Positions 1 through 64,000 of a DNA stretch of 64,000 nt are shown in pieces (the stretch's first letter is position 1; each line of letters begins with the position of its first letter). Both the position numbers and the translations under genes were made by a program. Origin of the DNA: Actinomycetota bacterium (GTDB lineage: Bacteria; Actinomycetota; Geothermincolia; Geothermincolales; RBG-13-55-18); the NCBI GenBank assembly GCA_013178005.1, contig JABLXL010000004.1, positions 1 through 64,000 on the forward strand, written 5' to 3'. The notes beneath the pieces are model-generated. The model saw only the letters and a list, made by a program, of their open reading frames with translations. It searched no databases and was not told the origin of the DNA.

Positions 1-1
1 C

Positions 2-136
2 CTGGCCACCGCCTGCCCCTGGTGCGTGAGGGCCTTCCGAGACGCCGCCTCCGAGTCCGGAATCGACCTGCCCGTGTACGACTTGATCGACCTGGTGGCG
101 CTCGCCGCCGGGGTGAGCGTGCCGGCCTCTACGTAG
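2..136 (+). CDS. C-terminal fragment of a CCG-domain (Fe-S)-binding protein (HdrB/GlpC/GlcF-like)
   Basis: Only the last 44 codons are inside the window; the gene begins to the left. The fragment opens with ATACPWCVRAF and ends about 30 residues later. This is the usual end of a CCG (cysteine-rich) domain, where a CPxC motif helps bind an Fe-S cluster in heterodisulfide-reductase-like and glycolate-oxidase-like iron-sulfur subunits. Such subunits often pair with a GlcD-type FAD oxidase, and a FAD oxidase of that superfamily begins 323 bases downstream. That supports a role as electron-accepting partner of the flavoprotein. The exact subfamily cannot be told from the fragment. Confidence 0.7.
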   Translation: MATACPWCVRAFRDAASESGIDLPVYDLIDLVALAAGVSVPAST

Positions 137-459
137 GAAAGGCGGTTCCCATGGCGGTTCTCGTGGAGGAAAGACCGCGGGCGCTCCCCAAGCCGCCTGC
201 TCCCCGCCGGGGCGACGAGCCCCATGGCGCGGGATGGGCGTGCGGCGCGGGTTTGCGAGCTCTCGCGCCCGTTTACGGTCTTGGAGGGGTGCGGTTGGAA
301 AACGGAGACACGATGGGGATGGCCTGCGGCGAGAGAACACGATTTTTCCGCTTGGAATGCAAATACGGCGTGAGCAGGGAAGGGAGGAGCAGGTCTAGAT
401 GAAAGATATATGGTATAAACTGGCAACTTACTGTCTGCCCCTCAGGGGGGTGCGGTGAT
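137..459. promoter_or_regulatory. Gene-free leader before the first FAD oxidase, with a possible extended -10 element
   Basis: No convincing gene lies in these 323 bases. A TGGTATAAA at 411-419 resembles an extended -10 box (TGn plus TATAAA), placing a possible transcription start about 35 bases before the ATG at 460. No clear -35 box is visible. The gene itself is preceded by an AGGGGGG ribosome binding site. Confidence 0.35.
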
Positions 460-2130
460 ATGTGCGCGCTGGAGACGACTTACGTGCTGAGCGACGAGGC
501 CTACCGCGACCTCGAGGAAGCGGTGGGTGCGGAGAACGTCAGCCGCGAGCCCGGGGTCCTGGACGGATACGCCTGGCAACCCACCAACAACGACCATCCC
601 ACGGAGCGCTGGGTGAAGCGTCCCGTGGCGGTGGCGCTGCCCGCCTCCACCGAGGAGGTGCAGGCGGTGGTGCGCGCCTGCAACAAGCACGGCCTGCGTT
701 TCAAGGCCTTCTCCACCGGCTGGGGCGTGTGGTGCGGCCCCACCTACGACAACGTGGTGCAGGTGGACCTCCGCCGCATGAACCGCATCCTGGAGATCGA
801 CGAGAAGAACATGTACGTGGTGGTCGAGCCCTACGCTATCGCCGCCCAGATCCAGGCGGAAGTGATGAAGAAGGGTTTGAACCTGCACATCCATGGCTCG
901 GGCCCCAACTGTTCCCCCCTGGCCAGCGCCACCTCGGGATGGGGAGTGGGGCATGACAGCATCTACATGAGCTACAGCCCCCGCAACGTGCTGGGAGCGG
1001 AGTGGGTCCTCCCCGACGGGGAGGTGCTGCGCATCGGGACGCCGGGATCGGGGTTGGGTTGGTTCTCGGGCGACGGCCCAGGCCCGTCCCTGCGCGGCAT
1101 CATGCGCGGCTCGGCGGGCGCCCTGGCCGGACTGGGCATCTTTACCAAGTGCGCCCTGAAGCTATACAACTGGCCGGGCCCGGCGCGAATAGAGACCGAG
1201 GGATGCCTCCTGGACGCGCGCTCCGAGGTACCAAAAAACATGGGCTTCTACCTCTGCGCTTTCCCCGACCGCTCCGCTTTCCTGGAGGCGGTGATAAAGA
1301 TAGGGGAGGCGGAAATAGGGTACAACGCGCTGCGCACCGCCACCGCAGCATACCTGAACATCATGACCCCGCGTCTCTTCAAGAGGTTAACCGGCGCCGG
1401 AGCCATCCGGACCCTGCTGGGAAAGACGCTCGAGTACGCCATAATGATGGTGCTGGCCGCGGATTCGGAGGAAGAGCTGCGTTACCAGTCCAGCGTCCTC
1501 AAAGCCATCGTTAACGACCACGGGGGCTTCGCCATGGACTTGGGCGGCATGAAGCCCTTCGTGCGCATGGCGCTCATGGGATTCGTGCGGGCGACCCTTC
1601 CGGCGCTGGTGTTCAGGATAGGCGGTTCCTTCAACACCGCCCTGGACCGCAACGATGCCCTGGACACCCAGGAAAACTGGAGGGACGCGTGCCTGAAGAT
1701 CAAGGAGGAATGGATAACCAGGGGCGGCATCCTGGACGATATGGGGGACAACCCCTATTACGTGCCCTATGAGAACAACATGTGGGCTCACTGCGAGGTG
1801 GTTTACCAGTTCGACCCGCGCAAGCCGGAGCACCGCGCCGCCCTGGAGCCCATCTTCCTCGATTTCACCATCGCCGCCCTGGAGCAGTGCATGGAGCCCA
1901 TGTTTTCCTCCGACCCCCGCGTGCGCGCCATAATGGGCCCCTTGGCCTGGGATTTCAACCGCTGGCAGAAGGAGGTTTCAAGGGCGCTGGACCCGGGAGA
2001 GGCGGCCGATTCCACCCTGTACTGCGGCGAGGCGTCTTTTGACCTCTCCGCTGCGGAGCCGTCGAAGGTGGAGCGCCTCAACGCGCTCATCGAGAAGCTG
2101 AAGCCCGAAACATATGACGTTTCGGCGTGA
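460..2130 (+). CDS. FAD-binding oxidase of the VAO/PCMH family, copy 1
   Basis: A 556-residue flavoprotein. Residues about 45-240 form the FAD-binding PCMH-type domain. Family signatures are a conserved RPVAVALPASTEEVQ segment, the STGWG turn that contacts FAD, VDLRRMNRIL followed by VVEP, and a GPSLRG...GIFTK block near residue 210. The C-terminal half matches the cap domain of vanillyl-alcohol oxidase/p-cresol methylhydroxylase-type enzymes in layout. Such enzymes oxidise alcohols, hydroxy acids or benzylic carbons. The substrate here is unknown. A close paralogue is at 4582-6219, and each copy is followed by FixC- and FixX-like genes, so electrons probably pass to that pair. The ATG at 460 is chosen because AGGGGGG lies just upstream. 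Confidence 0.85.
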   Translation: MCALETTYVLSDEAYRDLEEAVGAENVSREPGVLDGYAWQPTNNDHPTERWVKRPVAVALPASTEEVQAVVRACNKHGLRFKAFSTGWGVWCGPTYDNVVQVDLRRMNRILEIDEKNMYVVVEPYAIAAQIQAEVMKKGLNLHIHGSGPNCSPLASATSGWGVGHDSIYMSYSPRNVLGAEWVLPDGEVLRIGTPGSGLGWFSGDGPGPSLRGIMRGSAGALAGLGIFTKCALKLYNWPGPARIETEGCLLDARSEVPKNMGFYLCAFPDRSAFLEAVIKIGEAEIGYNALRTATAAYLNIMTPRLFKRLTGAGAIRTLLGKTLEYAIMMVLAADSEEELRYQSSVLKAIVNDHGGFAMDLGGMKPFVRMALMGFVRATLPALVFRIGGSFNTALDRNDALDTQENWRDACLKIKEEWITRGGILDDMGDNPYYVPYENNMWAHCEVVYQFDPRKPEHRAALEPIFLDFTIAALEQCMEPMFSSDPRVRAIMGPLAWDFNRWQKEVSRALDPGEAADSTLYCGEASFDLSAAEPSKVERLNALIEKLKPETYDVSA

Positions 2131-2155
2131 CGTCGGCACGTTGCGCAGTGACGTT

Positions 2156-2394
2156 ACGCATCGGAGCATGGCGAATATTGAAAGCCGGAGGATTTGGAGT
2201 ATTGCTCCGGAGAGGATCGGAGGTGGCATATCGAGTCAGGGCATAGCGAACAGTAATTCTGATATCGCAATCTCTCTCAAAGCACCATAGGGCGACATAA
2301 CGCATCGGAGCATGGCGAACATGTAAGGGTGCGGATTGCATGCCAAATCTACCTAAAATTTACCATGTGAAATAACGCATCGGAGCATGGCGAA
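2156..2394 (+). repeat. Three exact 20-bp direct repeats plus one degenerate copy
   Basis: ACGCATCGGAGCATGGCGAA occurs at 2156-2175, 2300-2319 and 2375-2394. A degraded copy lies around 2227-2251 (ending GGGCATAGCGAAC). The repeats fill most of the 282-base gap between the FAD oxidase and the FixC-like gene. TGACGT also occurs three times at about 2115-2154. The last repeat ends 18 bases before the next start codon. No coding frame is apparent. They could be protein-binding sites or debris of local duplication. Confidence 0.8.
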
Positions 2395-2412
2395 AAGCGA
2401 GGGGGTGACGCC

Positions 2413-3867
2413 ATGGAGAAATGGGACGTCGTGGTGGTGGGAGCCGGTCCCGGGGGCTCCTACGCGGCCAAGACGGCGGCGGAACTGGGCTTGAAGACGG
2501 TTTTCCTGGAACGCGGCAAGTACCCCGGCGAGAAGAACTCCTCCGGCGCGGGCCTGGGCACGCGATGGTGGCGGGATTTCCCCGAGATCATGGGGGAGTT
2601 GCCCAAACTCCCCTCCTACCGGCGCATCGACATGATCGTCATCAAGGTGGTGGACGAGGAGAACCGCTTGAGGCTGGTGCAGGGGACCACGGGGTCGGAC
2701 CGGGACGGCAGCAGGTGGTCGGGCTCCCTGGATAAAGGTATGGCGGGAGCCTCCATCTATCGCGCCGACCTCGACCCCCTGATCGCCGACCTCGCCGTCG
2801 CCGCTGGCGCGGAGTTGCGCGAGGCCACCCTGGCTACCGGGGTGATAATGGAGGGCGGCGTGGTCAGGGGCGTGGTGACGGAGAAGGGAGAGCGCCTCGC
2901 GGCCGAGGTGGTCATCGCCGCGGATGGGGCCATGTCCACCATGGCTCGCAGCGCGGGCGTGCGCAACAGGTGGGGAGGCGGTTGCACCCTGGTGCCGCAG
3001 GTCGATTTCGCCTGCGACGAGGAGAAGCTCGACGCGGTGGTGGGCAACGCGGAGTGGTGCTGGTTCGGCCCCTTCAACGGCGCCTACCAGGTCAACTTCC
3101 GCGAGAGCTTCCACCTGGGCGCGGGCAAGTGGCTGAGGCCGGACTGGGACACCCGGCCCCAGGACATGCTCAAGCGGGTGATGGAAATACCCGCCTTCCG
3201 CAAGTTCTGCAAGGTGGTCGAGGCCAGGCCCAGGGAGTACCAGGCACACTTGCTTCCCTGGCTGAAAAAGCCCCCCAAGACCTTTGCTGGTGGCATGATG
3301 CTGGTGGGGGACGCCGGCGGCTTTCCCTGCCCCCTGGATGGGGAGGGGATATGGCACGCGTGCATGTCGGGAAGGATCGCCGCGGAGACCGCCGCCTGGG
3401 CGATATCACGCGGCGACGTCTCCGAGCGGGCCCTGGCGGAATACGAGCGCAGGTGGAAGGCGTCGCCACTGGGGTTGGAGCACTCCTTCGGGTCCGAGTT
3501 CGTGGAGATATGGGACCATTCCATCTTCGACCCCGAGCTCATGAAGAGGCTCATCCAGCTCATCCTGGAGATGAGCGAGATCCATCCCTTCTCCGTCCTC
3601 TTCGACTGGAGCGATGACCACGTGAGCTGCCTCAACCAGCACATCGAGCACCTGTTCGACCTCTTGCCCGAGTTCTCGCAGTTCGGGAAGAGATATATCA
3701 AACCCCTCAACGCCGCCATCTCCCCACGCGTGGTCAGAAGGGCCCTGTTGCAGGCGAAGGTAAGGATGCCCGCCCTGAGGCTTCTGCCGGACGAGGCCTA
3801 CCTGAAGGCCTTGTCGCTTCTGAACAAGCGGCTGGGCGAGAGGCTAAAAGGGACGGCGGGGAGGTGA
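2413..3867 (+). CDS. FixC-like FAD oxidoreductase (geranylgeranyl reductase/ETF-quinone oxidoreductase superfamily), copy 1
   Basis: A 484-residue flavoprotein. It opens with a dinucleotide-binding VVVGAGPGGSYAA motif, then YPGEKNSSG, which replaces the cysteine-bearing motif of archaeal geranylgeranyl reductases and resembles the KNxSG stretch of FixC. The second FAD motif is MLVGDAGGFPCPLDGEG near residue 300. FixC proteins carry electrons between a flavoprotein, a FixX ferredoxin and quinone. A FixX-like gene begins 4 bases after this stop, so the two are surely co-translated. FixA and FixB partners are not in the window. A reductase acting on isoprenoid chains is the main alternative. The ATG follows GAGGGGGTG. 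Confidence 0.85.
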   Translation: MEKWDVVVVGAGPGGSYAAKTAAELGLKTVFLERGKYPGEKNSSGAGLGTRWWRDFPEIMGELPKLPSYRRIDMIVIKVVDEENRLRLVQGTTGSDRDGSRWSGSLDKGMAGASIYRADLDPLIADLAVAAGAELREATLATGVIMEGGVVRGVVTEKGERLAAEVVIAADGAMSTMARSAGVRNRWGGGCTLVPQVDFACDEEKLDAVVGNAEWCWFGPFNGAYQVNFRESFHLGAGKWLRPDWDTRPQDMLKRVMEIPAFRKFCKVVEARPREYQAHLLPWLKKPPKTFAGGMMLVGDAGGFPCPLDGEGIWHACMSGRIAAETAAWAISRGDVSERALAEYERRWKASPLGLEHSFGSEFVEIWDHSIFDPELMKRLIQLILEMSEIHPFSVLFDWSDDHVSCLNQHIEHLFDLLPEFSQFGKRYIKPLNAAISPRVVRRALLQAKVRMPALRLLPDEAYLKALSLLNKRLGERLKGTAGR

Positions 3868-3871
3868 GGCC

Positions 3872-4153
3872 ATGGAGGAGATGGACTTCGAGGTAAAAGA
3901 GCTCGTTTACCGCGGCGAGGGGGACACCGGCGATTTCATCTCCCTCGACCCGGAGCGTTGCGACGGCTGCGGGCTTTGCGCAAAGGTGTGCTCGGCCGGG
4001 CTCTGGTCTTTGAAGGAGGGGAAGGCCAGGCTGGCGCCGCGTTACCGCGAGCTGTGCCTGGAGTGCGCGGCTTGCTGGGAGATATGCGCGCGCGAAGCCA
4101 TCGATTTTTCCTATCCCGCGGGCGGCACGGGCGTGACCATACGGTATGGGTAG
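3872..4153 (+). CDS. FixX-like ferredoxin, copy 1
   Basis: A 93-residue Fe-S protein. It has two cysteine clusters, CDGCGLCAKVC near residue 30 and CLECAACWEIC near residue 65. The ending YPAGGTGVTIRYG is the hallmark tail of FixX-type ferredoxin-like proteins (YPxGGxGVxxxxG). With up to eight cysteines it could hold two clusters, though FixX proteins commonly hold one [4Fe-4S]. It lies 4 bases after the FixC-like gene and should be its small electron-transfer partner. A 97-residue paralogue ends the second module at 7773-8066. Confidence 0.88.
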   Translation: MEEMDFEVKELVYRGEGDTGDFISLDPERCDGCGLCAKVCSAGLWSLKEGKARLAPRYRELCLECAACWEICAREAIDFSYPAGGTGVTIRYG

Positions 4154-4581
4154 AGCCGAGGTCTTGAGCCGTTATCGGCCAACCTGACACAAGGTGGGAA
4201 CGGCCAAACCGATCCGGGCGAGGCGGAGACGGGATACGGGACCGTTGACGGCGCTCCGGCGGTTCTGGGACCCTGGGTTTTCGGCTATGCGGCGTGGATG
4301 GCGAGTACAGAAGGAGCCGTTTCGCGAGGCTTATGGGATGCGAATCGGATTTCCTCCAGGATGGCCGAGGGGGGAGGCTAACTCTTACCAAAACATGGCA
4401 ATGTGGCGCTGGACCAGTCTTCCCGCACTCTTAGAAGTGCAGGACGCGGAAACGCCGTCTCGCAGACTTAGGTCCATGGCGCCGGTATAAGTTGATGCGG
4501 ACCCCTGGTCCTTCCGCCGGTTGCCCTGGCGGGGCGTAAAGCGGCCGGGATAGATAAAGTCACCGGAAAGGGGGCAAGGCG
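4154..4581. other. Intergenic region between the two redox modules
   Basis: These 428 bases contain no gene I can support. An open frame of about 98 codons at 4194-4490 has no ribosome binding site and an amino-acid composition (Arg, Pro, Trp rich) typical of chance frames in GC-rich DNA. No terminator hairpin with a T-tract is visible. The second module has its own good ribosome binding site (AAAGGGGGCAAGG) just before 4582. Confidence 0.5.
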
Positions 4582-6219
4582 ATGATCAAGGACGAGGCCT
4601 TCGAGGAACTCGCGCAGGCGGTGGGGGCCGAGAACGCTTCGCGGGCACCCGCGGTGCTAGACTCCTACGCATGGCAGCCCACGTTCAACAACCGTCCGCA
4701 GCCCTGGGTAACGCGCCCGGTGGCGGTGGTCCTGCCCGGCTCCACCGCGGAGGTGCAGGAGGTGGTAAGGATCTGCAACCGCCACGGGCTGAAGTTCAAG
4801 GCCTTCTCCACCGGATGGGGGGCGTGGGCGGGGCCCTCCGGCGAGGGCGTGGTGCAGGTGGACCTGCGCCGCATGGACCGCATCTTAGACATCGACGAGA
4901 AGAACATGATCGCGGTGGTGGAGCCCTACGCCATAGGCGGCCAGATCAGGGCGGAGGCCATGAAGGTGGGCCTCAACACCCATATGATCGCGGCGGGGGC
5001 GGGGGTATCCCCCCTGGCCAGCGCCTGCGCGGCTTTCGGGCCGGGCTGGGACGGCACCTACAGCCCGCGCAACCTCATGGGGGTGGAATGGGTGTTGCCC
5101 GACGGCGAACTGCTGCGCCTGGGGACTCTCGGTTCGGGCCTGGGATGGTTCTGCGCCGACGGTCCGGGGCCCTCATTGCGAGGGGTGATGCGGGGGAAGG
5201 CGGGAGGTCTTTCCGGCAACGGCATCTTCACCGCCTGCGCCCTCAAGCTGTTCCCGTGGCCGGGGCCGCCACGGCCGGAGGTGAAGGGGCTCTTCTACGA
5301 CATGGAGCTGGAGCTGCCCTGGAACTTCCGCCTCTACCTCTTGATCTTCCCGGACCGCGAGAGCTGGTCGGAGGCAACCTACCGCGTGAGCCTTGAGGGC
5401 CTGGACTACAACATCATGAAGAGTCCCATCGGGGTGGTGCCGGTGATCGTGGCGCCGCGCCTCACCAGGAAGCTGGCCCAAGACCCCAATCTTCGCGCGC
5501 TGCTCTCCTCCATCCAGCACGGGACCATGCTCATCATGGCGGCGCACTCGCGGGACGAGATGACGTACCGCGACGCGGCGCTGCGGGAGATAGTCCGCGA
5601 CCATGGAGGGCTGGCGTTGGACTTCGGGGCCATGGCGCTGGGAGGGACCTTCTGGTGGTCGGTGATCAGCGGGGCGGTGCCCCCCATGTCCTTCCGGGCC
5701 GGCGGCCAGATGCAGTCGGGGCTGGGGCCCGACGACGCCTGGGATACCGCGGTGGCCTGGGACGCGTCCGGAGAGGAGATCAAGCGCGAGTGGATAGGCA
5801 GGGGAGGATGCGTGGACGACCTGGCCGACGCGTGCGTGGACATGCTCTGGGAGGACGGGACCATCAACCACAGCGAGGAGCTGTGGTACTACGACCCCAG
5901 GAACGAGGCGCACGTGCGGGCGCTGAAGGGCATGGCCTTCGATTTTCTCCTGGCCGCCCTGGAGCAGTGCACGGACCAACCATGGAACATATTTCCAGAA
6001 CAGCGCAAGCTCATCTCCCCGCTGCAGGGGGATTTCAACCGCTGGCAGAGGGAGCTGGCCCGCGTTTTCGACCCCGGTGAGGCCGCCGACTCCGTCCTTT
6101 ACCTGGGCGAGGAGGACATGGATCTCTCCGGCCTGGACCCCGCCAGGGCGCAGGAGCTGGAGAGGCTGCTTAAAGAGCGCGACTGGATGCGCGAGTTCGC
6201 GGAAGACGAAAGCGGGTAG
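4582..6219 (+). CDS. FAD-binding oxidase of the VAO/PCMH family, copy 2
   Basis: A 545-residue paralogue of the protein at 460-2130, colinear along its whole length. It has the same RPVAVVLPGSTAEVQ, STGWG, VDLRRMDRIL and GPSLRGVMRG blocks. The shared C-terminal signature around residue 500 (FNRWQRELARVFDPGEAADS) is not one I can tie to a characterised enzyme. Divergence is high enough that the two copies probably act on different substrates or at different steps rather than being a recent duplication. It begins the second oxidase-FixC-FixX module. Start: ATG 4582 after AAAGGGGGCAAGGCG. Confidence 0.85.
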   Translation: MIKDEAFEELAQAVGAENASRAPAVLDSYAWQPTFNNRPQPWVTRPVAVVLPGSTAEVQEVVRICNRHGLKFKAFSTGWGAWAGPSGEGVVQVDLRRMDRILDIDEKNMIAVVEPYAIGGQIRAEAMKVGLNTHMIAAGAGVSPLASACAAFGPGWDGTYSPRNLMGVEWVLPDGELLRLGTLGSGLGWFCADGPGPSLRGVMRGKAGGLSGNGIFTACALKLFPWPGPPRPEVKGLFYDMELELPWNFRLYLLIFPDRESWSEATYRVSLEGLDYNIMKSPIGVVPVIVAPRLTRKLAQDPNLRALLSSIQHGTMLIMAAHSRDEMTYRDAALREIVRDHGGLALDFGAMALGGTFWWSVISGAVPPMSFRAGGQMQSGLGPDDAWDTAVAWDASGEEIKREWIGRGGCVDDLADACVDMLWEDGTINHSEELWYYDPRNEAHVRALKGMAFDFLLAALEQCTDQPWNIFPEQRKLISPLQGDFNRWQRELARVFDPGEAADSVLYLGEEDMDLSGLDPARAQELERLLKERDWMREFAEDESG

Positions 6220-6227
6220 GAGACGTG

Positions 6228-6392
6228 ATGGGCAGGGTGATGGACATGGGCATTACCGGCCTGGGCCCCGCCAAGGCGCAGGAGCCGAAAGGGAACGTGG
6301 CAGATCGGGGTCGGCCGCGGGAGTTCTACGAGCTCCGCGGCGCGGAGCGCGACGAGGAAGACGTCAAGGGGGTGCGGGATGGAGAGCTATGA
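6228..6392 (+). other. 54-codon frame containing a decayed copy of the preceding gene's 3' end
   Basis: The 160 bases between the oxidase stop and the FixC-like start hold an open frame starting ATG 6228 and overlapping the next gene by 14 bases. Bases 6255-6284 match 6127-6156 inside the oxidase tail at 27 of 30 positions, and the peptides correspond (GLGPAKAQE versus GLDPARAQE). It is therefore most simply a partial tandem duplication of the oxidase 3' end. Whether the short frame is translated is unknown. Confidence 0.5.
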
Positions 6393-7776
6393 CCTGATCG
6401 TGGTGGGCGCCGGGCCCGGGGGAAGCGTGGCGGCCATGACCGCCGCCGAACAGGGCTTAAAAACGCTGGTGCTGGAGCGGGCCAACTATCCCGGGGAGAA
6501 GAATGCCTCGGGCTTCGCCCTTTCCTCGAAGGGCGAAAGGGATTTCCCCTTCCTCAAGGAGGTGGAATTTCCTTCCATGAGGGTGGGAAGGAGGACTCAA
6601 GCCCATTTCCTCTCCCCGCCCCCGGAGATGGAGGAGAGGTTCAGCATGGTCACCACCACCTCGCGGCGCATAAGCTACCCCGAGGGGAGGGATTATTTCG
6701 TCAAGACCATGTACCGGCCCGAGCTGGACCGCTACCTGGCCGAACGCGCGGTGCAGAAGGGCGCGGAGCTCAAGCTCAAGACCTTGGTGACGGGGATGGT
6801 CTGGGAAGCGGGCAAGGTCTGCGGCGTGCGCGCCGAAGGGGGAGAGGAATACCGCGCTCCCGTGGTCATCGGGGCGGACGGGGTGATGTCCATGACCGCA
6901 CGCATGGCGGGGCTGCGGGAGAAGTTCGGCCGCGACGAGGTGGTCTCGCTGTGCACGGTGGACTACGCCGTGCCGAAAGAGAGGGCTGACGCGGTTATCC
7001 ACGAGAACTGCTTCCAGACCTATTTCGCCCCCGGCTTCGGCGGGCTCTACCTCATCGTCATGGCCGACGGCGTGCACGTGGGAGGCCCCGGGGTCACCAA
7101 CAGCCTGATCTCAAGGGCGGTACGCAAGCGCGTCAATCCCGCCAGGGAGGTCCTGGAGATGATAAACTGCCCTCCCATACAGCGACAGCTCACCGCCCTG
7201 GACGCCCGTCCGAGGGAATGGCAGGCCCACATGCTGCCCTGGATGGACCAGTTCAACCGGCGCATCTACACCGGGGGTTTCATGCTGGTGGGAGACGCGG
7301 CGGGGGTGCCGGAGCCCCTGTGGGCCGAGGGGGTTTGGCAGGCCATGTACTCCGGGCGCCTGGCGGCGCAGGTCGCCCAGGAGGCCCTGCAGGAGGGCGA
7401 CACCTCCGCCACTTCCCTGGAGCGTTACTGCGACCGCCTGGAGCAGAGCCCGGTGGGGCAGGAATTCATCGCCGGGGTGCAGCTTCGCCAGCTCTTCGAG
7501 ATGCTGGGCGACCCCGTGATCTTCGACGAGGCATGCGACCTGCTGGTGGACTTGAGCAACAACATGCTCTGGAACTGCCAGGAGCCCAAGGCGGTGAGCA
7601 TAAACCGCCTCTTCCCCATCCTCTTCGAGAACCTGCCCCTGCTCATGGGGATGTTGCGCGTGTACGCTCCCATCCTCCTGGAGACGGGAGGGGAGAACCT
7701 GCGCAAGCGCCTGGAGATGATAAAGGGGGTCGCGGCCATGGTCTCGCAGATGACGGGAGGGGAGGTGGAAGCATGA
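6379..7776 (+). CDS. FixC-like FAD oxidoreductase, copy 2
   Basis: A 465-residue paralogue of 2413-3867. It has the N-terminal VVGAGPGGSVAAM FAD motif, YPGEKNASG, and the second FAD motif MLVGDAAGVPEPLWAEG near residue 300. The PREWQAHMLPWM stretch corresponds to PREYQAHLLPWL in copy 1 and is a shared subfamily mark. Its TGA overlaps the ATG of the ferredoxin gene (ATGA), so the pair is translationally coupled, as in module 1. The predicted role is electron transfer between the ferredoxin and quinone or a flavoprotein. Reduction of a polyprenyl double bond is possible. Confidence 0.85.
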   Translation: MESYDLIVVGAGPGGSVAAMTAAEQGLKTLVLERANYPGEKNASGFALSSKGERDFPFLKEVEFPSMRVGRRTQAHFLSPPPEMEERFSMVTTTSRRISYPEGRDYFVKTMYRPELDRYLAERAVQKGAELKLKTLVTGMVWEAGKVCGVRAEGGEEYRAPVVIGADGVMSMTARMAGLREKFGRDEVVSLCTVDYAVPKERADAVIHENCFQTYFAPGFGGLYLIVMADGVHVGGPGVTNSLISRAVRKRVNPAREVLEMINCPPIQRQLTALDARPREWQAHMLPWMDQFNRRIYTGGFMLVGDAAGVPEPLWAEGVWQAMYSGRLAAQVAQEALQEGDTSATSLERYCDRLEQSPVGQEFIAGVQLRQLFEMLGDPVIFDEACDLLVDLSNNMLWNCQEPKAVSINRLFPILFENLPLLMGMLRVYAPILLETGGENLRKRLEMIKGVAAMVSQMTGGEVEA

Positions 7777-8066
7777 ACCGCGAAGAGCGCCGGCCGGAGA
7801 GGCTGAACAGGTTCGCCCTGAGCGAGATCATCCCCGCGCCGAAGGACTTCATCTTTTTCGACGCGGATAAGTGCACGGGGTGCTCCGGTTGCGTGGTCAT
7901 CTGTCCCATGGACCTTTGGAAGCTGCGAGAGGGGCGGGCCCGGCTCGCCGAGGATTACCGCGAAAAGTGCATGGAGTGCGGCAGCTGCTACATCGCCTGC
8001 GAGTCCGGCGCCATTGACTTCACCTACCCTCCGGGCGGATCGGGGGTGGTCTACAAGTTCGCTTGA
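7773..8066 (+). CDS. FixX-like ferredoxin, copy 2
   Basis: A 97-residue ferredoxin with CTGCSGCVVIC near residue 34 and CMECGSCYIAC near residue 70, ending YPPGGSGVVYKFA, the FixX-type tail. The start ATG at 7773 overlaps the stop of the FixC-like gene. Compared with copy 1 it has a longer N-terminus rich in Arg and Glu. It completes the second oxidase-FixC-FixX module and probably receives or donates electrons to the preceding flavoprotein. Confidence 0.88.
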   Translation: MNREERRPERLNRFALSEIIPAPKDFIFFDADKCTGCSGCVVICPMDLWKLREGRARLAEDYREKCMECGSCYIACESGAIDFTYPPGGSGVVYKFA

Positions 8067-8160
8067 TGGCGCGTCGCATATTCGTAAGACCGCGTTGTCC
8101 TTTCGCGGCTGGTGCGTTTCGGACAGGCAATGGGGCTGTTGAGAGGTCGGAGGGTAAACG

Positions 8161-9488
8161 ATGAAGGTCATTATCGTGGGCGCAGGCACGGCGGGGCTGG
8201 CAGCCCTCCACGCCCTGCACGGGGCGGGCGTGGAGGGCGTCACGTTGGAGAAAGAGGGGGCAGCCGGCGGGCGATCTCGGGCAAGTGGAGAAGCGGTTAT
8301 GCCCTCGACCTGGGGGCGCAGTTCTTCTTCCGTGAGAGCCCGACGGTGAAGGAACTGAGCCGGGACCTCGGGCTGGAGGGCGAGGTACATGGATACCTTT
8401 TCAAGGCCGCCAACTTCAAGCGCGGAAGGTTTTTCGCCGGGGTCATAGACAGCGACCCCCGGGTGCTCTGGCGACACCGCAGGGACCTCATGAACTCCCA
8501 GGGTTTCACCCTCGCCGGTTTAGTGCAGATGGCGAGGTTCATGCCCGCCTTTCTTTCGCGCAAGCGGGATTACGACCTGCTGGACCCGCATCGCGTCCTG
8601 GACCTGGACGGGGATAGCGCGGCGGAGTTCTCCCTGCGACACGGCGGAGAGGAGGTGCTCGAGGGACTGGTGCAACCGGTGGTGACCAACCTCACCCTGG
8701 GCGAGCCCGAGGAGGTGGCGGCCGGTTACGCTCTCACCCTGCTCTGGAACATCCTGCACGGGGTATTCACCTTCCGGCGCGGTTTCGGCGCCCTGGCCTC
8801 CAGGCTCGAGGAGTCGCACCGGGAGAGGATAAGATTGAACAACCCCGCCCGACGCATAGTCATCGAGGGAGGCAGGGTCAAGGGAGTGGAGGTGGACGGA
8901 GGGTTCATGGACGCGGACGCGGTTATCTGCGCCACCACCGCGACCACCGCCTTGAAGCTAATGCCGGACCTTCCCGATTCCCTGCGGGGTCCGCTGGGGA
9001 AAGTGCGCTACAGCGCCTGTTGCCACGTCATCCTGGCCCTGCGGGAGCGCCTCTTCCCGAACGGTTGGTACGGCGTAGGCTTCCCGCGACGTGAGGGCTC
9101 CTTCATGAACCTCTGCGACAACTCGGTGAAGTCCCCCTACTACGCTCCGGAGGGATGCTCGCTCATCCACTGCTTCACCTACGGCAAGCATTCCCAGGAG
9201 CTGCTGGCCATGGAGGACGCGGAGATCCTTAAGCGGGTAACGGAGGAGATCAGGCGTTATTTCCCCCACATGCCCTCCGAGCCCCTCTTCGCCGAGATCC
9301 GGCGCTGGCGGGAAGCGGTTTGCCTGTCCCCGCCGGGCATGCTGGGGGCGGTGCTCGAGATGCGCGGGAGGGGCAAGGGGGAAGTGAGGGGGCTCCACCT
9401 CGCCGGCGAGTATATGTACATGCCGTCGGTCGAGGCGGCGCTGCGCAGCGGGCTTGATGCCGCCTCCGCGGCGCTGAGCACGTCGTAA
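8161..9488 (+). pseudogene. FAD amine-oxidase/phytoene-desaturase-like protein interrupted by a frameshift
   Basis: The first 38 codons from ATG 8161 (after GGAGGGTAAACG) encode a normal FAD-binding start, MKVIIVGAGTAGLAALHAL to EGAAGGR. The frame then fails. The remaining 404 codons (ISGKWRSGYALDLGAQFFF onward, ending HLAGEYMYMPSVEAALRSG) lie in another plus frame from about 8274. The break fits loss of one base at 8272-8274. If restored, the product would be about 442 residues with both FAD motifs, like protoporphyrinogen oxidase or CrtI-family desaturases. The long downstream frame is free of stops, so a sequencing error or very recent mutation is as likely as true decay. Confidence 0.75.
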
Positions 9489-9627
9489 ACCTGCCTGGAC
9501 CGGCGCGAAGACGGGTCGCGAGGAGAGAGCGGCAGGAAAATATAAAAAGAAGCGGCAAGGCGGCAGCCGGAACGGGGCGTTTGAAGGATCGGCTCTAGAT
9601 AGACCTTGCAGGGACAAAGGAGGAGTG

Positions 9628-11094
9628 ATGAAGGCGCTGGTCATGGGAGGAGGCATGGCGGGCCTGTGCGCCGCCACGGACCTCTGCGACTTCGGGGTGG
9701 AGGTCCAACTCTTGGAGGCTACGGATATCCTCGGCGGGAGGGCCACCTCCTGGGTGGACGCGGACGGAGACACCGTGGACAACGCCCTGCACATCTTCAT
9801 GCCCCATTACTGCAACTGCCTGGGATTTCTTGCCAAGGTGGGGGCGGAGCCCCTGCACTGGACCCAGGGCATCACCAACTACGACGAGCGGGGCAGGAGC
9901 GGGCTCCTCCCCATCGGAGGGGGGGCGCGCACCGTCCTCGAGGCCATGCGCTCGCCGACCATGTCCTTGATCGACCAGGCGAGTCTCGGGCTTGCCGTGC
10001 TGACCTCGGCGCTCATGTCCAAGGAAGAACTGGACGCGTGCGACGAGATCACCCTCCTGGAGTGGTTCAAGCGCCATGGCGTCACGAGGAACGCCATCGC
10101 CCATTTCCGCCCCGGGGGCGCGGGGCTTACCTTCCTGGAGCTCAACCAGGTGTCGGCCAAGGCCCTGCTCTACTGGACCTCGTCCTTCATCAACCGGGAA
10201 TACATGCTCAACCCGGGCATCGGGTTCGCCAACGGCGGCCTGGGGGAGATCTACGTCGAGCCCGCGAGGCGCTATATCGAGGCGCGCGGCGGCAAGGTGG
10301 AGACGGGGAGGAAAGTGACGGGGCTGCTGGTGCGCGGCAACGAGGTGGAAGGGGCCGTCACAGGGGACGGTGAAACCGTAAAGGCGGACTTCTACATCAG
10401 CGCCATGCCCTATTACGAGTTGCGCCGGGTGCTGCCCGACGAGGCCCTCGACTATCCCTATTTCCTCGACCTCTGGCGCCTGCAGGAAGCCCCTTCGGTT
10501 TCGGTGCAGATATGGTTCGACCGCTTCGTCACCCGCATGCGCAACATCGCGGCCCAGATACGGGGGACCTTCAACTGCTTCGCCGACATGCACACCATCG
10601 TGCCCAGGCTCGCCTCCAAGGCCACCGGCTCCATGGTTGAGTTCGTCCTCACCCCGGCATTTCACCTGCGCGGCCTGCCCGCGGAGCGCATTTTCAAAAT
10701 GACCCTGGAGGAGTTCCGGCGCATCATGCCCGCCGCCCGCGAGGCCGAGGTGAGGAAATGGGTGGTGACCAGGGAGCGCCAGGGGATCTTCGCCCAGAGG
10801 CCGGGCGCGGACCGTTTCCGCCCGCCCCAGCGCACCCCCTATCCCAACCTCTACCTGTGCGGCGATTACACCAAGACCTTCATCTCCGCGGGCATGGAGA
10901 ACGCCTGCGCCTCGGCGCACCTTGCGGTAGGGCACGCCCTCTACGAGCACCTGGGCAAGGAGGTTACCCTTTTCTCCCGGCCCACCGCCTACAACGAATA
11001 CCTCAGGAAAGGGCTTGCCGCGGGGACGGCCTTGGGAGGCGCGGCCCTCGCGGCGCGCTTCCTGCGTGCGAGGGGAAGAAAGGTGACCGCCTAA
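9628..11094 (+). CDS. FAD-dependent desaturase/dehydrogenase of the phytoene-desaturase or HpnE type
   Basis: A 488-residue flavoprotein with N-terminal MGGGMAGLCAATDL, the ILGGRATSW turn of amine-oxidase-fold enzymes, and a C-terminal FAD motif YLCGDYTKTFISAGMENA near residue 410. The last 25 residues (AAGTALGGAALAARF) are hydrophobic and may touch the membrane. Relatives desaturate carotenoids or dehydroxylate hydroxysqualene. That fits a membrane isoprenoid substrate, but no phytoene or squalene synthase lies nearby. ATG 9628 is preferred over the adjacent GTG because AAAGGAGG sits 4 bases before it. Confidence 0.8.
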   Translation: MKALVMGGGMAGLCAATDLCDFGVEVQLLEATDILGGRATSWVDADGDTVDNALHIFMPHYCNCLGFLAKVGAEPLHWTQGITNYDERGRSGLLPIGGGARTVLEAMRSPTMSLIDQASLGLAVLTSALMSKEELDACDEITLLEWFKRHGVTRNAIAHFRPGGAGLTFLELNQVSAKALLYWTSSFINREYMLNPGIGFANGGLGEIYVEPARRYIEARGGKVETGRKVTGLLVRGNEVEGAVTGDGETVKADFYISAMPYYELRRVLPDEALDYPYFLDLWRLQEAPSVSVQIWFDRFVTRMRNIAAQIRGTFNCFADMHTIVPRLASKATGSMVEFVLTPAFHLRGLPAERIFKMTLEEFRRIMPAAREAEVRKWVVTRERQGIFAQRPGADRFRPPQRTPYPNLYLCGDYTKTFISAGMENACASAHLAVGHALYEHLGKEVTLFSRPTAYNEYLRKGLAAGTALGGAALAARFLRARGRKVTA

Positions 11095-11285
11095 GGGAGA
11101 AGCGGCCAAGGGATCGGAGGCGGGTGCTCATTTGGCATATTGGGGCCGGTGAACATAGGGATGGAATATAAAGGCAGGAAGGGCGTGGGCTTGGAAATCG
11201 CTCATTGCGCGGCGGGGGCGCCCCGGTCCCTTATTCCCGAGTGGGCCCGGCGCCCGGCATCTTCAGGAACGGTGAGGTGGTGAGC

Positions 11286-12788
11286 ATGAAACCGGGCAAG
11301 AAGGTGGTGGTGATCGGATCCGGGGTCGGAGGGGCGGGGATAGCCGCCCTGCTGCAGTCCCGGGGGCACGAAGTCACCTTGCTGGAAAAGAACGGCTATC
11401 ACGGCGGCAAGTGCTCCTCCTTCGTCAAGGACGGCTACGTGGTGGATTCCGGCGTGCACATGTACTCCATGGGGCCCAGCGGTCCTTTGGGCATGCTGAA
11501 CCGCAGGGTGGGCGGTGACCTCGAGTGGTGCGTGGCCAACCCCATGTCCGACATCATCAGCAGCGGGCGCGTGCACATGCTTGCCTACCAGAACCAGTTC
11601 GATCCCCGCGGCCTGCTGGAGAACCTGAAAGCGGTGGCGCTGGACAAGCGCATCACGAAAGAGGGAATGCATGACGCCTCCAAACGCATGCGCCTGCTGG
11701 AAAAAGAGACCTACAGGGCCGCGAAGCGTATGCGCCCCCGCGAGGTGCTCGACGCGGCGGCGCGCATAGCGAGGCGCGACGAGGCCCTCCTTTCCGAGTT
11801 GGACGGGATCACCCTGCAGGAGTTCGCCCACCAGGTGACCGACGACTTCGGGTTGCTGGGAACTCTTGCCACCCTGTGCATGGTGCTTTTGGTCGTGCCC
11901 TACACCCTGGCTTCCGCCGGTGAGTTCCTCTGGTGTTACGCCTCCATATACCGCAACCGCAGCCTGGGGGTGCCCCGCGGGTCGGCGCGGGAGGTGCCCG
12001 GATCCTACCTGCGCGCCTTCCTGCGGGCGGGGGGCGAGTTTCGCCTGGGATGCAAGGTAAAAGGCATCCGGGTTGAAAACGGACGGGTCCTGGGCGTGGA
12101 GAGCGCGGAGGGCGAGTTCTTCCCCGCCGACGTGGTTGTCTCCAACGCGGGGATCAAGCGCACCCTGGAGCTGGCGGGAGAGGACAATTTCCCGCCGGAA
12201 TACGTCGCCTACGTGAGAGGGCTGCGTTACTCGTATTCCTTCATCACCGTCAAGTACGGCCTGGCGCGCCGCGTGGTGGATGTGGGCGCGCCAAGCTTTT
12301 TCAATAAACCCCACGTCCACCCGGATCACATGTTCGACTACATCGACGAGGGCGGGGTACCCGAGGACCCCCTGCTCTTCGTGCCCATGCCTTCTGAGTG
12401 GGACCCCTTCGTCGCCCCGGTGGGAAAGCAGTTGCTGATCATGGGAGTGCCCGGACCCAGCGAGGTCACGCCCGAGAAGGTGGAGCAGTGCGAGCGCATC
12501 CTGGACCGCGCCGAGGACAAGCTGTACGAGCTGTTCCCCGCCGTGCGGGACAACGCGGAATGGAAGATGCGCACCCATATCTCCCACACCGCGGCCATAA
12601 CCGGCAAGCCAACCGGAGAATGTATCGGGCTCGCGCAGTGCGTGGGGCAGACCGGGCTCGCCAAGCCCTCCTGCAGGACTCCGGTGGAGGGGTTATGGCT
12701 GGTGGGCACGGACGCGGGGGCCCGGGGGGTGGGGACGGAACAGGCGGCGGCGAGCGCCCTTTACCTCGCGGGCCTATTGGACGCATGA
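11286..12788 (+). CDS. CrtI-like FAD/NAD(P)-binding oxidoreductase
   Basis: A 500-residue protein starting with VVVIGSGVGGAGIAALLQ and the GYHGGKCSSF loop after the first beta-alpha-beta unit, as in CrtI-type phytoene desaturases and retinol saturase-like enzymes. A C-terminal LVGTDAGARGVGTEQAAASA gives the second FAD contact. It is third in a row of four amine-oxidase-fold flavoproteins, implying successive desaturation, saturation or isomerisation steps on one lipid-like molecule. The ATG at 11286 after GGTGAGGTGG is chosen; an upstream extension in the same frame lacks a ribosome binding site and looks non-coding. Confidence 0.78.
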   Translation: MKPGKKVVVIGSGVGGAGIAALLQSRGHEVTLLEKNGYHGGKCSSFVKDGYVVDSGVHMYSMGPSGPLGMLNRRVGGDLEWCVANPMSDIISSGRVHMLAYQNQFDPRGLLENLKAVALDKRITKEGMHDASKRMRLLEKETYRAAKRMRPREVLDAAARIARRDEALLSELDGITLQEFAHQVTDDFGLLGTLATLCMVLLVVPYTLASAGEFLWCYASIYRNRSLGVPRGSAREVPGSYLRAFLRAGGEFRLGCKVKGIRVENGRVLGVESAEGEFFPADVVVSNAGIKRTLELAGEDNFPPEYVAYVRGLRYSYSFITVKYGLARRVVDVGAPSFFNKPHVHPDHMFDYIDEGGVPEDPLLFVPMPSEWDPFVAPVGKQLLIMGVPGPSEVTPEKVEQCERILDRAEDKLYELFPAVRDNAEWKMRTHISHTAAITGKPTGECIGLAQCVGQTGLAKPSCRTPVEGLWLVGTDAGARGVGTEQAAASALYLAGLLDA

Positions 12789-12933
12789 GGGGCGTAACGC
12801 GATGCCCGGGGCGAAGGGGGGACGGGAAACGCCGGATCCCCGGGCGGTGAGGACAAGGCAGAAGACAGCTAATAAAACAGAAAGACGGCGCCTTGCGTCG
12901 AACGGTTCGATGCCGGCGAAAGGGGTGATGGAG

Positions 12934-14007
12934 ATGGCCGAGATAGCGGTAGTGGGCGCGGGGCTCTCCGGGCTGGTGGCGGCGATAAACTGCGCGCGCG
13001 CCGGCCACGAAGTGACCGTGCTGGAAAAATACGACAGGGTGGGAGGGGAGCCGGAGAACCATCCCTCGGTCGACTCCACCCCCATGCTTCCCGGCCCCCT
13101 CGGAGATTTTATCGGGGTGGACCTCGGGCCGCCGCAGGTCACCCCCACGCTCTACATGCGCTCCTACGCCTACGGGGAAAGGTACGACATAGACGGCGGC
13201 CTGCTTCACCTGCACGCGGTGGAGAGGGGCGGCCGCTCAACCTCCATCGAGAGCTACCTCCACGGGCTCGCGCTGGAGGCCGGGGTCAAGTTCGAGTTCG
13301 GCTGGGCCCTGCGTTCCCAGGCCGACCTGGCGCATCTCCCGCCCAACAGCATCATCGCCACCGGGCTGCATTTCGAGTCCTTCCTGGCCCTGGGGATCCC
13401 GTTTCGCCAGGTTTACGGCTACACCTCGACCACCAGGTACGAAGGCGAGCCGAAGGCCGTCGCGTATTTCAGCGACATGACCCGCGATTACTGCTACCTG
13501 GCGAACGCCAACGGCATCGCCTACGCGCTTTTCTTCGACCGCAGCGGTCCCGTGCGGAGAGCGCTGGTGGAGAAGTGGGCGGAGATGCTGCGCAGGGATA
13601 AGGATGTTGATTTCAGGGAATGGCATCCTTTCAGCGGCGCGGTGGCGGTCAGCGCGCTCGACAACCCCAGGCTGTTCATGGGAGACAAGATCATCGCGGG
13701 GACCCTGGCCTCCATGAACGACCCGCTGTTCCTTTTCGGCGTGCACGCCTCGCTGATGAGCGGGAAGATCGCGGCCCTGGCCGTTGATGACAAGGCAAGG
13801 GCGTTCGAGCTTTACCGTGATACCCTCTCCTTCTACCGCAAGGCCTGGACGCTCAGGCGCCTCATGGATATGACGCCCATGCCCCTGCGGCGTCAGGCGA
13901 TGCGCGCCTTCCTGGGCATATCGCGCGCGCGCCCGGGCCTGTACGGCAAGATCATGTTCTACCAGATCCCCGGCCTCAGGCAGATGGAAGCCGGAAAGTT
14001 CACGTAA
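12934..14007 (+). CDS. Short NAD(P)/FAD-binding oxidoreductase
   Basis: About 357 residues. It opens with AEIAVVGAGLSGLVAAINCARAGHEVTVLEK and RVGGEPE, a clear FAD-binding start. It is shorter than its neighbours and lacks an obvious GD-type second FAD motif; the matching region near residue 245 reads RLFMGDKIIAGTLASMNDP. It could be a truncated or specialised member that binds FAD without full catalysis. It ends the flavoprotein block. ATG 12934 lies 8 bases after AAAGGGG; ATG 12928 is an alternative. Confidence 0.72.
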   Translation: MAEIAVVGAGLSGLVAAINCARAGHEVTVLEKYDRVGGEPENHPSVDSTPMLPGPLGDFIGVDLGPPQVTPTLYMRSYAYGERYDIDGGLLHLHAVERGGRSTSIESYLHGLALEAGVKFEFGWALRSQADLAHLPPNSIIATGLHFESFLALGIPFRQVYGYTSTTRYEGEPKAVAYFSDMTRDYCYLANANGIAYALFFDRSGPVRRALVEKWAEMLRRDKDVDFREWHPFSGAVAVSALDNPRLFMGDKIIAGTLASMNDPLFLFGVHASLMSGKIAALAVDDKARAFELYRDTLSFYRKAWTLRRLMDMTPMPLRRQAMRAFLGISRARPGLYGKIMFYQIPGLRQMEAGKFT

Positions 14008-14155
14008 TGAGATTAGAAGATGGAACGACCGGGAACGCTGGTATGACGACCAAGAATATTTGTCGTGAGAGGCAAACGATAGTCGCAGCAAAGGGTTGTT
14101 ATAATTATCAGGGAGGATGTTGAACCCAATTGAAAAGAAGGAGATGGGCAAGAGG

Positions 14156-14437
14156 ATGACCCTTGAAGAGATAAAGGCGAAGATCTTACCCATACTCGAT
14201 AAACACGATGTTATCAGGGCTTCTGTTTTCGGATCGGTCGCGAGGGGCGAAGACGATGAGAAGAGCGATTTAGATATCCTCGTCGAGCTGAGTGGAGATA
14301 AGAGCCTGCTGGACCTGGCTGGTCTGAAGATAGAGCTGGAGGAAATCCTGGGAAGGAATGTGGATGTGCTCACCTATGAATCCCTTCATCCTCTTCTCAA
14401 GACCAGGATATTGAGCGAGCAGAAGGTTATCCTGTGA
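14156..14437 (+). CDS. MntA-like minimal nucleotidyltransferase (antitoxin)
   Basis: A protein of about 93 residues (106 if ATG 14117 is used). It has the nucleotidyltransferase signature GSVARG followed nine residues later by SDLDILVE, whose two aspartates bind metal. MntA proteins inactivate their HEPN partner by adding AMP to a tyrosine of the HEPN active site. The HEPN gene follows with a GTGA overlap. Start choice is uncertain: GGGAGG precedes 14117 directly and AAGGAG lies 12 bases before 14156. Codon usage is visibly more AT-rich than in surrounding genes, a sign of acquisition by transfer. Confidence 0.82.
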   Translation: MTLEEIKAKILPILDKHDVIRASVFGSVARGEDDEKSDLDILVELSGDKSLLDLAGLKIELEEILGRNVDVLTYESLHPLLKTRILSEQKVIL

Positions 14438-14763
14438 AAAAGGATCCGAGGGTATTCATAGCTCATATTCTTGAGTGCATAGATCTCGTCGAGGAATACC
14501 TTCGCGGTAAATCAGTTGATGATTTCATGGCGTCCACTCAACTCCAGGACGCGGTTATTCGAAGAATCGAGATAATAGGCGAAGCCACGAAGAACCTTCC
14601 CCTGGAATTCAAAGAGAAGCATCCCGACATACCCTGGAAAGAGATGGCGGGGATGCGGGATATAATCGTCTATGAATATTTTGGCGTCGATCTCAAGCTG
14701 ACCTGGCGGGTGGCAAGCGAGGACATCAAGGGTCTTAAGGCTCAATTGGAAAAACTAGGATAA
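14434..14763 (+). CDS. HepT-like HEPN-domain protein (toxin), with altered active-site motif
   Basis: A 109-residue DUF86/HEPN protein starting with GTG that overlaps the antitoxin stop. Family members are RNases with an Arg-x4-His-x-Tyr motif before FGVD. Here the motif reads MRDIIVYEYFGVD, so the catalytic His is replaced by Tyr80 while Arg75 and Tyr82 remain. The toxin may be inactive, or the extra Tyr may offer another site for AMP addition by MntA. Base composition is AT-rich like the partner gene. Together they form a complete toxin-antitoxin pair next to a tRNA fragment. Confidence 0.82.
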   Translation: MKKDPRVFIAHILECIDLVEEYLRGKSVDDFMASTQLQDAVIRRIEIIGEATKNLPLEFKEKHPDIPWKEMAGMRDIIVYEYFGVDLKLTWRVASEDIKGLKAQLEKLG

Positions 14764-14770
14764 ATCCGCT

Positions 14771-14822
14771 GCCTGAGAGATCTGAAGTCTTCTTGGAAAA
14801 ATCAATCGCTTCAGAAGCAGGC
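14771..14822. terminator. Imperfect inverted repeat after the MntA/HepT pair
   Basis: GCCTG (14771-14775) and CTGAAG (14782-14787) pair with CTTCAG (14809-14814) and CAGGC (14818-14822). They form a broken hairpin eight bases after the toxin stop. There is no T-tract, so termination is only a guess. Confidence 0.3.
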
Positions 14823-14860
14823 AACAGAGTTCAACTTAATGACGTCATGCGGAAGTACAT

Positions 14861-14926
<66 letters not shown>

Positions 14927-14978
14927 CTTTTAAACCCTTCCCTTCACGCTTTGCCCTGGAAGGCGCCGCGGCCGGAGG

Positions 14979-15746
14979 TCATTCCCCGCTTTCCGGCCCG
15001 TAGAGGATGAACTGCCAGCGCGGCCCGTAGTTGTAGACCCGAGGCCGGGTGGACCCGAGGGCGGCGGAGAGATCCGCCGCCAGGGGGTGGTACTTGCCCA
15101 GGGTCAGTTGCACCTGGGCGGGATCGCGGCTGGTGCCGCTTTCCTCCGGGTTGATGTCGGCGCGCTGCGGCCGCGGGAGGTCGGGGGTGTAGATGAGGAT
15201 CCGCACCCTGCCCACCTTCCGCGTGGGTATCTTCCTCCCGCGCAGGCGGCAGACCAGCTCCCCGCCCTCTTTCACCTCGCAGCTCACCCAATCGCCCTCC
15301 TCGCTGAACTCGATGGAGGCGGGGAACATGGGCCAGCGGTGGTGTTCCCGGAGCACGCGCACCGCGGCCTCGGAGTCCGCGGCGCGGCGGTAGAGGAAGT
15401 TGTGGACCTCCTTCGCCCGGGCCGCGCGGTAGAGGTTGTAGGCGGGGAGGGCGGGGAAACGCGGCGAATACACCGGGATGACCACGGAGAACTCGCGGTA
15501 GGGGCCGATGTCCGAGTCACGGTGCTCGTAGGCGGTGAGCTGGACCATCCCCATGCCGGGGACCAGTTGTGCGGGGACCAACTGGTCCCGCCCGCCTTGC
15601 GGGAACAGCTCTCGCAGCTTGCCCACCGCTGCGGGGAACACCGCGGAGACCACGCGCGCGTCCCTCACCACCAGGGGCAGCTTGCACGCGAAGCCGCCGA
15701 CCCTGGCGTCCACCTGCTCCAGCCCGGCAAGGAAATCCTCGGCCAT
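14979..15746 (-). CDS. Acetoacetate decarboxylase-like protein
   Basis: A 255-residue protein with the acetoacetate decarboxylase fold layout. It has a PAQLVPGMGMVQLTAYEH strand region, GPYREFSVVIPV corresponding to the family YxE..v.vPV block, and PAYNLYRAARAKEVHNF before the place where classical enzymes carry the Schiff-base Lys pair. Here that place reads YRRAAD, so the catalytic lysine seems to be missing. It may belong to a non-decarboxylating branch. It lies downstream of the PadR-ABC genes on the same strand. ATG 15746 (GAGGAG 8 bases upstream) is preferred over the adjacent GTG. Confidence 0.65.
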   Translation of the reverse strand: MAEDFLAGLEQVDARVGGFACKLPLVVRDARVVSAVFPAAVGKLRELFPQGGRDQLVPAQLVPGMGMVQLTAYEHRDSDIGPYREFSVVIPVYSPRFPALPAYNLYRAARAKEVHNFLYRRAADSEAAVRVLREHHRWPMFPASIEFSEEGDWVSCEVKEGGELVCRLRGRKIPTRKVGRVRILIYTPDLPRPQRADINPEESGTSRDPAQVQLTLGKYHPLAADLSAALGSTRPRVYNYGPRWQFILYGPESGE

Positions 15747-15843
15747 CACGGCATCTCCTCACGTTGTCGCGATCCGGTCCAGGTAAGTATATTACCCCAC
15801 GCGTACCCGCGGCGCCCACTCCCGCCTCGGCGGCGATCGAGGC

Positions 15844-16611
15844 TTACGAGCGGCGGCGGGTGAGGTTGAATATCCAGGCGGCGAGAAAGAAGAAAGCGGC
15901 CGAGTAAAGCGCCAGCACCAGCAGGTCCAGCCACCATTGGTAATAACCGGAAAACCCCACGCCCCGGCGCAGGAGGTCGTTGGCGTAGGTGAGGGGGGAT
16001 ACCGCCGCCAGCCCGCGGGCCCAGCCGGGCATCTCCGCCAGGGGCACGAAGATGCCGCTCATGAAAAGCAGGGGAAGGCGCACGAAGTTGAGCACGGTCA
16101 TGGCGTTGCCCGGCGCCTCCGTGGGCATGGAGCCCACCAGGGTACCGAGGCAGGAGAAACACATCCCTCCGGCGAGCAGGGCCAGGACGAGGGAGGCGGG
16201 CGACGAGATGGAGGTGCCGTATCCTATGATCCCCACCAGCAGCGGGATCACCGACACCGCAACCCCGAAGAAGAAGCCCGCCAGGGTCTTGCCGAAGACC
16301 ATCCAGGTGAGGGAGATGGGGGCGGAGAGGTAACGGCTGAAGGTCTTGGCCATCCTCTCGAAGGGCATGCCCGCGGGGGCGATGTTGGAGGAGGCGAAGA
16401 AGACGGATATGGCCACCAGCCCCGGTATCCCCTCCTCGATGGGTCCCTTTTTCCCCACGAAGAAGGCCAGGAAGAGGAAGAAGGGGAAGACCAGCCCGAA
16501 GAGGAGCACGGGGGGCTTGAGGCAGTAGATCCTTATGTCCTTGACCGCAATCACCAGGGCGCGGCGGAGTTCCTTGCCCAGGCGGTCGAGGGAGAGGGCG
16601 TCCGCCTTCAT
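15844..16611 (-). CDS. ABC-2 type transporter permease
   Basis: A 255-residue membrane protein with about six hydrophobic segments. The first is LLFGLVFPFFLFLAFFVG near residue 37; a later LPLLFMSGIFVPLAEMP stretch is the typical ABC-2 family signature of drug and polysaccharide exporters. It begins 2 bases after the ATPase gene, so the two are one unit. With the upstream PadR regulator it resembles the DrrAB-type efflux arrangement. The cargo is unknown. Confidence 0.88.
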   Translation of the reverse strand: MKADALSLDRLGKELRRALVIAVKDIRIYCLKPPVLLFGLVFPFFLFLAFFVGKKGPIEEGIPGLVAISVFFASSNIAPAGMPFERMAKTFSRYLSAPISLTWMVFGKTLAGFFFGVAVSVIPLLVGIIGYGTSISSPASLVLALLAGGMCFSCLGTLVGSMPTEAPGNAMTVLNFVRLPLLFMSGIFVPLAEMPGWARGLAAVSPLTYANDLLRRGVGFSGYYQWWLDLLVLALYSAAFFFLAAWIFNLTRRRS

Positions 16612-16613
16612 GG

Positions 16614-17579
16614 TTACTCTCCCCCGCCCCGCGGAACGCCGATCCCGGTGAGCTCGACGAAGACGTCCTCCAGGCTCGGTCCCGGCGTGTCGATGTTCAC
16701 GATGTTCAGCCCCCGCTCGTCCGCGAATCGGGCCACCGCCTTCACCGTGGCCGAGGGGTCGTCGGTGATGAGACGCAGCTTGTCCCCCTGCCTGGAGACG
16801 TCCTTGATCCCCGCCAGGGAAGCCAGGCCCTTTTCCGCCTCCGGGGAAGAGCGGTCGAAGGACACTTCCACCGCCTGCACCCGGCGCGCCGCCCGTTTGA
16901 GGTTCTCGGGGGTGTCGGTGGCCACGATCCTGCCGTGGTTGATGATGGCGACGCGGTCGCAGAGGATATTGGCCTCGTTGAGGTTATGGGTGGTGAGGAA
17001 CACGGTGATGCCCTCGCGGTTCAGCTCGCGCACCATCTCGCGGATGGTGAGCACGCTCTGCACGTCCAGGCCCGTGGTGGGTTCATCCATGAACAGCACC
17101 CTGGGCCGGTTGATGAGGGCCATGGCGATGACCAGCTTGCGCCGCATCCCCTGGGAAAAACCCTTCACCTTCGTCTTGCGCTTGTCGTGGAGGTCGAAGG
17201 CGCGCAGCAGCTCCTCCGCCCTTTTCTCCGCTTCCCCGCGGGGCACGCCGTAAAGCGAGGCCGTGAACATGAGGTTACTCCAGGCGGTGTACTCGACGTA
17301 GGTGTTGGACACCTCGGGCACCACGTTTATGGTCTCCTTGGCGCGGAAGGAATCCCTCACCACGTCGTGGCCGAAGACGGACGCGGAACCCGAGGTGGGA
17401 AGGGACACGCCGGTGAGGATGTTCACCGTGGTGGTTTTACCCGCCCCGTTGGGGCCCAGGAACCCGAAGAGCTCTCCCGCCTCCACTTGGAAGGATATGC
17501 CATCAACCGCCACGAGCTCCCCGTAAGCCTTGCGCAGCTCGCTTACCTCGATGGCATATTGCTTGCCGCTGTCCGGCAA
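16614..17579 (-). CDS. ABC transporter ATP-binding protein (DrrA-like exporter ATPase)
   Basis: About 321 residues from a TTG start. It has Walker A GPNGAGKTTT, Q-loop region, signature FSQGMRRK, Walker B VLFMDEPTTGLD and switch His in FLTTHN, followed by a C-terminal extension of about 90 residues typical of DrrA-type exporters (ending GPSLEDVFVELTG). The frame is open 35 codons further upstream, but that part is Arg/Gly-rich and not conserved-looking. TTG 17579 lies 8 bases after GGAAAGGGG. It energises the adjacent permease. Confidence 0.88.
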   Translation of the reverse strand: MPDSGKQYAIEVSELRKAYGELVAVDGISFQVEAGELFGFLGPNGAGKTTTVNILTGVSLPTSGSASVFGHDVVRDSFRAKETINVVPEVSNTYVEYTAWSNLMFTASLYGVPRGEAEKRAEELLRAFDLHDKRKTKVKGFSQGMRRKLVIAMALINRPRVLFMDEPTTGLDVQSVLTIREMVRELNREGITVFLTTHNLNEANILCDRVAIINHGRIVATDTPENLKRAARRVQAVEVSFDRSSPEAEKGLASLAGIKDVSRQGDKLRLITDDPSATVKAVARFADERGLNIVNIDTPGPSLEDVFVELTGIGVPRGGGE

Positions 17580-17811
17580 CCTCCTCGCCCCCTTTCCGTC
17601 CTTGACGCGGCCCGCGTGCGGCACCGAGTCCCGTCCGCGAAAACCCCGGCCCGTGGGACTCGCCCCGCGTGGAATTCTCCTCAAATGCGCGGGGAAAGTC
17701 GCGTCCCCCTAACACCCCTTCCGAACCGGGTGGAGCGCTCGACCCGCGGCTTTCATGCCTTGGGGCGGCGCGTCCTCTCTCCCGTTGTCCCGGCCGCCGC
17801 ACGGAGCCGGG

Positions 17812-18228
17812 TCACTTCGCGGCCTCTCCGGTGAACCAGTCCAGGAGCTCGCGGGTCCTCTCGATGTGGGATCTCCACTCCGCGAGGGCTTTCCTTCCCT
17901 CGTCCGTCAGCGAATACACCTTGCGGGTCGGTCCCTGGCCGTCGTCGGCGTGCTCGTGGAAGGCGAGCCCCTCCTCCTCCAGCCGCGAGAGGATGCGGTA
18001 GACGGTAGCGGGGCTCATGCCGGGATCCGCGATGCCCAGGTCGGAGAGCTTGCGCAGCAGCGAGTATCCGTGGGAGGGCTCCCGGTCCAGGAGGAACAAT
18101 ACGGCGGGGAGCACGAAGTGCCGGGGGATGTTTCCGCCGCAGTGGCATGTGCCCCGGACCGCCCCCGTGGAGCCGGCGTGCCCTTCCTCGCAGCAGCAGC
18201 CCTGCTCGAGCTCACCGTGTCCGCACAT
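17812..18228 (-). CDS. PadR-family regulator with a cysteine-rich N-terminal arm
   Basis: About 138 residues. Residues 40-110 form the PadR winged helix (PAVLFLLDREPSHGYSLLRKL, then SPATVYRILSRLEEEGL). The first 33 residues are unusual: they hold six cysteines and three histidines (MCGHG, GCCCEEGH, TCHCGG), suggesting binding of metal or metalloid, or a thiol switch. It is transcribed toward the ABC genes about 230 bases away and probably represses them until its ligand appears. Location beside an arsenic island makes arsenic or a heavy metal a reasonable ligand guess. ATG 18228 is 9 bases after AAGGGAG. Confidence 0.82.
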   Translation of the reverse strand: MCGHGELEQGCCCEEGHAGSTGAVRGTCHCGGNIPRHFVLPAVLFLLDREPSHGYSLLRKLSDLGIADPGMSPATVYRILSRLEEEGLAFHEHADDGQGPTRKVYSLTDEGRKALAEWRSHIERTRELLDWFTGEAAK

Positions 18229-18240
18229 TTGCCTCATCTC

Positions 18241-18320
18241 CCTTCGCGGAAATCAAGATTGTATGTTTATATTTATAATAATACAATAATGATAATAGTC
18301 AAGAATTAAAATAGTATCGT
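18241..18320 (-). promoter_or_regulatory. AT-rich promoter/operator upstream of the PadR gene
   Basis: A run of about 75 bases with very low GC (TTTATATTTATAATAATAC and following) stands out from the GC-rich surroundings immediately upstream of the PadR gene on the minus strand. It offers several -10-like TATTAT/TATAAT matches and is the obvious place for the promoter and for PadR autoregulation. I cannot fix an operator palindrome by eye. Confidence 0.4.
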
Positions 18321-18526
18321 TGGGATTATAGTCCTCCGCTCCCACCCCGGTGCTTTTTCCGCCCGGGCCGTTTGGCCCAAGGCGGTTCGGCAAGCCCGGC
18401 GAGACGCGAGGGAGGGAAGGAAGAAAGCCCTGGAGATCTTCGACCTGAAGGGAAAGGAGGTCCATTCGCCCTGCGGCGCATACGACTGTCTCGTGATATC
18501 CTCGGCTGGGGCTGGGCGGGCGTCCT

Positions 18527-18922
18527 TCAGCTACTTCCCTCCAGCTCCTCGACCAGGGCCGAGACCAGGCGCTTGATCTCGTCCCGGACGGAGCGCATCA
18601 TCTCGAGGTCGCCCTTGCCGGGGTCGGGGAGCGGCCATTCCTCCAGGCGGTCGCGGGCCGGGAAGACGCTCTTCACGATGCAGCCGAAGGATATGATGCG
18701 CTCGAAATCGTCCAGGCGCTCGAGGTCAAGGGCCTTGGGCCGGTTGGCGGAGATATCCAGGCATTCCTCGGCCATGGCCTGGACGGCCAGGGGGTTGACG
18801 CTCGTTCCCGGCAGGGTACCCGCGCTCTCGGCGCGCCATTCACGCGCCAGGTGGTTGAAAAGGGCCTCGGCCATCTGGCTGCGGGCGGCGTTCTCGCCGC
18901 ATACGAAGAGCACCCTTTTCAC
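18527..18922 (-). CDS. arsC: Arsenate reductase, low-molecular-weight phosphatase type
   Basis: A 131-residue protein starting at GTG 18922 (GGGAGG 7 bases upstream). It has the CX5R phosphatase loop CGENAARSQMAEAL at residue 8, a second-site cysteine region (EECLDISANRPK), FGCIV around residue 75 and the general-acid loop LPDPGKG. This is the thioredoxin-coupled ArsC family, which reduces arsenate to arsenite for export. It is divergently placed from the ArsR gene at 19437, with the ACR3 exporter further along. Confidence 0.9.
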   Translation of the reverse strand: MKRVLFVCGENAARSQMAEALFNHLAREWRAESAGTLPGTSVNPLAVQAMAEECLDISANRPKALDLERLDDFERIISFGCIVKSVFPARDRLEEWPLPDPGKGDLEMMRSVRDEIKRLVSALVEELEGSS

Positions 18923-19436
18923 GTTCTTACCTCCCGCCGGCAATACAGCAATAAAACGATTAGCCCCTCTGCCCAGCTACGGTCGATATATTGGGTGTGC
19001 CTGGAATCGGGGTCGCGCCCTCGCTTTTCTGCTCCAAGGAGATGATGCGCATCTTCCTGGTGAAACGGCTGCATGCAAATATCAATTCGCCGTCAAGGTT
19101 CAAGGCCACCTTTTTCGTGCACCTAACTCCTCCGGCATCAAGCCCGGGCTAAACCATGATACCACGCGGGAGCAGGATATCTTGGGCGGCAGCAAGAAAC
19201 CCGGGTGAGCCAGGTAGGGCCCGTGCGTTTTGCCGACACAAACGAAGTCATATGGAATGGCGAGCAACGGGCGAGATCGGTAAGGCGGCAGACATGAGAC
19301 ATCCGCTTCGCGCCTCGTTGAAGCACTGCCATCGGCGTACGGGCTCTCCCTGATGGGCGTGATCATTGACAGGCCGAGGATGTGGTTTATAATACAAATT
19401 GTTATAAGTACAAATATAAATTGGTGAAAGGTGGAA
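18923..19436. promoter_or_regulatory. Divergent arsC-arsR intergenic region with an AT-rich operator candidate
   Basis: No gene is evident over about 510 bases. At 19386-19420, just before the ArsR gene, lies an AT-rich block. It starts TTTATA (19386-19391), ends TATAAA (19415-19420) and contains two TACAAAT direct copies spaced 17 bases apart. ArsR proteins bind such AT-rich inverted or direct repeats, so this is the likely operator and promoter of the island. AAAGGTGG supplies the ribosome binding site. Confidence 0.5.
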
Positions 19437-19853
19437 ATGATGGTTAGAAGAGCCGCCCTGAAGTGCGTGGCCGATCCGGGGATAATCGATCTTGCCGAGG
19501 ATCTCAAGGTCCTCTCAGACCCCAACCGGCTGCGTATTGTTTGCCTGCTCCTGCGGGGCGAGAGGTGCGTGTGCGAGGTGGAAAAGGAGCTGGGCATCTC
19601 CCAGCAGCTGGCGTCCCACCACCTCAACGTGCTCAAAGAGAGCGGGTTGCTACGGGTACGCAAGGAGGGGACTTCCTCCTACTACACGGTGGTGGAGGAC
19701 AGGCTGGATCGCGTCACGGAGGTATTCCTGCGCTACCTGGGTTACCGCAAAGGGAGCCGCGAGGAGGGCGTTTTGGCCTGCTGCACGGCGGGCTTGCCGG
19801 GTGATCAGGCGGAGGGGAAAGGCACGTCGAGGCGAAGGAGCGAGAGGAAATGA
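19437..19853 (+). CDS. arsR: ArsR-family metalloregulator, copy 1
   Basis: A 138-residue winged-helix repressor. The helix-turn-helix spans about residues 25-85 (LSDPNRLRIVCLL, then SQQLASHHLNVLKESGLL). The motif ERCVCEVEKEL in the alpha-3 helix is the arsenite-binding CVC of classical ArsR. A further CC pair lies near the C-terminus (LACCTAG). It leads a plus-strand operon and overlaps the next gene by 4 bases. Derepression by arsenite is expected. ATG 19440 is an alternative start. Confidence 0.88.
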   Translation: MMVRRAALKCVADPGIIDLAEDLKVLSDPNRLRIVCLLLRGERCVCEVEKELGISQQLASHHLNVLKESGLLRVRKEGTSSYYTVVEDRLDRVTEVFLRYLGYRKGSREEGVLACCTAGLPGDQAEGKGTSRRRSERK

Positions 19854-20068
19854 GGAAGATCGCCATATCCCTGGAGGAAGAGGACCTCATCCGCGTCAAG
19901 CGCATCCTGGCCGACGACGACCGGGACGAGGCGCTGGCCTTCATTCGCGACGTGCTGGAGAAAAAGGTGAAGGAGGCAGACCTGCCCCACTGCGTCCCGG
20001 TGTTCGAGGCTTCCTACCACCCCAACCAGGCGGAAACGGTGACGGGGAAGAAAAGCCATGAAAAGTGA
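19850..20068 (+). CDS. Small protein of the arsenic operon, unknown function
   Basis: A 72-residue soluble protein whose ATG overlaps the ArsR stop (ATGA), so it is almost certainly translated. It is rich in Glu, Asp and Arg with a predicted helical middle (ALAFIRDVLEKKVKEADLPHC). It holds one cysteine in an LPHCVPVFE context. The start MRKIAISLEEEDLIRVKRIL resembles the beta-helix beginning of small DNA- or partner-binding proteins. I do not recognise a named family. Confidence 0.7.
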   Translation: MRKIAISLEEEDLIRVKRILADDDRDEALAFIRDVLEKKVKEADLPHCVPVFEASYHPNQAETVTGKKSHEK

Positions 20069-20136
20069 AGCACAAGGCGTTCGCTCGCCGCGGACCCGGC
20101 GGGCGATGAGGTCGAGTGAAGGAAAGCGGTGAGGAA

Positions 20137-20658
20137 ATGGCGCTCATAAACCACTACGAGCTGGAGATGTTCTCGCCCCCGTGCGACCCGGGTTCTCCCA
20201 TCTGGGTGGCGAGGGTCAAGACCGACGCCGACCTCGGTCCGGTGATGCCCTACGTGAACGCCGAGGTCAAGAACGGCTTCTACGACCCCAAAACCCCCAC
20301 CCTGGTGTGGCGGGAGGGCGCGCATAAGTACGCCTTGCGGGAGAACACCGTGAGCATAAACAACCTCAAGGACCGCGCCCACGCCGAGAGGATCGCCAAG
20401 AAGGCGGTGGAGCGGCTCAACGACATATGGGAGCGCAGGGAGGGGATAACCCCGGACCATACCACCCGGGTGCCACCCAAGCTGCTGGACGTCCTGCGCT
20501 ACCTGCCCCGCACCAACTGCGGGGAGTGCGGCCTGCCCTCGTGCATGGCCTTCGCCGCGCAATTGATCGAGGGCGAACGGTGCGTTGAGGACTGCCCTCC
20601 CCTCCTGGAGGCGGGCATGGAGGAGAAGCTGGGGAAGCTGAGGGAGTTGGGACTTTGA
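20137..20658 (+). CDS. Protein with C-terminal Fe-S (PF04060-like) domain
   Basis: About 173 residues. The N-terminal 110 residues have no family I recognise (SPIWVARVKTDADLGPVMPYVNAEV). They align with the middle of the protein at 25323-26192. The C-terminal part, CGECGLPSCMAFAAQLIEGERCVEDCP, is the four-cysteine cluster motif seen in RnfB-like and CO-dehydrogenase-associated proteins, which binds [4Fe-4S]. It sits in the arsenic operon and may carry electrons for arsenic or thiol redox chemistry. ATG 20137 after GGTGAGG is preferred to GTG 20116. Confidence 0.75.
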   Translation: MALINHYELEMFSPPCDPGSPIWVARVKTDADLGPVMPYVNAEVKNGFYDPKTPTLVWREGAHKYALRENTVSINNLKDRAHAERIAKKAVERLNDIWERREGITPDHTTRVPPKLLDVLRYLPRTNCGECGLPSCMAFAAQLIEGERCVEDCPPLLEAGMEEKLGKLRELGL

Positions 20659-20902
20659 GGATCGGGCCGTGAGAGCCTTGCGCGGTGCCGCATTACGTGA
20701 TCGGCGCTGAAGCGGAGACAGGTCTGGGTTACGGACGGGTCGGGATCGCGAAGAGCGTTGGGCGCGGAGCCGCTGGCACAAAGAGGACAGTGCGAAGGAG
20801 ACATCCGAGACCGGAGGATGACTCGAGGTCTGAACGGCAAGAAGCGGAGGATAGGCGATTACCGCTTGTAACGGGAATACGAAGACACGGGAGGTAAAGG
20901 AG

Positions 20903-21136
20903 ATGGAGATCAAGGTACTGGGAACGGGATGCAAGAAGTGCAAGGCCACCAAGGAGGCCATACGCGAGGTGGTCGAGGAGCTGGGCCTGGACGCGCAGGT
21001 GGACGAGGTCACGGAGATGAGCGAGATCATGAAGTACAACGTCCTCACCACCCCGGGCGTGGTGGTCGACGGCAAGGTGGTTTCCAAGGGCAAGGTCCCC
21101 GACAAGAAGGAGATACGTAGCTGGCTGCAGTCATGA
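20903..21136 (+). CDS. Thioredoxin-fold small redox-active disulfide protein
   Basis: A 77-residue protein with GTGCKKCKAT near residue 10 (CxxC active site), an alpha helix, and NVLTTPGVVVDGKVVSKGKVP with the cis-Pro of the thioredoxin fold. This is the redox-disulfide protein 2 family, often next to DUF318 permeases and ArsR genes. The permease gene follows at 21425. It may deliver thiols or electrons to arsenate reductase, or trap arsenite. AAAGGAG precedes the ATG. Confidence 0.85.
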   Translation: MEIKVLGTGCKKCKATKEAIREVVEELGLDAQVDEVTEMSEIMKYNVLTTPGVVVDGKVVSKGKVPDKKEIRSWLQS

Positions 21137-21424
21137 TCTATTGAATGCGCCGGGAGTCACGGTTTAAGGCGTGGTGCAGTGCGGCAAGTAGACAAAAGGG
21201 TTTTCGCGTGGATCTTGAGGCATAACAGGGGCTTTGGGGTGCGGGTTTAGCGGCCCCCGGCCTTAAAGCCGACCGAGTTTCACGGGGATGGGATAGTCTG
21301 CGTGCCGAGGAGGCATTGCCGGGCGGAGGAAGGTGCTTTTTTCACGGCTTCCGGAGAACGCGGCGTCGCTTCCGCGGAGGCGCATCGTAGAAATAGAGAT
21401 TTTGTTGGATAGGATGTGGTTGAC

Positions 21425-22486
21425 ATGACCTTCGGCGGCTTGATGATGGAGGGCTTGCGGACGCTGGTGGAGTACGTGGCGGAGCATACCCTCTTCTGCC
21501 TTATCCCGGCTTTCTTCATCGCCGGAGCCATCACCGCCTTCCTCAACACGGCGGCGGTGATGAAGTATTTCGGCCCCAGGACCAACAAGGCCCTGGCTTA
21601 CTCGGTGGCCTCGGTCTCCGGGGCCATCCTAGCGGTGTGTTCATGCACCGTGCTCCCCCTTTTCACGGGCATACGCGAGAAGGGGGCGGGCCTGGGGCCG
21701 GCTATCGCTTTCCTTTATTCCTCGCCGGCCATCAACATCCTGGCCATGACCTATTCCATGAACCTCCTGGGCTATGACCTGGGTGTGGCGCGCATCATCG
21801 GGGCGGTGGGCTTCGCCTTCGTCATCGGCCTCATCATGGCCGCCATCTTCCACAAGGAGGAGGAGAGGCGCGTGCGCGCGGCGGAGGACGCGGAGGCCTT
21901 CGCCTATGACGACGGGAGCCGGGTGAGGCCGGGCTATCAGAACCTGGCCTACTTCGGGGTGCTCATCGCCATCCTGGTCTACGGCACGGCGAAGATGCCC
22001 ACCATCATCAAGTACGCGGGCGAGGTGCTCCTGGTGGCCCTGCTCATCTACCTGGTGAAGCGCTGGTTCACTCGCGACGAGGTAAAGACTTGGTTCTCGG
22101 AAACCTGGCGCATGGTGAAGATGATCCTCCCCGTGCTGCTCGTCGGGGTATTCCTGGTGGGCGTGGTGAAGGAGCTCATCCCCTCCGACGTCATCGCTCG
22201 CTACGTGGGCGGAAACACCATCGGCGGCAACGCCATCGCCTCGGTATCGGGTGCCCTGATGTATTTCGCCACCCTCACCGAGGTGCCCATCGTCAAGGGG
22301 TTCCTGGAGCTGGGCATGGGCAAAGGGCCAGCCCTGGCCTTGATGCTGGCGGGGCCGGCGCTCTCGCTGCCCAGCATGATCGTGCTCATCCGCATCATGG
22401 GGTTCAAGAAAGCGGGGACGTACATCGCGCTGGTATGCGTCTTCGCCATGCTCACAGGCTACGTTTTCGGGATGTTCGTGAAGTAG
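21425..22486 (+). CDS. DUF318/ArsP-like permease
   Basis: A 353-residue membrane protein with two four-helix halves joined by a charged loop (residues about 140-180). The hallmark is AVCSCTVLPLFTGI in the first half, with the paired cysteine region and the FLYSSPAINILA helix. The second half has the corresponding FATLTEVPIVKGF. Family members move metals or, for ArsP, trivalent organoarsenicals out of the cell. The flanking thioredoxin-like and DGC proteins are common companions. Start ATG 21425 has AGGA about 9 bases upstream. Confidence 0.85.
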   Translation: MTFGGLMMEGLRTLVEYVAEHTLFCLIPAFFIAGAITAFLNTAAVMKYFGPRTNKALAYSVASVSGAILAVCSCTVLPLFTGIREKGAGLGPAIAFLYSSPAINILAMTYSMNLLGYDLGVARIIGAVGFAFVIGLIMAAIFHKEEERRVRAAEDAEAFAYDDGSRVRPGYQNLAYFGVLIAILVYGTAKMPTIIKYAGEVLLVALLIYLVKRWFTRDEVKTWFSETWRMVKMILPVLLVGVFLVGVVKELIPSDVIARYVGGNTIGGNAIASVSGALMYFATLTEVPIVKGFLELGMGKGPALALMLAGPALSLPSMIVLIRIMGFKKAGTYIALVCVFAMLTGYVFGMFVK

Positions 22487-22519
22487 GCTCGCCGGCGGGC
22501 GGAAGGGAGGAGGTTGGAA

Positions 22520-22903
22520 ATGGCGGAGTTCAAGGTGGTTATAGCCACCTGCTACGGGGCCGCCAACACCGGCCAGCTGGCGGGGGCGGTGGCCACGGAG
22601 CTGGCGAAGGAAAACGAGGACTATCACCTGGTGTGCCTGCCCGCGGTGGCCATCGACAAGGACACCGGCCTGAACAAAATCGCGGGCGCTGAGCTTTTCG
22701 TGATCATCGAGGGCTGCCCGGTGATGTGCTGCTCCAAGATCGTGGAGGAGCACTCCGGGCGCAAGCCGGACATCCGGGTGGAGATGGTGGAGGACTACGG
22801 GGTGAAGAAGGCGCCCGTCCTCACCTATAACGAGGCGGAGAAGGAGAGGATCAAGGCGGACGTCAAGCGGCGCATCGAGGAGGCGCTGGCGGCAGGGGCG
22901 TGA
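22520..22903 (+). CDS. DGC-domain putative zinc/metal-binding protein
   Basis: A 127-residue protein of the DGC family. It has CYGAANTGQLAGAVA near residue 13 and EGCPVMCCSKIVEEH near residue 72, giving four cysteines in conserved positions that probably bind zinc or another thiophilic metal. It begins 33 bases after the permease with a strong GGGAGGAGG ribosome binding site, so it is in the same operon. It may buffer the metalloid handled by the permease. Confidence 0.82.
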   Translation: MAEFKVVIATCYGAANTGQLAGAVATELAKENEDYHLVCLPAVAIDKDTGLNKIAGAELFVIIEGCPVMCCSKIVEEHSGRKPDIRVEMVEDYGVKKAPVLTYNEAEKERIKADVKRRIEEALAAGA

Positions 22904-23260
22904 ACAGCGCAAGGCGCGGGGCCGTCTCAGACGCCTGGGAAAGTGTCGCGGCGGCCAACAAGCTTCATAATGGAAGGACTTCAGGGATAAGCATAAATTT
23001 GAGCTTTTTCCCTAAACAGGGTTGAGAACGCGCTCCGTATTTGGTGTTCGATGGCATGTGATGCTTTGACAGCCGTGTCTTTTCTCGGCACGCGACGAGG
23101 TCTACCAGCCGTATCCATCCACGCTTCTGGGAGGATTTATAAAGCTTGGTTTATATATGGTGGTTTATAGTAACCTCTTGAGGTAAGAATCGCGGGAAAC
23201 GGAAATCCCAGAGCCAGGGTGGGCTCGCGATCTCTTCGAGCAAAAAGTCCTTTGTGGAGG
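22904..23260 (+). promoter_or_regulatory. Second ars promoter region with three evenly spaced TTTATA repeats
   Basis: The 357-base gap before the second ArsR gene has no gene. TTTATA occurs at 23136-23141, 23150-23155 and 23164-23169, exactly 14 bases apart, the last two as GGTTTATA. The spacing and position, about 90 bases before the ArsR gene, make this a candidate ArsR operator with cooperative binding. Confidence 0.5.
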
Positions 23261-23647
23261 ATGAAGCGATTGAAAAAGCGGGAGCCGGCCAAGTGCGTAT
23301 TCAGTGGCGATATAGAAGACCTTAGCCATGTGCTGAAGATCTTATGCGACATGAACCGGCTGAGAATAATGTGCCTGCTCTTCGAGGGCGAGAAATGCGT
23401 TTGCGATATAGAGCAACAGCTCCTGCTATCGCAACCCCTGGTCTCCCACCACCTGGGCGTGCTGCGCGAGGCGGGCTTCGTGTCGGTGCGCCGCAAAGGG
23501 ACCTGGTCGTATTATTCACTGGTCAGGGAAAGAATAGACGAGCTGAACCATCTCTTTGACCGCATCTTGGGGAGAGAGAGGTTTCCGGAAAATTATCCCA
23601 GCCGGGAGGAGTGCTTGGAGGTCGAGGGCGGGACGATAGGGACATAG
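23261..23647 (+). CDS. arsR: ArsR-family metalloregulator, copy 2
   Basis: A 128-residue winged-helix repressor with [14 protein letters not shown], the arsenite-binding [11 protein letters not shown], and [18 protein letters not shown] recognition helix. It is clearly distinct from copy 1 and directs its own operon; the ACR3 gene starts 17 bases after its stop. ATG 23261 sits directly against GGAGG, so TTG 23270, nine bases from GGAGG, is a real alternative. An upstream extension to 23219 is less likely. Confidence 0.87.
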
Positions 23648-23664
23648 CGCTTGGAGGAGACCTT

Positions 23665-24855
23665 ATGGAAGCCAACAACGTAGAGAGTCAGGGCACGGTC
23701 AGGAAGCTGGGTTTCTTCGAGAAGTATCTCACCATCTGGGTGCTTGTGTGCATCGACATCGGCATCCTGCTGGGCAAGGTTTTTCCCTCCATGGGGACAG
23801 CCCTTGACAGGATATCCGTGGCCCAGGTCTCCATCCCCATCGCCATCTGCCTCTTCTTCATGATGTATCCCATCATGGTGAAGATCGACTTCGCGGAGGT
23901 CATAAAGGCGGGAAAGACCCCCAAGCCGGTCCTGCTCACCCTCTTCGTCAACTGGTGCATCAAGCCCTTCACCATGGTGGCCATCGCCACCTTCTTCCTC
24001 GGGTTCGTGTTCAAGCAGTGGATCCCCGGAGCGGACCTGGGCACCCACTACGTCCCCACCACCGGGGGCATCATGTTGGACGGGGTGATGCGCCCGGAGC
24101 TCTACCGTTCCTATATCTCCGGATGCATCCTCCTCGGGATAGCGCCCTGCACGGCCATGGTGCTGGTGTGGTCCTACCTGGCCAAGGGGAACGACGGGCA
24201 CACCCTGGTGATGGTGGCCATCAACTCCCTCACCATGCTGGTTCTCTACGCTCCCCTGGGCGGGTGGTTGCTGGGGGTCAACAGCATGCCCGTGCCCTGG
24301 CTGACCATCGTGCTTTCCGTGGGCATCTACGTTGCCCTGCCCCTGGTGGCCGGGTACTATTCCAGGAAATGGATACTGAAAAAGAAGGGCATGCAGTGGT
24401 TCCAGGAGAAGTTCATCCACTACCTCACGCCCATCACCATCATCGCCCTCTTGATCACCCTGGTCATCCTCTTCAGCCTCAAGGGTGAGCTCATCATCGA
24501 CCAGCCCATGTCCATCGTCTACATCGCGGTGCCCCTCTTCATCCAGACCATGCTCATCTTCTGGATCGGGTACGGCCTGGCCAAGCTGCTCAAGCTCAAT
24601 TACCGTGACGCCGCGCCCTCGGCCATGATCGGCGCCTCCAACCATTTCGAGGTGGCCATCGCCACCGCGGCGGTGCTCTACGGCATCGCTTCCGGGGCCG
24701 CGCTGGCCACGGTGGTGGGGGTGCTCATCGAGGTGCCGGTGATGCTCATGCTGGTGAAGATATGCCTGCGCACCAGCCACTGGTTCGCGGGCGAAGGGAC
24801 GCCAGCGGTCAACGGGGCTTCAGCCTTGGAAGAACCGTTGGGCTTTGAGGAATGA
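23665..24855 (+). CDS. acr3: Arsenite exporter of the ACR3 family
   Basis: A 396-residue membrane protein with about ten transmembrane helices. It carries the ACR3 landmarks: [13 protein letters not shown] with the conserved cysteine in the fourth helix, [13 protein letters not shown], and [11 protein letters not shown] with the essential glutamate of helix nine. It extrudes arsenite using the proton gradient. It follows the ArsR2 gene after GGAGGAGACC. A longer 18-codon upstream frame lacks a ribosome binding site. Confidence 0.93.
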
Positions 24856-24947
24856 GCGACGCGTCGAGAGCTTATCGTGGAGAACGGGCTTAAGGCCTGT
24901 CGGCCGCCAGGTTCCAGCAAGCCGGTCGAGGGAAGGAAGTGGTGGAT

Positions 24948-25307
24948 ATGGCAACGCCGAAGAAGGTGGAGTTCTTCATACCCGCGCCCTCCTGCGCCTG
25001 CTCTGGAGCATCTTTCCTGAGGGACCAGGAGAAGCTCTCCCGCATGCTGGCGCTCATGGAGGAGGTCGAGGAAAGGTTCCCGGGAGTGGAACTGGCGCGA
25101 TATGACATGGCGGACGAGAGCGCTTACTCGGACAACCTCAAGACGCTGGCCCGATACCTGCGCGAGGCGGGCGAGGAGGACTTCGCCTCGCGTATCGCCT
25201 TCTCCCTGAAGTTCATGCTCCCGGCGGTGGCCGTGGGCGGAAAGCTCCTGGCCTACGGAAAGGTGCCCGAGGTGGAAGAGGTGGTGGCCGCGATAGGCGC
25301 GGTCTAG
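24948..25307 (+). CDS. Thioredoxin-fold/ArsD-like small protein with a CxC motif
   Basis: A 119-residue protein beginning KKVEFFIPAPSCACSGASFLRDQ. A CAC motif near the N-terminus, followed by a helix rich in Arg and Glu and ending with LPAVAVGGKLLAYGKVPEVEEV, matches the general plan of ArsD and small thioredoxin-like proteins: metal-binding thiols, then a cis-Pro strand. ArsD is an arsenite chaperone, so delivery of arsenite to ACR3 or to the next protein is plausible. The pump ATPase ArsA is absent. ATG 24948 is 8 bases after GGAAGGAAG. Confidence 0.62.
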   Translation: MATPKKVEFFIPAPSCACSGASFLRDQEKLSRMLALMEEVEERFPGVELARYDMADESAYSDNLKTLARYLREAGEEDFASRIAFSLKFMLPAVAVGGKLLAYGKVPEVEEVVAAIGAV

Positions 25308-25322
25308 GGGCGGGCGATAAGC

Positions 25323-26192
25323 TTGGAAGAGGTCCTGGTCTTCCCCTCCACCCATTACATGCTGCGCGCCGAGGGGCTGCTCAAGCGCGGGGGATATCTC
25401 TTTCGCCTGGTCCCGGCACCTCCCCAGGCGGGGGAGCGCTGCACCACCGCCATCGCCGTATCGGCCCGTGACCGGGAGGAGATCGTGCGCCGCCTCGAGG
25501 AAGAGAGGGTCCTCGTCACGGCGGTGCTCCCCCATGAGGGGCGCCTGGAGCGCAAGCTGGCGGAGGCCGTGGGGAAGGCGGCTCGGCTCGGCGCCTCGCC
25601 CGCGCTGGAGCGGGCGCTCGCCGCCCTCCACGCGGGAAGGCGTCCCGGGGCGGACGCCATGCTGGTTGAGAGAATAGACATCGAGCACGTGGAGCCGTGC
25701 TTCGCCGACGAGACGAAGATAAGGCTTATCGCGCGCATCCCCGTGGACGTGAGCGAGCTCATGCCCTACCTCAACGCCGTGCTGGCCAACGCGTCCTACG
25801 TGAGGGACCGCCCCGCCCTCACCTTCACCAAGGGTCCCCGCCTGGTGACCGTCTATCCCCGCAAGGTGACCATCGCCAAGGCGGACGACATCGCGGACGC
25901 CGAGGAGACCCTGGCCTGGCTGTGCGAGAAGATAAACCACGTCCACGAGCGCCGGGAAGAGATAGAGCCGGTCTACGAGGGCAAGATAAAGATAATGCCC
26001 CTGGACATCTACGGGCTGCTCCCCCAGACCAACTGCCACGAGTGCGGCGAGCATAGCTGCCTGGCCTTCGCGCTGCTCCTGTTGCAGGAGAAGCACAGGC
26101 TCTCCGATTGCGGGCCGTTGTGCCGCGAGGAGAGGTATGCCGCCAAGCTGAGGCGCCTGCGCGAGGTCCTGGACGCCCTGGGGCTGGCTTAG
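25323..26192 (+). CDS. DUF3343-like plus Fe-S domain fusion protein
   Basis: A 289-residue protein starting at TTG 25323. Residues 1-75 resemble DUF3343, the putative sulfur/selenium carrier family (FPSTHYMLRAEGLLKRGGYLFRLVPAP, then a cysteine). Residues about 120-230 share an unnamed domain with the protein at 20137-20658 (SELMPYLNAVLAN). The end carries a Fe-S cluster motif, NCHECGEHSCLAFALLLLQ with a later DCGPLC. It begins 15 bases after the ArsD-like gene. Combining a thiol-carrier domain with a cluster domain suggests redox handling of arsenic or sulfur. Confidence 0.7.
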   Translation: MEEVLVFPSTHYMLRAEGLLKRGGYLFRLVPAPPQAGERCTTAIAVSARDREEIVRRLEEERVLVTAVLPHEGRLERKLAEAVGKAARLGASPALERALAALHAGRRPGADAMLVERIDIEHVEPCFADETKIRLIARIPVDVSELMPYLNAVLANASYVRDRPALTFTKGPRLVTVYPRKVTIAKADDIADAEETLAWLCEKINHVHERREEIEPVYEGKIKIMPLDIYGLLPQTNCHECGEHSCLAFALLLLQEKHRLSDCGPLCREERYAAKLRRLREVLDALGLA

Positions 26193-26543
26193 GGGCGTGG
26201 CCTTTCCGGGGATCAGGCCCGGATTCCGGATCGGACTGCTGCCCGGGAACGTTTGCCGGAGGGAAAGGGCGGTTCCTGGTGATGCGACCGCTTGCCGGGA
26301 TGGGCCGGGGAAAGATGTTCTGTGTATTGGTGTTTGCGAATCTTGAGCAAGATGTTCCGTCGCGCCCCTCCGAGAGACGGATTTAAGGGGCGCTATTTTG
26401 TCCAGGAGCTTATCTCTGGGTCCTCCTCGTAGCGCCCGCTCCGGCCCCTAACCCTGTCGGCTGCCTTATACGCGGCTGACCCGCCTCGAGAGGATGAGGT
26501 TCCTCGGGCAGGGCATGTTGAGCGATTGTTTGAGGCGGAGGCA
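26193..26543. other. Gap between the arsenic island and the AAA ATPase gene
   Basis: These 351 bases carry no supportable gene. Open frames present are short, lack ribosome binding sites and have chance composition. I see no terminator hairpin with a T-tract or clear repeat. Confidence 0.5.
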
Positions 26544-27758
26544 TCAAGACGATTTAACCCACCTCTCGACCGGCATGGAAAGAAAGTCATCGACGGAGAT
26601 ACCGTCGCCGCCGATCAGTAGAGGCCTTGCCTTGGGATAGGTCTCGGTGAATGCCTTGAGGCCCGGGAGGGCGTCCCTCCCTCTCCCGCTCTTGACTTCT
26701 ATGGCGATGAGTGTGCGACCGGCCTTGACCACGAAGTCGACCTCGCGGTTGCGGTCGCGCCAGTAGAACAGCTCGAATCGGCCGGCGGCGGCCGCATTTG
26801 CGAGGTGTGCCCCCACGGCGGATTCAACCAGGCGGCCCCACATCTCTCCGTCGCTCCTCAATTCTTCTGGTGACAGACCGGCCTGCGCCGTCATCAGTGC
26901 AGTGTTCAACACCTGCAGTTTCGGACTTGACCCCTTGCGGCTCACCTCGGCACCCGAGTACTTCTGCAATCCTACAAGCATTCCCGCACCAGCCAGCAGA
27001 TCCAGGTAATGCGCCAAAGTGGTTGTGTTGCCGGCATCCTGCAGTTGTCCCATCATCTTGTTGTAGGAGAGCACCTGGCCGGAATAGCGGCAACCGAGCT
27101 CGAAGAGCTGCCGCAGCAGGGCCGGTTTGTCCACGCGGGTGAGGAGCAGTACATCCCTTGAGATGGTGGTCTCGATGAGCGCGTCCTTGATGTATTGTGC
27201 CCAGCGAGCCGGTTCCTTCACCAGCGGAGCCGCACCCGGGTAGGCTCCGAACAGGATGTACTCCTCAAGGGTGAACCCGAAACATTGACTCATCTCGGGA
27301 AACGACCAATGGGGCAGGTGGAGGATTTCGAATCTCCCGGCAAGGCTCTCCGTCAACCCGCGTTGCATGAGGAGCGGCGCCGAGCCGAGCACGATCACCT
27401 TTAATGGCAGCCGCGCCCGGGTATCGGAATCCCACAGGCGTTTCACCGTCTCCGACCATGCCGGGATCTTATGCATCTCATCCAGGGCCAACGCGGCGCC
27501 CTGCCGGCCTCTTTCCCTGGCGAGAATGCGCGCTGCTTCCCACTGGGCCTCTATCCATGCCCTGTCCTTCAGGGCAGGCTCATCGGCGGAGGCGTAATGA
27601 GCATAAGATCCCCATTCCGCCAACACCTGGTGGACCAGGGTTGTCTTTCCGACCTGGCGTGGTCCGGCAACCACCTGGATGAAGCGCCGGGGTTCCCGTA
27701 AGCGCTTAGCAAGGATCCTTGCCTGCGGCCGTTCGTAATCATCTACGATAATGCTCAT
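26544..27758 (-). CDS. AAA_14/DUF4143 family ATPase
   Basis: A 404-residue protein. Residues 20-150 form an AAA-type P-loop domain with Walker A GPRQVGKTTLVHQ and Walker B ALALDEMHKIPAW, and LKVIVLGSAPLLMQ as sensor. The C-terminal half contains DUF4143 with the nuclease-like FYWRDRNREVDFVV...IAIEVKSG core. Such proteins are common orphan genes, often mobile, of unknown function. It stands alone. Codon usage is less GC-biased than in neighbours, which fits transfer. Confidence 0.85.
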   Translation of the reverse strand: MSIIVDDYERPQARILAKRLREPRRFIQVVAGPRQVGKTTLVHQVLAEWGSYAHYASADEPALKDRAWIEAQWEAARILARERGRQGAALALDEMHKIPAWSETVKRLWDSDTRARLPLKVIVLGSAPLLMQRGLTESLAGRFEILHLPHWSFPEMSQCFGFTLEEYILFGAYPGAAPLVKEPARWAQYIKDALIETTISRDVLLLTRVDKPALLRQLFELGCRYSGQVLSYNKMMGQLQDAGNTTTLAHYLDLLAGAGMLVGLQKYSGAEVSRKGSSPKLQVLNTALMTAQAGLSPEELRSDGEMWGRLVESAVGAHLANAAAAGRFELFYWRDRNREVDFVVKAGRTLIAIEVKSGRGRDALPGLKAFTETYPKARPLLIGGDGISVDDFLSMPVERWVKSS

Positions 27759-27762
27759 TATA

Positions 27763-27780
27763 TTGAGTATTATTACTCAA
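27763..27780 (-). promoter_or_regulatory. Palindromic operator candidate in front of the AAA ATPase
   Basis: TTGAGTATTATTACTCAA is a perfect 7-base inverted repeat with a 4-base spacer. It lies 5 bases upstream of the ATPase start codon, followed by another TATTGAGTA half-site at 27783-27791. The location overlaps the expected ribosome-binding or promoter region, suggesting repression by a dimeric regulator or autoregulation. Confidence 0.5.
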
Positions 27781-28093
27781 AGTATTGAGTAAATCAAGTA
27801 TTCATTAAAAGCACTAGCTTGAAAGGCGCTAGGCTCTGTTGCCTATGCTGCGGAATCGCATACTACCAATATTTCCAACATATAACCTTGTCTGGAAATA
27901 TCCCGCCATTACGACGCGTAGGCAGCTAGCTGAAAAACAATTGAATCAACAACTGGGTGAGTTGGTCCAGAATGGGTTAACACATCATATCCAGATAATC
28001 GGGGAAGACGTGAGCAAGTCATTGACTAAGTTCGCCTGGAGCATGTCGAAGTTCCGTGGAAACTCCACTGACATGTCCGGGTTTGAAGGCCGC
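27781..28093. other. AT-rich gap between the AAA ATPase and the DUF134 gene
   Basis: A plus-strand frame starts at 27839 and runs into the antisense of the DUF134 gene, but it shows no known motif and no ribosome binding site. The low GC from 27760 to 28070 suggests the ATPase and this flank arrived together. No RNA gene or terminator is recognised. Confidence 0.45.
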
Positions 28094-28492
28094 TCACCCC
28101 TTGGAGTCGCAGGAGGGGCAGGCCCATCCCTTTCCCCTCCTGCCCTGCCGGGAGGGGAATTCGCCCCCGCAGCGGCCGCAGCGGTAGCGGCCAGCGCCTT
28201 CCCGGAGGATGTAGCTGCCACCCTCGATGCGCAGGGCTTTGCCGGCCACCAAGGCCTCGACCACCTTGGCCCTGGCCTCGGTGATCATGCGCTGGATGGT
28301 CTGGCGGGAGACGCCCATCTCCCTGGCGGCGTCCTCCTGGTACATGCCCTCGAGGTCCACCAGGCGCAACGCCTCCAGCTCCTCGACGGTGAGGTTGAGC
28401 TCCTTGAGCTGGGCCATGGGTATGCCGCGGGGTTTGAAATAATCGGTGCGGGGCGCCTCCCCCACCAGCTTGGGCTTGATGGGCCTTGCCAA
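28094..28492 (-). CDS. DUF134 family helix-turn-helix protein
   Basis: A 132-residue protein starting at TTG 28492, eight bases after GGGAG, giving MARPIKPKLV and then DYFKPRGIPM as in DUF134 proteins. The helix-turn-helix is at residues 38-75 (LEALRLVDLEGMYQEDAAREMGVSRQTIQRMI). The tail has CGRCGGEFPSRQGRRGKGWACPSC, a four-cysteine zinc-ribbon-like site. DUF134 genes usually neighbour NifX-like and MinD-like Fe-S genes, as here. It is the likely regulator of the cluster. Confidence 0.85.
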   Translation of the reverse strand: MARPIKPKLVGEAPRTDYFKPRGIPMAQLKELNLTVEELEALRLVDLEGMYQEDAAREMGVSRQTIQRMITEARAKVVEALVAGKALRIEGGSYILREGAGRYRCGRCGGEFPSRQGRRGKGWACPSCDSKG

Positions 28493-28751
28493 GAAAAACA
28501 CTCCCTTGTTTCGCGTCCGGCTCGTTAACTAATTTATAGGGCAACCGGCTTCTTTTGTCATCCCGTCCGTCATCCTCTGCTCCCCATATATACCTCTCAT
28601 CGGGGTTCGCACCTGGCGCTAAGCTGTAGCATTCCAATGGAGCATCCGGGAGACCATCCTTTCCCCTTGTTGAAATCGTTTATTAGTTCGGGATAATAGG
28701 ATGTATCCCCACCTTTCGGCCGGAAACCGCCTGCCAGGCTTCGCCATGTCG

Positions 28752-29642
28752 TCATCCGCGCTTTCTGGCCACGGCTTCGTCCAGGCGTCCTGCCACCACC
28801 TCCGCCAACGTCCTCAGCGGATCCTCCACCTCCCGGGGGACGTTGCCCAGGGGGGGCAGGCCGCGGCGCAGGGACTCCACCACCGCCTCGCTGAAGGGGA
28901 TCTCGGCCGCCACCTCTATGCCCAGGAAACGGCACCTGTCACGGATCCGGCGCGCGATCTCGGGCACGATGTCGCTCTTGTTTATGCACACCAGGGCCGG
29001 CACGCCGAAGTGGCTCGCCACCCCCAGGATGCGTTCGAGGTCGTGCAGCCCCGACAGCGAGGGCTCGGTGACGATGAGCGTGAGGTCGGCTCCGCTCATG
29101 GAGGCGATCACCGGGCACCCGGTGCCGGGAGAGCCGTCCACCAGGACCAGCGGGAGGCCGGAGTCCAGGGCCAGGAGCTGCGCCTCCATGCGCACCCTGC
29201 TCACCACCTTGCCCGAGGCCTCCTCGCCCACCGCCAGCTCGGCTCCCACCATGGGGCCGAAGGAGGTGGACCCGATATAGACCTCCGCGCCCTCGGGCTC
29301 GTGGAAGAAAACGGCGTCCCGGGGGCATACCCGGGCGCAGACCCCGCAGCCCTCGCAGCGGAAGGCGTCGACCACGCGGATCTCGGCGCCGGTTATGGCC
29401 CCGAAGCGGCAGCTGTCGGCGCATGCGCCGCAGCCGTCGCAGGCATCGGGGTCGATGCGCGCCTTGCGCGAGACGCTCAAGGAAAACGACCTCTCCACCC
29501 GCGGCGAGAGCAGAAGGTGGAGGTTGGGAGCCTCGACGTCGCAGTCCGCCAGCACCACCGGTTTGAGCGATTGCGCGAGGGAGGCGGTGACCGTGGTCTT
29601 TCCAGTGCCTCCCTTGCCGCTCAGCACCACCAGCTGCTTCAT
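28752..29642 (-). CDS. MinD-superfamily P-loop ATPase with inserted ferredoxin domain, copy 1
   Basis: A 296-residue protein with deviant Walker A SGKGGTGKTTV at residue 7. Two cluster motifs sit at residues about 65-105 (CDGCGACADSC and CEGCGVCARVC), inserted between strands, and SPGTGCPV follows near residue 150. The fold is the ParA/MinD type with a 2[4Fe-4S] insert. Its ATG starts one base after the stop of the sister gene, so the two are coupled and may form a heterodimer. They probably load or move Fe-S clusters. Confidence 0.87.
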   Translation of the reverse strand: MKQLVVLSGKGGTGKTTVTASLAQSLKPVVLADCDVEAPNLHLLLSPRVERSFSLSVSRKARIDPDACDGCGACADSCRFGAITGAEIRVVDAFRCEGCGVCARVCPRDAVFFHEPEGAEVYIGSTSFGPMVGAELAVGEEASGKVVSRVRMEAQLLALDSGLPLVLVDGSPGTGCPVIASMSGADLTLIVTEPSLSGLHDLERILGVASHFGVPALVCINKSDIVPEIARRIRDRCRFLGIEVAAEIPFSEAVVESLRRGLPPLGNVPREVEDPLRTLAEVVAGRLDEAVARKRG

Positions 29643-29643
29643 C

Positions 29644-30504
29644 TCAAGCACCCCCGCTCCGCGCCAGAGGGGCGATACGCCCGTAGAGGGAGAGGAAGGC
29701 GTCGGACCATTCTTCCCCGGAGTCCACGAGGTTGACGCCGCTCGAGGTCAGGCGGGCGGTCTCCAGGGAGAAGGGGATGGAGAGCGCTATCTCCAGCCCG
29801 TGCTCGGCGCAGAAGCGCTTCACCTCCGTATCCCCGGGGATATCCTTGTTCACTACCACCAGCGACGGAACTCCCAATGCCTCGGCCATCCTCACCGCCA
29901 TGTCCATGTCGTGGAGCCCGAAGGGGGTGGGCTCGGTGACCATCACGCAGACGTCGGAGCCGTGCACGGTGCCCATAACCGCGCAACCCGTGCCGGGACC
30001 GCAGTCGACGACGTTCACCACGGCGGGGTCGAGGCTTTCCTTCATGGCGGAGATGATAGGGGTGGCCTTGGGCTCGCCTATCTCCAGCAGGCCGCGCATG
30101 AAGGCCATGCCCTCTGGGGTGCGGCCTTCTTCTATCGTCCCGATGACCCGCTCCACCTCGCTTATCGCCCCGGCGGGGCAGACGAGGGCGCATCCCCCGC
30201 AGCCGTGGCAGAGGTCGTCGAAGACGATCACGCGGTCCGGCGTGGTGGCCAGGGCCCCGTAGGCGCAGAAAGTCGAGCATTCGCCACAGCGGTCGCAAAG
30301 CTCCTCGTCGACGCGGGGTATGGCCACGGTGACCTCCTTGCGGGTGGAGATGGCGGGCTTGACGAAGAGGTGGTCGTTGGGCTCCTCGACGTCCGCGTCC
30401 ACGAGCGTGGTCTCGATCCCGTACCGCTGCAGCGCGAGGGCCAGGTTGACCGCGACCAGGGTCTTGCCCGTGCCGCCCTTGCCGGCGGCGACGGCGATCA
30501 CCAC
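29644..30504 (-). CDS. MinD-superfamily P-loop ATPase with inserted ferredoxin domain, copy 2
   Basis: A 286-residue GTG-start protein with AAGKGGTGKTLV, CDRCGECSTFC, CHGCGGCALVC and CGPGTGCAV, colinear with copy 1. The pair of tandem MinD-like ferredoxin ATPases between NifX-like and DUF134 genes is a recurrent arrangement in anaerobes. Its start overlaps the NifX-like gene by 7 bases. AGGGGAG lies about 7 bases before the GTG. Function is not proven; Fe-S cluster assembly or transfer is the usual guess. Confidence 0.87.
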   Translation of the reverse strand: MVIAVAAGKGGTGKTLVAVNLALALQRYGIETTLVDADVEEPNDHLFVKPAISTRKEVTVAIPRVDEELCDRCGECSTFCAYGALATTPDRVIVFDDLCHGCGGCALVCPAGAISEVERVIGTIEEGRTPEGMAFMRGLLEIGEPKATPIISAMKESLDPAVVNVVDCGPGTGCAVMGTVHGSDVCVMVTEPTPFGLHDMDMAVRMAEALGVPSLVVVNKDIPGDTEVKRFCAEHGLEIALSIPFSLETARLTSSGVNLVDSGEEWSDAFLSLYGRIAPLARSGGA

Positions 30505-31046
30505 CGTCCCGCTCCCCTGCCGCCTCCCCTGCCGCAGCCGCCGCGACCGCGTCCTCCGCGCCAGGTTCCTCCGGGACCGCCGGCCGGACCGGGCATCCCG
30601 CCCATGCCCATGCCTCCGCCCATGCCCATGCCGCCTGGCATGCCGGGTCCCGGGCCGGGCGCCGCTCCGCCGGTGGCGGGGCCGCCAGCCATGCCGGCAT
30701 GGTCACTCACGGTGGCGGAGGCGGTTTCAGAGAGCCTGCCTTCCTTGAGGGCCTGAACGGCCTCGCTGACGGTGCCCTGGAAGCCGGTATGCACCTTGAC
30801 CTGTCCCGAGAGGACCTGCATGGCGTTGGGGCCGATGTTGCCGGTCACCACCGCGCCCGCTCCCCGGTCGATGACCATCTGGGCGGTGCGGATGCCGGCC
30901 CCTCCGCCCGCGTCACGGTTGGCATTGGGCACGGCCTCCCATGCGCCGCTGTCCATATCGTAGAAGATGAGGTAAGCGCAGCGCCCGAAGCGGGGGTCTA
31001 CCCCGCTGTCGAGGCCGGGCCCGGCGCTGGATATGGCGGCCTTCAT
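30498..31046 (-). CDS. NifX/NifB-C-terminal-like protein with Gly-Met-rich tail
   Basis: A 182-residue protein. Residues 1-110 form the dinitrogenase iron-molybdenum cofactor domain (DPRFGRCAYLIFYD, then ITGN-like VVTGNIGPNAMQVL), which binds Fe-S or metal clusters. Residues 120-182 are an odd low-complexity tail of Gly, Pro, Met and finally Arg-Gly repeats with one cysteine (GGCGRGG). Such tails occur in archaeal and clostridial homologues and may bind metal or stay disordered. No nitrogenase genes are present, so a nitrogen-fixation role is not implied. Confidence 0.85.
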   Translation of the reverse strand: MKAAISSAGPGLDSGVDPRFGRCAYLIFYDMDSGAWEAVPNANRDAGGGAGIRTAQMVIDRGAGAVVTGNIGPNAMQVLSGQVKVHTGFQGTVSEAVQALKEGRLSETASATVSDHAGMAGGPATGGAAPGPGPGMPGGMGMGGGMGMGGMPGPAGGPGGTWRGGRGRGGCGRGGGRGAGRW

Positions 31047-31047
31047 C

Positions 31048-31335
31048 TCAGCTCCCTTCCTTTTCCAGCTTGTCGATGCGCTCCCTGATCTGCGCCAGGG
31101 TCTGTTCCATCCTCTCCGCCTGCGCCTTCAACAGCTCCAGCTCGCTCCCGAAACCGGCCTGGGCCGCGGGGGGCACGAAAGGCGCGGCCGTCGCCGGCCA
31201 CCTGCCGGTGAGGATGTACTCCGCGCAGGGCCCCAGGCCGCTGCGGCTCCTCCCTACCCAGCCTGGGCTGTAGCCTAGCCTCATCCAGCCCGGCTGCCCG
31301 GTCAGGTAGTACATGTTGCGATGTCCGTATCCCAT
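31048..31335 (-). CDS. DUF5320-like small protein with C-terminal coiled coil
   Basis: A 95-residue protein. The N-terminal half is rich in Gly, Tyr and Trp (YYLTGQPGWMRLGYSPGW). The C-terminal 30 residues (ELELLKAQAERMEQTLAQI and on) form a coiled coil. Proteins of this type accompany NifX-like and MinD-like genes in anaerobic bacteria and archaea. It ends one base before the NifX-like ATG. Function unknown; the coiled coil may tether partners. Confidence 0.75.
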   Translation of the reverse strand: MGYGHRNMYYLTGQPGWMRLGYSPGWVGRSRSGLGPCAEYILTGRWPATAAPFVPPAAQAGFGSELELLKAQAERMEQTLAQIRERIDKLEKEGS

Positions 31336-31383
31336 GCCAATCCCTCCTTTTTCCGAGCCATGTGGCTCTTTTCATGGGTTTTC

Positions 31384-31509
31384 TCAACCATTGGCTCCCG
31401 CCATGCGCGTGCCGCACTTGGGGCACGTCCTGGTGAAACAGGGGACGCCCCGCGTATGCGGCTCGGTATAACCGCATCTTGGGTCGCCGTTATTCCGAGT
31501 TCCTCTCAA
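31384..31509 (-). pseudogene. Degenerate tandem duplicate of the zinc-ribbon gene
   Basis: About 94 bases here repeat the zinc-ribbon gene almost exactly with a 122-base offset, giving CGYTEPHTRGVPCFTRTCPKCG. The first Cys pair of the ribbon is lost (DPRCGY instead of CRCPRCGH). The only in-frame initiation codon is a TTG overlapping the upstream stop. Loss of a metal ligand and of a proper start suggests a dead copy, though coupled translation is not excluded. Confidence 0.6.
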
Positions 31510-31694
31510 CAGTTGGCTCCCGCCATGCGCGTGCCGCACTTGGGGCACGTCCTGGTGAAACAGGGGACGCCCCGCGTATGCGGCTCGGTATGGCCGCATC
31601 TCGGGCAGCGGCAAACCGTGGTGCCCCCGAGGCCGCGCCCGCCCGCCGGTCGGCCGCCCCCTCTTCCTCTTCCTCCGAATCCGGGCAATCCCAT
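31506..31694 (-). CDS. Small zinc-ribbon protein of the NifX/MinD cluster
   Basis: About 62 residues. A Gly-Arg-rich start (GFGGRGRGGGRPAGG) is followed by CRCPRCGHTEPHTRGVPC and CPKCGTRM, giving a ligand-rich zinc ribbon. Small proteins of exactly this plan are found beside DUF5320 and NifX-like genes. It is the first gene of the leftward operon. GGAGGTG precedes the ATG; a TTG six codons in is another possible start. Confidence 0.75.
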   Translation of the reverse strand: MGLPGFGGRGRGGGRPAGGRGLGGTTVCRCPRCGHTEPHTRGVPCFTRTCPKCGTRMAGANC

Positions 31695-32066
31695 CACCTC
31701 CATCTCTCCGCGGCTCCGGGCCGCGCTAATAATAAGGCATTTGCCCATAACTTATGATAACAACATAATGAGCATATGTAAAGCAACATTTCTTCGACCG
31801 CGAGGTTATTATAGGAGGCGACTATCGCTGAATAACGTCCGGGCATTTCGACAGCCATTGCGTATCGTCGCCCACGTTGTGTTCGTGGCGAAACGATGGA
31901 CGGTGGGAGGAAAGCACGCAGGCCTTTCGTGGGAGGGCGGGGATAATACCCCATGCAAAACCGCCGGCTTTCGATCTACATACTAGACATATGCTAATAA
32001 TGTACTATAATCGTTAAACGGAGGCGGAAAAGAGAGCCCGCCATGGCGAGATCACGGGAGGCGGAT
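31695..32066. promoter_or_regulatory. Divergent control region with two copies of one candidate operator
   Basis: This 372-base region separates the leftward and rightward Fe-S operons. AGCATATGT at 31771-31779 has its exact reverse complement ACATATGCT at 31987-31995, and the match extends on the flanks to about 13 of 15 bases. The right copy overlaps a -35-like TAGACA (31984-31989) followed 16 bases later by a perfect TATAAT (32006-32011). The left copy lies in the AT-rich zone where the leftward promoter should be. One regulator probably controls both operons. Confidence 0.6.
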
Positions 32067-32195
32067 ATGCCGAGGAAAAGGACGCTGAGAAAACTGAATA
32101 AATACTCAGGGTTGGGCTCGGCGGTATCCGGCGCCTATCTCTGGCTGGAGCCGAAATGGAGAAGATGGCGTGGGAAGGAGAGAAGAGAGGGATGA
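32067..32195 (+). CDS. 42-residue basic protein leading the rightward Fe-S operon
   Basis: A very short gene with strong translational signals. GGGAGG lies 6 bases before ATG 32067, and its TGA overlaps the ATG of the NifX-like gene (ATGA). The product is basic and aromatic (MPRKRTLRKLNKYSGLGSAV, then an AYLWLEPKWRR segment). It has no cysteines. I do not recognise it. An alternative start upstream at ATG 32043 adds eight residues but has a poorer ribosome binding site. The signals make translation likely. Confidence 0.6.
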   Translation: MPRKRTLRKLNKYSGLGSAVSGAYLWLEPKWRRWRGKERREG

Positions 32196-32605
32196 TCCTA
32201 GACCGTGAACACAAGGTGGCCGTGGCCACTCTGGATGGGAAGAGAATCGCAGACCACTTCGGGTCCGCGCCCATGTTCGCTGTGTACACGGTGAGGAAAG
32301 GAAAAGTGCTGGACTGGGAAGTGAGGGCGAACCGGGAAGGCTGTTCACGCGACGAGGAAGATACACAGGCGGGATGCTGGGAGCTCGTCGAGCGCCTGCT
32401 TCCGGACGTGCGCGTGGTCATCTGCGGCGGTATGGGCGAGAACGCGTACGTGGGGTTGTTGAGGAGGGACGTGCTTCCCGTGACCACGCCGGAGGTTGAG
32501 GTGGAAAGAGCCGTGGAGGAATACCTGCGCGGAAGGCTCGAGGACGACCATGGCCGGGTCCACCCGCCACGGCGTGGCGGCCCTTTCGAGGAAAAGGCCG
32601 GATAA
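32192..32605 (+). CDS. NifX/MTH1175-like Fe-S or metal-cluster binding protein
   Basis: A 137-residue protein with HKVAVATLDGKRIADHFGSAPMF, the conserved HFG and following strand of the dinitrogenase iron-molybdenum cofactor domain. VVICGGMGENAYVGL is the second cluster contact region, followed by a short acidic-basic tail. Choosing ATG 32192 gives the usual family start and an ATGA overlap with the small gene before it; ATG 32156 is open too. It likely holds a cluster for the Mrp and NifU-like proteins downstream. Confidence 0.85.
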   Translation: MILDREHKVAVATLDGKRIADHFGSAPMFAVYTVRKGKVLDWEVRANREGCSRDEEDTQAGCWELVERLLPDVRVVICGGMGENAYVGLLRRDVLPVTTPEVEVERAVEEYLRGRLEDDHGRVHPPRRGGPFEEKAG

Positions 32606-32866
32606 GCGATGGGCCATAAGCACGAGCGGCGACCTCTCGCGGAGACGTGTGGCTGCGTTCCAGGACGCTACTCCTTCCCTCATCAGAGGGGCAAAGGCGA
32701 AAACTGCCCGACGCGGCGGAGGCGCACTCTCATTGCTTTTCATTAGAGGGATTGACCCTTGAGGAATTGAGATATAGAGAGTTGGACAGAACGAACGACT
32801 GGAGGCGGCCGCTCCGGGTGAGCCGTTTACGGCCGCGGGAAGGCGGGAAAGGAGCAGTGAAGGACA
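32606..32866. other. Gap between the NifX-like and Mrp genes
   Basis: A 261-base stretch with no gene I can support. GGAAAGGAG at its right end, about 12 bases before the TTG of the Mrp gene, is the probable ribosome binding site. Confidence 0.45.
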
Positions 32867-33700
32867 TTGGCGACATGTAAAGGCGATTGCGGAGGCGGGG
32901 CGGAGGCGGGGCGACACCCCAATTTCGCCGACGTGAAGAAGAAGATAATGGTGCTCAGCGGCAAGGGCGGGGTGGGTAAGAGCTCTATCGCCGCCACCCT
33001 GGCCCTGGGCCTGGCGGAGCGGGGTTTCCGGGTGGGGGTCATGGACGTTGACTTCCACGGGCCCAGCATCCCGGTGATATTCGGCATCGAGGGCCTGCGG
33101 GTGATGGGCGACGAGACCGGCATCTTCCCCGCCGAGGTGGGAAACAACCTCAAGGTCATCTCCATCGGCCTTTTCCTGGAGGATCAGGACGGCGCGGTGA
33201 TCTGGAGGGGTCCCCTGAAGATGACCGCCATCCGCCAGTTCATGGAGGACATTCACTGGGGGGAGCTCGACTACCTCGTCATTGACTCCCCGCCCGGGAC
33301 CGGCGACGAGCCCCTGAGCGTGGCGCAGCTCATCCCCGACGCTTATGGCCTCATCGTAACCACCCCCCAGGAGCTGGCCATGGCCGACGTGCGCAAGTCC
33401 ATCGCCTTCTGCCGGCGCATCGGGATGAGGTTGCTCGGCTTAGTGGAGAACATGAGTGGCATGGTCTGCCCCCATTGCGGAGAGCGGATCGATATCTTCG
33501 GCAGGGACGGCGCGAAGGGCATGGCCGAGAGGATGCGCGTCGAATTGCTGGCCTCGCTTCCCCTGGACGGCGGGTTTGCGGCCTGGGCGGACCGCGGGGG
33601 AGCGAAGAAAGGCCACTACAAGGACCTGGACGGCGTGGCGGGCACGCTCGACGGGATGGTGGACAGAGTCATCGCCTTGACCTCTGGGGGGATGACGTAG
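32867..33700 (+). CDS. mrp: Mrp/ApbC/NBP35-family Fe-S cluster carrier ATPase
   Basis: A 277-residue P-loop protein with Walker A SGKGGVGKSS at residue 32, MDVDFHGPSIP (the family DxDxxGPS motif) and DSPPGTGDEPL. Near the C-terminus SGMVCPHCGERIDIF carries the CPxC pair that holds a bridging [4Fe-4S] cluster at the dimer interface. An extra CKGDCGGG near the N-terminus recalls NBP35-type N-terminal cysteines. The TTG start is uncertain but the frame is clear. It belongs with the NifX-like, ferredoxin and NifU-like genes around it. Confidence 0.9.
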   Translation: MATCKGDCGGGAEAGRHPNFADVKKKIMVLSGKGGVGKSSIAATLALGLAERGFRVGVMDVDFHGPSIPVIFGIEGLRVMGDETGIFPAEVGNNLKVISIGLFLEDQDGAVIWRGPLKMTAIRQFMEDIHWGELDYLVIDSPPGTGDEPLSVAQLIPDAYGLIVTTPQELAMADVRKSIAFCRRIGMRLLGLVENMSGMVCPHCGERIDIFGRDGAKGMAERMRVELLASLPLDGGFAAWADRGGAKKGHYKDLDGVAGTLDGMVDRVIALTSGGMT

Positions 33701-33783
33701 CGGCAAGCGATGCCGCGGCACCGGCGTGGGTGGATACGGATGCCGGGGAGACCCCGGTTGGAGAGCACGGGAAGGAGGATGGA

Positions 33784-34122
33784 ATGGAAATAATAGCCAT
33801 TCCAACGGAGAATGGGATGCTGTGCGCTCACTTCGGCCACTGCGAGCAGTTCACGCTTGTGGAGACTGGTGACGGTGGCGAGCCCAGGGTCAGGGAGGTA
33901 TGCGCGGCGCCGCCCCACGAGCCAGGCCTGCTGCCGCGCTGGCTGGCGGAGAAAGGCGTGAGGACGGTCATCGCCGGGGGCATGGGCGCCAGGGCGCAGC
34001 AGATCTTCGCGGAGAGCGGGGTCAGAGTGCTATGCGGGGCGCCGCAGGCAGAGCCGCTGCGGTTGGTCAAGGACTACCTTGCCGGCACCCTTGAGCTTGG
34101 CGACAACGTCTGCGACCACTAG
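33784..34122 (+). CDS. NifX-like protein, third copy
   Basis: A 112-residue protein with IAIPTENGMLCAHFGHCEQF and TVIAGGMGARAQQIF, the same domain as the copies at 30498-31046 and 32192-32605. The ATG is 5 bases after AGGAGG. Three NifX-like proteins in 4 kb, each with a slightly different HFG neighbourhood (DPRFGRCA, ADHFGSAP, CAHFGHCE), suggests division of labour between clusters or partners. Confidence 0.86.
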   Translation: MEIIAIPTENGMLCAHFGHCEQFTLVETGDGGEPRVREVCAAPPHEPGLLPRWLAEKGVRTVIAGGMGARAQQIFAESGVRVLCGAPQAEPLRLVKDYLAGTLELGDNVCDH

Positions 34123-34150
34123 GCGGCGCGGGCGCGGGAAGGAGCGCTCC

Positions 34151-34606
34151 ATGTACGAGATAGACGAGGACGCGTGCACGGGCTGCGGCCTTTGCGTCGA
34201 ACGCTGCCCAACAGGAGCCCTATCCATCAGTGGAAACGTGGCCAAGATAGACCGGGATCTGTGCAACTCCTGCGGCGCTTGCCGCGACGAGTGTCCGCAG
34301 GCCGCCATATACGAGTACGAGGTCCTTCCCGCGCCTCGGCAGGGTGTCGGGGCGCCGGCTCGATCTACGTCGAGGGTGCCGGGACCGGCGGTGAGGCCGA
34401 AGGTGCCCGCCCTCACCCCGAGGGAGAAGGCGGTGGCCGTGGCGGCGTTGCTGCCGGCCCTTTCCAGGCTGCTGATCAAGTTGGCGGGATATGTTTCGCC
34501 GCGCGGTGGCGGAAACCGGCTTGCCCGGAGCGGAGTAGTAGAGCCAAAGGTGTCAAGGGCAGGCTCCGGCGCGGGCAGGCATCGCTGGCACGGAGGACGC
34601 GGTTGA
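34151..34606 (+). CDS. 2[4Fe-4S] ferredoxin with a long C-terminal extension
   Basis: A 151-residue protein. Residues 1-55 are a classical bacterial ferredoxin with CTGCGLCVERCP and CNSCGACRDECP. The rest is a Pro/Arg-rich linker and a hydrophobic segment (AVAVAALLPALSRLLIKLAGY) that could anchor it to the membrane, then a basic tail. GGAAGGAG lies just before the ATG. It could serve as electron donor for cluster reactions in this operon. Confidence 0.82.
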   Translation: MYEIDEDACTGCGLCVERCPTGALSISGNVAKIDRDLCNSCGACRDECPQAAIYEYEVLPAPRQGVGAPARSTSRVPGPAVRPKVPALTPREKAVAVAALLPALSRLLIKLAGYVSPRGGGNRLARSGVVEPKVSRAGSGAGRHRWHGGRG

Positions 34607-34636
34607 GTCGCGCCGCGAGAGATGGAGGAGATGAGG

Positions 34637-35065
34637 ATGGACGACCCGCTGGAGAAGCTGCAGGAAGAGATAGACGCGGAGATGCGGGAGATCTATACCG
34701 AGACGGTCATCGACCATGCCATGAACCCCCGCAACGTCGGGGTCCTTCCCGGGGCCGACGGGTGGGCGAGGTTCACCGGTCCCTGCGGCGACACCATGGA
34801 GATCTGGCTCAAGGTGGAGGGAAACCGGGTGGAGCAAGCGAACTTCTGGACCGACGGTTGCGGGACCTCCATCGCCTGCGGGAGCATGGTGACGGAGCTG
34901 GCGAAAGGGAAGAACATCCACTACTGCCTGGAGATAGAGCAAGAGGACGTCCTCAACGCCCTGGGGGATCTGCCTGAGGAGAGCCGTCACTGTGCCCTGC
35001 TGGCCGCGACCACCCTCAAGATGGCGGTGGAGGACTACCTGGACCGGCGCAGCGCCGCGAGATGA
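34637..35065 (+). CDS. IscU/NifU-N-like Fe-S cluster scaffold
   Basis: A 142-residue protein with the three cluster-ligand cysteines of IscU/NifU N-domains. They lie in GPCGDTMEIWLKV (with the Asp that speeds cluster release), DGCGTSIACGSMVTEL and HCALLAATTLKMAVEDY. An additional Cys precedes the second-site Gly. ATG 34637 has GGAGGAG 6 bases upstream; ATG 34622 is possible. A scaffold in the same operon as Mrp, NifX and ferredoxin genes supports a cluster-assembly role. No cysteine desulfurase is in view. Confidence 0.87.
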   Translation: MDDPLEKLQEEIDAEMREIYTETVIDHAMNPRNVGVLPGADGWARFTGPCGDTMEIWLKVEGNRVEQANFWTDGCGTSIACGSMVTELAKGKNIHYCLEIEQEDVLNALGDLPEESRHCALLAATTLKMAVEDYLDRRSAAR

Positions 35066-35212
35066 GCGCAAGTCCGGACCGTTTACCGGTCCTGCTATGG
35101 GTTTAGCGGAAGCCGGGGAAGAGGCTGATCCGGTAAACCGAGGCGGCCCTTCGCCTGCGGGCCCGGAAACATGCCGCGATCCACCCGCGCTCTCAAACGC
35201 CCTCTGTAGCCA

Positions 35213-35881
35213 TCATTTCTTCAGGTAGGATGCGGGGTCGATCCAGGACTCGGTGCGTTCGGGCTCCTTGGAGGGGTCGTGTTCAGGCGGTGGCCCGTGG
35301 AAGTGGGAGGGGTCGTACTTGTAGCCCTTGTAATCGTCCGGGTTGACCTTCCTGCCCTCCACGCGGATGACGCGCGCCGGGTTTCCCACCACCACCGAAT
35401 ATGGCGGAACGTCCATGTCCCAGACCACGGCGTTGAGGCCGATCTGGGCGTATTCGCCTATGGTGGCGCTGCCGCCCACCATGGCCCCGTGGTAGATCTG
35501 CACGTAATCGCGGATATCCATGAAGGGCTTGTTCTCGGGGAGGCCGACCGCCCCGACCGCCACGTGCGAGTAGATTCGCACCCCCCTACCGATACGGGTC
35601 TGCCTTCCGATGAGGGTGGCCACTGGGTGGTCGAGGTGAAAGTCGGGCCCGATGTCGGCATCGGGGTGGATCTCCACCCCGCAGAGCAGGTAGTTGAGGC
35701 GGTACCCGAGGAAGGCCAGGTTGATATGGCCCTTGAGGTAGAGCATGCGGTAGATGCGGTAGAGGGCGATGGCCTGGTTCCCGGGATGGAGGAAGATGTC
35801 CCGGAAAAGGCCCCCGATCCCCTTCCGCTTGGCCGCCAGCCTAAGGTCCTCCAGCAGGTGCGCCACGGCGCCTTCGCTCAT
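35213..35881 (-). CDS. Serine-acetyltransferase-like left-handed beta-helix acyltransferase
   Basis: A 222-residue protein with hexapeptide repeats from residue 70 (IHPDADIGPDFHLDHPVATLIG, broken into turns) to 165 (PPYSVVVGNPARVI). The helical N-terminus resembles serine O-acetyltransferase (IFLHPGNQAIALYRI). In a polysaccharide locus it more likely acetylates a sugar or amino sugar. AAGGAGG lies 8 bases before the ATG. It is the last gene of a leftward run. Confidence 0.8.
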   Translation of the reverse strand: MSEGAVAHLLEDLRLAAKRKGIGGLFRDIFLHPGNQAIALYRIYRMLYLKGHINLAFLGYRLNYLLCGVEIHPDADIGPDFHLDHPVATLIGRQTRIGRGVRIYSHVAVGAVGLPENKPFMDIRDYVQIYHGAMVGGSATIGEYAQIGLNAVVWDMDVPPYSVVVGNPARVIRVEGRKVNPDDYKGYKYDPSHFHGPPPEHDPSKEPERTESWIDPASYLKK

Positions 35882-36113
35882 CTTCTCAACCTCCTTGTGT
35901 CCCCTCGTTGCCGGGGTTGATCCCCCTCCCCGCTATTCTAAACGGCTTCTAAGGTATCGTAATACGCCCGACTCCCCGTTCTGGCCAGAGGGGGACCACC
36001 TCCCCATTATTCATAAAGGCTCCAGAGGCATCGCCCTCCCGGACAGACGCGGTATCCATAACGTTGGTCCTCCTCCCCACCTATTCTAAACCGCTTCAGG
36101 CCGCGAAGGTTGC

Positions 36114-37097
36114 TCACCGGGTCGCGCCCTTTTCCCTCTTCGAGGCCAGCCATTTTTTCACCGTGTCCCAGGACCCGTAGAGGATCATGGAGGTCTCGTA
36201 GGGCTTGCTCTCCAGCTTGCGCACCGTCTCGCGCGATACCACCCGACGTCCGCGCAGCACCTGCGGGAGCCCCAACAAGGTGTCGAGGATGCCCCGGAAA
36301 AAATCGCGCCAGGTGTGGTGCTTTATGGAATAGAGCACGAAGAAAACCAGGTAGTAGAGGGATTTCTCCAGCGCTTTCCCCACCGGGTAGAAGCGCGCCA
36401 GGTACCACCAACCGCCGGTCATGGTGATATACAGGCGGTGCCCTGGGTTGCGCACCTCGCGCGATATCTTGTGGCGGATGACGGAGCCTGGATGGTAGAC
36501 GATGCGGTATCCGCGGTCGATGGCCTTGGCGGAGATGTTGCGCTCGAACTGGTAGAGCTGGATCTCGGGCTCGATGTAATCGATCTCCTCCAGGACGTCG
36601 CGCCTTATCATGGCCCCGTTCCCGTGGAAGCTGGGCACGTCGAAAACTCCCTCCGAGGCGTGCTCCTCGGCGGTGAACCATCGCATGGGGTCGAATACCT
36701 CCCCGGTGTCGTAGTAGAGGTTCTTGGAATGCACCACGGCGATGCGCGGGTCGGAGGCGAACACCTTGACCATGCGCTCCACGGCGTCGGGAGCCAGCAC
36801 GCCGTCGTTGTCCTGGTGGAGGATGATGTCGCCGGAGGCGGTCTTGGCCCCGATGTTCAAAGCCTGGATCACTATGTTGTGTGGGGACTGGATGAACATC
36901 ACCTCGGGAAACTCCTCCTCGATCATCTCCCGGGTGCCATCCTGGGAATTATTGTCAACTACTATTATCTCCTCCACCGGGTAGGTCTGCGCCTTGATGG
37001 CCAGCAGCGCCTCGCGCAGGTCGTTCTTGCGGTGCCAGTTGGGGATGACCGCGCTGACCCGCGGCCGGTATTCCCCCGCTTCCTTCACCTGAGACAT
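36114..37097 (-). CDS. Glycosyltransferase family 2
   Basis: A 327-residue GT-A enzyme with SAVIPNWHRKNDLREALLAI, VVDNNSQDG and LHQDNDGVLAPDAVERMV (DND replaces the usual DDD metal-binding motif), and a helix-rich C-terminus with a membrane-like LYYLVFFVLYSI segment. Rhamnosyltransferase-like family 2 members look like this, and dTDP-rhamnose genes are present at 58.7 and 62.9 kb. It likely extends a surface glycan at the inner membrane face. Confidence 0.85.
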   Translation of the reverse strand: MSQVKEAGEYRPRVSAVIPNWHRKNDLREALLAIKAQTYPVEEIIVVDNNSQDGTREMIEEEFPEVMFIQSPHNIVIQALNIGAKTASGDIILHQDNDGVLAPDAVERMVKVFASDPRIAVVHSKNLYYDTGEVFDPMRWFTAEEHASEGVFDVPSFHGNGAMIRRDVLEEIDYIEPEIQLYQFERNISAKAIDRGYRIVYHPGSVIRHKISREVRNPGHRLYITMTGGWWYLARFYPVGKALEKSLYYLVFFVLYSIKHHTWRDFFRGILDTLLGLPQVLRGRRVVSRETVRKLESKPYETSMILYGSWDTVKKWLASKREKGATR

Positions 37098-37155
37098 GTC
37101 CGTCCACCGCCTTTCCGAACGCGATCTCTTTACAACTTACCACCGGGTTTATCCT

Positions 37156-38271
37156 TCATCCCAGCGCCTCGGCGAAAACCTGCCGCGTCTCCTCCGCGGC
37201 CTTCCTCCAGGAAAAGGAAGCCGCCCGCCTCAAACCCGCTTGCGATAGCTCCCCCCGGAGCTCCGCGTCTTCCGCCAGGCGGGCGATGGCCTCCGCCATC
37301 TCTCCCACGCTGCAGGGGTCGAAATAGAGGGCGGCGTCACCCGCGACCTCCGGAAGGGAGGTGACGTTGGAGCAGGCCACCGGGGTGCCGCAGGCCATGG
37401 CCTCGATCACCGGGAGGCCGAAGCCCTCGTAAAGCGACGGGTACACGAAGGCCCCGCAGGCGTTGTAGAGGAGCAGCAGGTCTTTTTCCGGCACGTATTG
37501 CACGTGCTTGACCCTCTCCTCCATGCCGCAGCGCCGCGCCGTGCCCCAGAGGTCCACGGGAGGGGTGAAGGGAGCGGGGGTGCCCAGGATGAGGAGCTCC
37601 AGCTCGCGTCCCAGCATACGTCCCGCCTCGGACACCGCCTCTATCAGGCGTTCCAGGTTCCTCCGGGTGTGGATGGCGCCCGCGGTGAACAGGAAGCCGG
37701 GCGCGAACCCGTATCGCTCGCGGATCTTCGCCAACTCGTACTCGTCCTCGACGGGGCGGAAATAGGGGTCGGCCGCCTCGTATATGACCGAGACCCGCGA
37801 GGGATCGACGCCCAGCACCCTCACGATGTCGCCACGGGAATGCTCGCTCACGGTGACGATGCGCTCCGCCCGCTTGACCTCGCGCCAGAAGAGGTCGTCG
37901 AAGCGGAAACGCCGGTCCGCAGCGAACCACTCGGGGTGGACCTTGAAGGTGATGTCGTGCACCACCACCACCGAGGGGCACACCTTGATAAGGGGCAGGA
38001 AATAGGAGGGCGAGAAGTGAAGGTCCACCCGGTCCCTTCGCATGGCCAGGGGCAGCCGCAGGTGCCGCCAGGTCAGGCCCGGGGCGCGCCCGAGCACCTT
38101 GAGCTCCATCCTGGATGACTCGAACCCCAGGGGCTCCGTGGGGCGGGAGAGATAGACGAGATACTCGTCGTCCTCGTCCAGCTCCACCAGGTGGCGCAGC
38201 AGGTTCACCAGGTAGCGCGCCACCCCGTAGCGTTCCCCCTGCAGCGTCCGCCCCTCCACTCCGACCTTCAC
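37156..38271 (-). CDS. Glycosyltransferase family 4, copy A
   Basis: A 371-residue GT-B enzyme starting at GTG 38271 (GGGAGG upstream). The N-domain start is VGVEGRTLQGERYGVARYLVNLL. The C-domain has FTAGAIHTRRNLERLIEA and the nucleotide-sugar EX7E motif in YPSLYEGFGLPVIEAMACGTP. A close relative lies at 49886-51043. It transfers a sugar from an activated donor to the growing glycan. Confidence 0.87.
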   Translation of the reverse strand: MKVGVEGRTLQGERYGVARYLVNLLRHLVELDEDDEYLVYLSRPTEPLGFESSRMELKVLGRAPGLTWRHLRLPLAMRRDRVDLHFSPSYFLPLIKVCPSVVVVHDITFKVHPEWFAADRRFRFDDLFWREVKRAERIVTVSEHSRGDIVRVLGVDPSRVSVIYEAADPYFRPVEDEYELAKIRERYGFAPGFLFTAGAIHTRRNLERLIEAVSEAGRMLGRELELLILGTPAPFTPPVDLWGTARRCGMEERVKHVQYVPEKDLLLLYNACGAFVYPSLYEGFGLPVIEAMACGTPVACSNVTSLPEVAGDAALYFDPCSVGEMAEAIARLAEDAELRGELSQAGLRRAASFSWRKAAEETRQVFAEALG

Positions 38272-38280
38272 TCGGCCTCC

Positions 38281-38550
38281 CGTTCAGCCACGATCATCCC
38301 ACTTCCGCTCTATATCAGGCCTCATGCCTCTTTCCCGGAGGCGTTCGTTCCTCCGCTCCCGACTTCTCGCCGCCTCCCCTGCAACCATAAATTACCATCT
38401 TCCACCCTGGACCGGAATCCGCGCCTCTTTCCCAGCGGCGTCCGCCCCCCACACTCCCGCCTCGGCGCCGCTTCTTCTGCAACCATAAAATACCATCTCC
38501 CGCTCTGGACCGGAATCCGCGCCTCTCTCCCAGCGGCGTCCGCCCCCCAC
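38281..38550. repeat. Tandem 98-bp repeat between two glycosyltransferase genes
   Basis: Two closely matching units start at 38379 and 38477, both opening CTGCAACCATAAA and containing CTGGACCGGAATCCGCGCCT. A third, more diverged unit lies in register at about 38281-38378 (GCCTCTTTCCCGGAGGCG matching GCCTCTTTCCCAGCGGCG). They fill most of the 346-base gap. No gene or CRISPR-like constant repeat is seen. Confidence 0.75.
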
Positions 38551-38617
38551 TCCTGACTTAGCGCGCATCTTAAATACTCGATAACTACCATATTTCCTTC
38601 GGAGCAACACCCTGCCA

Positions 38618-39853
38618 TCATGTCGCCCCCCTGCTCCCTTTTCCCTTTTGCGCGCCCAGCACCGCCAGGAGTTCCCCCTCCAGCAGGCGGCACTGGCGCC
38701 CGATCTCGAAGGCGCGCAGGGCCCGCTCTCTCCCGGCCTCTCCCATCGACCTTGCCCCGTCAGGATCAGACAGCAGGCGCAGCATAGCCCGCGCCATGGC
38801 CGCGACGTCGCCGGGAGGCACCACCATTCCGGTCACCCCGTCCTCGATTATCTCGCGCACCCCTCCCGCATCGGAGCCCACCACCGGCACCCCCAGGGCC
38901 ATGGCCTCGATGAGCACCGTGGGCAGTGGGTCGGGAAGGAGAGAGGCGTGCACCAGCGCGTCCAGGCCCGCCGTGATCTCCAACGCGTCCTCGCGGAAGC
39001 CGGTGAAGACCGCTTTTCCGCCAAGGCCAAGGCGCAGCGCCTGCTCCTTGAGATCGTCCACGTAGGAGGCTTCCCCGAAGATGGCGTCTCCGACCAGAAG
39101 GAAGCGCGCCTCGGGAAGCTCCCGCGCCACCTCGGCAGCGGCAGAGAGGAAGCGGTCGGGGCCTTTCCAGTCCACCAGCCGTCCCACCAGCCCGGCGAGG
39201 GGCGCGCCGACCTCGATCCCGAACTCCTCCGCCAGCTTTTTCCTGGAGGAGTCGCGGTTATGGGCGGAGGCCAGTCCCTTGACGTCGATGCCGTTATACA
39301 CCACCGCGATCTTTTCCTCGCGCACGCCACGGGCCGCGAGGGCATCGCGCACCGCGCCGGATACCGCCAGCACCCGAGCGGCGAAAAGGGTGGCGAAGCC
39401 GCTGAAGAGCAGGACGTTCAGGCGGCTGAAGGCGTCGTAGTCCACGATGTCATGCAGGCGCCAGACCACCGGTTTTCCCGCCAGCCTCCCCGCCAGGCTG
39501 CCGTAGATATCGGCCTTCGCGCTGTTTGTCAGCACGAGGTCGTATCCTTCCGCGCGCACCAGGCGGGCCAGGGTGGACGCCGTCCGCATGGTATCGATGG
39601 GATAGGCAAGGCGCGAAAGGCGGCCTCCTCCCAGGGATTTCCTGCGCACCTCGAGGAGGCGCGGGGCGGGGAACCCAAGGTGGACCGTGATGCCGCGCTC
39701 CCCGGCGGCTTCCACCAGGGGTCCGGGGTGGGGGCAGGCGAGAGCTGGTTCAAAGAGGTCCCGGTCCATGGCGTCGAGGAAGCGCAGCAGCACCCGCTCC
39801 GCGCCCCCCATCTCCACCGCGTGGTTGACGATCAGCAGCCTGTGCTCGGCCAT
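38618..39853 (-). CDS. Glycosyltransferase family 4, copy B
   Basis: A 411-residue GT-B enzyme with HAVEMGGAERVLLRFLDAM at the start, KPVVWRLHDIVDYD mid N-domain, VGRLVDWKGPDRFL and a C-domain LPTVLIEAMALGVPVVGSDAGG carrying the EX7E-type donor site. The GGAER motif marks sugar transferases of capsule and lipopolysaccharide-like loci. It is flanked on both sides by repeat-bearing gaps. ATG 39853 is preceded by GGGTGAAGGC. Confidence 0.87.
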   Translation of the reverse strand: MAEHRLLIVNHAVEMGGAERVLLRFLDAMDRDLFEPALACPHPGPLVEAAGERGITVHLGFPAPRLLEVRRKSLGGGRLSRLAYPIDTMRTASTLARLVRAEGYDLVLTNSAKADIYGSLAGRLAGKPVVWRLHDIVDYDAFSRLNVLLFSGFATLFAARVLAVSGAVRDALAARGVREEKIAVVYNGIDVKGLASAHNRDSSRKKLAEEFGIEVGAPLAGLVGRLVDWKGPDRFLSAAAEVARELPEARFLLVGDAIFGEASYVDDLKEQALRLGLGGKAVFTGFREDALEITAGLDALVHASLLPDPLPTVLIEAMALGVPVVGSDAGGVREIIEDGVTGMVVPPGDVAAMARAMLRLLSDPDGARSMGEAGRERALRAFEIGRQCRLLEGELLAVLGAQKGKGSRGAT

Positions 39854-39865
39854 GCCTTCACCCGG

Positions 39866-40080
39866 CCCTCCGTTCGGATCACGGCGGACACCTGGACGTC
39901 GGGTTCGCCCACGTACTTCCCGCCTTACCCTAACAAAGCCTTACCATCTCAGATCGGAACGAGCTCCCGGTCCCCAAAGCCATCCATGTCCGTCACGCCA
40001 TCACACGCTATCCATTCAGGCAGCCCTCCGTCTAGACCACGGCGGACATCTGGACGTCGAGTTCGCCCAAGTCCTTCCCG
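39866..40080. repeat. 57-bp direct repeat pair upstream of glycosyltransferase B
   Basis: Bases 39866-39922 and 40024-40080 match at most positions, both starting CCCTCCG and ending CTTCCCG, with a shared ACGGCGGACA core. A short third echo, AAGTCCTTCCCG, occurs near 40168. They occupy the 328-base gap between the glycosyltransferase and the methyltransferase, and no gene is seen there. Confidence 0.7.
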
Positions 40081-40181
40081 GTGTGCATTAAGAAGGCGCC
40101 TCTGTCTCTGAGCAGAATGGGCCCCCGTGACTTAAAGCCGCGCGTGTTCGGAACGCCATCTTCTCATAAGTCCTTCCCGTC

Positions 40182-40820
40182 TCATGGCGCCGTGGCCGCC
40201 AGCATGATGCTGCGCCCCCGTTCGCTGAAATAAGGCAGGGAAACGAAAAGGCGGTACAAGGGCACCCCCAAGTACACGCTTATCCTGTCCTTCCCTAGAT
40301 GGGGGAATATGGTAAATGATTTCTTCACCTCGAAGCCCGTCCCCGCCACCGCCTCCTCGAGCTCGCGCCGGTCGTACACGCGCAGGTGGCTCGGGTCGTC
40401 GAAGATGCGCGGGCTGGGGTAGAGGCGGTTGGGAGTGCATATCACCATTTGCCCCCCGGGCGCGAGCACCCTTTTCCACTCCGCAAGCGCGGCGGGCAGG
40501 TCGGGCAGGTGCTCCACCAGGTGGTGGCTCACCAGGCGCTCGAAGGAAGCGTCCTCGAAGGGGAGTTCCGAAGCGTCGGCCCGCACCACTCGACTGCGGG
40601 GAGCCGCGCGTGCCGCCAGCCTCACCGCCTCATCGGAGATGTCCACACCCACGGCTTCGAAGCCCCTGGATTCCAGGAAGGAGAGAAGCGCGCCCCCGCC
40701 GCATCCCACCTCCAGGACGCGGTGGCCGGGCCGGGGCGAGAGCAGGCGAAAGAGCAGCCCCGCCTCGATCCTGAAATCACGCGTCGATTCCCGGTACAGG
40801 TAGTACCCTTCGTCGTACAA
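40182..40820 (-). CDS. SAM-dependent methyltransferase (class I)
   Basis: A 212-residue protein with the SAM motif VLEVGCGGGALLSFL near residue 35, VGVDISDEAV (acidic loop), ADASELPFEDASFERLVSHHLVEHL and LKxGG-like VLAPGGQMVICTPN. It starts at TTG 40820, close behind AGGGGAG. Methylation of a terminal sugar or of a biosynthetic intermediate in this glycan locus is likely. The substrate is not evident. Confidence 0.83.
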   Translation of the reverse strand: MYDEGYYLYRESTRDFRIEAGLLFRLLSPRPGHRVLEVGCGGGALLSFLESRGFEAVGVDISDEAVRLAARAAPRSRVVRADASELPFEDASFERLVSHHLVEHLPDLPAALAEWKRVLAPGGQMVICTPNRLYPSPRIFDDPSHLRVYDRRELEEAVAGTGFEVKKSFTIFPHLGKDRISVYLGVPLYRLFVSLPYFSERGRSIMLAATAP

Positions 40821-40922
40821 GACTCCCCTTTCTCCGACATCCGCCTGATGCCCGGAATACGAGCTTGGATAAGAATGAAACTCCGTCGTATAAAGCTTCC
40901 CTCTTGCCGTCCTCCGCCGCGC

Positions 40923-41654
40923 TCAACCCGCTTTCTTTTTCCTCTGCTTGGCGTCGAGAATATAGTCGAAGGGGGTGCCGGTGCGCAGCTCGGTGTAGTC
41001 ATGCACCTTAACCCCGCTTTCGCGCCAGTTCAGGAGGTGGTCGAAGGGGGTGGAGGGGGCCCTGCCCGGGTTGGGATGGTCGTAGTAGAGATGGGGCCGC
41101 GCCAGCACGTCCGCCTGCCAGGCAAGGCCGAGCTCCTCGCTTGAGAAGAGCTTCTCAGCCGGCACTCCCCCCACCACCGTGTGGTCGGGCACGTCCTTGG
41201 TAACCACCGAACCCGGCACCACGCCGCAGTGCTCTCCTACCGTGACCCCGGGCATGATGATGGAGCGAGCCCCTATGGCAGAGTTGTAGCCTATGGTGGT
41301 GGTCTGCACGCGCATGGGCAGATCGGCAACGGAGTTCACGGCGGCGTCGTGGGCGTAGATGATCACCCCGTAGGCCAGCTTGGCGTAATCCTCTATCACC
41401 ACCGATTGCGGGGTGGTCATCTCGATCCACACCCCGAGGTCCACCCACGCCTTCTCGGAGATGTTCACCCCCCGCTTGCGCAGCAGCTTCAGCCGCGTGG
41501 CCTGGTCCGGGTGCCACATGGAGAGGATCATGAGCAAGCGGTAATCCAGGAAGGCGAGGAGGTCGAGGACGGCGTTGGTGACTTTCCCCGCGAGTATGTT
41601 GCGAGCCAGGAATGAATAGCCCTTGACAAGCTTCAGGTAGCGCTCCACATCCAT
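40923..41654 (-). CDS. Hexapeptide-repeat (LbH) acyltransferase
   Basis: A 243-residue protein. Residues 65-165 form a left-handed beta-helix (ISEKAWVDLGVWIEM, IGYNSAIGARSIIMPGVTVG, then VVPGSVVTKDVPDHTVVGGVPAEKL), the standard acetyltransferase core. The N-terminal 60 residues are helical. The C-terminal part (RAPSTPFDHLLNWRESG) is not family-typical. ATG 41654 lies 8 bases after AAAGGAG; a frame open further upstream is unlikely to be used. It probably O-acetylates the glycan. Confidence 0.78.
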   Translation of the reverse strand: MDVERYLKLVKGYSFLARNILAGKVTNAVLDLLAFLDYRLLMILSMWHPDQATRLKLLRKRGVNISEKAWVDLGVWIEMTTPQSVVIEDYAKLAYGVIIYAHDAAVNSVADLPMRVQTTTIGYNSAIGARSIIMPGVTVGEHCGVVPGSVVTKDVPDHTVVGGVPAEKLFSSEELGLAWQADVLARPHLYYDHPNPGRAPSTPFDHLLNWRESGVKVHDYTELRTGTPFDYILDAKQRKKKAG

Positions 41655-42526
41655 CTTCCCCTCTCCTTTCGCCATGCCCTCCGGCGCGCTCGCGCCTTCT
41701 GTATCTTCGTAGTGGGTTAATCGGCCGCGCAATGGATGAACCAAAGCCCCCAGACGCGGCTCGTCACCATTATCGGACAAGAAGCCCCCGCCGCAAAGCG
41801 CGGAAGCCGTTGGCGAGGCGGTCGAAACGTTTTCCCCGGGGGAAGGCGGCACTCCGCCGCAACTCGACAACCCGGGCGTGAGCCGTTGCCGTGACCAGTG
41901 CCAGGCGCTTCCCAGGCCGGAAAGGCCGGAGGTCGCCCCATCATCCCGTTGAGAAAGGCGACTTCCGGCAAGAGCAAAAAGAGAGACCCTTCGCCGTAAA
42001 GTATAGGCGATAGGCTTCGCCTCTTATTCAACCCCATGCCGGTATCTCAACCAACGGTTATCTCTCGGCCAGCGAGGAGCCCGACCGTCTTTTCTACCCG
42101 CACTTCCAGGAGAAGAACCATAATCCTCAATATCTCCGCCTGCCGCCAATCTGCTTAGCATATGAGAAAAAGCAGCCCTATAACCGCTTGAATTGGCCGA
42201 TAGCCCTGGCTCCCATGCCTTAGGCCTATGGCCAGCCCTGATCCCTAGGCCCAGACCCCCAAGCCTGACGCAATTCCGGGAGAAAAACCATAAAGGGAGA
42301 GAGGTGATCTCCCAGGGTTTCGATCCGGAAAAAGGCGCCAGGACCGGTTTCCGAAGCGCGAGGCATAGAGGAAACGAGCACCCTTACCTTCTCCCGGTCC
42401 GCGGCCGATATACTGCTATAATTAGTGAAACTTTGTCGAGCAGAGGAACGTCCCAGGGGGCATCAAATCCCGCAGGGCGAAAGGCACGGGCGTCTTCGCG
42501 CGCCAACCCGGGAGAAAGGTTATGGA
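41655..42526. repeat. 870-base gap carrying one copy of a dispersed intergenic repeat
   Basis: No gene is seen. Bases 41985-42255 are homologous to the reverse complement of 58282-58605, including GAGCCCGACCGTCTTTTC, CCATAATCCTCAATA and GAGAAAAAGCAG stretches, at roughly 75-80 percent identity judged by eye. A partial third echo (CCGGGAGAAAAACCATAA) is at 42277-42294. At the right end a TATAAT at 42417-42422 may be the -10 box for the following Wzz-like gene. Confidence 0.7.
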
Positions 42527-44971
42527 ATGAGACTTCAGGATATAGGAGCGGCCATCCTCAAGAGGCTCTGGGTGGTCATCGCCATACTGCTGGTGTCGGC
42601 GCTGGCGGCGGCGGTGATCGGCCAGGTGCAGAAACCGGTTTACAAGGTGGAGATCGCCATCTCGGCGACCGCCCCCATCAACCGGACAACGGGCCTCCCC
42701 GACGCCATGACCCAGGGCGCCTACGTGGCGCTGACCCCCTCCATATCCAACTTCGCCGAGAGCATCCAGGTGGCGGAGCTGGTGAGCAGGAGGCTCGCCA
42801 ACCAGGGAATAGAGCTGAGCCCTGAAGAGCTGGTCAAGAAGGTGAGCGCGATGCCCGAGGCCAACTCGACCTCGGTGAAGATAACCTTCACCGACGGGAG
42901 CCCGACCCGGGTCACCGACATCGCCAACGCCTGGGGCGAGACCATGGTGCTCATGACCCTGAAAAGCGAGGCGAACGAGTTTTTCGACGAGGGCTTCAAG
43001 AACCTCCTGCTCAACGGGAACATCGTCTTCACCAACAAGGCGGTGGTCCCCGAGAAGCCGACCCAACCCAAGCCCATGGCCTATCTCGGTCTGGGCGTTT
43101 TCGTGGGCCTGGTGCTGGGATTGGTGCTGGTGGTGCTCATAGAGTACTTCGACCCCCACTTCCGCTCCACGCGCGAGGCGGAGGAATCCCTCGGCCTCCC
43201 GGTGCTGGGGGTGCTCCCAAAGGTCAAGGGAGCCGCTCCGGAAGATCTGCTCAACGCCTTCGGCGCGGGCTCGCTCACCTGGGAGGCCTATGCCGAGCTG
43301 CGCTCAGGGGTCATGTTGTCGCTTCGCGAGGAGAGCGGTTCCCTGGTCGTGGCGCCGGCGGTGCCCTTTCCCGCCGCCCCGGCCGTGGCGGCCAACCTGG
43401 CCATGAGCGTAGCCAACACCGGCCGCAAGACTTTGCTCATCGACGGAGACCTCCGGGACCGCGCGCTTTCGCGCCTGCTCGGCAAGGAGGGGCGCCCCGG
43501 CCTTTCCGAGGTCCTGGAAAAGGGAGAGGACCCGCGGGGAAGGATCGTGGAAACCGGCATTTCCAATCTCTTCCTGCTGCCCGCGGGAGCGAGAAGCGAG
43601 AGGTCCACCGACCTGGTATCGAGCCCGGCCTTCGCCGAGGAGCTCAGGGAGCAGGAGGGGGTCTTCGACCAGGTGGTGGTATACGCGCCCGCACTGCAGG
43701 GCTCCATGGACGCCGCGGTGCTCTCCTCGGCGGCCGGCGGACTGCTGGTGGCGATAGACTCCGAGCGCTGCACGCGCAAGGTGGCCGAGGAGGTTATGCA
43801 CGGCCTGGAGCGCATGGGCGTGGTGCCCATGGGGGTAACGCTGGCGAACGTGAAGGTAAAGGGACGCGAACGCGTACCCGGAAAGGGAGAGAAGCCTCCC
43901 GAACCCGCCATGGTCCGCGAGGGAAGAAGGGAGAAGAAGGTCAAACCACCGCGGGCGACGGAGGAGGCTCCACCCGCCCCTCCAGCGGCGGCGAAGGAAG
44001 CGCGGAGGTCCGCGGCGGCGCGGGGAACGGTCGCGGCGCAAGGCGCGCTTTCCTCGCGAGAGATAAGGCCCGCGAGCGAGGCGGCGCCCACCTACCGAAA
44101 GCAGGAACCGGCGCCGGCGCGGGAAGATGCCCTGGCCGCGGGCACGGAAAGAGAAGTCGCCGGGGAAACCGTGGGCGGAGCGGCTTTCGGTGGAAGGCGG
44201 GAAACGGCTTCCGGGGCCGTGCCGGAGGAGGTGCCACGGGCGGTTAAGGCGCGCAGGTCCGGCAAGGCCGCAAGCGCAGCGGCCCCTTCGCCAGGCAAGG
44301 AAGGCGAGGAGACAAAGAGGACCGCACCCGAGACCGCTCCCGCCGCCGTGGGCGAGGACGAGGCGCAGGCCAGGGAAAGGGTCATGGAGGAATTCCGCCG
44401 CAAGGGCGAGAAAGGAGAGCCCATCCCCAAGACCTGGCTCAGGGGCCTTACCTCCGACAAGCCCGACGTGAGGGAGTCCGCGACCGCGGCTATTACCTCG
44501 TATTACCTCGCTTTCCTGCAGCGTTACGCCATTGGCGAGGATAGCGCGCGGGAGATAACCGGCACCATCATCAGGATGATGCGCCGCGAAGGCGAATTCG
44601 CCTCCATCGGCGAGGCGGAGGCGCAGGAACGCCTGCGCCGCATGCTTGCGGAGGCCGGCGCCCGGCTGTCCCCGCCGGCCCGGAAGGACGAGAAAGATGC
44701 GGACGTGACCGGAAACGTTTCGTCCATGGAGACGGACGCGCGGGCGACCGGGACAGGACCGGCGACTCCGGTGGCAGGAACGGAAGCGGTAGGACCGTTG
44801 GCATCGGATGGAAAGGGACCGGAAAGGGCGGAGGCGCCGGAGGAGTTCAAACTCCCCGAAAAAAGGCGGTTTCGCCTTGCCTCCCGGGGAGAGGGCAGGT
44901 CCGCCCGGAGGGGAAGGGGTAAGGGGCCGAAGCCCACGACCGGGGACGAAGATGGGATAGACTGGGAGTAG
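42527..44971 (+). CDS. Wzz/BY-kinase-like polysaccharide co-polymerase without a Walker A motif
   Basis: An 814-residue protein. It is membrane-anchored by helices at about 15-33 and 186-208 with a Wzz-type domain between them. Residues 260-440 are a CpsD/BY-kinase-like P-loop fold: TLLIDGDLRDRALSRLLG (Walker A') near 303, PGLSEVL, and NLFLLPAG. The Walker A site, however, reads VVAPAVPFPAAPAVAANLA, with no GK[S/T]. Residues 445-650 are a disordered Ala/Glu/Arg-rich linker, followed by a helical bundle (KTWLRGLTSDKPDVRESAT). No tyrosine cluster is present. It probably sets chain length as a non-kinase scaffold. AAAGG lies 8 bases before the ATG. Confidence 0.8.
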   Translation: MRLQDIGAAILKRLWVVIAILLVSALAAAVIGQVQKPVYKVEIAISATAPINRTTGLPDAMTQGAYVALTPSISNFAESIQVAELVSRRLANQGIELSPEELVKKVSAMPEANSTSVKITFTDGSPTRVTDIANAWGETMVLMTLKSEANEFFDEGFKNLLLNGNIVFTNKAVVPEKPTQPKPMAYLGLGVFVGLVLGLVLVVLIEYFDPHFRSTREAEESLGLPVLGVLPKVKGAAPEDLLNAFGAGSLTWEAYAELRSGVMLSLREESGSLVVAPAVPFPAAPAVAANLAMSVANTGRKTLLIDGDLRDRALSRLLGKEGRPGLSEVLEKGEDPRGRIVETGISNLFLLPAGARSERSTDLVSSPAFAEELREQEGVFDQVVVYAPALQGSMDAAVLSSAAGGLLVAIDSERCTRKVAEEVMHGLERMGVVPMGVTLANVKVKGRERVPGKGEKPPEPAMVREGRREKKVKPPRATEEAPPAPPAAAKEARRSAAARGTVAAQGALSSREIRPASEAAPTYRKQEPAPAREDALAAGTEREVAGETVGGAAFGGRRETASGAVPEEVPRAVKARRSGKAASAAAPSPGKEGEETKRTAPETAPAAVGEDEAQARERVMEEFRRKGEKGEPIPKTWLRGLTSDKPDVRESATAAITSYYLAFLQRYAIGEDSAREITGTIIRMMRREGEFASIGEAEAQERLRRMLAEAGARLSPPARKDEKDADVTGNVSSMETDARATGTGPATPVAGTEAVGPLASDGKGPERAEAPEEFKLPEKRRFRLASRGEGRSARRGRGKGPKPTTGDEDGIDWE

Positions 44972-45112
44972 AAACCGTCCGGGCCCGGGCGTCCGCGCCG
45001 GAAAGAAGCCGGGAGAATGCGCGGGAAGCCCGGATTTTCTTTGTGAAGCGGAGAGTTTACGCGGGGGCGACCCTTCCGTAACGGGAGGCCTGATCCGGTC
45101 GAGGGGGCGAAG

Positions 45113-46828
45113 ATGGAGCGAGTGGGACGGCTTTCCAGGAACACCGCGGCGCTGGTGGGCGCGAGGGTGGTGACCTCCGGGCTCACCTTCATCCTCGCCA
45201 TCGTCATAAACCGCAACCTGGGGCCGGAGAAGGCGGGCATCTATACCTACGCGTTCACGCTTTACACCATCTTCCAGGTCATACCGGATTTCGGCATCGG
45301 CAACATATCCATCCGCGACGCCTCCCAGGATAACTCCAGGCTGCGGCGCTATTTCTCCAACGTAGCCTCCCTCCGCTTCCTGCTGGGCCTGGCGGCGTTC
45401 GGGTTGCTCATGATAACCAACCTCGTCAGCCTGGCGCTGCAGGGCGGAGAGGGGTTGTCGGGGGATAAGTTCTGGGTGGTCTTCACCGTCGCCTTCTGCC
45501 TCCTCATCGAGCAGCCCTTCTCCAACTCCCTGTGCGAGAACTTCATCGCCCTGGAGCGGCTGGGGACGGTGGCCCTGGTTTATCTCATCATGGGGATCAT
45601 GAAGGTGGGCATGTCGATCTACGTGGTCCTGGCCGACCTCCCCGGGGTGCTGATATACCTGGTACTCATCTATATCGTCACCATCGTCTATTCCGTATTC
45701 CACCTCTACCTCGCCTACCACGTCGCGCTGCGCCGCGTGGTCCTGGAGGCGGCGGGGATAGACGGCATGGCGGTGGCGGAGACGGTCACCCACGTTCCCG
45801 AGCCCACGGGCGAGACGGCCGTGGAGGCGTTGCTGGCCGACTATTCCTACGCCGGCCTGGCGGAGGGAGATGAGGCCGGGCAGGCTGGAGGGGAAGCCGC
45901 CGGGAGCGGCGGCCCCGTTTCCCCGCCGCCCGAGGACCCCGGCGCCGTTTTCAAGGCCGGTCCCTTCACCATGGACGGACCCCTGTGGCGCTACCTCATG
46001 GCCAGCGCCTGGCCGCTGGCGGTGGTGGCGGCGGGGGTCACGGTTTACGCCGGAATAGACATCCCCATCCTCTCCTGGCTGCGCGGAGACGCGGAGGTCG
46101 GATTATACGGCGCGGCGGGGATGTTCGCCAAGGCCTTCGTCTTCCTCACCCTGGCGCTGAACATGGCAGTGCTCCCGGCGGTGTCCAAGGTGGGCGGCAA
46201 GCATCCCGAGCGACTTGGTAAATTATGGGAACGCCTCATCTATTACGCCTGGATGCTGGTGGTGCCGCTGGTGGTGATCGTCCCCGTGCTGGCGAGGCCG
46301 GTGCTGCTGTTGCAGAAGCACGATTTCATACTGGCGTGGCATGCCACCTGGCTCACCATGGGGGCGATGTGTTTTACCTTCATGACTGCGGTGAGCTTCC
46401 CCTTTTTCATCGTCATCGACCGCCAGAAGACGGTCACTGCCGTGGTGCTCATCGGCCTGCCCTTCAAGGCGGCGGTGGGGGCCGTGGCCATCTCCTTCTG
46501 GGGGTACACGGGAGCGGCGCTGGCGGTGCTCTTGAGCGAGGCGGTTGTCTTCCTGCTCCTCTCGCAGCGCCTCTCGCGCGCCCTGGATCATCGCGTGAAT
46601 ATTCTGCGCTTCGCAGGGCCGCCCACGCTCATCCTGGGGGCCCTGTACGCCGCCGCCCTCCTCCTGCACGTCACCCTGGTGTCTGGGCGGGACACCTTCA
46701 TGACGGCCACCTTGTACGCCTTGATATCCGCGGCGGCCTTGACGATCTTATACGTGGTATCGGCTTTCGGCGGGCGCGCGCTGACGCGTTCGGGTTTACG
46801 GGAGTTGAACGAGTGGCTTACGGTATAG
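45113..46828 (+). CDS. Polysaccharide flippase (Wzx/MATE-like)
   Basis: A 571-residue membrane protein with about twelve to fourteen helices. It begins GRLSRNTAALVGARVVTSG and NRNLGPEKAGIYTYAFTLY, the usual start of polysaccharide-biosynthesis exporters. A 75-residue acidic cytoplasmic loop (about 215-285, VAETVTHVPEPTGETAVEA) splits the two halves and is longer than normal. It moves lipid-linked repeat units to the outer membrane leaflet for polymerisation. Confidence 0.87.
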   Translation: MERVGRLSRNTAALVGARVVTSGLTFILAIVINRNLGPEKAGIYTYAFTLYTIFQVIPDFGIGNISIRDASQDNSRLRRYFSNVASLRFLLGLAAFGLLMITNLVSLALQGGEGLSGDKFWVVFTVAFCLLIEQPFSNSLCENFIALERLGTVALVYLIMGIMKVGMSIYVVLADLPGVLIYLVLIYIVTIVYSVFHLYLAYHVALRRVVLEAAGIDGMAVAETVTHVPEPTGETAVEALLADYSYAGLAEGDEAGQAGGEAAGSGGPVSPPPEDPGAVFKAGPFTMDGPLWRYLMASAWPLAVVAAGVTVYAGIDIPILSWLRGDAEVGLYGAAGMFAKAFVFLTLALNMAVLPAVSKVGGKHPERLGKLWERLIYYAWMLVVPLVVIVPVLARPVLLLQKHDFILAWHATWLTMGAMCFTFMTAVSFPFFIVIDRQKTVTAVVLIGLPFKAAVGAVAISFWGYTGAALAVLLSEAVVFLLLSQRLSRALDHRVNILRFAGPPTLILGALYAAALLLHVTLVSGRDTFMTATLYALISAAALTILYVVSAFGGRALTRSGLRELNEWLTV

Positions 46829-46930
46829 GCACGGGCTCGCGGCGCGGTTCCGGGGGCGTTCCTGTTCCCGGCCGGAACCCGGCCTGCCTCGGCGCAGGGA
46901 AAACGCCGCGGCGCCCAGCGAGCACGGGAC

Positions 46931-47995
46931 ATGGAGATGCGTATGCGTTATAGGACGGCGCTCAAAGCCCTGGCGGTGACGGTGGTGATCCTCGCGGCGG
47001 GGACGCTGGTGGGCGGCTGCGGCTGCGTGCTCGGCCGCATTGTCGACCAGGCGAGCGTCACGGTGCGCGGGCTGGCGTGCGCCAACGAGATCGCCCAGAA
47101 GGCCGGAGAGGGCTACGACGTCCGCGAGGCGCGGGCGAGGTGGATGGAGGCGCTGGACGCCTATAACCAGGGGGACTTCAAGCGCGCCGACGGGTTGATC
47201 AACCGCGCCTACGAGGCCATGGCGGTGATGGAGAAAGTCGCGGAGAGGGTCTTCTACGCGAGCAGCGGCGGGATCACCGTCTCCGGCCTCCTGTTCCGCC
47301 CCCGGGAGGGGAGCGGCCCCTGGCCCGTCGTGATCGTGAACCACGCCGGCTTCGGCACTGCGGGGGATTTCAGCGACGTGGCCTTGATGATCCGGGACCG
47401 CGGCTACCTGGTCTTCAACCCGGATTTCAGGGGGAGCGGCATGTCGCAGGGCTCCCACGAGGGGGCCAAGGGCGAGGTGGACGACGTCATCGCCGCCATC
47501 GATTACCTCCAGGGTGAGGGGCTGGTGGAGGGCGACCGCGTGGGCATGTACGGGCAGAGCCACGGCGCGGCGGTCTCCGTCCTCGCCGCCTCCCGCGACC
47601 TGCGCGTCAAGGCGGTGGTGGCGGAGGCGGGTTTCTACGACGCCGTGGGCCTGTACGAGAACATCGCGTCATCCACCGACCCCGCCGCGGAGGCCTTGAG
47701 GAACGAGCTGCTTCCCATGGTGGGGGGCACCCCCGAAGAGGTCCCCCAGGAATACGCGGTGCGCTCGGCTCTGAACTTCGTCGGAGGCATCCAGGCGGCG
47801 GTGCTCATCATCCACGGCGAGAAGGATCCCCTCTGCCCCGTGGACCAGGCGCGCCGCCTGTACCGGGCTATGCTGGACATGGGAAAGACGGCGGAGCTGA
47901 AGATCTACCCCGAGGAAGCCCACTGCGTTAACGACCCCGCCGGTCGCCTCGAGGTGTGGGATATGATGTTCGCCTGGTTCGAGAAGTACCTGTAG
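46931..47995 (+). CDS. Alpha/beta hydrolase, probable lipoprotein
   Basis: A 354-residue protein. The N-terminus has a hydrophobic stretch ending TLVGGCGC, a fair lipobox, so the enzyme is likely surface-anchored. Residues 45-105 are helical. The catalytic domain has the nucleophile elbow MYGQSHGAAV near residue 203, an Asp in HGEKDPLCP near 300 and the His in EEAHCV near 330: a complete triad. It resembles S9/dienelactone-type hydrolases. It may trim ester groups of the glycan or act on unrelated esters. ATG 46943 (GGAG 6 bases before) is an alternative start. Confidence 0.8.
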   Translation: MEMRMRYRTALKALAVTVVILAAGTLVGGCGCVLGRIVDQASVTVRGLACANEIAQKAGEGYDVREARARWMEALDAYNQGDFKRADGLINRAYEAMAVMEKVAERVFYASSGGITVSGLLFRPREGSGPWPVVIVNHAGFGTAGDFSDVALMIRDRGYLVFNPDFRGSGMSQGSHEGAKGEVDDVIAAIDYLQGEGLVEGDRVGMYGQSHGAAVSVLAASRDLRVKAVVAEAGFYDAVGLYENIASSTDPAAEALRNELLPMVGGTPEEVPQEYAVRSALNFVGGIQAAVLIIHGEKDPLCPVDQARRLYRAMLDMGKTAELKIYPEEAHCVNDPAGRLEVWDMMFAWFEKYL

Positions 47996-48124
47996 GGCGA
48001 GCGGCGGGATGGAGAGAGTCGCGTGGCCCAGCGGGCGGCGCGAAGGCGGGAAAAGCGAGTCCCGTCAAGCTCCGGGGTCGGCTAGGAGATCTGCGCGACC
48101 AGGGTGACAAAAAGGACGGTGGAC

Positions 48125-49804
48125 ATGCGCGGCGAAGGCAAGGACAGGCCACGACCGGTCTCACCCGAGCTTTACACGCGGGAGTATTTCACCACCGATT
48201 GCGAGGGATACCATTTACTGGAAAGCGGTGGCGAGGCGCTCCCCGAGCGCATAGAGGAGGCGCTGGCCGCGGCGGGGGATCTCGAGGGCAGGTGGGTGCT
48301 GGACATCGGGTGCGGCAGGGGCGAACTGGCCTGCGAGGCGGCGCGCCGCGGCGCCCACGCGGTAGGTATAGATTACGCGCCGGCGGCCATCGAGCTTTCC
48401 CGGGAGCGGCGCGATGCCATGGGCCCCGGGGAGCGGGAGAGGGTGGAATTCCGCCTCGCCGACGCCAAGGGGCTTGATTTTCCTCGCGGCTCCTTCGACG
48501 TGGTCTTCTTGATCGACGTCTACGAGCACCTGCATCCTTACGAGATCGAACATGCCCTGGAGGAGATCGGGCGCGTACTGCGCCCCTGGGGCAGGCTGGT
48601 GGTGCACACCGGCCCCAACACCTGGTTCTACCGCCTGGGCTACCCGCTGGTGCGCGGCGCGGCGCGGCTGCTGCTGGGGCGCGAGCTGCCCGAGGACCTG
48701 CGCGGCCAGTACGACGATGTCATGCACGTCAACGAGCAGAACCCCCTCTCCCTATACCGGGGGCTCACCGCCGGAGGGTTCCGGGCACGGGTGATCCCGC
48801 GCAGCTTCTTCGTGGGCATCCAGCCCAACCGCTGGGAGAAAGCGGCCATGAAAGCGCTTTTCGCGAGGCCCCTGGGTTATGTCTTCTGCACCAGCCTCAT
48901 GGCCACGGCCTTCCCACGAGAAGGTGGCAGGGAGGCGCAACTCCGCGCGGGAAGGATGGCGCGCTTGCTCGCGCCTCCGCGCGGCGCCAGGGTGCTGCTG
49001 GTGGGCGAGGAGGAAGGCACCCTGGCGGGCCTGCTCGGCGGCCTCCACGGCATAGAGGTGACGTGGATGGACGTCCTTGGCGATGCGGTTTTACGGGACG
49101 GGGAAGAGATGCCGGGATTCAAGCCTTGCGCGGAGGGCACGGGCGCAAGGCGCGAAGGGGAAGGAACGGACGCGCTGCCCAAACCCGACGGGAAAGGCGG
49201 CGAGGGAGGCGGAGCGGAGGTTCCAGGCGAAGGGGGAAACGGGCCGGGCAAGGCCTCTTTCGCGCCGCGGGGGCCGGGGGAAGAAGCTCCAGGTTCCGTC
49301 CGCGCGGCCGGGGACGATGCATGGGAAAACCCGGATCTTCCCTTGCGACGGGAATGGGAAGAAGGGAACGCCTACGTTCGTCTGGCCGGCGACCCCTACC
49401 GGCTTCCCTTCCGGGACGGGAGCTTCGACGCCGTGGCCTCGCAGTTTCTCCTGGACCGGGTCGGCGATCCCGGGGCCGCGCTGGGGGAGATGGCCCGGGT
49501 GCTCAAGCCCGGCGGGGTTCTGGCCCTGGCGGCGCACAACGCGCTTTTCCGGGGAGCGGAGCAGAGGCCCACCCCGAGGCCGCGCCGCGCCTTCTCCCCC
49601 CGCGAGCTCGCGCGCCTGACCGAGGAATCGGGCCTGGTGGAGGCGCGCGCCACCACCCTGCTCCCCGACTTGAAACTGCCGGCGCTCTACCGGGGTGACC
49701 TGGGCCCGTTCACCCGTCTGGAAAAATTACCCTACTTTTCCGTGAGGGGAAGGTTGATTTTCCTCCGGGCGTTCAAGCCCGGCGGCGGACGGGGGAGGCG
49801 CTGA
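48125..49804 (+). CDS. Tandem methyltransferase-domain fusion
   Basis: A 559-residue protein. Domain 1 (about 45-240) is a complete class I SAM methyltransferase with VLDIGCGRGELACEA and VFLIDVYEHLHPYEIE. Domain 2 (about 285-530) is a second such fold, with degenerate motif I VLLVGEEEGTLAGLL, RLPFRDGSFDAVASQFLLDRV and VLKPGGVLALAAHN. A Gly/Glu-rich insert of about 90 residues (330-415) splits domain 2. Domain 2 probably lacks SAM binding. ATG 48125 has AAGGA 8 bases upstream. Confidence 0.8.
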   Translation: MRGEGKDRPRPVSPELYTREYFTTDCEGYHLLESGGEALPERIEEALAAAGDLEGRWVLDIGCGRGELACEAARRGAHAVGIDYAPAAIELSRERRDAMGPGERERVEFRLADAKGLDFPRGSFDVVFLIDVYEHLHPYEIEHALEEIGRVLRPWGRLVVHTGPNTWFYRLGYPLVRGAARLLLGRELPEDLRGQYDDVMHVNEQNPLSLYRGLTAGGFRARVIPRSFFVGIQPNRWEKAAMKALFARPLGYVFCTSLMATAFPREGGREAQLRAGRMARLLAPPRGARVLLVGEEEGTLAGLLGGLHGIEVTWMDVLGDAVLRDGEEMPGFKPCAEGTGARREGEGTDALPKPDGKGGEGGGAEVPGEGGNGPGKASFAPRGPGEEAPGSVRAAGDDAWENPDLPLRREWEEGNAYVRLAGDPYRLPFRDGSFDAVASQFLLDRVGDPGAALGEMARVLKPGGVLALAAHNALFRGAEQRPTPRPRRAFSPRELARLTEESGLVEARATTLLPDLKLPALYRGDLGPFTRLEKLPYFSVRGRLIFLRAFKPGGGRGRR

Positions 49805-49885
49805 GCCGGTGGCCGAAACACGTCGCCCGGATCGCGCTTGTCGCCGCGGGGGCCTCCGGGCTCTTCCTCGACGGGAGGTACCGGC

Positions 49886-51043
49886 GTGAGGGTGGGGCTG
49901 GACGGTCGCGGCCTGTGCAACATCAACCGCACGAGGGGCATAGGCCGCTACACGGCGCGCCTGGTTGAGGCGGTGCTCGCGCGGGCGGGCGGCGACCATG
50001 AATTCGTGCTCTTCGGAACAATCGACGAGCCCCCCTCGGATCTCCTTTCCCGGGAGACGCTGGAGCGGCTGGAGTGGCGCCGCATGCGCATGGAGAGATA
50101 CAGGGCTGCCGGCTCCTTGGGGGGCTACCTGGCTATGGCGAAAGAGATTGACGGGGCGCGGCTCGACCTCTTTCACGCCATCGACCACGACATGACGCCC
50201 TTCCTGCGCACCCCCAGCGTGGTGACGGTGCACGACCTCATCCTCCTGGTGCTGCGCGGTCCCTACCTTGGCCCCACCGCGTGGAGGTGGATGGCGGCAC
50301 ATAAGCGCGCGGCGCGGCGCGCGAGGGCGGTGGTGGCGGTCTCGGAGAACACGCGGCGGGACGTGGAGCGCATCTGGTGCATCCCGCGCCGGCGCATCGC
50401 CGTGGTGTACGAGGGCGTGGGTCCCGAATACCGGCCGCCGGAGGACGAGGTAGCGGTGCTGGAAACATGTGCCAGGTATGGCCTGGAGAGGCCTTATTTC
50501 CTCTACCTGGGAGGGTTCGATCCCAGGAAAAACCTGCACAACATGCTTCTGGGCTTCAAGCGTTTCCTCCTCTCCGGGGGTGGGGAGCACCGGCTGGCGC
50601 TGTGCGGGGACAACCGAGGATTCGAGGGCTATATCCACGACCTGGTTGAGGAGCTGGGGCTCGAGGGCAGGGTGGCGCTCACCGGTTTCGTCCCCGAGGA
50701 GGACCTGCCCGCGCTCTACGGCGGCGCCGACGCCTTCCTCTGCCTTTCCCTCTACGAGGGCTTCGGCTTGCCGCTCCTGGAGGCCATGGCCTGCGGGACG
50801 CCCGTGCTGGCGTCGCGCGCCTCCTCCATCCCCGAGGTGGTGGGAGACGCCGGCCTGCTGGTGGACCCCCTGGAGCCGGGGGATATCGCGGCGGGGTTGA
50901 GCAGGCTGGCGGGGGATCCCGTGTTCGCCCGTGAAACGGCGGAGAGGGGAAGGGAGCGCGCGCGCCTCTTCACCTGGGATAAGGCGGCGCATAGTATCAT
51001 GGAGCTGTACGAGAGTATCCTGGACGGGAGGTGGTCGAGATAA
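49886..51043 (+). CDS. Glycosyltransferase family 4, copy C
   Basis: A 385-residue GT-B enzyme starting at GTG 49886 (GGGAGG 7 bases upstream). It reads VGLDGRGLCNINRTRGIGRYTARL at the start, FLYLGGFDPRKNLHNML and LSLYEGFGLPLLEAMACGTPVLAS with the EX7E donor motif. It is the closest in this window to 37156-38271 but is encoded on the opposite strand. Its stop overlaps the start of the polymerase-like gene by 13 bases. Confidence 0.87.
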   Translation: MRVGLDGRGLCNINRTRGIGRYTARLVEAVLARAGGDHEFVLFGTIDEPPSDLLSRETLERLEWRRMRMERYRAAGSLGGYLAMAKEIDGARLDLFHAIDHDMTPFLRTPSVVTVHDLILLVLRGPYLGPTAWRWMAAHKRAARRARAVVAVSENTRRDVERIWCIPRRRIAVVYEGVGPEYRPPEDEVAVLETCARYGLERPYFLYLGGFDPRKNLHNMLLGFKRFLLSGGGEHRLALCGDNRGFEGYIHDLVEELGLEGRVALTGFVPEEDLPALYGGADAFLCLSLYEGFGLPLLEAMACGTPVLASRASSIPEVVGDAGLLVDPLEPGDIAAGLSRLAGDPVFARETAERGRERARLFTWDKAAHSIMELYESILDGRWSR

Positions 51044-52650
51044 AGGTGCGGAGCGCACGCTCTGGCATCGCCGACTCTCCGCTGTACGTGAGGGTGTCGG
51101 CGATGGTGGCGGCGGTTTCCCTCCTCGGCTTGCTTGCGGGGGCGCTGGCCTCGCGCCTGCCGGTGCTCATCACGTTCGCGGTGATCGGGGGCATCGGGGT
51201 CTTCTTCCTCGTCTACCACGAACCCTTCATCGGGATCTGGATAGCCTTCGTCTCCAACCTGGTGGTTCCCCAGGCCGGCCCCAACTGGAACCTGGGCATC
51301 CAGGTGGCGGTGGTCGGTGAGACGAGGGGGCTTCACTTCAACGTGCACGAGATCGTCATGGCCATGGTGTTCGTGGCGGTCTTCGTTAGGGTGGCGCGAG
51401 CCGCCCTGGAGAGGGATTGGGACGGTGTGTACGAGCTGGTAAGGAGTCCCATCTCCGTCGCGGTGGTGCTCTATATCCTCACCTCCATCCTGGCTTGCTT
51501 CGTGGGGTTGCTCAATGACGCAAAATGGTACGTGGCGCTTTTCCGCTTCGTGCGCACCGTGGTCCTCTCCTACTTCTTCTTCATGGTCATATACGTGGTG
51601 AGATCGCGGCGTCAGGTGCAGGTGCTGGTGGTCACCATGCTGGTTTGTTGCACTTTGGTTGCGGGGTTCGGACTGGTGCAGAAGGTTAAGGGCGAGGACT
51701 GGTCGAGGGAATTCGCCGAGAGGTACCTCGGGAAGCTGGGGTTCCCCAAGGACGTCAACTACATCGCCGGGGAGAGCGACACCCAGGCCTACCGCATCAA
51801 TTCCACTTTTCTCCATCCCAATGTGCTGGGGGGTTACCTGGTGTTCATGATACCCTTCTTCATCAGCCTGCTCTGGTTTTACCGGCGCTGGTGGGCGAGG
51901 TCGTTGCTGGTGTTGGGCCTGGCCGCCTCCGCCGCCGCCCTCTTCTATACCGGCTCGCGGGCCGCCTGGATAGCGGCGGGATGCATAGCCCTGATCTACG
52001 GGGCTTTCGGCTTCTTCGACCGTCGGGTGCTCCTCACGGTGCTCACCGTGGCCCTGATCATCTCCCTGGTCTTCGTGATGCTCAATCCCCCGGAGTTCGT
52101 GAAGAAGCGCTTCACCAGCCTGAGCGCCAAGGAGGCCGCCCAGGCGCGGGTGTATCAATATTCCCTGGCCATTGATTTCTTCATGGAGCACCCCATTTTC
52201 GGGGTGGGCATGGGCATGGAGGGCCAGCGCATCGTGGAGAACAACCTTCGCTATACCTGGGCGGCGGTGGAGAACGCCTTCCTCACCTACCTGGTTTCCC
52301 ACGGCCTGGTGGGTTTCACGGCGTTCATGCTGCTGTTCGTCCTTTACTGGGGGGTGCTGCTCAAGGCAAGGCGAGGCTCCCGGGATGACCCCTTTATATA
52401 CTTCCATTCCGAGGCCTTGATCCTGGGCATGGTGGGGTACGCCGTCTCCAATATGTTCGGGGCCTGGCTCCTATTCGCCATACCCATGGTCACCCTGTTC
52501 TGGTTCTTCCTGGGCATGGCCGGCAGTATTTACAACATATACCGCGACGAGGTCGCCCCCGCGAAGGCGGCGAAACGCGATGCAGTCTTCCCGTCGGCGC
52601 CACTGCCCATCGCGGATATCCAACAGCCTCGCGCCGTAACAACAAAGTAA
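51031..52650 (+). CDS. O-antigen ligase/Wzy-like membrane protein
   Basis: A 539-residue protein with about ten to twelve helices. The Wzy_C-type signature region has FLHPNVLGGYLVFMIPFF, FYTGSRAAWIAAGCIALI and EHPIFGVGMGMEGQRIVENN with ENAFLTYLVSHGLVGF, all typical of O-antigen ligase/polymerase family proteins. It either polymerises repeat units or ligates glycan to an acceptor. The GTG start overlaps the preceding gene. A TATAAT-type promoter for a new unit follows its stop. Confidence 0.85.
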   Translation: MVEIKVRSARSGIADSPLYVRVSAMVAAVSLLGLLAGALASRLPVLITFAVIGGIGVFFLVYHEPFIGIWIAFVSNLVVPQAGPNWNLGIQVAVVGETRGLHFNVHEIVMAMVFVAVFVRVARAALERDWDGVYELVRSPISVAVVLYILTSILACFVGLLNDAKWYVALFRFVRTVVLSYFFFMVIYVVRSRRQVQVLVVTMLVCCTLVAGFGLVQKVKGEDWSREFAERYLGKLGFPKDVNYIAGESDTQAYRINSTFLHPNVLGGYLVFMIPFFISLLWFYRRWWARSLLVLGLAASAAALFYTGSRAAWIAAGCIALIYGAFGFFDRRVLLTVLTVALIISLVFVMLNPPEFVKKRFTSLSAKEAAQARVYQYSLAIDFFMEHPIFGVGMGMEGQRIVENNLRYTWAAVENAFLTYLVSHGLVGFTAFMLLFVLYWGVLLKARRGSRDDPFIYFHSEALILGMVGYAVSNMFGAWLLFAIPMVTLFWFFLGMAGSIYNIYRDEVAPAKAAKRDAVFPSAPLPIADIQQPRAVTTK

Positions 52651-52673
52651 CAGCGTGAATATACAGAAAAAGG

Positions 52674-52701
52674 TTTTCAATCCGTTTTTTTCTGGTATAA
52701 T
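52674..52701 (+). promoter_or_regulatory. Extended -10 promoter before the adhesin leader
   Basis: TTTTCA (52674-52679) and TGGTATAAT (TATAAT at 52696-52701) are separated by 16 bases, with the TGn extension intact. Transcription should start near 52708. It lies just after the polymerase-like gene and opens the leader RNA that ends in the hairpin at 52804-52832. Confidence 0.7.
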
Positions 52702-52707
52702 TACGCT

Positions 52708-52832
52708 GCGAACACAAAAGCATACGTACTCACGATAGGGAAGCGATGATCCGCAGCGCGTGACGTGGTCACCTGGGTTGCGGGGAGCTAGTGGTGAAAC
52801 CGGCCCGATCGTTCTGGACGATCGGGTTTTTT
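52708..52832 (+). ncRNA. Structured leader or small RNA of about 125 nt upstream of the adhesin
   Basis: Between the extended -10 promoter and a perfect intrinsic terminator lies a segment rich in pairings. GCTGCG (52704-52709) pairs with CGCAGC (52753-52758), GTGAC with GTCAC around 52761-52773, and GGTT with AACC near 52776-52801. The layout (promoter, folded aptamer-like region, terminator, then gene 260 bases on) fits a riboswitch or attenuator, or an independent small RNA. I compared it by eye with c-di-GMP, c-di-AMP, SAM, TPP and cobalamin consensus motifs and found no convincing match. Confidence 0.45.
52804..52832 (+). terminator. Intrinsic terminator upstream of the adhesin gene
   Basis: CCCGATCG (52804-52811), a 7-base loop and CGATCGGG (52819-52826) form a perfect 8-bp stem followed by TTTTTT. 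This is the clearest rho-independent terminator in the window. Confidence 0.9.
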
Positions 52833-53091
52833 CATACAAGTAACGGCACACAAAGACAGGCGAGGCAAAGAGGAGGACGCAAGAGGGGTTAGAGGGGCTG
52901 GAAAAGGGGCAGGCTTTCCGGTCGAAACCAAAACTGACTCGGCGTATCGTTGGCGGACCGCAGGGCATGAGCCTTCCCTTCCTCCAGGGGTCATTCATGA
53001 TCTTCGGCCTCGATCCCCGCTCGCGCCGTCGACGGCGTCGCGAGCGATGCGTCCCCGCAGACAAGAATGCGAAGTAGCGGAGGTGACGTTG

Positions 53092-56000
53092 ATGGACAGG
53101 TCAAGGAGATTTCTGGCCCTCGTTTCCATCACCGCTCTGGTCCTGGTTACGCTCCTGGGAGGGATCGTATCCGCGCTTGCGGGAGGCGGCAGGGTGCCTT
53201 CCGCGATGGGCCGCAGCGTGATGACGGGGGCGGACATGACCACCGCCGAGCTCGCAGAGGACTCTCAGGTCGAGCAGGAGGCGGTGGGGGAGCCGGCGGA
53301 TGAGCCGCCCGAGGAAGGGGTGACGGGCGACGGGCCCGCGGTGGCCCCGGATCAGCCGGCCGGAGACGAGCCGGACGGGGCGCAGGGGTCTGTTCCCACG
53401 GAAGGTGAAAGCGAGGAGCCGGAGTCATTTGCGGACGTTCCCCAGCTTTCGGTAGCCCCGGCACCGGATGTGGGCATCCTCTGCCACGGCACTTTGAAGG
53501 TGACCAAGTTCCTGGACGCCAACGAGAACGGCGTGAAGGATCCAGGGGAGAGCGGCCTGGCGGGCGTGACCATCCTCCTCGATGGAGGAAACGCCAAGAC
53601 AACCAACGTGGACGGAAAGGTGACCTACGCGGAGGTGCCTTACGGAAGCCACACGGTGAGCGAAGTGGTGCCCGACGGCTACCACGCCACCACTCCAACC
53701 TCCTACATCTTCGATATATGCAGGGATGGGCAGATCGTCGAGAAATGTTTCGGCAACGCCCCCAACGTGGTCCTCAAGGGCTCCATCTCCGGCCACAAGT
53801 GGCTGGATCCCAACGGAGACGGGAACCTCGAGGACAAGGAAGGCATGTCCGGCGTGACCATCGAGCTGTGGAAGGACGGCGTCAAGGTCGCCACCACCAC
53901 AACGTCAGGCGACGGCTCCTACTCCTTCCCCGATCTGGAGCCCGGATGCTATACCGTGAAGGAGGTCGTCCCGGAGAACACCGAGCCCTGCTCGCCCACC
54001 AGCGTGGAGGTCACGGTGCCCGAGGGCCAGGACGTCACCGGGGTCGACTTCTGCAACAAGCCTAAGGTGGTGCTCAAGGGCTCCATCTCCGGCCACAAGT
54101 GGCTGGATCCCAACGGAGACGGGAACCTCGAGGACAAGGTGGGCATGTCCGGCGTGACCATCGAGCTGTGGAAGGACGGCGTCAAGGTCGCCACCACCAC
54201 CACGTCCGGCGACGGCTCCTACTCCTTCCCCGATCTGGAGCCCGGATGCTACATCGTGAAGGAGGTCGTCCCGGAGAACACCGAGCCCTGCTCGCCCACC
54301 AGCGTGGAGGTCACGGTGCCCGAGGGCCAGGACGTCACCGGGGTCGACTTCTGCAATAAGCCCGGCAGGCCACCCTGTTCCTACGGGGTGGTGGAGGTGC
54401 TGGTGCGCGAGGACCTCAACTGCAATGGAGTCGCCGACGCCAGCGAGCCCCTGGTGGACGGCATACCTGCCAGTCTCTACCACGTGTCGGGCGGGGGCTG
54501 GATACCCGCCGACGGATATGACGGGTCGTACCAGAAGCTCACGGGCCCGGGGGCTTACGGCATCCTGGCGCCCTTCGGCATCTTCATGCCCCCGTATCCG
54601 GGCGGATGGGCCGGATGGATGAACCTTCCATTGAACTACTCGGGCCTGGGTTGGTCCGAGTACGCGGTCGAGATCGAGGTGCCGGACGGCTGGCACGCCA
54701 CCTCGGGAACGGTGCGCGACCAGCTCTACCTGCGCTGCCCCTTTTGCTGGTGGAAGCAGGTGGAGTTCACCATCGCGCGCAACTTCCACATCTCGGGCCA
54801 TAAGTACGAGGACCTGGATTGCGACGGAAAGAAAGACGTCGGCGAGCCCCCGGTGGGGGGAGTGACCATCGAGCTCTGGCTGGACGGAGAGCTCAAGGGC
54901 ACCACGGTGACCGCCGAGGACGGAAGCTACATCTTCGAGGACCTGCTCGATGGCGCCTACACGGTGAAGGAAGTGCTTCCCGAGGGTTGGTATCCCACCG
55001 CCCCCGCCGGCGGCGTCTACGAGGGCGTCGAGGTGGGCACCGGCGACAGCGTGGAGAACCTGGACTTCCTGAACTGCCGCTACCTGTCCATTTCCGGAAG
55101 CAAGTGGGACGACCTCAACCACAACGGCAAGCTGGACGAGGGCGAGCCCCCGGTTGAGGGCGTGACCATCGAGCTGTGGAAGGACGGCGTCAAGATCGAC
55201 GAGACGACCACCGCGGCCGATGGCTCATACTCCTTTATCGATCTCTTCCCGGGCGAGTACCGGGTGGTGGAGGTGCTGCCCGCCGGGTGGTTCCCCACCG
55301 ATCCAAGCGACGGCGCCCATGACTACGTCATCCTGGAGTGCGGCGAGCCCATAGAGGGTCTGGACTTCCTCAACTGCCGTTATGGGTCCATATGCGGCGT
55401 CAAGTACCTGGACATGAACCAGAACGGCGCCATGGACGAGGGCGAGGAAGGCCTGGACGGCGTCACCATCAAGCTCAACGGGGGCGCGTATACCGCGGTG
55501 ACCGCCGGCGGTGGCAAGTTCTGCTTCGAGGACCTGGTCCCCGGGACCTACGTGGTGGCGGTGGACGAGTCCACCGCGCCGGGATACTATCCCACCGGGC
55601 CGGTCTCCATCGTGGTCGAACTGGAGCCGGGGGAGAGCGAGGAGGTCTTCTTCGGCAACGCTCCTTACGGGTCCATTTCCGGCCGGAAGTGGCTTGACGC
55701 GGACGCCGACGGCGTGTGGTCGGATTCCGAGACGGTGGTCATAGAAGGCATCACCATCAAGCTCTACGAGGGCAATCCACCCGCGGAGCTGGTGGGCACG
55801 GCGGTCACCGGCGAGGACGGAGCCTACTCCTTCACCGGCCTCAAGCCTGGCGCCTACACGGTCATGGAGGAGGGCATGGAGGGCTACTTCGCCTGCACTC
55901 CCATGAGCGTGGTGGTGGAGCTCTCCGCCGGAGAGGGCGCGGTTATCGACTTCGGCAACTGCCCCTACGGCCGCATCGAGGGCCTCAAGTTCCTCGACCT

Positions 56001-56742
56001 GGACGGCGACGGCGCCCAGGATCCCGGCGAGCCCGGCCTGGAAGGGGTGGAGATCACCCTAACCGGCCTCGGAGATACGGGAGCCCTGGCGAAGGCGGTC
56101 AGCGGCGAGGACGGGACCTTCCTCTTCAAGAACCTGGTCCCGGGCGATTACCGGGTTGAGGAGACGGTGCCCGCCGGTTACTACGCCACTCGCCCCGTGG
56201 CCATCGAGCCGGTGGTTGTGGGGCCGGGAGAGAGCATATCGGTGATCTTCGCCAACGCTCCCTACGGGAGCATCGAGGGCAATAAGTGGCTCGACGACGG
56301 CGACGGCCTGATCGACGAGACGAAGGACAAGCCCGGCGAAGGCGTGACCGTCAAGCTCGACGGAGTAACCATCGGCGGGGAGCCGGTCAGCATGCAGACC
56401 ACCACGGGAGCGGACGGCAGCTACGCCTTCCTCCTCCTGGAGGGCGGCGACTACACCGTGACCGAGGAGTTCGACCCGAAGAAGATGAGCTCCATCACCG
56501 ACGAAAGCGTGCCGGTTGATCTGGCGCCCGGCGAGGAGGCGACCGGCGTCGATTTCCTCAACGCCGAGGTCGAGGTGGGAGGAGAGGTGGTCACTCCCGA
56601 GAGCCCCGAGACGGGTGGAACCACCGGCACCCTTCCCAGGACCGGCCTGGAGCAGTATCCACTGCTGGTTTCGGCGGCGGCGCTTATGATGCTGGGCCTG
56701 CTCTTCCTGGCCTCCGGGTTGCGCCGCAGGCGCCAGGAGTAA
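53092..56742 (+). CDS. SdrD/Cna-B-type repeat surface adhesin with LPRTG anchor
   Basis: A 1216-residue secreted protein. Residues 1-33 are a signal peptide (MDRSRRFLALVSITALVLVT), followed by an acidic Ala/Glu/Pro stalk. Ten consecutive SdrD-B-like domains of 85-120 residues start at about residue 145, each opening with a K[WFY]LDxNxDGxxDxGE-type calcium loop and a GVTIxLW strand. Domains 2 and 3 are nearly identical. The C-terminus carries LPRTG near 1181, a hydrophobic helix and RRRRQE, a sortase anchor. No sortase is in the window. It should sit on the cell wall alongside the glycan. GGAGG lies 8 bases before ATG 53092. Confidence 0.92.
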   Translation: MDRSRRFLALVSITALVLVTLLGGIVSALAGGGRVPSAMGRSVMTGADMTTAELAEDSQVEQEAVGEPADEPPEEGVTGDGPAVAPDQPAGDEPDGAQGSVPTEGESEEPESFADVPQLSVAPAPDVGILCHGTLKVTKFLDANENGVKDPGESGLAGVTILLDGGNAKTTNVDGKVTYAEVPYGSHTVSEVVPDGYHATTPTSYIFDICRDGQIVEKCFGNAPNVVLKGSISGHKWLDPNGDGNLEDKEGMSGVTIELWKDGVKVATTTTSGDGSYSFPDLEPGCYTVKEVVPENTEPCSPTSVEVTVPEGQDVTGVDFCNKPKVVLKGSISGHKWLDPNGDGNLEDKVGMSGVTIELWKDGVKVATTTTSGDGSYSFPDLEPGCYIVKEVVPENTEPCSPTSVEVTVPEGQDVTGVDFCNKPGRPPCSYGVVEVLVREDLNCNGVADASEPLVDGIPASLYHVSGGGWIPADGYDGSYQKLTGPGAYGILAPFGIFMPPYPGGWAGWMNLPLNYSGLGWSEYAVEIEVPDGWHATSGTVRDQLYLRCPFCWWKQVEFTIARNFHISGHKYEDLDCDGKKDVGEPPVGGVTIELWLDGELKGTTVTAEDGSYIFEDLLDGAYTVKEVLPEGWYPTAPAGGVYEGVEVGTGDSVENLDFLNCRYLSISGSKWDDLNHNGKLDEGEPPVEGVTIELWKDGVKIDETTTAADGSYSFIDLFPGEYRVVEVLPAGWFPTDPSDGAHDYVILECGEPIEGLDFLNCRYGSICGVKYLDMNQNGAMDEGEEGLDGVTIKLNGGAYTAVTAGGGKFCFEDLVPGTYVVAVDESTAPGYYPTGPVSIVVELEPGESEEVFFGNAPYGSISGRKWLDADADGVWSDSETVVIEGITIKLYEGNPPAELVGTAVTGEDGAYSFTGLKPGAYTVMEEGMEGYFACTPMSVVVELSAGEGAVIDFGNCPYGRIEGLKFLDLDGDGAQDPGEPGLEGVEITLTGLGDTGALAKAVSGEDGTFLFKNLVPGDYRVEETVPAGYYATRPVAIEPVVVGPGESISVIFANAPYGSIEGNKWLDDGDGLIDETKDKPGEGVTVKLDGVTIGGEPVSMQTTTGADGSYAFLLLEGGDYTVTEEFDPKKMSSITDESVPVDLAPGEEATGVDFLNAEVEVGGEVVTPESPETGGTTGTLPRTGLEQYPLLVSAAALMMLGLLFLASGLRRRRQE
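53767..54366 (+). repeat. Two near-identical 300-bp repeats inside the adhesin gene
   Basis: Bases 53767-54066 and 54067-54366 are almost identical (offset exactly 300, 100 codons), differing by a handful of substitutions such as GAAGGC/GTGGGC. They encode domains 2 and 3. The low divergence compared with the other domains shows a recent duplication or gene conversion. Confidence 0.9.
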
Positions 56743-56786
56743 AGCGCCGATAGCGATAGCATGAAACGGTAACGTCACACCGCTGC

Positions 56787-56814
56787 GGAAAGGGCCCCTC
56801 CGGGGGCCCTTTCC
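56787..56814 (+). terminator. Strong hairpin after the adhesin gene
   Basis: GGAAAGGGCCCC (56787-56798) and GGGGCCCTTTCC (56803-56814) pair perfectly around a TCCG loop, 45 bases after the adhesin stop. No T-tract follows, so it may act as an RNA-protecting or weak termination structure. Confidence 0.7.
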
Positions 56815-56966
56815 CACGCCCGTTGGCCTGGGGGTCACCTATGAAAATGGCTGTCAACGTCCTTCCAGGCCCGCTCCGGCGAAGGGTCTCTTGATAAAGG
56901 ACCAGAATCAGTCACCTATCCGTGCTCTGCAAGCAGGCACACTATACTTTGGGAGCCGGCCTCTCA

Positions 56967-57013
56967 ATCAGGTCTGAGGGCTCTACCCCACGGGGTAAGC
57001 CGTGACCCCCAGG
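56967..57013. ncRNA. Candidate bridge/seek RNA target-binding loop of the insertion sequence
   Basis: Within the non-coding end downstream of the transposase, ATCAGGTCTG (56967-56976) is identical to the right junction (58151-58160). GTGACCCCCAGG (57002-57013) is the exact reverse complement of the left junction CCTGGGGGTCAC (56827-56838). Between them TACCCC and GGGGTA can form a hairpin. One guide in direct and one in inverse orientation is what known IS110-family guide RNAs show for their two half-targets. Transcription and strand are not shown by the sequence. Confidence 0.6.
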
Positions 57014-57025
57014 AGACGGCCGGCC

Positions 57026-58024
57026 CTAGTCCTTGAAAAAGGGCCTCTCGTCCCGAAGCATATAATAGATCACCTTGAGCATCTCCCTGGCCACCGCCAC
57101 GCGGGCGGCGTTCTTGCCATGTCGCAGGCAAACCCTGCGGTAGAGGCGCTCCATCCTGGAGGACCCCCTGCAGAAATGGGGGGAGAGCTCCACCATTATC
57201 CAGCGCAGGTACTTGGAGCCCTGCTTGGTGATGGGGCCGTAGCGCGTCCTCCCGCCCGAGGAGTGCACCCGGGGGACCAGGCCGGCGTAGGAACAGAGCT
57301 TGCGGGCGTTGGGGAACCTCGCGATATCCCCGATCTCTGAGATGATGAGCAGGGCGGAGTAGTAGCCGATGCCGGGGATGGTGGTGAGCAGTATGGCCCG
57401 GGGGTCGTCTGTGGCGATCTCCTCCACCCGCGCGTCCACCTCCGCGATCAGCTGCTGCAAGGCCTCCGCCAGGCGCAGGTAGCCCCGCAGCTCCAAGGCG
57501 TAGGCGGGCCGCAGGTCCAAGGCCTGCAGCTGGCGCAAGGAGCCCTTGCCGAAGAGGTCCGTATACCTCGGCCGGATGCCGTTCTTGGAGAGGATGGCGT
57601 GCACCTTGTTCTTCACCTGGGTGCGCATGGAGATGAGGGAGGCCCTGTATCTCAGGATCTCCCGCACGTCCCTCACCGCGCGGGGAGGGATGTAGGCGGT
57701 GGGCAAAAGGTCCGTCCGCAGCAGATGGGCCAGGATGCGCGAGTCTATGCGGTCCGTTTTGATCCTGGCCTCGGCGATGGCGCGGGTGCGCAGGGGGTGG
57801 GCCAGGTGTACCTCCGTGCCCCGGTCCTCAAGCAGCTCGTAGAGCCAGTACCATGAGCCGGTGGCCTCCAGGGCTATCTTGGCGTCTTGGGGAAGATCGT
57901 TCAAGAACTCCATAAGACACGGGGCATGGTTTAGAAGCTTCACCTGCTCTAACACCTCACCGCCCTCTCCCATCTTCGTTGCCACCGAATAGCGCTTGTG
58001 ATAGTCTAGGCCTACATACATCAT
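57026..58024 (-). CDS. IS1111/IS110-family DEDD transposase
   Basis: A 332-residue protein. The RuvC-like N-terminal domain has YVGLDYHKRYSVA (first Asp), IALEATGSWYWL (Glu) and KTDRIDSRILAHLLR (two Asp): the DEDD set. The C-terminal Transposase_20 domain has LTTIPGIGYYSALLIISEIG, FPNARKLCSYAGLVP and KQGSKYLRWIMVEL with the conserved Ser. GAGGAGG lies 8 bases before ATG 58024. The gene is full length and appears intact. Confidence 0.95.
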   Translation of the reverse strand: MMYVGLDYHKRYSVATKMGEGGEVLEQVKLLNHAPCLMEFLNDLPQDAKIALEATGSWYWLYELLEDRGTEVHLAHPLRTRAIAEARIKTDRIDSRILAHLLRTDLLPTAYIPPRAVRDVREILRYRASLISMRTQVKNKVHAILSKNGIRPRYTDLFGKGSLRQLQALDLRPAYALELRGYLRLAEALQQLIAEVDARVEEIATDDPRAILLTTIPGIGYYSALLIISEIGDIARFPNARKLCSYAGLVPRVHSSGGRTRYGPITKQGSKYLRWIMVELSPHFCRGSSRMERLYRRVCLRHGKNAARVAVAREMLKVIYYMLRDERPFFKD

Positions 58025-58153
58025 TGCTGCACCTCCTCAATCGGTTCTGTGCGTCCCGCCTCGTTCGGGATGGCACCCGTCGCTGCTTTGTTCAGCGTTG
58101 GCCCCTAGAGGCCCTTCGAACCCTGGGGAGCGTGCAGCAATTTTCATGGTATC

Positions 58154-58605
58154 AGGTCTGGCCATCGGCCTGAGGCCTGGGGGCCAGGGCTATCGTCCGA
58201 TTCAAACGGTTACAAGACTGCTTTTTCTTATGTGTTAAGCAGATGAGTATGGCCTGGGGGTCAATGGCCTGGGGGTCAAGGCTGGCCATCGGCCTGAGGC
58301 CTGGGGGCCAGGGCTATCGTCCGATTCAAACGGTTACAAGACTGCTTTTTCTTATGTGTTAAGCAGATGAGCAGCAGGCAGACATACTTAGAATTGTGGT
58401 CCTTCTCCCGGATTCAACCGCCCGCACCCAGGCGCCCGTTCCTTCTCCACGGCAGGCGTATTGAGGATTATGGTTTTTCTCCCGGAAGTGAGGGCGGAAA
58501 AGACGGTCGGGCTCGTCGCCGGCCGAGAAATAACCGGTGGCTAAGCTCCATGCGTGGGGTTGAAAAAAGAGTCGAAACGTATTCCCCGTTCTCTGCGGCG
58601 AAGAG
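58154..58605. repeat. Second copy of the dispersed intergenic repeat, rearranged, beside the insertion sequence
   Basis: Inverse relative to the copy at 41985-42255. A 90-bp unit is duplicated in tandem (58158-58247 and 58282-58371, offset 124, essentially identical), with GGCCTGGGGGTCA twice between them. A further homologous block runs 58451-58605. The element inserted at one of the GGCCTGGGGGTCA sites. No gene is supported over 58025-58666. Confidence 0.75.
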
Positions 58606-58666
58606 CCCCTGTTGAGCAGAGCAAGGAATAATTCAAGATACGACCCCAAGAAAGACCCCAAGAAAG

Positions 58667-59140
58667 CTAGGATCCCGATGACCAGTCGAAGGCGATGGAG
58701 GGATCGTCGAAAGGTATGCGCTCCTCGTCCGGGCTGGAAGGGTCGTAGGAGTAGGTGGTGTGGTAGAAAAGACCCACGGGGCGATTTCCCAGGACCTGGT
58801 AACCGTGCGCCACTCCCGGGGGAATAAGGATGGCCAGGGGTTGGTGCTCTCCCGCGAAGATCACCTGGGTGCGCCGGTGGGTGGGGCTGTTTTCCCGGAG
58901 GTCGTGCAGCACCACGCGCGCCTCGCCCTGGGCGACGAACCACAGGTCATGCTGTCTGCGGTGCCAGTGGAAGGCCTTGATGACGCCGGGGTAGGTGAGC
59001 GTGAAGGTGCTCTGCCCGAAGCGCTCCAGCAGGCCGTCGTCGTCCCTGGCTACCTCGAGCAGGTAGCCCCTCTCGTCGCAATGCCGGACCAGTGGCTTTA
59101 TCACCACGCCGTCTATGCCGTCATGTCTTGTCTCTTTCAC
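58667..59140 (-). CDS. rfbC: dTDP-4-dehydrorhamnose 3,5-epimerase-like protein
   Basis: A 157-residue cupin-fold protein, shorter than typical RfbC (about 180). It has GVVIKPLVRHCDERGYLLEV, FHWHRRQHDLWFVAQGEARVVLHD with the conserved His and Asp surroundings, and IPPGVAHGYQVL. The catalytic His-Asp pair position is plausible. It may be an epimerase or a related sugar isomerase of the dTDP-rhamnose pathway. The reductase gene lies at 62882-63742, but the two genes are separated. GTG start, GGGAGG 9 bases upstream. Confidence 0.75.
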   Translation of the reverse strand: MKETRHDGIDGVVIKPLVRHCDERGYLLEVARDDDGLLERFGQSTFTLTYPGVIKAFHWHRRQHDLWFVAQGEARVVLHDLRENSPTHRRTQVIFAGEHQPLAILIPPGVAHGYQVLGNRPVGLFYHTTYSYDPSSPDEERIPFDDPSIAFDWSSGS

Positions 59141-59269
59141 GTGCCATCACCTCCCGTCTAGGTTAACGTGGAAAACTCATCCCGGGCAAGAGGCGGTGAT
59201 CGCTCATGTTAAGGCTCGGGGCGTCCGATAAAGCAGGGTATATGGCGGTTCCCGGAAGTGGAGGAGTCC

Positions 59270-61018
59270 ATGACGGCAAGATACCGCATCTTGAGGGAGA
59301 TAGGACGCGGAGCCATGGGGCGGGTGTACCTGGCCCACGACGGCTTGCTGGAGAGGGACGTTGCCCTCAAGGAACTGGCGGTTCCCGATTACCTGGACGA
59401 GGCGGAAAAGGAGGAGGTCAGGGAGCGCTTCCGCCAGGAAGCAAAGGCCGCGGCCCGCCTCTCCCACCCCCATATCCTCACCGTGCACGACATCGTCTCC
59501 GCTGGCGAGAAACAGTACATAGTCATGGAATACCTCGAGGGAAAGACGCTGCGCGACATATTGAGGGAGCGCTCTCTCTCCGTGGAGGAGGTAATGACCA
59601 TCGCCCCCATGATCAGCGATGCCCTCCACTACGCCCACTCCCATGGCATCGTCCACCGGGACATCAAGCCGGACAACATCTTCGTGCTCGAGAGCGGCAA
59701 CATCAAGGTGGCCGACTTCGGCATCGCCAAGATGCTCAAGGTCAGCGACCGCACCCACACCGGCGTGATCATGGGCACGCCCAACTATATCGCGCCGGAG
59801 GTGGTCAAGGGATTGCCGTACGATCATCGCGTGGATATGTTTTCGCTGGGGGTGACCCTTTATGAGGCCCTCAGCGGCAGGCGGCCCTTCGACGCGGAGA
59901 ACGACTACGCCATTATCTACCGCGTGGCCAACGAGGAGCCGGCTTCCCTGCTGGAATACCGCGACGACATCCCCATGAGCCTGGTGCGAATCATCGGGCG
60001 CGCCCTGGAGAAGGACCCGGAACGGCGTTACGGGGATATGCTGGAGCTCAAGGAAGACATCATGAGCGTCCGCCTGGAGCTGGGCATGGACGTCGCCCTG
60101 GAGACCGAGAGCCGCTTCGACAAGCGGGAGGCCCTGCGCAGCGAGCTGGAGGCCGCCAGCAGCCTGGACATGGATGAGCTGCAGGCGGAGGGGGAACCAG
60201 GGGGATTCGATTTTCACCGCGACAAGGAATGGAAGGACCTTATAGCGCGCATCTACCATGGGGAGGGGGACCAGGGGGCCGGCGGTATCGCCGCCGCCGA
60301 TATGACATCCGCGGCGGAGACAGGTGAAGCGAGAACGGGCGAAGGGGAGGAAAGCCAGGGCAGCGGGAAAGTAGGCTGGCAGGAATTGGAACAACGTTTC
60401 CGCACCGACAGGCCGCCCATTTCCCTTGATTACATCGAGAGAAAGGTGACATCGGCTGCCGGCCAGGGTGCCGCCACGCGCTTGAACGTGAGCGCTCCCG
60501 TGACGGGCCGTCACGCCCGTGCCCCGGTCAAGGTGGTGGAAAGGGAAAGCGAGCGGTCAAGGGATGGATTGACCGCCGACCTCGTTTCACCCGAGGCCTT
60601 GCGCTTAAGCGGGTTCTTCCTCGGCGCAGGCGTGGCGCTTATAGTCTCGGCCATGTTCCCCTGGATAGGCAAGGGGCTGAACCCTTCCCGGGCCCTCCTG
60701 GGCATCACCTTCCCGGAGGGCATGGCTACAGCGGCGCTGGTGGCGTTGGCCTGGGGAGCGGGGGCGCTTGCGATCCTGGGGGTGGGGAAGACGAGCACCT
60801 GGGCGGGGGTGATGCGCGCGTTCTGCCTCCTTGCCGTGCTCGCGGTTCTTCTCTTCCTGGGTCTCAGGGTATTCGGAGGTTTGGGTTATGATAAGGCGCC
60901 AGGCCTTGGCTTCGCCAAGACCCTGGCGGGAGTGGGATGGGGCTTCTGGCTGGCGCTGGTGGCTGCCATGGTTAATTATTCCGCCTGCATGCGGGTGAAG
61001 ATGAGCCTGAAGGCCTGA
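59270..61018 (+). CDS. Membrane-anchored eukaryotic-type Ser/Thr protein kinase
   Basis: A 582-residue protein. Residues 1-265 are a complete Hanks kinase: GRGAMGRVY glycine loop at 12, Lys34 in VALKEL, HRDIKPDN catalytic loop, DFG and MGTPNYIAPE. Residues 270-440 form a charged cytoplasmic linker. Residues 440-580 contain four hydrophobic helices (GFFLGAGVALIVSAMF first). There are no PASTA repeats or other extracellular sensor, unlike PknB. ATG 59270 follows GGAGG by 5 bases. The signal may be sensed within the membrane. Confidence 0.9.
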   Translation: MTARYRILREIGRGAMGRVYLAHDGLLERDVALKELAVPDYLDEAEKEEVRERFRQEAKAAARLSHPHILTVHDIVSAGEKQYIVMEYLEGKTLRDILRERSLSVEEVMTIAPMISDALHYAHSHGIVHRDIKPDNIFVLESGNIKVADFGIAKMLKVSDRTHTGVIMGTPNYIAPEVVKGLPYDHRVDMFSLGVTLYEALSGRRPFDAENDYAIIYRVANEEPASLLEYRDDIPMSLVRIIGRALEKDPERRYGDMLELKEDIMSVRLELGMDVALETESRFDKREALRSELEAASSLDMDELQAEGEPGGFDFHRDKEWKDLIARIYHGEGDQGAGGIAAADMTSAAETGEARTGEGEESQGSGKVGWQELEQRFRTDRPPISLDYIERKVTSAAGQGAATRLNVSAPVTGRHARAPVKVVERESERSRDGLTADLVSPEALRLSGFFLGAGVALIVSAMFPWIGKGLNPSRALLGITFPEGMATAALVALAWGAGALAILGVGKTSTWAGVMRAFCLLAVLAVLLFLGLRVFGGLGYDKAPGLGFAKTLAGVGWGFWLALVAAMVNYSACMRVKMSLKA

Positions 61019-61037
61019 AATCTCCCCTAAGCCCTTG

Positions 61038-61288
61038 CCTTCATCCTTCCAGGTGGCGGCGCGTTCCTCCATTCCATGTGAGCAAGCCCACCGGAAAGAG
61101 CCCGATATCCCGTCACGCCTTCATGAGATGGCGCGTCCGGGCCATTAGCTTTCGGGAGGCTTTCGGAACGCACACGGGTTCCCTTCGGCTCTCCAGGTGG
61201 CGGCGCGTCCCGTCCATTCCACGTGAGCAGGCGAGCAAGACCGGCGTAAGGTATTAAATACCCCTTCATCCTTCCAGGTGGCGGCGCG
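61038..61288. repeat. Three copies of the 3' end of the next gene
   Basis: CCTTCATCCTTCCAGGTGGC and the following GGCGCG occur at 61038-61063 and 61263-61288. A diverged copy (CCTTCGGCTCTCCAGGTGGC plus GGCGCG) is at 61182-61207. The rightmost copy is the stop codon and last residues (RRHLEG) of the oxidoreductase at 61266-62606. The first two also share CATTCCAYGTGAGCA on the right. They look like decayed duplications of the gene tail in the 247-base gap. Confidence 0.75.
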
Positions 61289-62606
61289 CCCTGGCCACCC
61301 TGGCGCGCCACTCCTCCAGCAGCGCTGGGTCGTAGCGCTCCGGGTACGCCTCGTAGGCCTTTTTCAGGGAAACGGCCGCGGCGGCGTGGAAGGCGAAGCG
61401 AGCGGTGAAGAGGGGATGGCGGAGGCTGCGCAACCGCCGCAGGGCGTCTTTCAGGTCGATGCCCAGGGGCTCCGCCCTGAGCCCCGCCTCCACGTCCCCG
61501 GGGGTCATGACGTAACCTATGAGCTTGTCCATGTCCTCGGGGCTGAAATCGGCGGTGAGGGAGCGCGTGACCTCGAAATAAGCCATCAGCGCCCCGCGCC
61601 CCCTCTGGTAGCGGGCGGCGTATTCCCAGAGGTTCTCCCGGCCGGTGTCGCCTTCGCGCAGGCAGCGGGAGGCGGTGCGCGCCGCCAGATCCCCGGCGAT
61701 GAGGGCGGAAGCCACCCCCGACCCATGGGCGGGTATGACCATGCAGGCCGCGTCGCCCGCCAGCATAAAGCCGTGGTCAACCAGGACGTCGAGGGAGCGA
61801 CGCACCGGGATCAGGCCCCCGCCACCGTAATGACGGCGGCCCCCGACCCCCTTTTCCTCCAGGAAGCGACACACGAACTCTCCCGCCGGCTCCTCACTCT
61901 TGTCGCGGTCGTACCCGACCAGGATGTCCAGCTCGTTCTCGCGCGGGTCCCAGTGCATCATGAGCACGGAATATCCTCCCCTCCAGCCCACGCGAGATAC
62001 GTTCACGTCCGGGGGTATGCCCAGGAGGGAGGGCACGTCGGGCGCGTCGCCGGGATCGAAGCGTCGCTGTTCCCTCCAGGCAGTCACCATGCAGCTCTCC
62101 TCGATCTCCCGGGGCACGGGGGAGGTCTCGGGAAGGCCGCGGCGAAGCGCCGCCTCCCATCCCGAGGCGTCCAGCACCACGCGGGCCTCGATCTCCTCCC
62201 CATCCTCGGTGCGCACCCCCGCCACGCGCTCGCTGTCGAGGAGGGGTCCGGAAACCCTCACCCCGCCCCTGAACTCCGCTCCAGCGCCCACGGCGTCCCT
62301 CAGCAGGCGGCGTGCGAAGAAGCTCATGCGCACCTCAACGGTGGGGCTGGAGGTGGTCTCTATGTAGTGCCTCCCAGAGGGAGAGACGAGGCGCGAGGAA
62401 AGGGGCGAGGGCATGGTCTCCTCGCCGCTGGGCATGGCGATGCCCAGGCGTCCGAAGACGGAGCGCTCCACCCCGTTCACCCAGGGGTGCCCGAGGGAGT
62501 CGGCGTCGCTGCGGTCGAGGATAAGCACTCGGTGCCCCTCCGCGGCCGCCCTGGCGGCCGCCACGCAACCGGCGCAACCCGCCCCCACGATCAGGAAATC
62601 GTACAT
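61266..62606 (-). CDS. FAD-dependent oxidoreductase, geranylgeranyl-reductase superfamily
   Basis: A 446-residue flavoprotein with YDFLIVGAGCAGCVAAARAA at the start, VVLDASGWEAALRR mid-protein and LAGDAACMVIPAHGSGVASAL as the GD motif near residue 290. It is a distant relative of the FixC-like proteins at 2413 and 6379, closer in layout to lycopene-cyclase/halogenase-type members. It has no FixX neighbour. Its start is led by AAAGGAG inside the first of three tandem 45-bp repeats. Confidence 0.85.
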   Translation of the reverse strand: MYDFLIVGAGCAGCVAAARAAAEGHRVLILDRSDADSLGHPWVNGVERSVFGRLGIAMPSGEETMPSPLSSRLVSPSGRHYIETTSSPTVEVRMSFFARRLLRDAVGAGAEFRGGVRVSGPLLDSERVAGVRTEDGEEIEARVVLDASGWEAALRRGLPETSPVPREIEESCMVTAWREQRRFDPGDAPDVPSLLGIPPDVNVSRVGWRGGYSVLMMHWDPRENELDILVGYDRDKSEEPAGEFVCRFLEEKGVGGRRHYGGGGLIPVRRSLDVLVDHGFMLAGDAACMVIPAHGSGVASALIAGDLAARTASRCLREGDTGRENLWEYAARYQRGRGALMAYFEVTRSLTADFSPEDMDKLIGYVMTPGDVEAGLRAEPLGIDLKDALRRLRSLRHPLFTARFAFHAAAAVSLKKAYEAYPERYDPALLEEWRARVARARRHLEG

Positions 62607-62739
62607 GACATCTCCTTTCGCCTGCCGGTGTACGGGATGCCCGTCATCAATGACATCTCCTTTCGCCTGCCGGTGTACGGGATGCCCGTCATCAATGACA
62701 TCTCCTTTCGCCTGCCGGTGTACGGGATGCCCGTCATCA
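62607..62739 (-). repeat. Three 45-bp tandem repeats, each with a ribosome binding site
   Basis: Units at 62607-62651, 62652-62696 and 62697-62739 are identical. On the minus strand each contains AAAGGAG and, just after it, ATG codons, plus an ACGGG cat CCCGT hairpin. The gene-proximal AAAGGAG is 5 bases from the oxidoreductase ATG. All three are open in one frame and would encode the 15-residue unit MTGIPYTGRRKEMSL three times. That frame ends 16 bases inside the oxidoreductase in another frame. They behave like a leader-peptide or translation-tuning module. Confidence 0.85.
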
Positions 62740-62881
62740 CATGCCGGCCTGATGACGGCGTTAACCTGCTCCTGCGCGGCATAAGGCCGTGATCTCCGTA
62801 TCCCGAACCCGCAGAAAACCTTCAGGGATCGCCACCGTGCGCCGCCTGGCTAAGTAAGGACACGGCAGTTTACGCCGCTTA

Positions 62882-63742
62882 TTAAAACCCCTCCGATTCG
62901 AGCAGCCATCCTATATATTCCTTCAGGGGCTCGAGGTAATGGCGCGCGGGCGGGAACCCTTGCAGCCGCAAGTTGAGGTTATCCAGGGGAGAATAGGGAG
63001 GTCGCGGGCAGGGCAGCCCGAGGTCCGCGTAAACTATGGGCTCCACTAGGATATCCTTCCACCCCGCGATCTCCATGATCTGGCGCGCGAACTCGTGGCG
63101 CGAGCATATCCCGGTGTTGGTGGCGTGGTAGAGGCCGTACTTTCCCGAGAGGCAAACGTCGCGGATGATCCGCGCCAGGTCGCCGGTGTAGGTGGGAGTC
63201 CCCACTTCGTCGGTCACCACCCTTAGGGCGCCTTTCTCCCTGGCGTTGCGCAGGATGCTCTTCACGAAGTTGCGCTTCCCGCGTTTCCCGAATAGCCACT
63301 GGGTGCGGAAGACGAACCAGCGCGGCAGCACCGAGGCGGTGTAGCGCTCCGAAGCCAGCTTCGCCCGGCCGTAAACCCCCTGGGGGTTGGGCTCGTCGAA
63401 CTCGTTGTAGGCCGACCCCTTCCTGCCGTCGAAAACGTAGTCGGAGCTGACGAAGGCCAGGGGGCAACCCGCCTCCTGGCATGCCAGGGCGAGGTTCTGG
63501 TTGCCGGTGAAGTTCACGCGCAGCGATGGTTCGGGGTTGAGCTCCGCGCCGTCGGCGTCGAGATCAGCGGCCGTGTTGACCAGTAAGTCGGGCCGGAGAG
63601 AGGGTATTTTTTCCATCACCAGCGCGTGGTCGGTGATGTCCAGGTCGAGGTCAAAACCGAACACCTCCGCGCCGCTCTCTCGGAAGGCCTCCACGAGGTC
63701 CGAGCCAAGCTGTCCCTCCGCCCCGCATATCACCACGCGCAT
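62882..63742 (-). CDS. rfbD: dTDP-4-dehydrorhamnose reductase
   Basis: A 286-residue NAD(P)-dependent short-chain reductase with GAEGQLGSDLVEAF as the nucleotide-binding motif, the catalytic YGRAK (YxxxK) near residue 125, SSDYVFDG and GTPTYTGDLARII typical of RfbD. It makes dTDP-L-rhamnose from the keto-sugar produced by RfbC. RfbA and RfbB are not in the window. AAGGAGG lies 5 bases before the ATG. Rhamnose is a plausible substrate of the glycosyltransferases at 36-51 kb. Confidence 0.88.
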   Translation of the reverse strand: MRVVICGAEGQLGSDLVEAFRESGAEVFGFDLDLDITDHALVMEKIPSLRPDLLVNTAADLDADGAELNPEPSLRVNFTGNQNLALACQEAGCPLAFVSSDYVFDGRKGSAYNEFDEPNPQGVYGRAKLASERYTASVLPRWFVFRTQWLFGKRGKRNFVKSILRNAREKGALRVVTDEVGTPTYTGDLARIIRDVCLSGKYGLYHATNTGICSRHEFARQIMEIAGWKDILVEPIVYADLGLPCPRPPYSPLDNLNLRLQGFPPARHYLEPLKEYIGWLLESEGF

Positions 63743-63852
63743 CCCATCCTCCTTGGAGCTTTGACGGTCAAGCCGACAGCTACAAACTTATCACGAAAAG
63801 CGACATATGGAGAAGTGCTGCGGGCAAGAGAAGCCAGCCGGGCGTGGGTCAA

Positions 63853-64000
63853 GGGCCGTCCCCTATGCGTGTAAGGTAAGATTGCGAGCGCTACACCATG
63901 AACATGGATTTCGGGTCGTCCCCCTGTGTGTGGAAGGTTAGCAAAGGACCGGGTGGGAAGGCCGATGGCCTGCGAGCCGTCCCCCCATGCGTGGAAAGTA
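63853..64000. CRISPR. Probable end of a CRISPR array running off the right edge
   Basis: Three imperfect units of about 27-28 bases begin at 63853, 63913 and 63974, with 60- and 61-base spacing. That leaves unrelated 33-base segments between them. Shared core: CCGTCCCC, then ATGCGTG, then AAGGTA. Read on the minus strand the units resemble type I-E repeats (CCACGCATGGGG...GAC). The two inner units are more diverged, as leader-distal ends often are. With only three copies in view, a simple tandem repeat is possible. No cas gene is visible. Confidence 0.55.

What the first reader, a model, noticed from the sequence alone, without database searches (positions are those of the whole stretch)
56827..58160. 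Insertion sequence whose non-coding end matches both of its own junctions, as a guide RNA would
The transposase is IS110/IS1111-type. In its downstream non-coding region, ATCAGGTCTG (56967-56976) equals the right junction (58151-58160). GTGACCCCCAGG (57002-57013) is the exact reverse complement of the left junction (56827-56838). The two lie 25 bases apart around a TACCCC/GGGGTA hairpin. Known IS110-family bridge/seek RNAs use one direct and one inverse guide for the two half-targets. This gives a readable guide-target pair from a single genome.
Basis: partly seen in the sequence, partly recalled or inferred. Interest (0 to 1): 0.85.

Follow-up and report, generated by a model that had tools for sequence, protein, structure and literature searches.

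The report
IS1111-type insertion sequence with seekRNA guide
This is a small jumping gene whose non-coding tail encodes an RNA that matches both halves of the site it sits in, so it is a new member of a recently discovered family of RNA-guided insertion sequences that here targets a repeat scattered through its host genome.

Summary
The element (56838-58154, 1317 bp, transposase on the minus strand) is an IS1111-type insertion sequence. It has subterminal inverted repeats, 7- and 3-bp terminal extensions, no target duplication, and a short RNA encoded downstream of the transposase. Its two guide segments match the rejoined target over 11 and 9 nt, overlapping in a TGA core, with the top-strand guide 5' of the bottom-strand guide as in published IS1111 seekRNAs. 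A second full copy and two remnants sit in the same target, a REP-like repeat. Its empty site occurs 14 times in this genome. In 36-48 diverse relatives, both guides co-vary with each element's own flanks (z 8.9 and 9.9), and related folds show compensatory pairs. The guide RNA is therefore well supported by sequence, but not shown by experiment. It is a new member of a known kind. One side result may be more general: a leader helix between the left IS end and the transposase ribosome-binding site co-varies across relatives. Such a leader was tested before in ISPpu9.

The parts
56838..58154 (-). Whole insertion sequence, 1317 bp, tnp-sense on the minus strand
   Evidence: Ends from sTIRs and 7/3-bp extensions; agrees with empty sites GGCCTGGGGGTCA|GGGCTGGCC in the same genome and with the second full copy
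57026..58024 (-). Transposase gene, 332 aa, IS110 family (DEDD_Tnp_IS110 + Transposase_20)
   Evidence: Pfam E 1.7e-21 and 4.6e-23; NCBIfam NF033542 'IS110 family RNA-guided transposase' E 2e-76
58135..58147 (-). Left subterminal inverted repeat ATGAAAATTGCTG
56841..56853 (-). Right subterminal inverted repeat CAGCCATTTTCAT
56950..57028 (-). Predicted seekRNA, about 79 nt: outer stem, internal loop with the two guides, inner hairpin
   Evidence: Fold -45.2 kcal/mol, z -2.9, 2 of 200 shuffles as stable; matches covariance model R2 built from relatives at this position (13.1 bits)
57003..57013 (-). Guide T (RNA CCUGGGGGUCA), complementary to the tnp-sense top strand of the right half-target
   Evidence: guide T co-varies with flank in 48 elements, z 8.9
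56968..56976 (-). Guide B (RNA CAGACCUGA), complementary to the bottom strand of the left half-target, overlapping the TGA core
   Evidence: guide B co-varies with flank in 36 elements, z 9.9
56965..56970 (-). Conserved TGATTG motif directly after the six informative guide-B bases
   Evidence: Present as TGA[TC]TG in most relatives
56825..56837 (+). Target half matching guide T (GGCCTGGGGGTCA)
   Evidence: same sequence in empty REP-like repeats
58155..58168 (+). Target half matching guide B (GGTCTGGCCATCGG)
   Evidence: most empty copies read GGGCTGGCCATCGG
58025..58154 (-). 130-nt leader upstream of tnp, strongly folded, pairs the ribosome-binding site with the left IS end
   Evidence: z -4.7 and 0 of 200 shuffles as stable, z -5.4; helix TGCTGCAC/GTGCAGCA
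58132..58139 (-). 5' arm of the leader helix (TGCTGCAC), inside the left end
58025..58032 (-). 3' arm of the leader helix (GTGCAGCA), between the Shine-Dalgarno AGGAGG and the start codon
56852..56857 (-). TTGACA, -35 half of the promoter that forms when the IS ends are joined in a circle
   Evidence: TTGACA-17-TACCAT at the joined ends
58146..58151 (-). TACCAT, -10 half of the circle-junction promoter
58155..58255 (+). REP-like chromosomal repeat interrupted by the IS
   Evidence: 98% identical to the adjacent uninterrupted copy
58262..58380 (+). Adjacent uninterrupted REP-like repeat copy with an empty target (GGCCTGGGGGTCA|AGGCTGGCC)

Best explanation
An autonomous IS1111-type insertion sequence. 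Its transposase gene is followed by a short RNA (seekRNA/bridge RNA). One internal loop of that RNA holds two guides, one for each strand of the target, overlapping in a TGA core. The RNA would bind the DEDD transposase and direct it to GGCCTGGGGGTCA|GG[TG]CTGGCC, the core of a REP-like extragenic repeat present in many copies in this genome. Excision would give a circle that forms a promoter (TTGACA-17-TACCAT) for tnp and the RNA, and the circle would insert without target duplication. Shown by sequence: ends, empty sites, guide-target match, repeated insertion into the same repeat, guide/flank co-variation and structure in relatives. Inferred: expression, RNA-protein binding, circle formation and guided insertion.
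For: Transposase family. sTIRs and 7/3-bp extensions shared with about 50 relatives, and the TGA core. A second 99%-identical full copy in the same target, plus two remnants in the same target. Empty sites, 14 exact copies, with no target duplication. Guides match the target 11/11 and 9/9 nt; neither chance nor the upstream region explains it. Guide order T then B and overlap in the core agree with published IS1111 seekRNAs (PMC11187229). Guide/flank co-variation in relatives is z 8.9 (T) and 9.9 (B); it is absent further downstream in the NCR and at most weak on the wrong strand (z 1.9 and 0.05). In relatives the consensus fold has 15 pairs, 11 of them kept through changes on both sides in at least one sequence. 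Circle-junction promoter in nearly all aligned elements.
Against: No RNA or protein data. The covariance model of the long-NCR actinobacterial group (R1) does not find this RNA. The broader model R2 finds it only when the 198-nt non-coding region is searched alone (13.1 bits, E 0.0036), not in the whole window. No close relative (>50% identity) with a different guide was found, so re-targeting could not be tested within this subfamily.
Confidence: 0.95

Rival explanations
1. The IS recognises the DNA shape or sequence of the REP-like palindrome through its protein, and the guide-like matches are incidental, for example copied from a flank.
For: Insertion into palindromic REPs is common for this family, and four of the five insertions in this genome are in the repeat.
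Against: In relatives with unrelated flanks the same two positions of the RNA match the flanks. A third copy (L004) lies outside the repeat on its visible side, and its right flank still reads GGTCT, 5 of 6 guide-B bases. The matches have the right strand, order and loop position.
Confidence: 0.03
2. The downstream non-coding structure is only a transcription terminator or structural element, and the matches arise by chance or by duplication of target DNA into the IS.
For: The region is GC-rich and forms hairpins.
Against: Both matches together: 0 of 20,000 shuffles. No run of T after the stem. Conserved loop architecture and compensatory pairs in relatives.
Confidence: 0.01
3. The guide RNA comes from the strongly folded upstream region (IS110-type arrangement) and the downstream region is secondary.
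For: The upstream 130 nt is even more stably folded (z -4.7 to -5.4).
Against: The upstream region has no guide-like match to either flank (best score 5). Its fold pairs the tnp ribosome-binding site with the IS end, a different role, and this pairing co-varies in relatives.
Confidence: 0.01

Closest known systems
IS1111 group of the IS110 family with seekRNA (ISEc11, ISPa11, ISKpn4; PMC11187229)
   Same: DEDD transposase of 332 aa, sTIRs, 7- and 3-bp extensions, no target duplication, longer NCR downstream, about 80-nt RNA with top-strand guide 5' of bottom-strand guide overlapping in the target, circle-junction promoter.
   Different: Stem sequences differ enough that a covariance model of its actinobacterial relatives misses it. 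Nearest protein relatives found are at most 48% identical. Its target is a REP-like repeat of an uncultured lineage.
IS621/IS110 bridge RNA (PMC11208160)
   Same: RNA-guided DEDD recombinase with dual-strand target recognition in an internal loop and a short core.
   Different: In IS110/IS621 the RNA is encoded upstream of tnp and, for the tested IS110 member ISEc21, the guide order is reversed (PMC11187229). A separate donor-binding loop was not looked for in detail here.
ISPpu9 of Pseudomonas putida (PMC8450116)
   Same: IS inserted at a fixed position in REP sequences; long tnp leader that folds over the ribosome-binding site; an RNA encoded downstream of tnp.
   Different: ISPpu9 also has an antisense RNA (Asr9), which was not looked for here. 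That paper reports a regulatory role for the downstream RNA Ssr9, not guidance.

Membership tests
IS1111 group of IS110-family insertion sequences | DEDD (RuvC-like) N-terminal and Transposase_20 C-terminal domains, 330-350 aa | tested here: met
   332 aa; PF01548 and PF02371; NF033542
IS1111 group of IS110-family insertion sequences | Subterminal inverted repeats, usually 11-13 bp, near-perfect | tested here: met
   ATGAAAATTGCTG/CAGCCATTTTCAT, 12 of 13 bp
IS1111 group of IS110-family insertion sequences | Terminal extensions of 7 bp (left) and 3 bp (right), no target duplication | tested here: met
   With these ends the joined flanks have the form of the empty sites found 14 times in the genome
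IS1111 group of IS110-family insertion sequences | Longer non-coding region downstream of tnp | tested here: met
   188 nt downstream, 130 nt upstream
seekRNA / bridge RNA | Two short segments complementary to top and bottom target strands, T 5' of B in IS1111, overlapping in the target | tested here: met
   T 11 nt at NCR position 13, B 9 nt at position 50, overlap TGA
seekRNA / bridge RNA | Guides lie on the two sides of a conserved internal loop | tested here: met
   Fold; compensatory pairs in relatives; R2 aligns here with no broken pair marked
seekRNA / bridge RNA | Match to the sequence/structure model of its actinobacterial long-NCR relatives (R1) | tested here: not met
   6.0 bits, not significant; it is a divergent RNA, not a member of that subtype
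seekRNA / bridge RNA | RNA co-purifies with the transposase and is required for transposition | not testable with these tools
   Needs an experiment
IS1111 group of IS110-family insertion sequences | Circular intermediate with a junction promoter | tested here: inconclusive
   Promoter sequence TTGACA-17-TACCAT forms only at joined ends; the circle itself was not observed
Rfam-described RNA family | Match to a curated covariance model | tested here: not met
   No Rfam match at E up to 1

The most novel reading that the evidence does not exclude
IS1111-type elements in general carry a conserved tnp leader in which sequence just inside the left IS end pairs with the transposase ribosome-binding site. 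The pairing is built from different sequences in different subfamilies, so translation of the transposase is tied to the state of the leader RNA. This would extend a mechanism tested only in ISPpu9, as far as I found, to much of the group.
Probability: 0.5. Interest if true: 0.45.

Novelty: new member of a known kind. Interest (0 to 1): 0.35.

Why it matters
It gives a readable guide-target pair, with matching empty sites, second copy and remnants, in an uncultured (probably actinobacterial) lineage, and it shows that the guide rule holds statistically across several dozen distant IS1111 relatives. That makes the element a candidate programmable recombinase with a short (about 80-nt) RNA and a compact 332-aa protein. 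It is also a further example of these insertion sequences living in REP-like repeats. It does not change the understanding of the family.

Tried and rejected
Close relatives in viral contigs: none. Rfam: no match. A covariance model from actinobacterial long-NCR relatives (R1) did not find the element, although it found many held-out relatives; a broader model (R2) was then built and gave only local support. The upstream region as the guide source was rejected: no flank matches. MFE z-score over the whole 191-nt downstream region is not significant (-0.67); only the 79-nt guide-bearing part is. The test of guide B without anchoring on the TGAYTG motif was weak (z about 3) and became strong when anchored; the anchor was chosen after looking at folds. 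One alignment attempt (A5) was discarded because three short-loop sequences misaligned.

Full report
Observation. The open reading frame 57026-58024 on the minus strand encodes a 332-aa protein with the DEDD_Tnp_IS110 and Transposase_20 domains. NCBIfam names it an IS110 family RNA-guided transposase at E 2e-76.

Ends and target. A second full copy lies in the same genome (contig C49:20685-22018, 99% identical), as does the right end of a third copy cut by a contig end (L004) and two internally deleted remnants (L003, L005). The inverted repeats ATGAAAATTGCTG / CAGCCATTTTCAT, with the 7- and 3-bp extensions defined for IS1111 elements (PMC11187229), put the ends at 56838 and 58154. The joined flanks then read GGCCTGGGGGTCA|GGTCTGGCCATCGG. 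The uninterrupted sequence GGCC..GGGGTCAGG.CTGGCCATCGGCC occurs 14 times in the genome, with no match for the reversed control pattern. It is the start of a repeat family with 58 recognisable places, counting the window's own. One uninterrupted copy lies right next to the element. The second full copy and both remnants are in the same kind of site. The exact pattern was not found in 14 related genomes, including two of the same genus.

Guides. In tnp sense the downstream non-coding region reads ...UCUC-CUGGGGGUCAC-GGCUUACCCCGUGGGGUAGAGCC-CU-CAGACCUGAUUGAGA... Segment T (CCUGGGGGUCA, window 57003-57013) pairs with the top strand of the right half-target over 11 nt. Segment B (CAGACCUGA, 56968-56976) pairs with the bottom strand of the left half-target over 9 nt. 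They overlap in TGA. T lies 5' of B, which is the order reported for IS1111 seekRNAs and the reverse of the tested IS110 member. In dinucleotide shuffles the two full segments never occur together (0 of 20,000). The upstream region has no such match.

Relatives. A profile search of GTDB genomes gave 80 relatives of at most 48% identity. In 55 elements (including the window's two copies) the ends align on TGAnnnnATGAA...TTCATnnn|TGA, with some variation. For 48 distinct elements, the 8 bases beyond the core of the own right flank match nt 5-60 of the downstream region better than flanks of other elements do (6.08 versus 5.15 of 8, z 8.9). There is no signal further downstream, and only weak signal on the wrong strand (z 1.9 for T, 0.05 for B). 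For 36 elements, the 6 bases before a conserved TGAYTG motif match the own left flank (3.64 versus 1.79 of 6, z 9.9, positions -5 to -1); the window element matches 6 of 6. An alignment of 22 relatives has an RNA consensus with 15 pairs, 11 of them with at least one sequence that keeps the pair through changes on both sides. The permutations do not model phylogeny, but the elements are diverse and were deduplicated by flank.

Structure of this RNA. The 79-nt segment 56950-57028 folds with an outer stem, an internal loop holding T and B, and an inner hairpin (-45.2 kcal/mol, z -2.9). In the predicted fold parts of T and B pair with each other inside the loop, which would have to open for target binding. 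Covariance model R1, from the long-NCR relatives, does not recognise it. R2, from a broader set that includes an element of the same taxonomic family (L012), places it at 56950-57026 with no broken pair marked, but only 13.1 bits, and it does not stand out in the whole window. It is therefore a divergent member by sequence.

Expression. Joining the IS ends creates TTGACA-17-TACCAT, absent at the integrated left end. Nearly all aligned relatives also form a promoter-like match across the joined ends, as published for ISEc11. The 130-nt leader upstream of tnp is strongly folded, and its closing helix pairs the left end with the ribosome-binding site. In 37 elements the best helix between the left end and the own ribosome-binding site is stronger than with other elements' sites (z 8.1), using different sequences in different subfamilies (GGGGCCTCC, GCTGCAGCACC, ATTCTCCTTCC). 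An RBS-covering leader was tested in ISPpu9, which also lives in REPs (PMC8450116). I found no report of it as a general feature of the group, but the library searched is limited.

Host. Two elements from its relatives (L010, same family; L009, same phylum) are identical at their ends to elements in records titled Actinomycetota (L094, L063), so the host is probably an uncultured actinobacterial lineage (inference).

Verdict. A new, well-supported IS1111-type element with a readable seekRNA. It is ordinary for its family in mechanism. What is added is the independent statistical confirmation across relatives, the exact ends and target, and the leader observation. That the RNA is made and works remains inference.

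Noticed in passing
L160 (G000:C45:29300-31300), ORF 298-1314 minus: A 338-aa Y1-type (HUH) transposase gene (PF01797 match at C45:30236-30556) flanked by copies of the same repeat in opposite orientations (29456, 29498, 29569 plus; 30890 minus), the layout of a REP-associated transposase with its REPs.
   Followed up: partly
L003 (G000:C1:41612-41757): A 146-bp remnant in which one end of the IS runs to ...CTCTCAATCA, just before the guide-B bases, and joins directly to the target half AGGCTGGCC. The deletion joins guide DNA to target at the shared ATCA; replication slippage or recombination at the guide could each explain it.
   Followed up: partly
L004 (G000:C49:1-130): One end of a third copy whose flank is not the repeat (GGTCTTATTTTTTCATAACC) but still matches five of six guide-B bases; its other flank is missing from the assembly.
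   Followed up: partly
58025-58154 and relatives: Leader helix between the left IS end and the transposase ribosome-binding site, co-varying across 37 elements (z 8.1).
   Followed up: partly
L042 and L043 (archaeal relatives), 2331-2431: Weak matches of the seekRNA model R1 upstream, not downstream, of the transposase (E 0.98 and 0.09), in elements with a long upstream non-coding region.
   Followed up: no
L080 (Micromonospora phytophila): A distant relative whose right flank (TGACCCCCAGGC) equals the window element's over 12 bases, with a similar guide T; probably coincidence.
   Followed up: no
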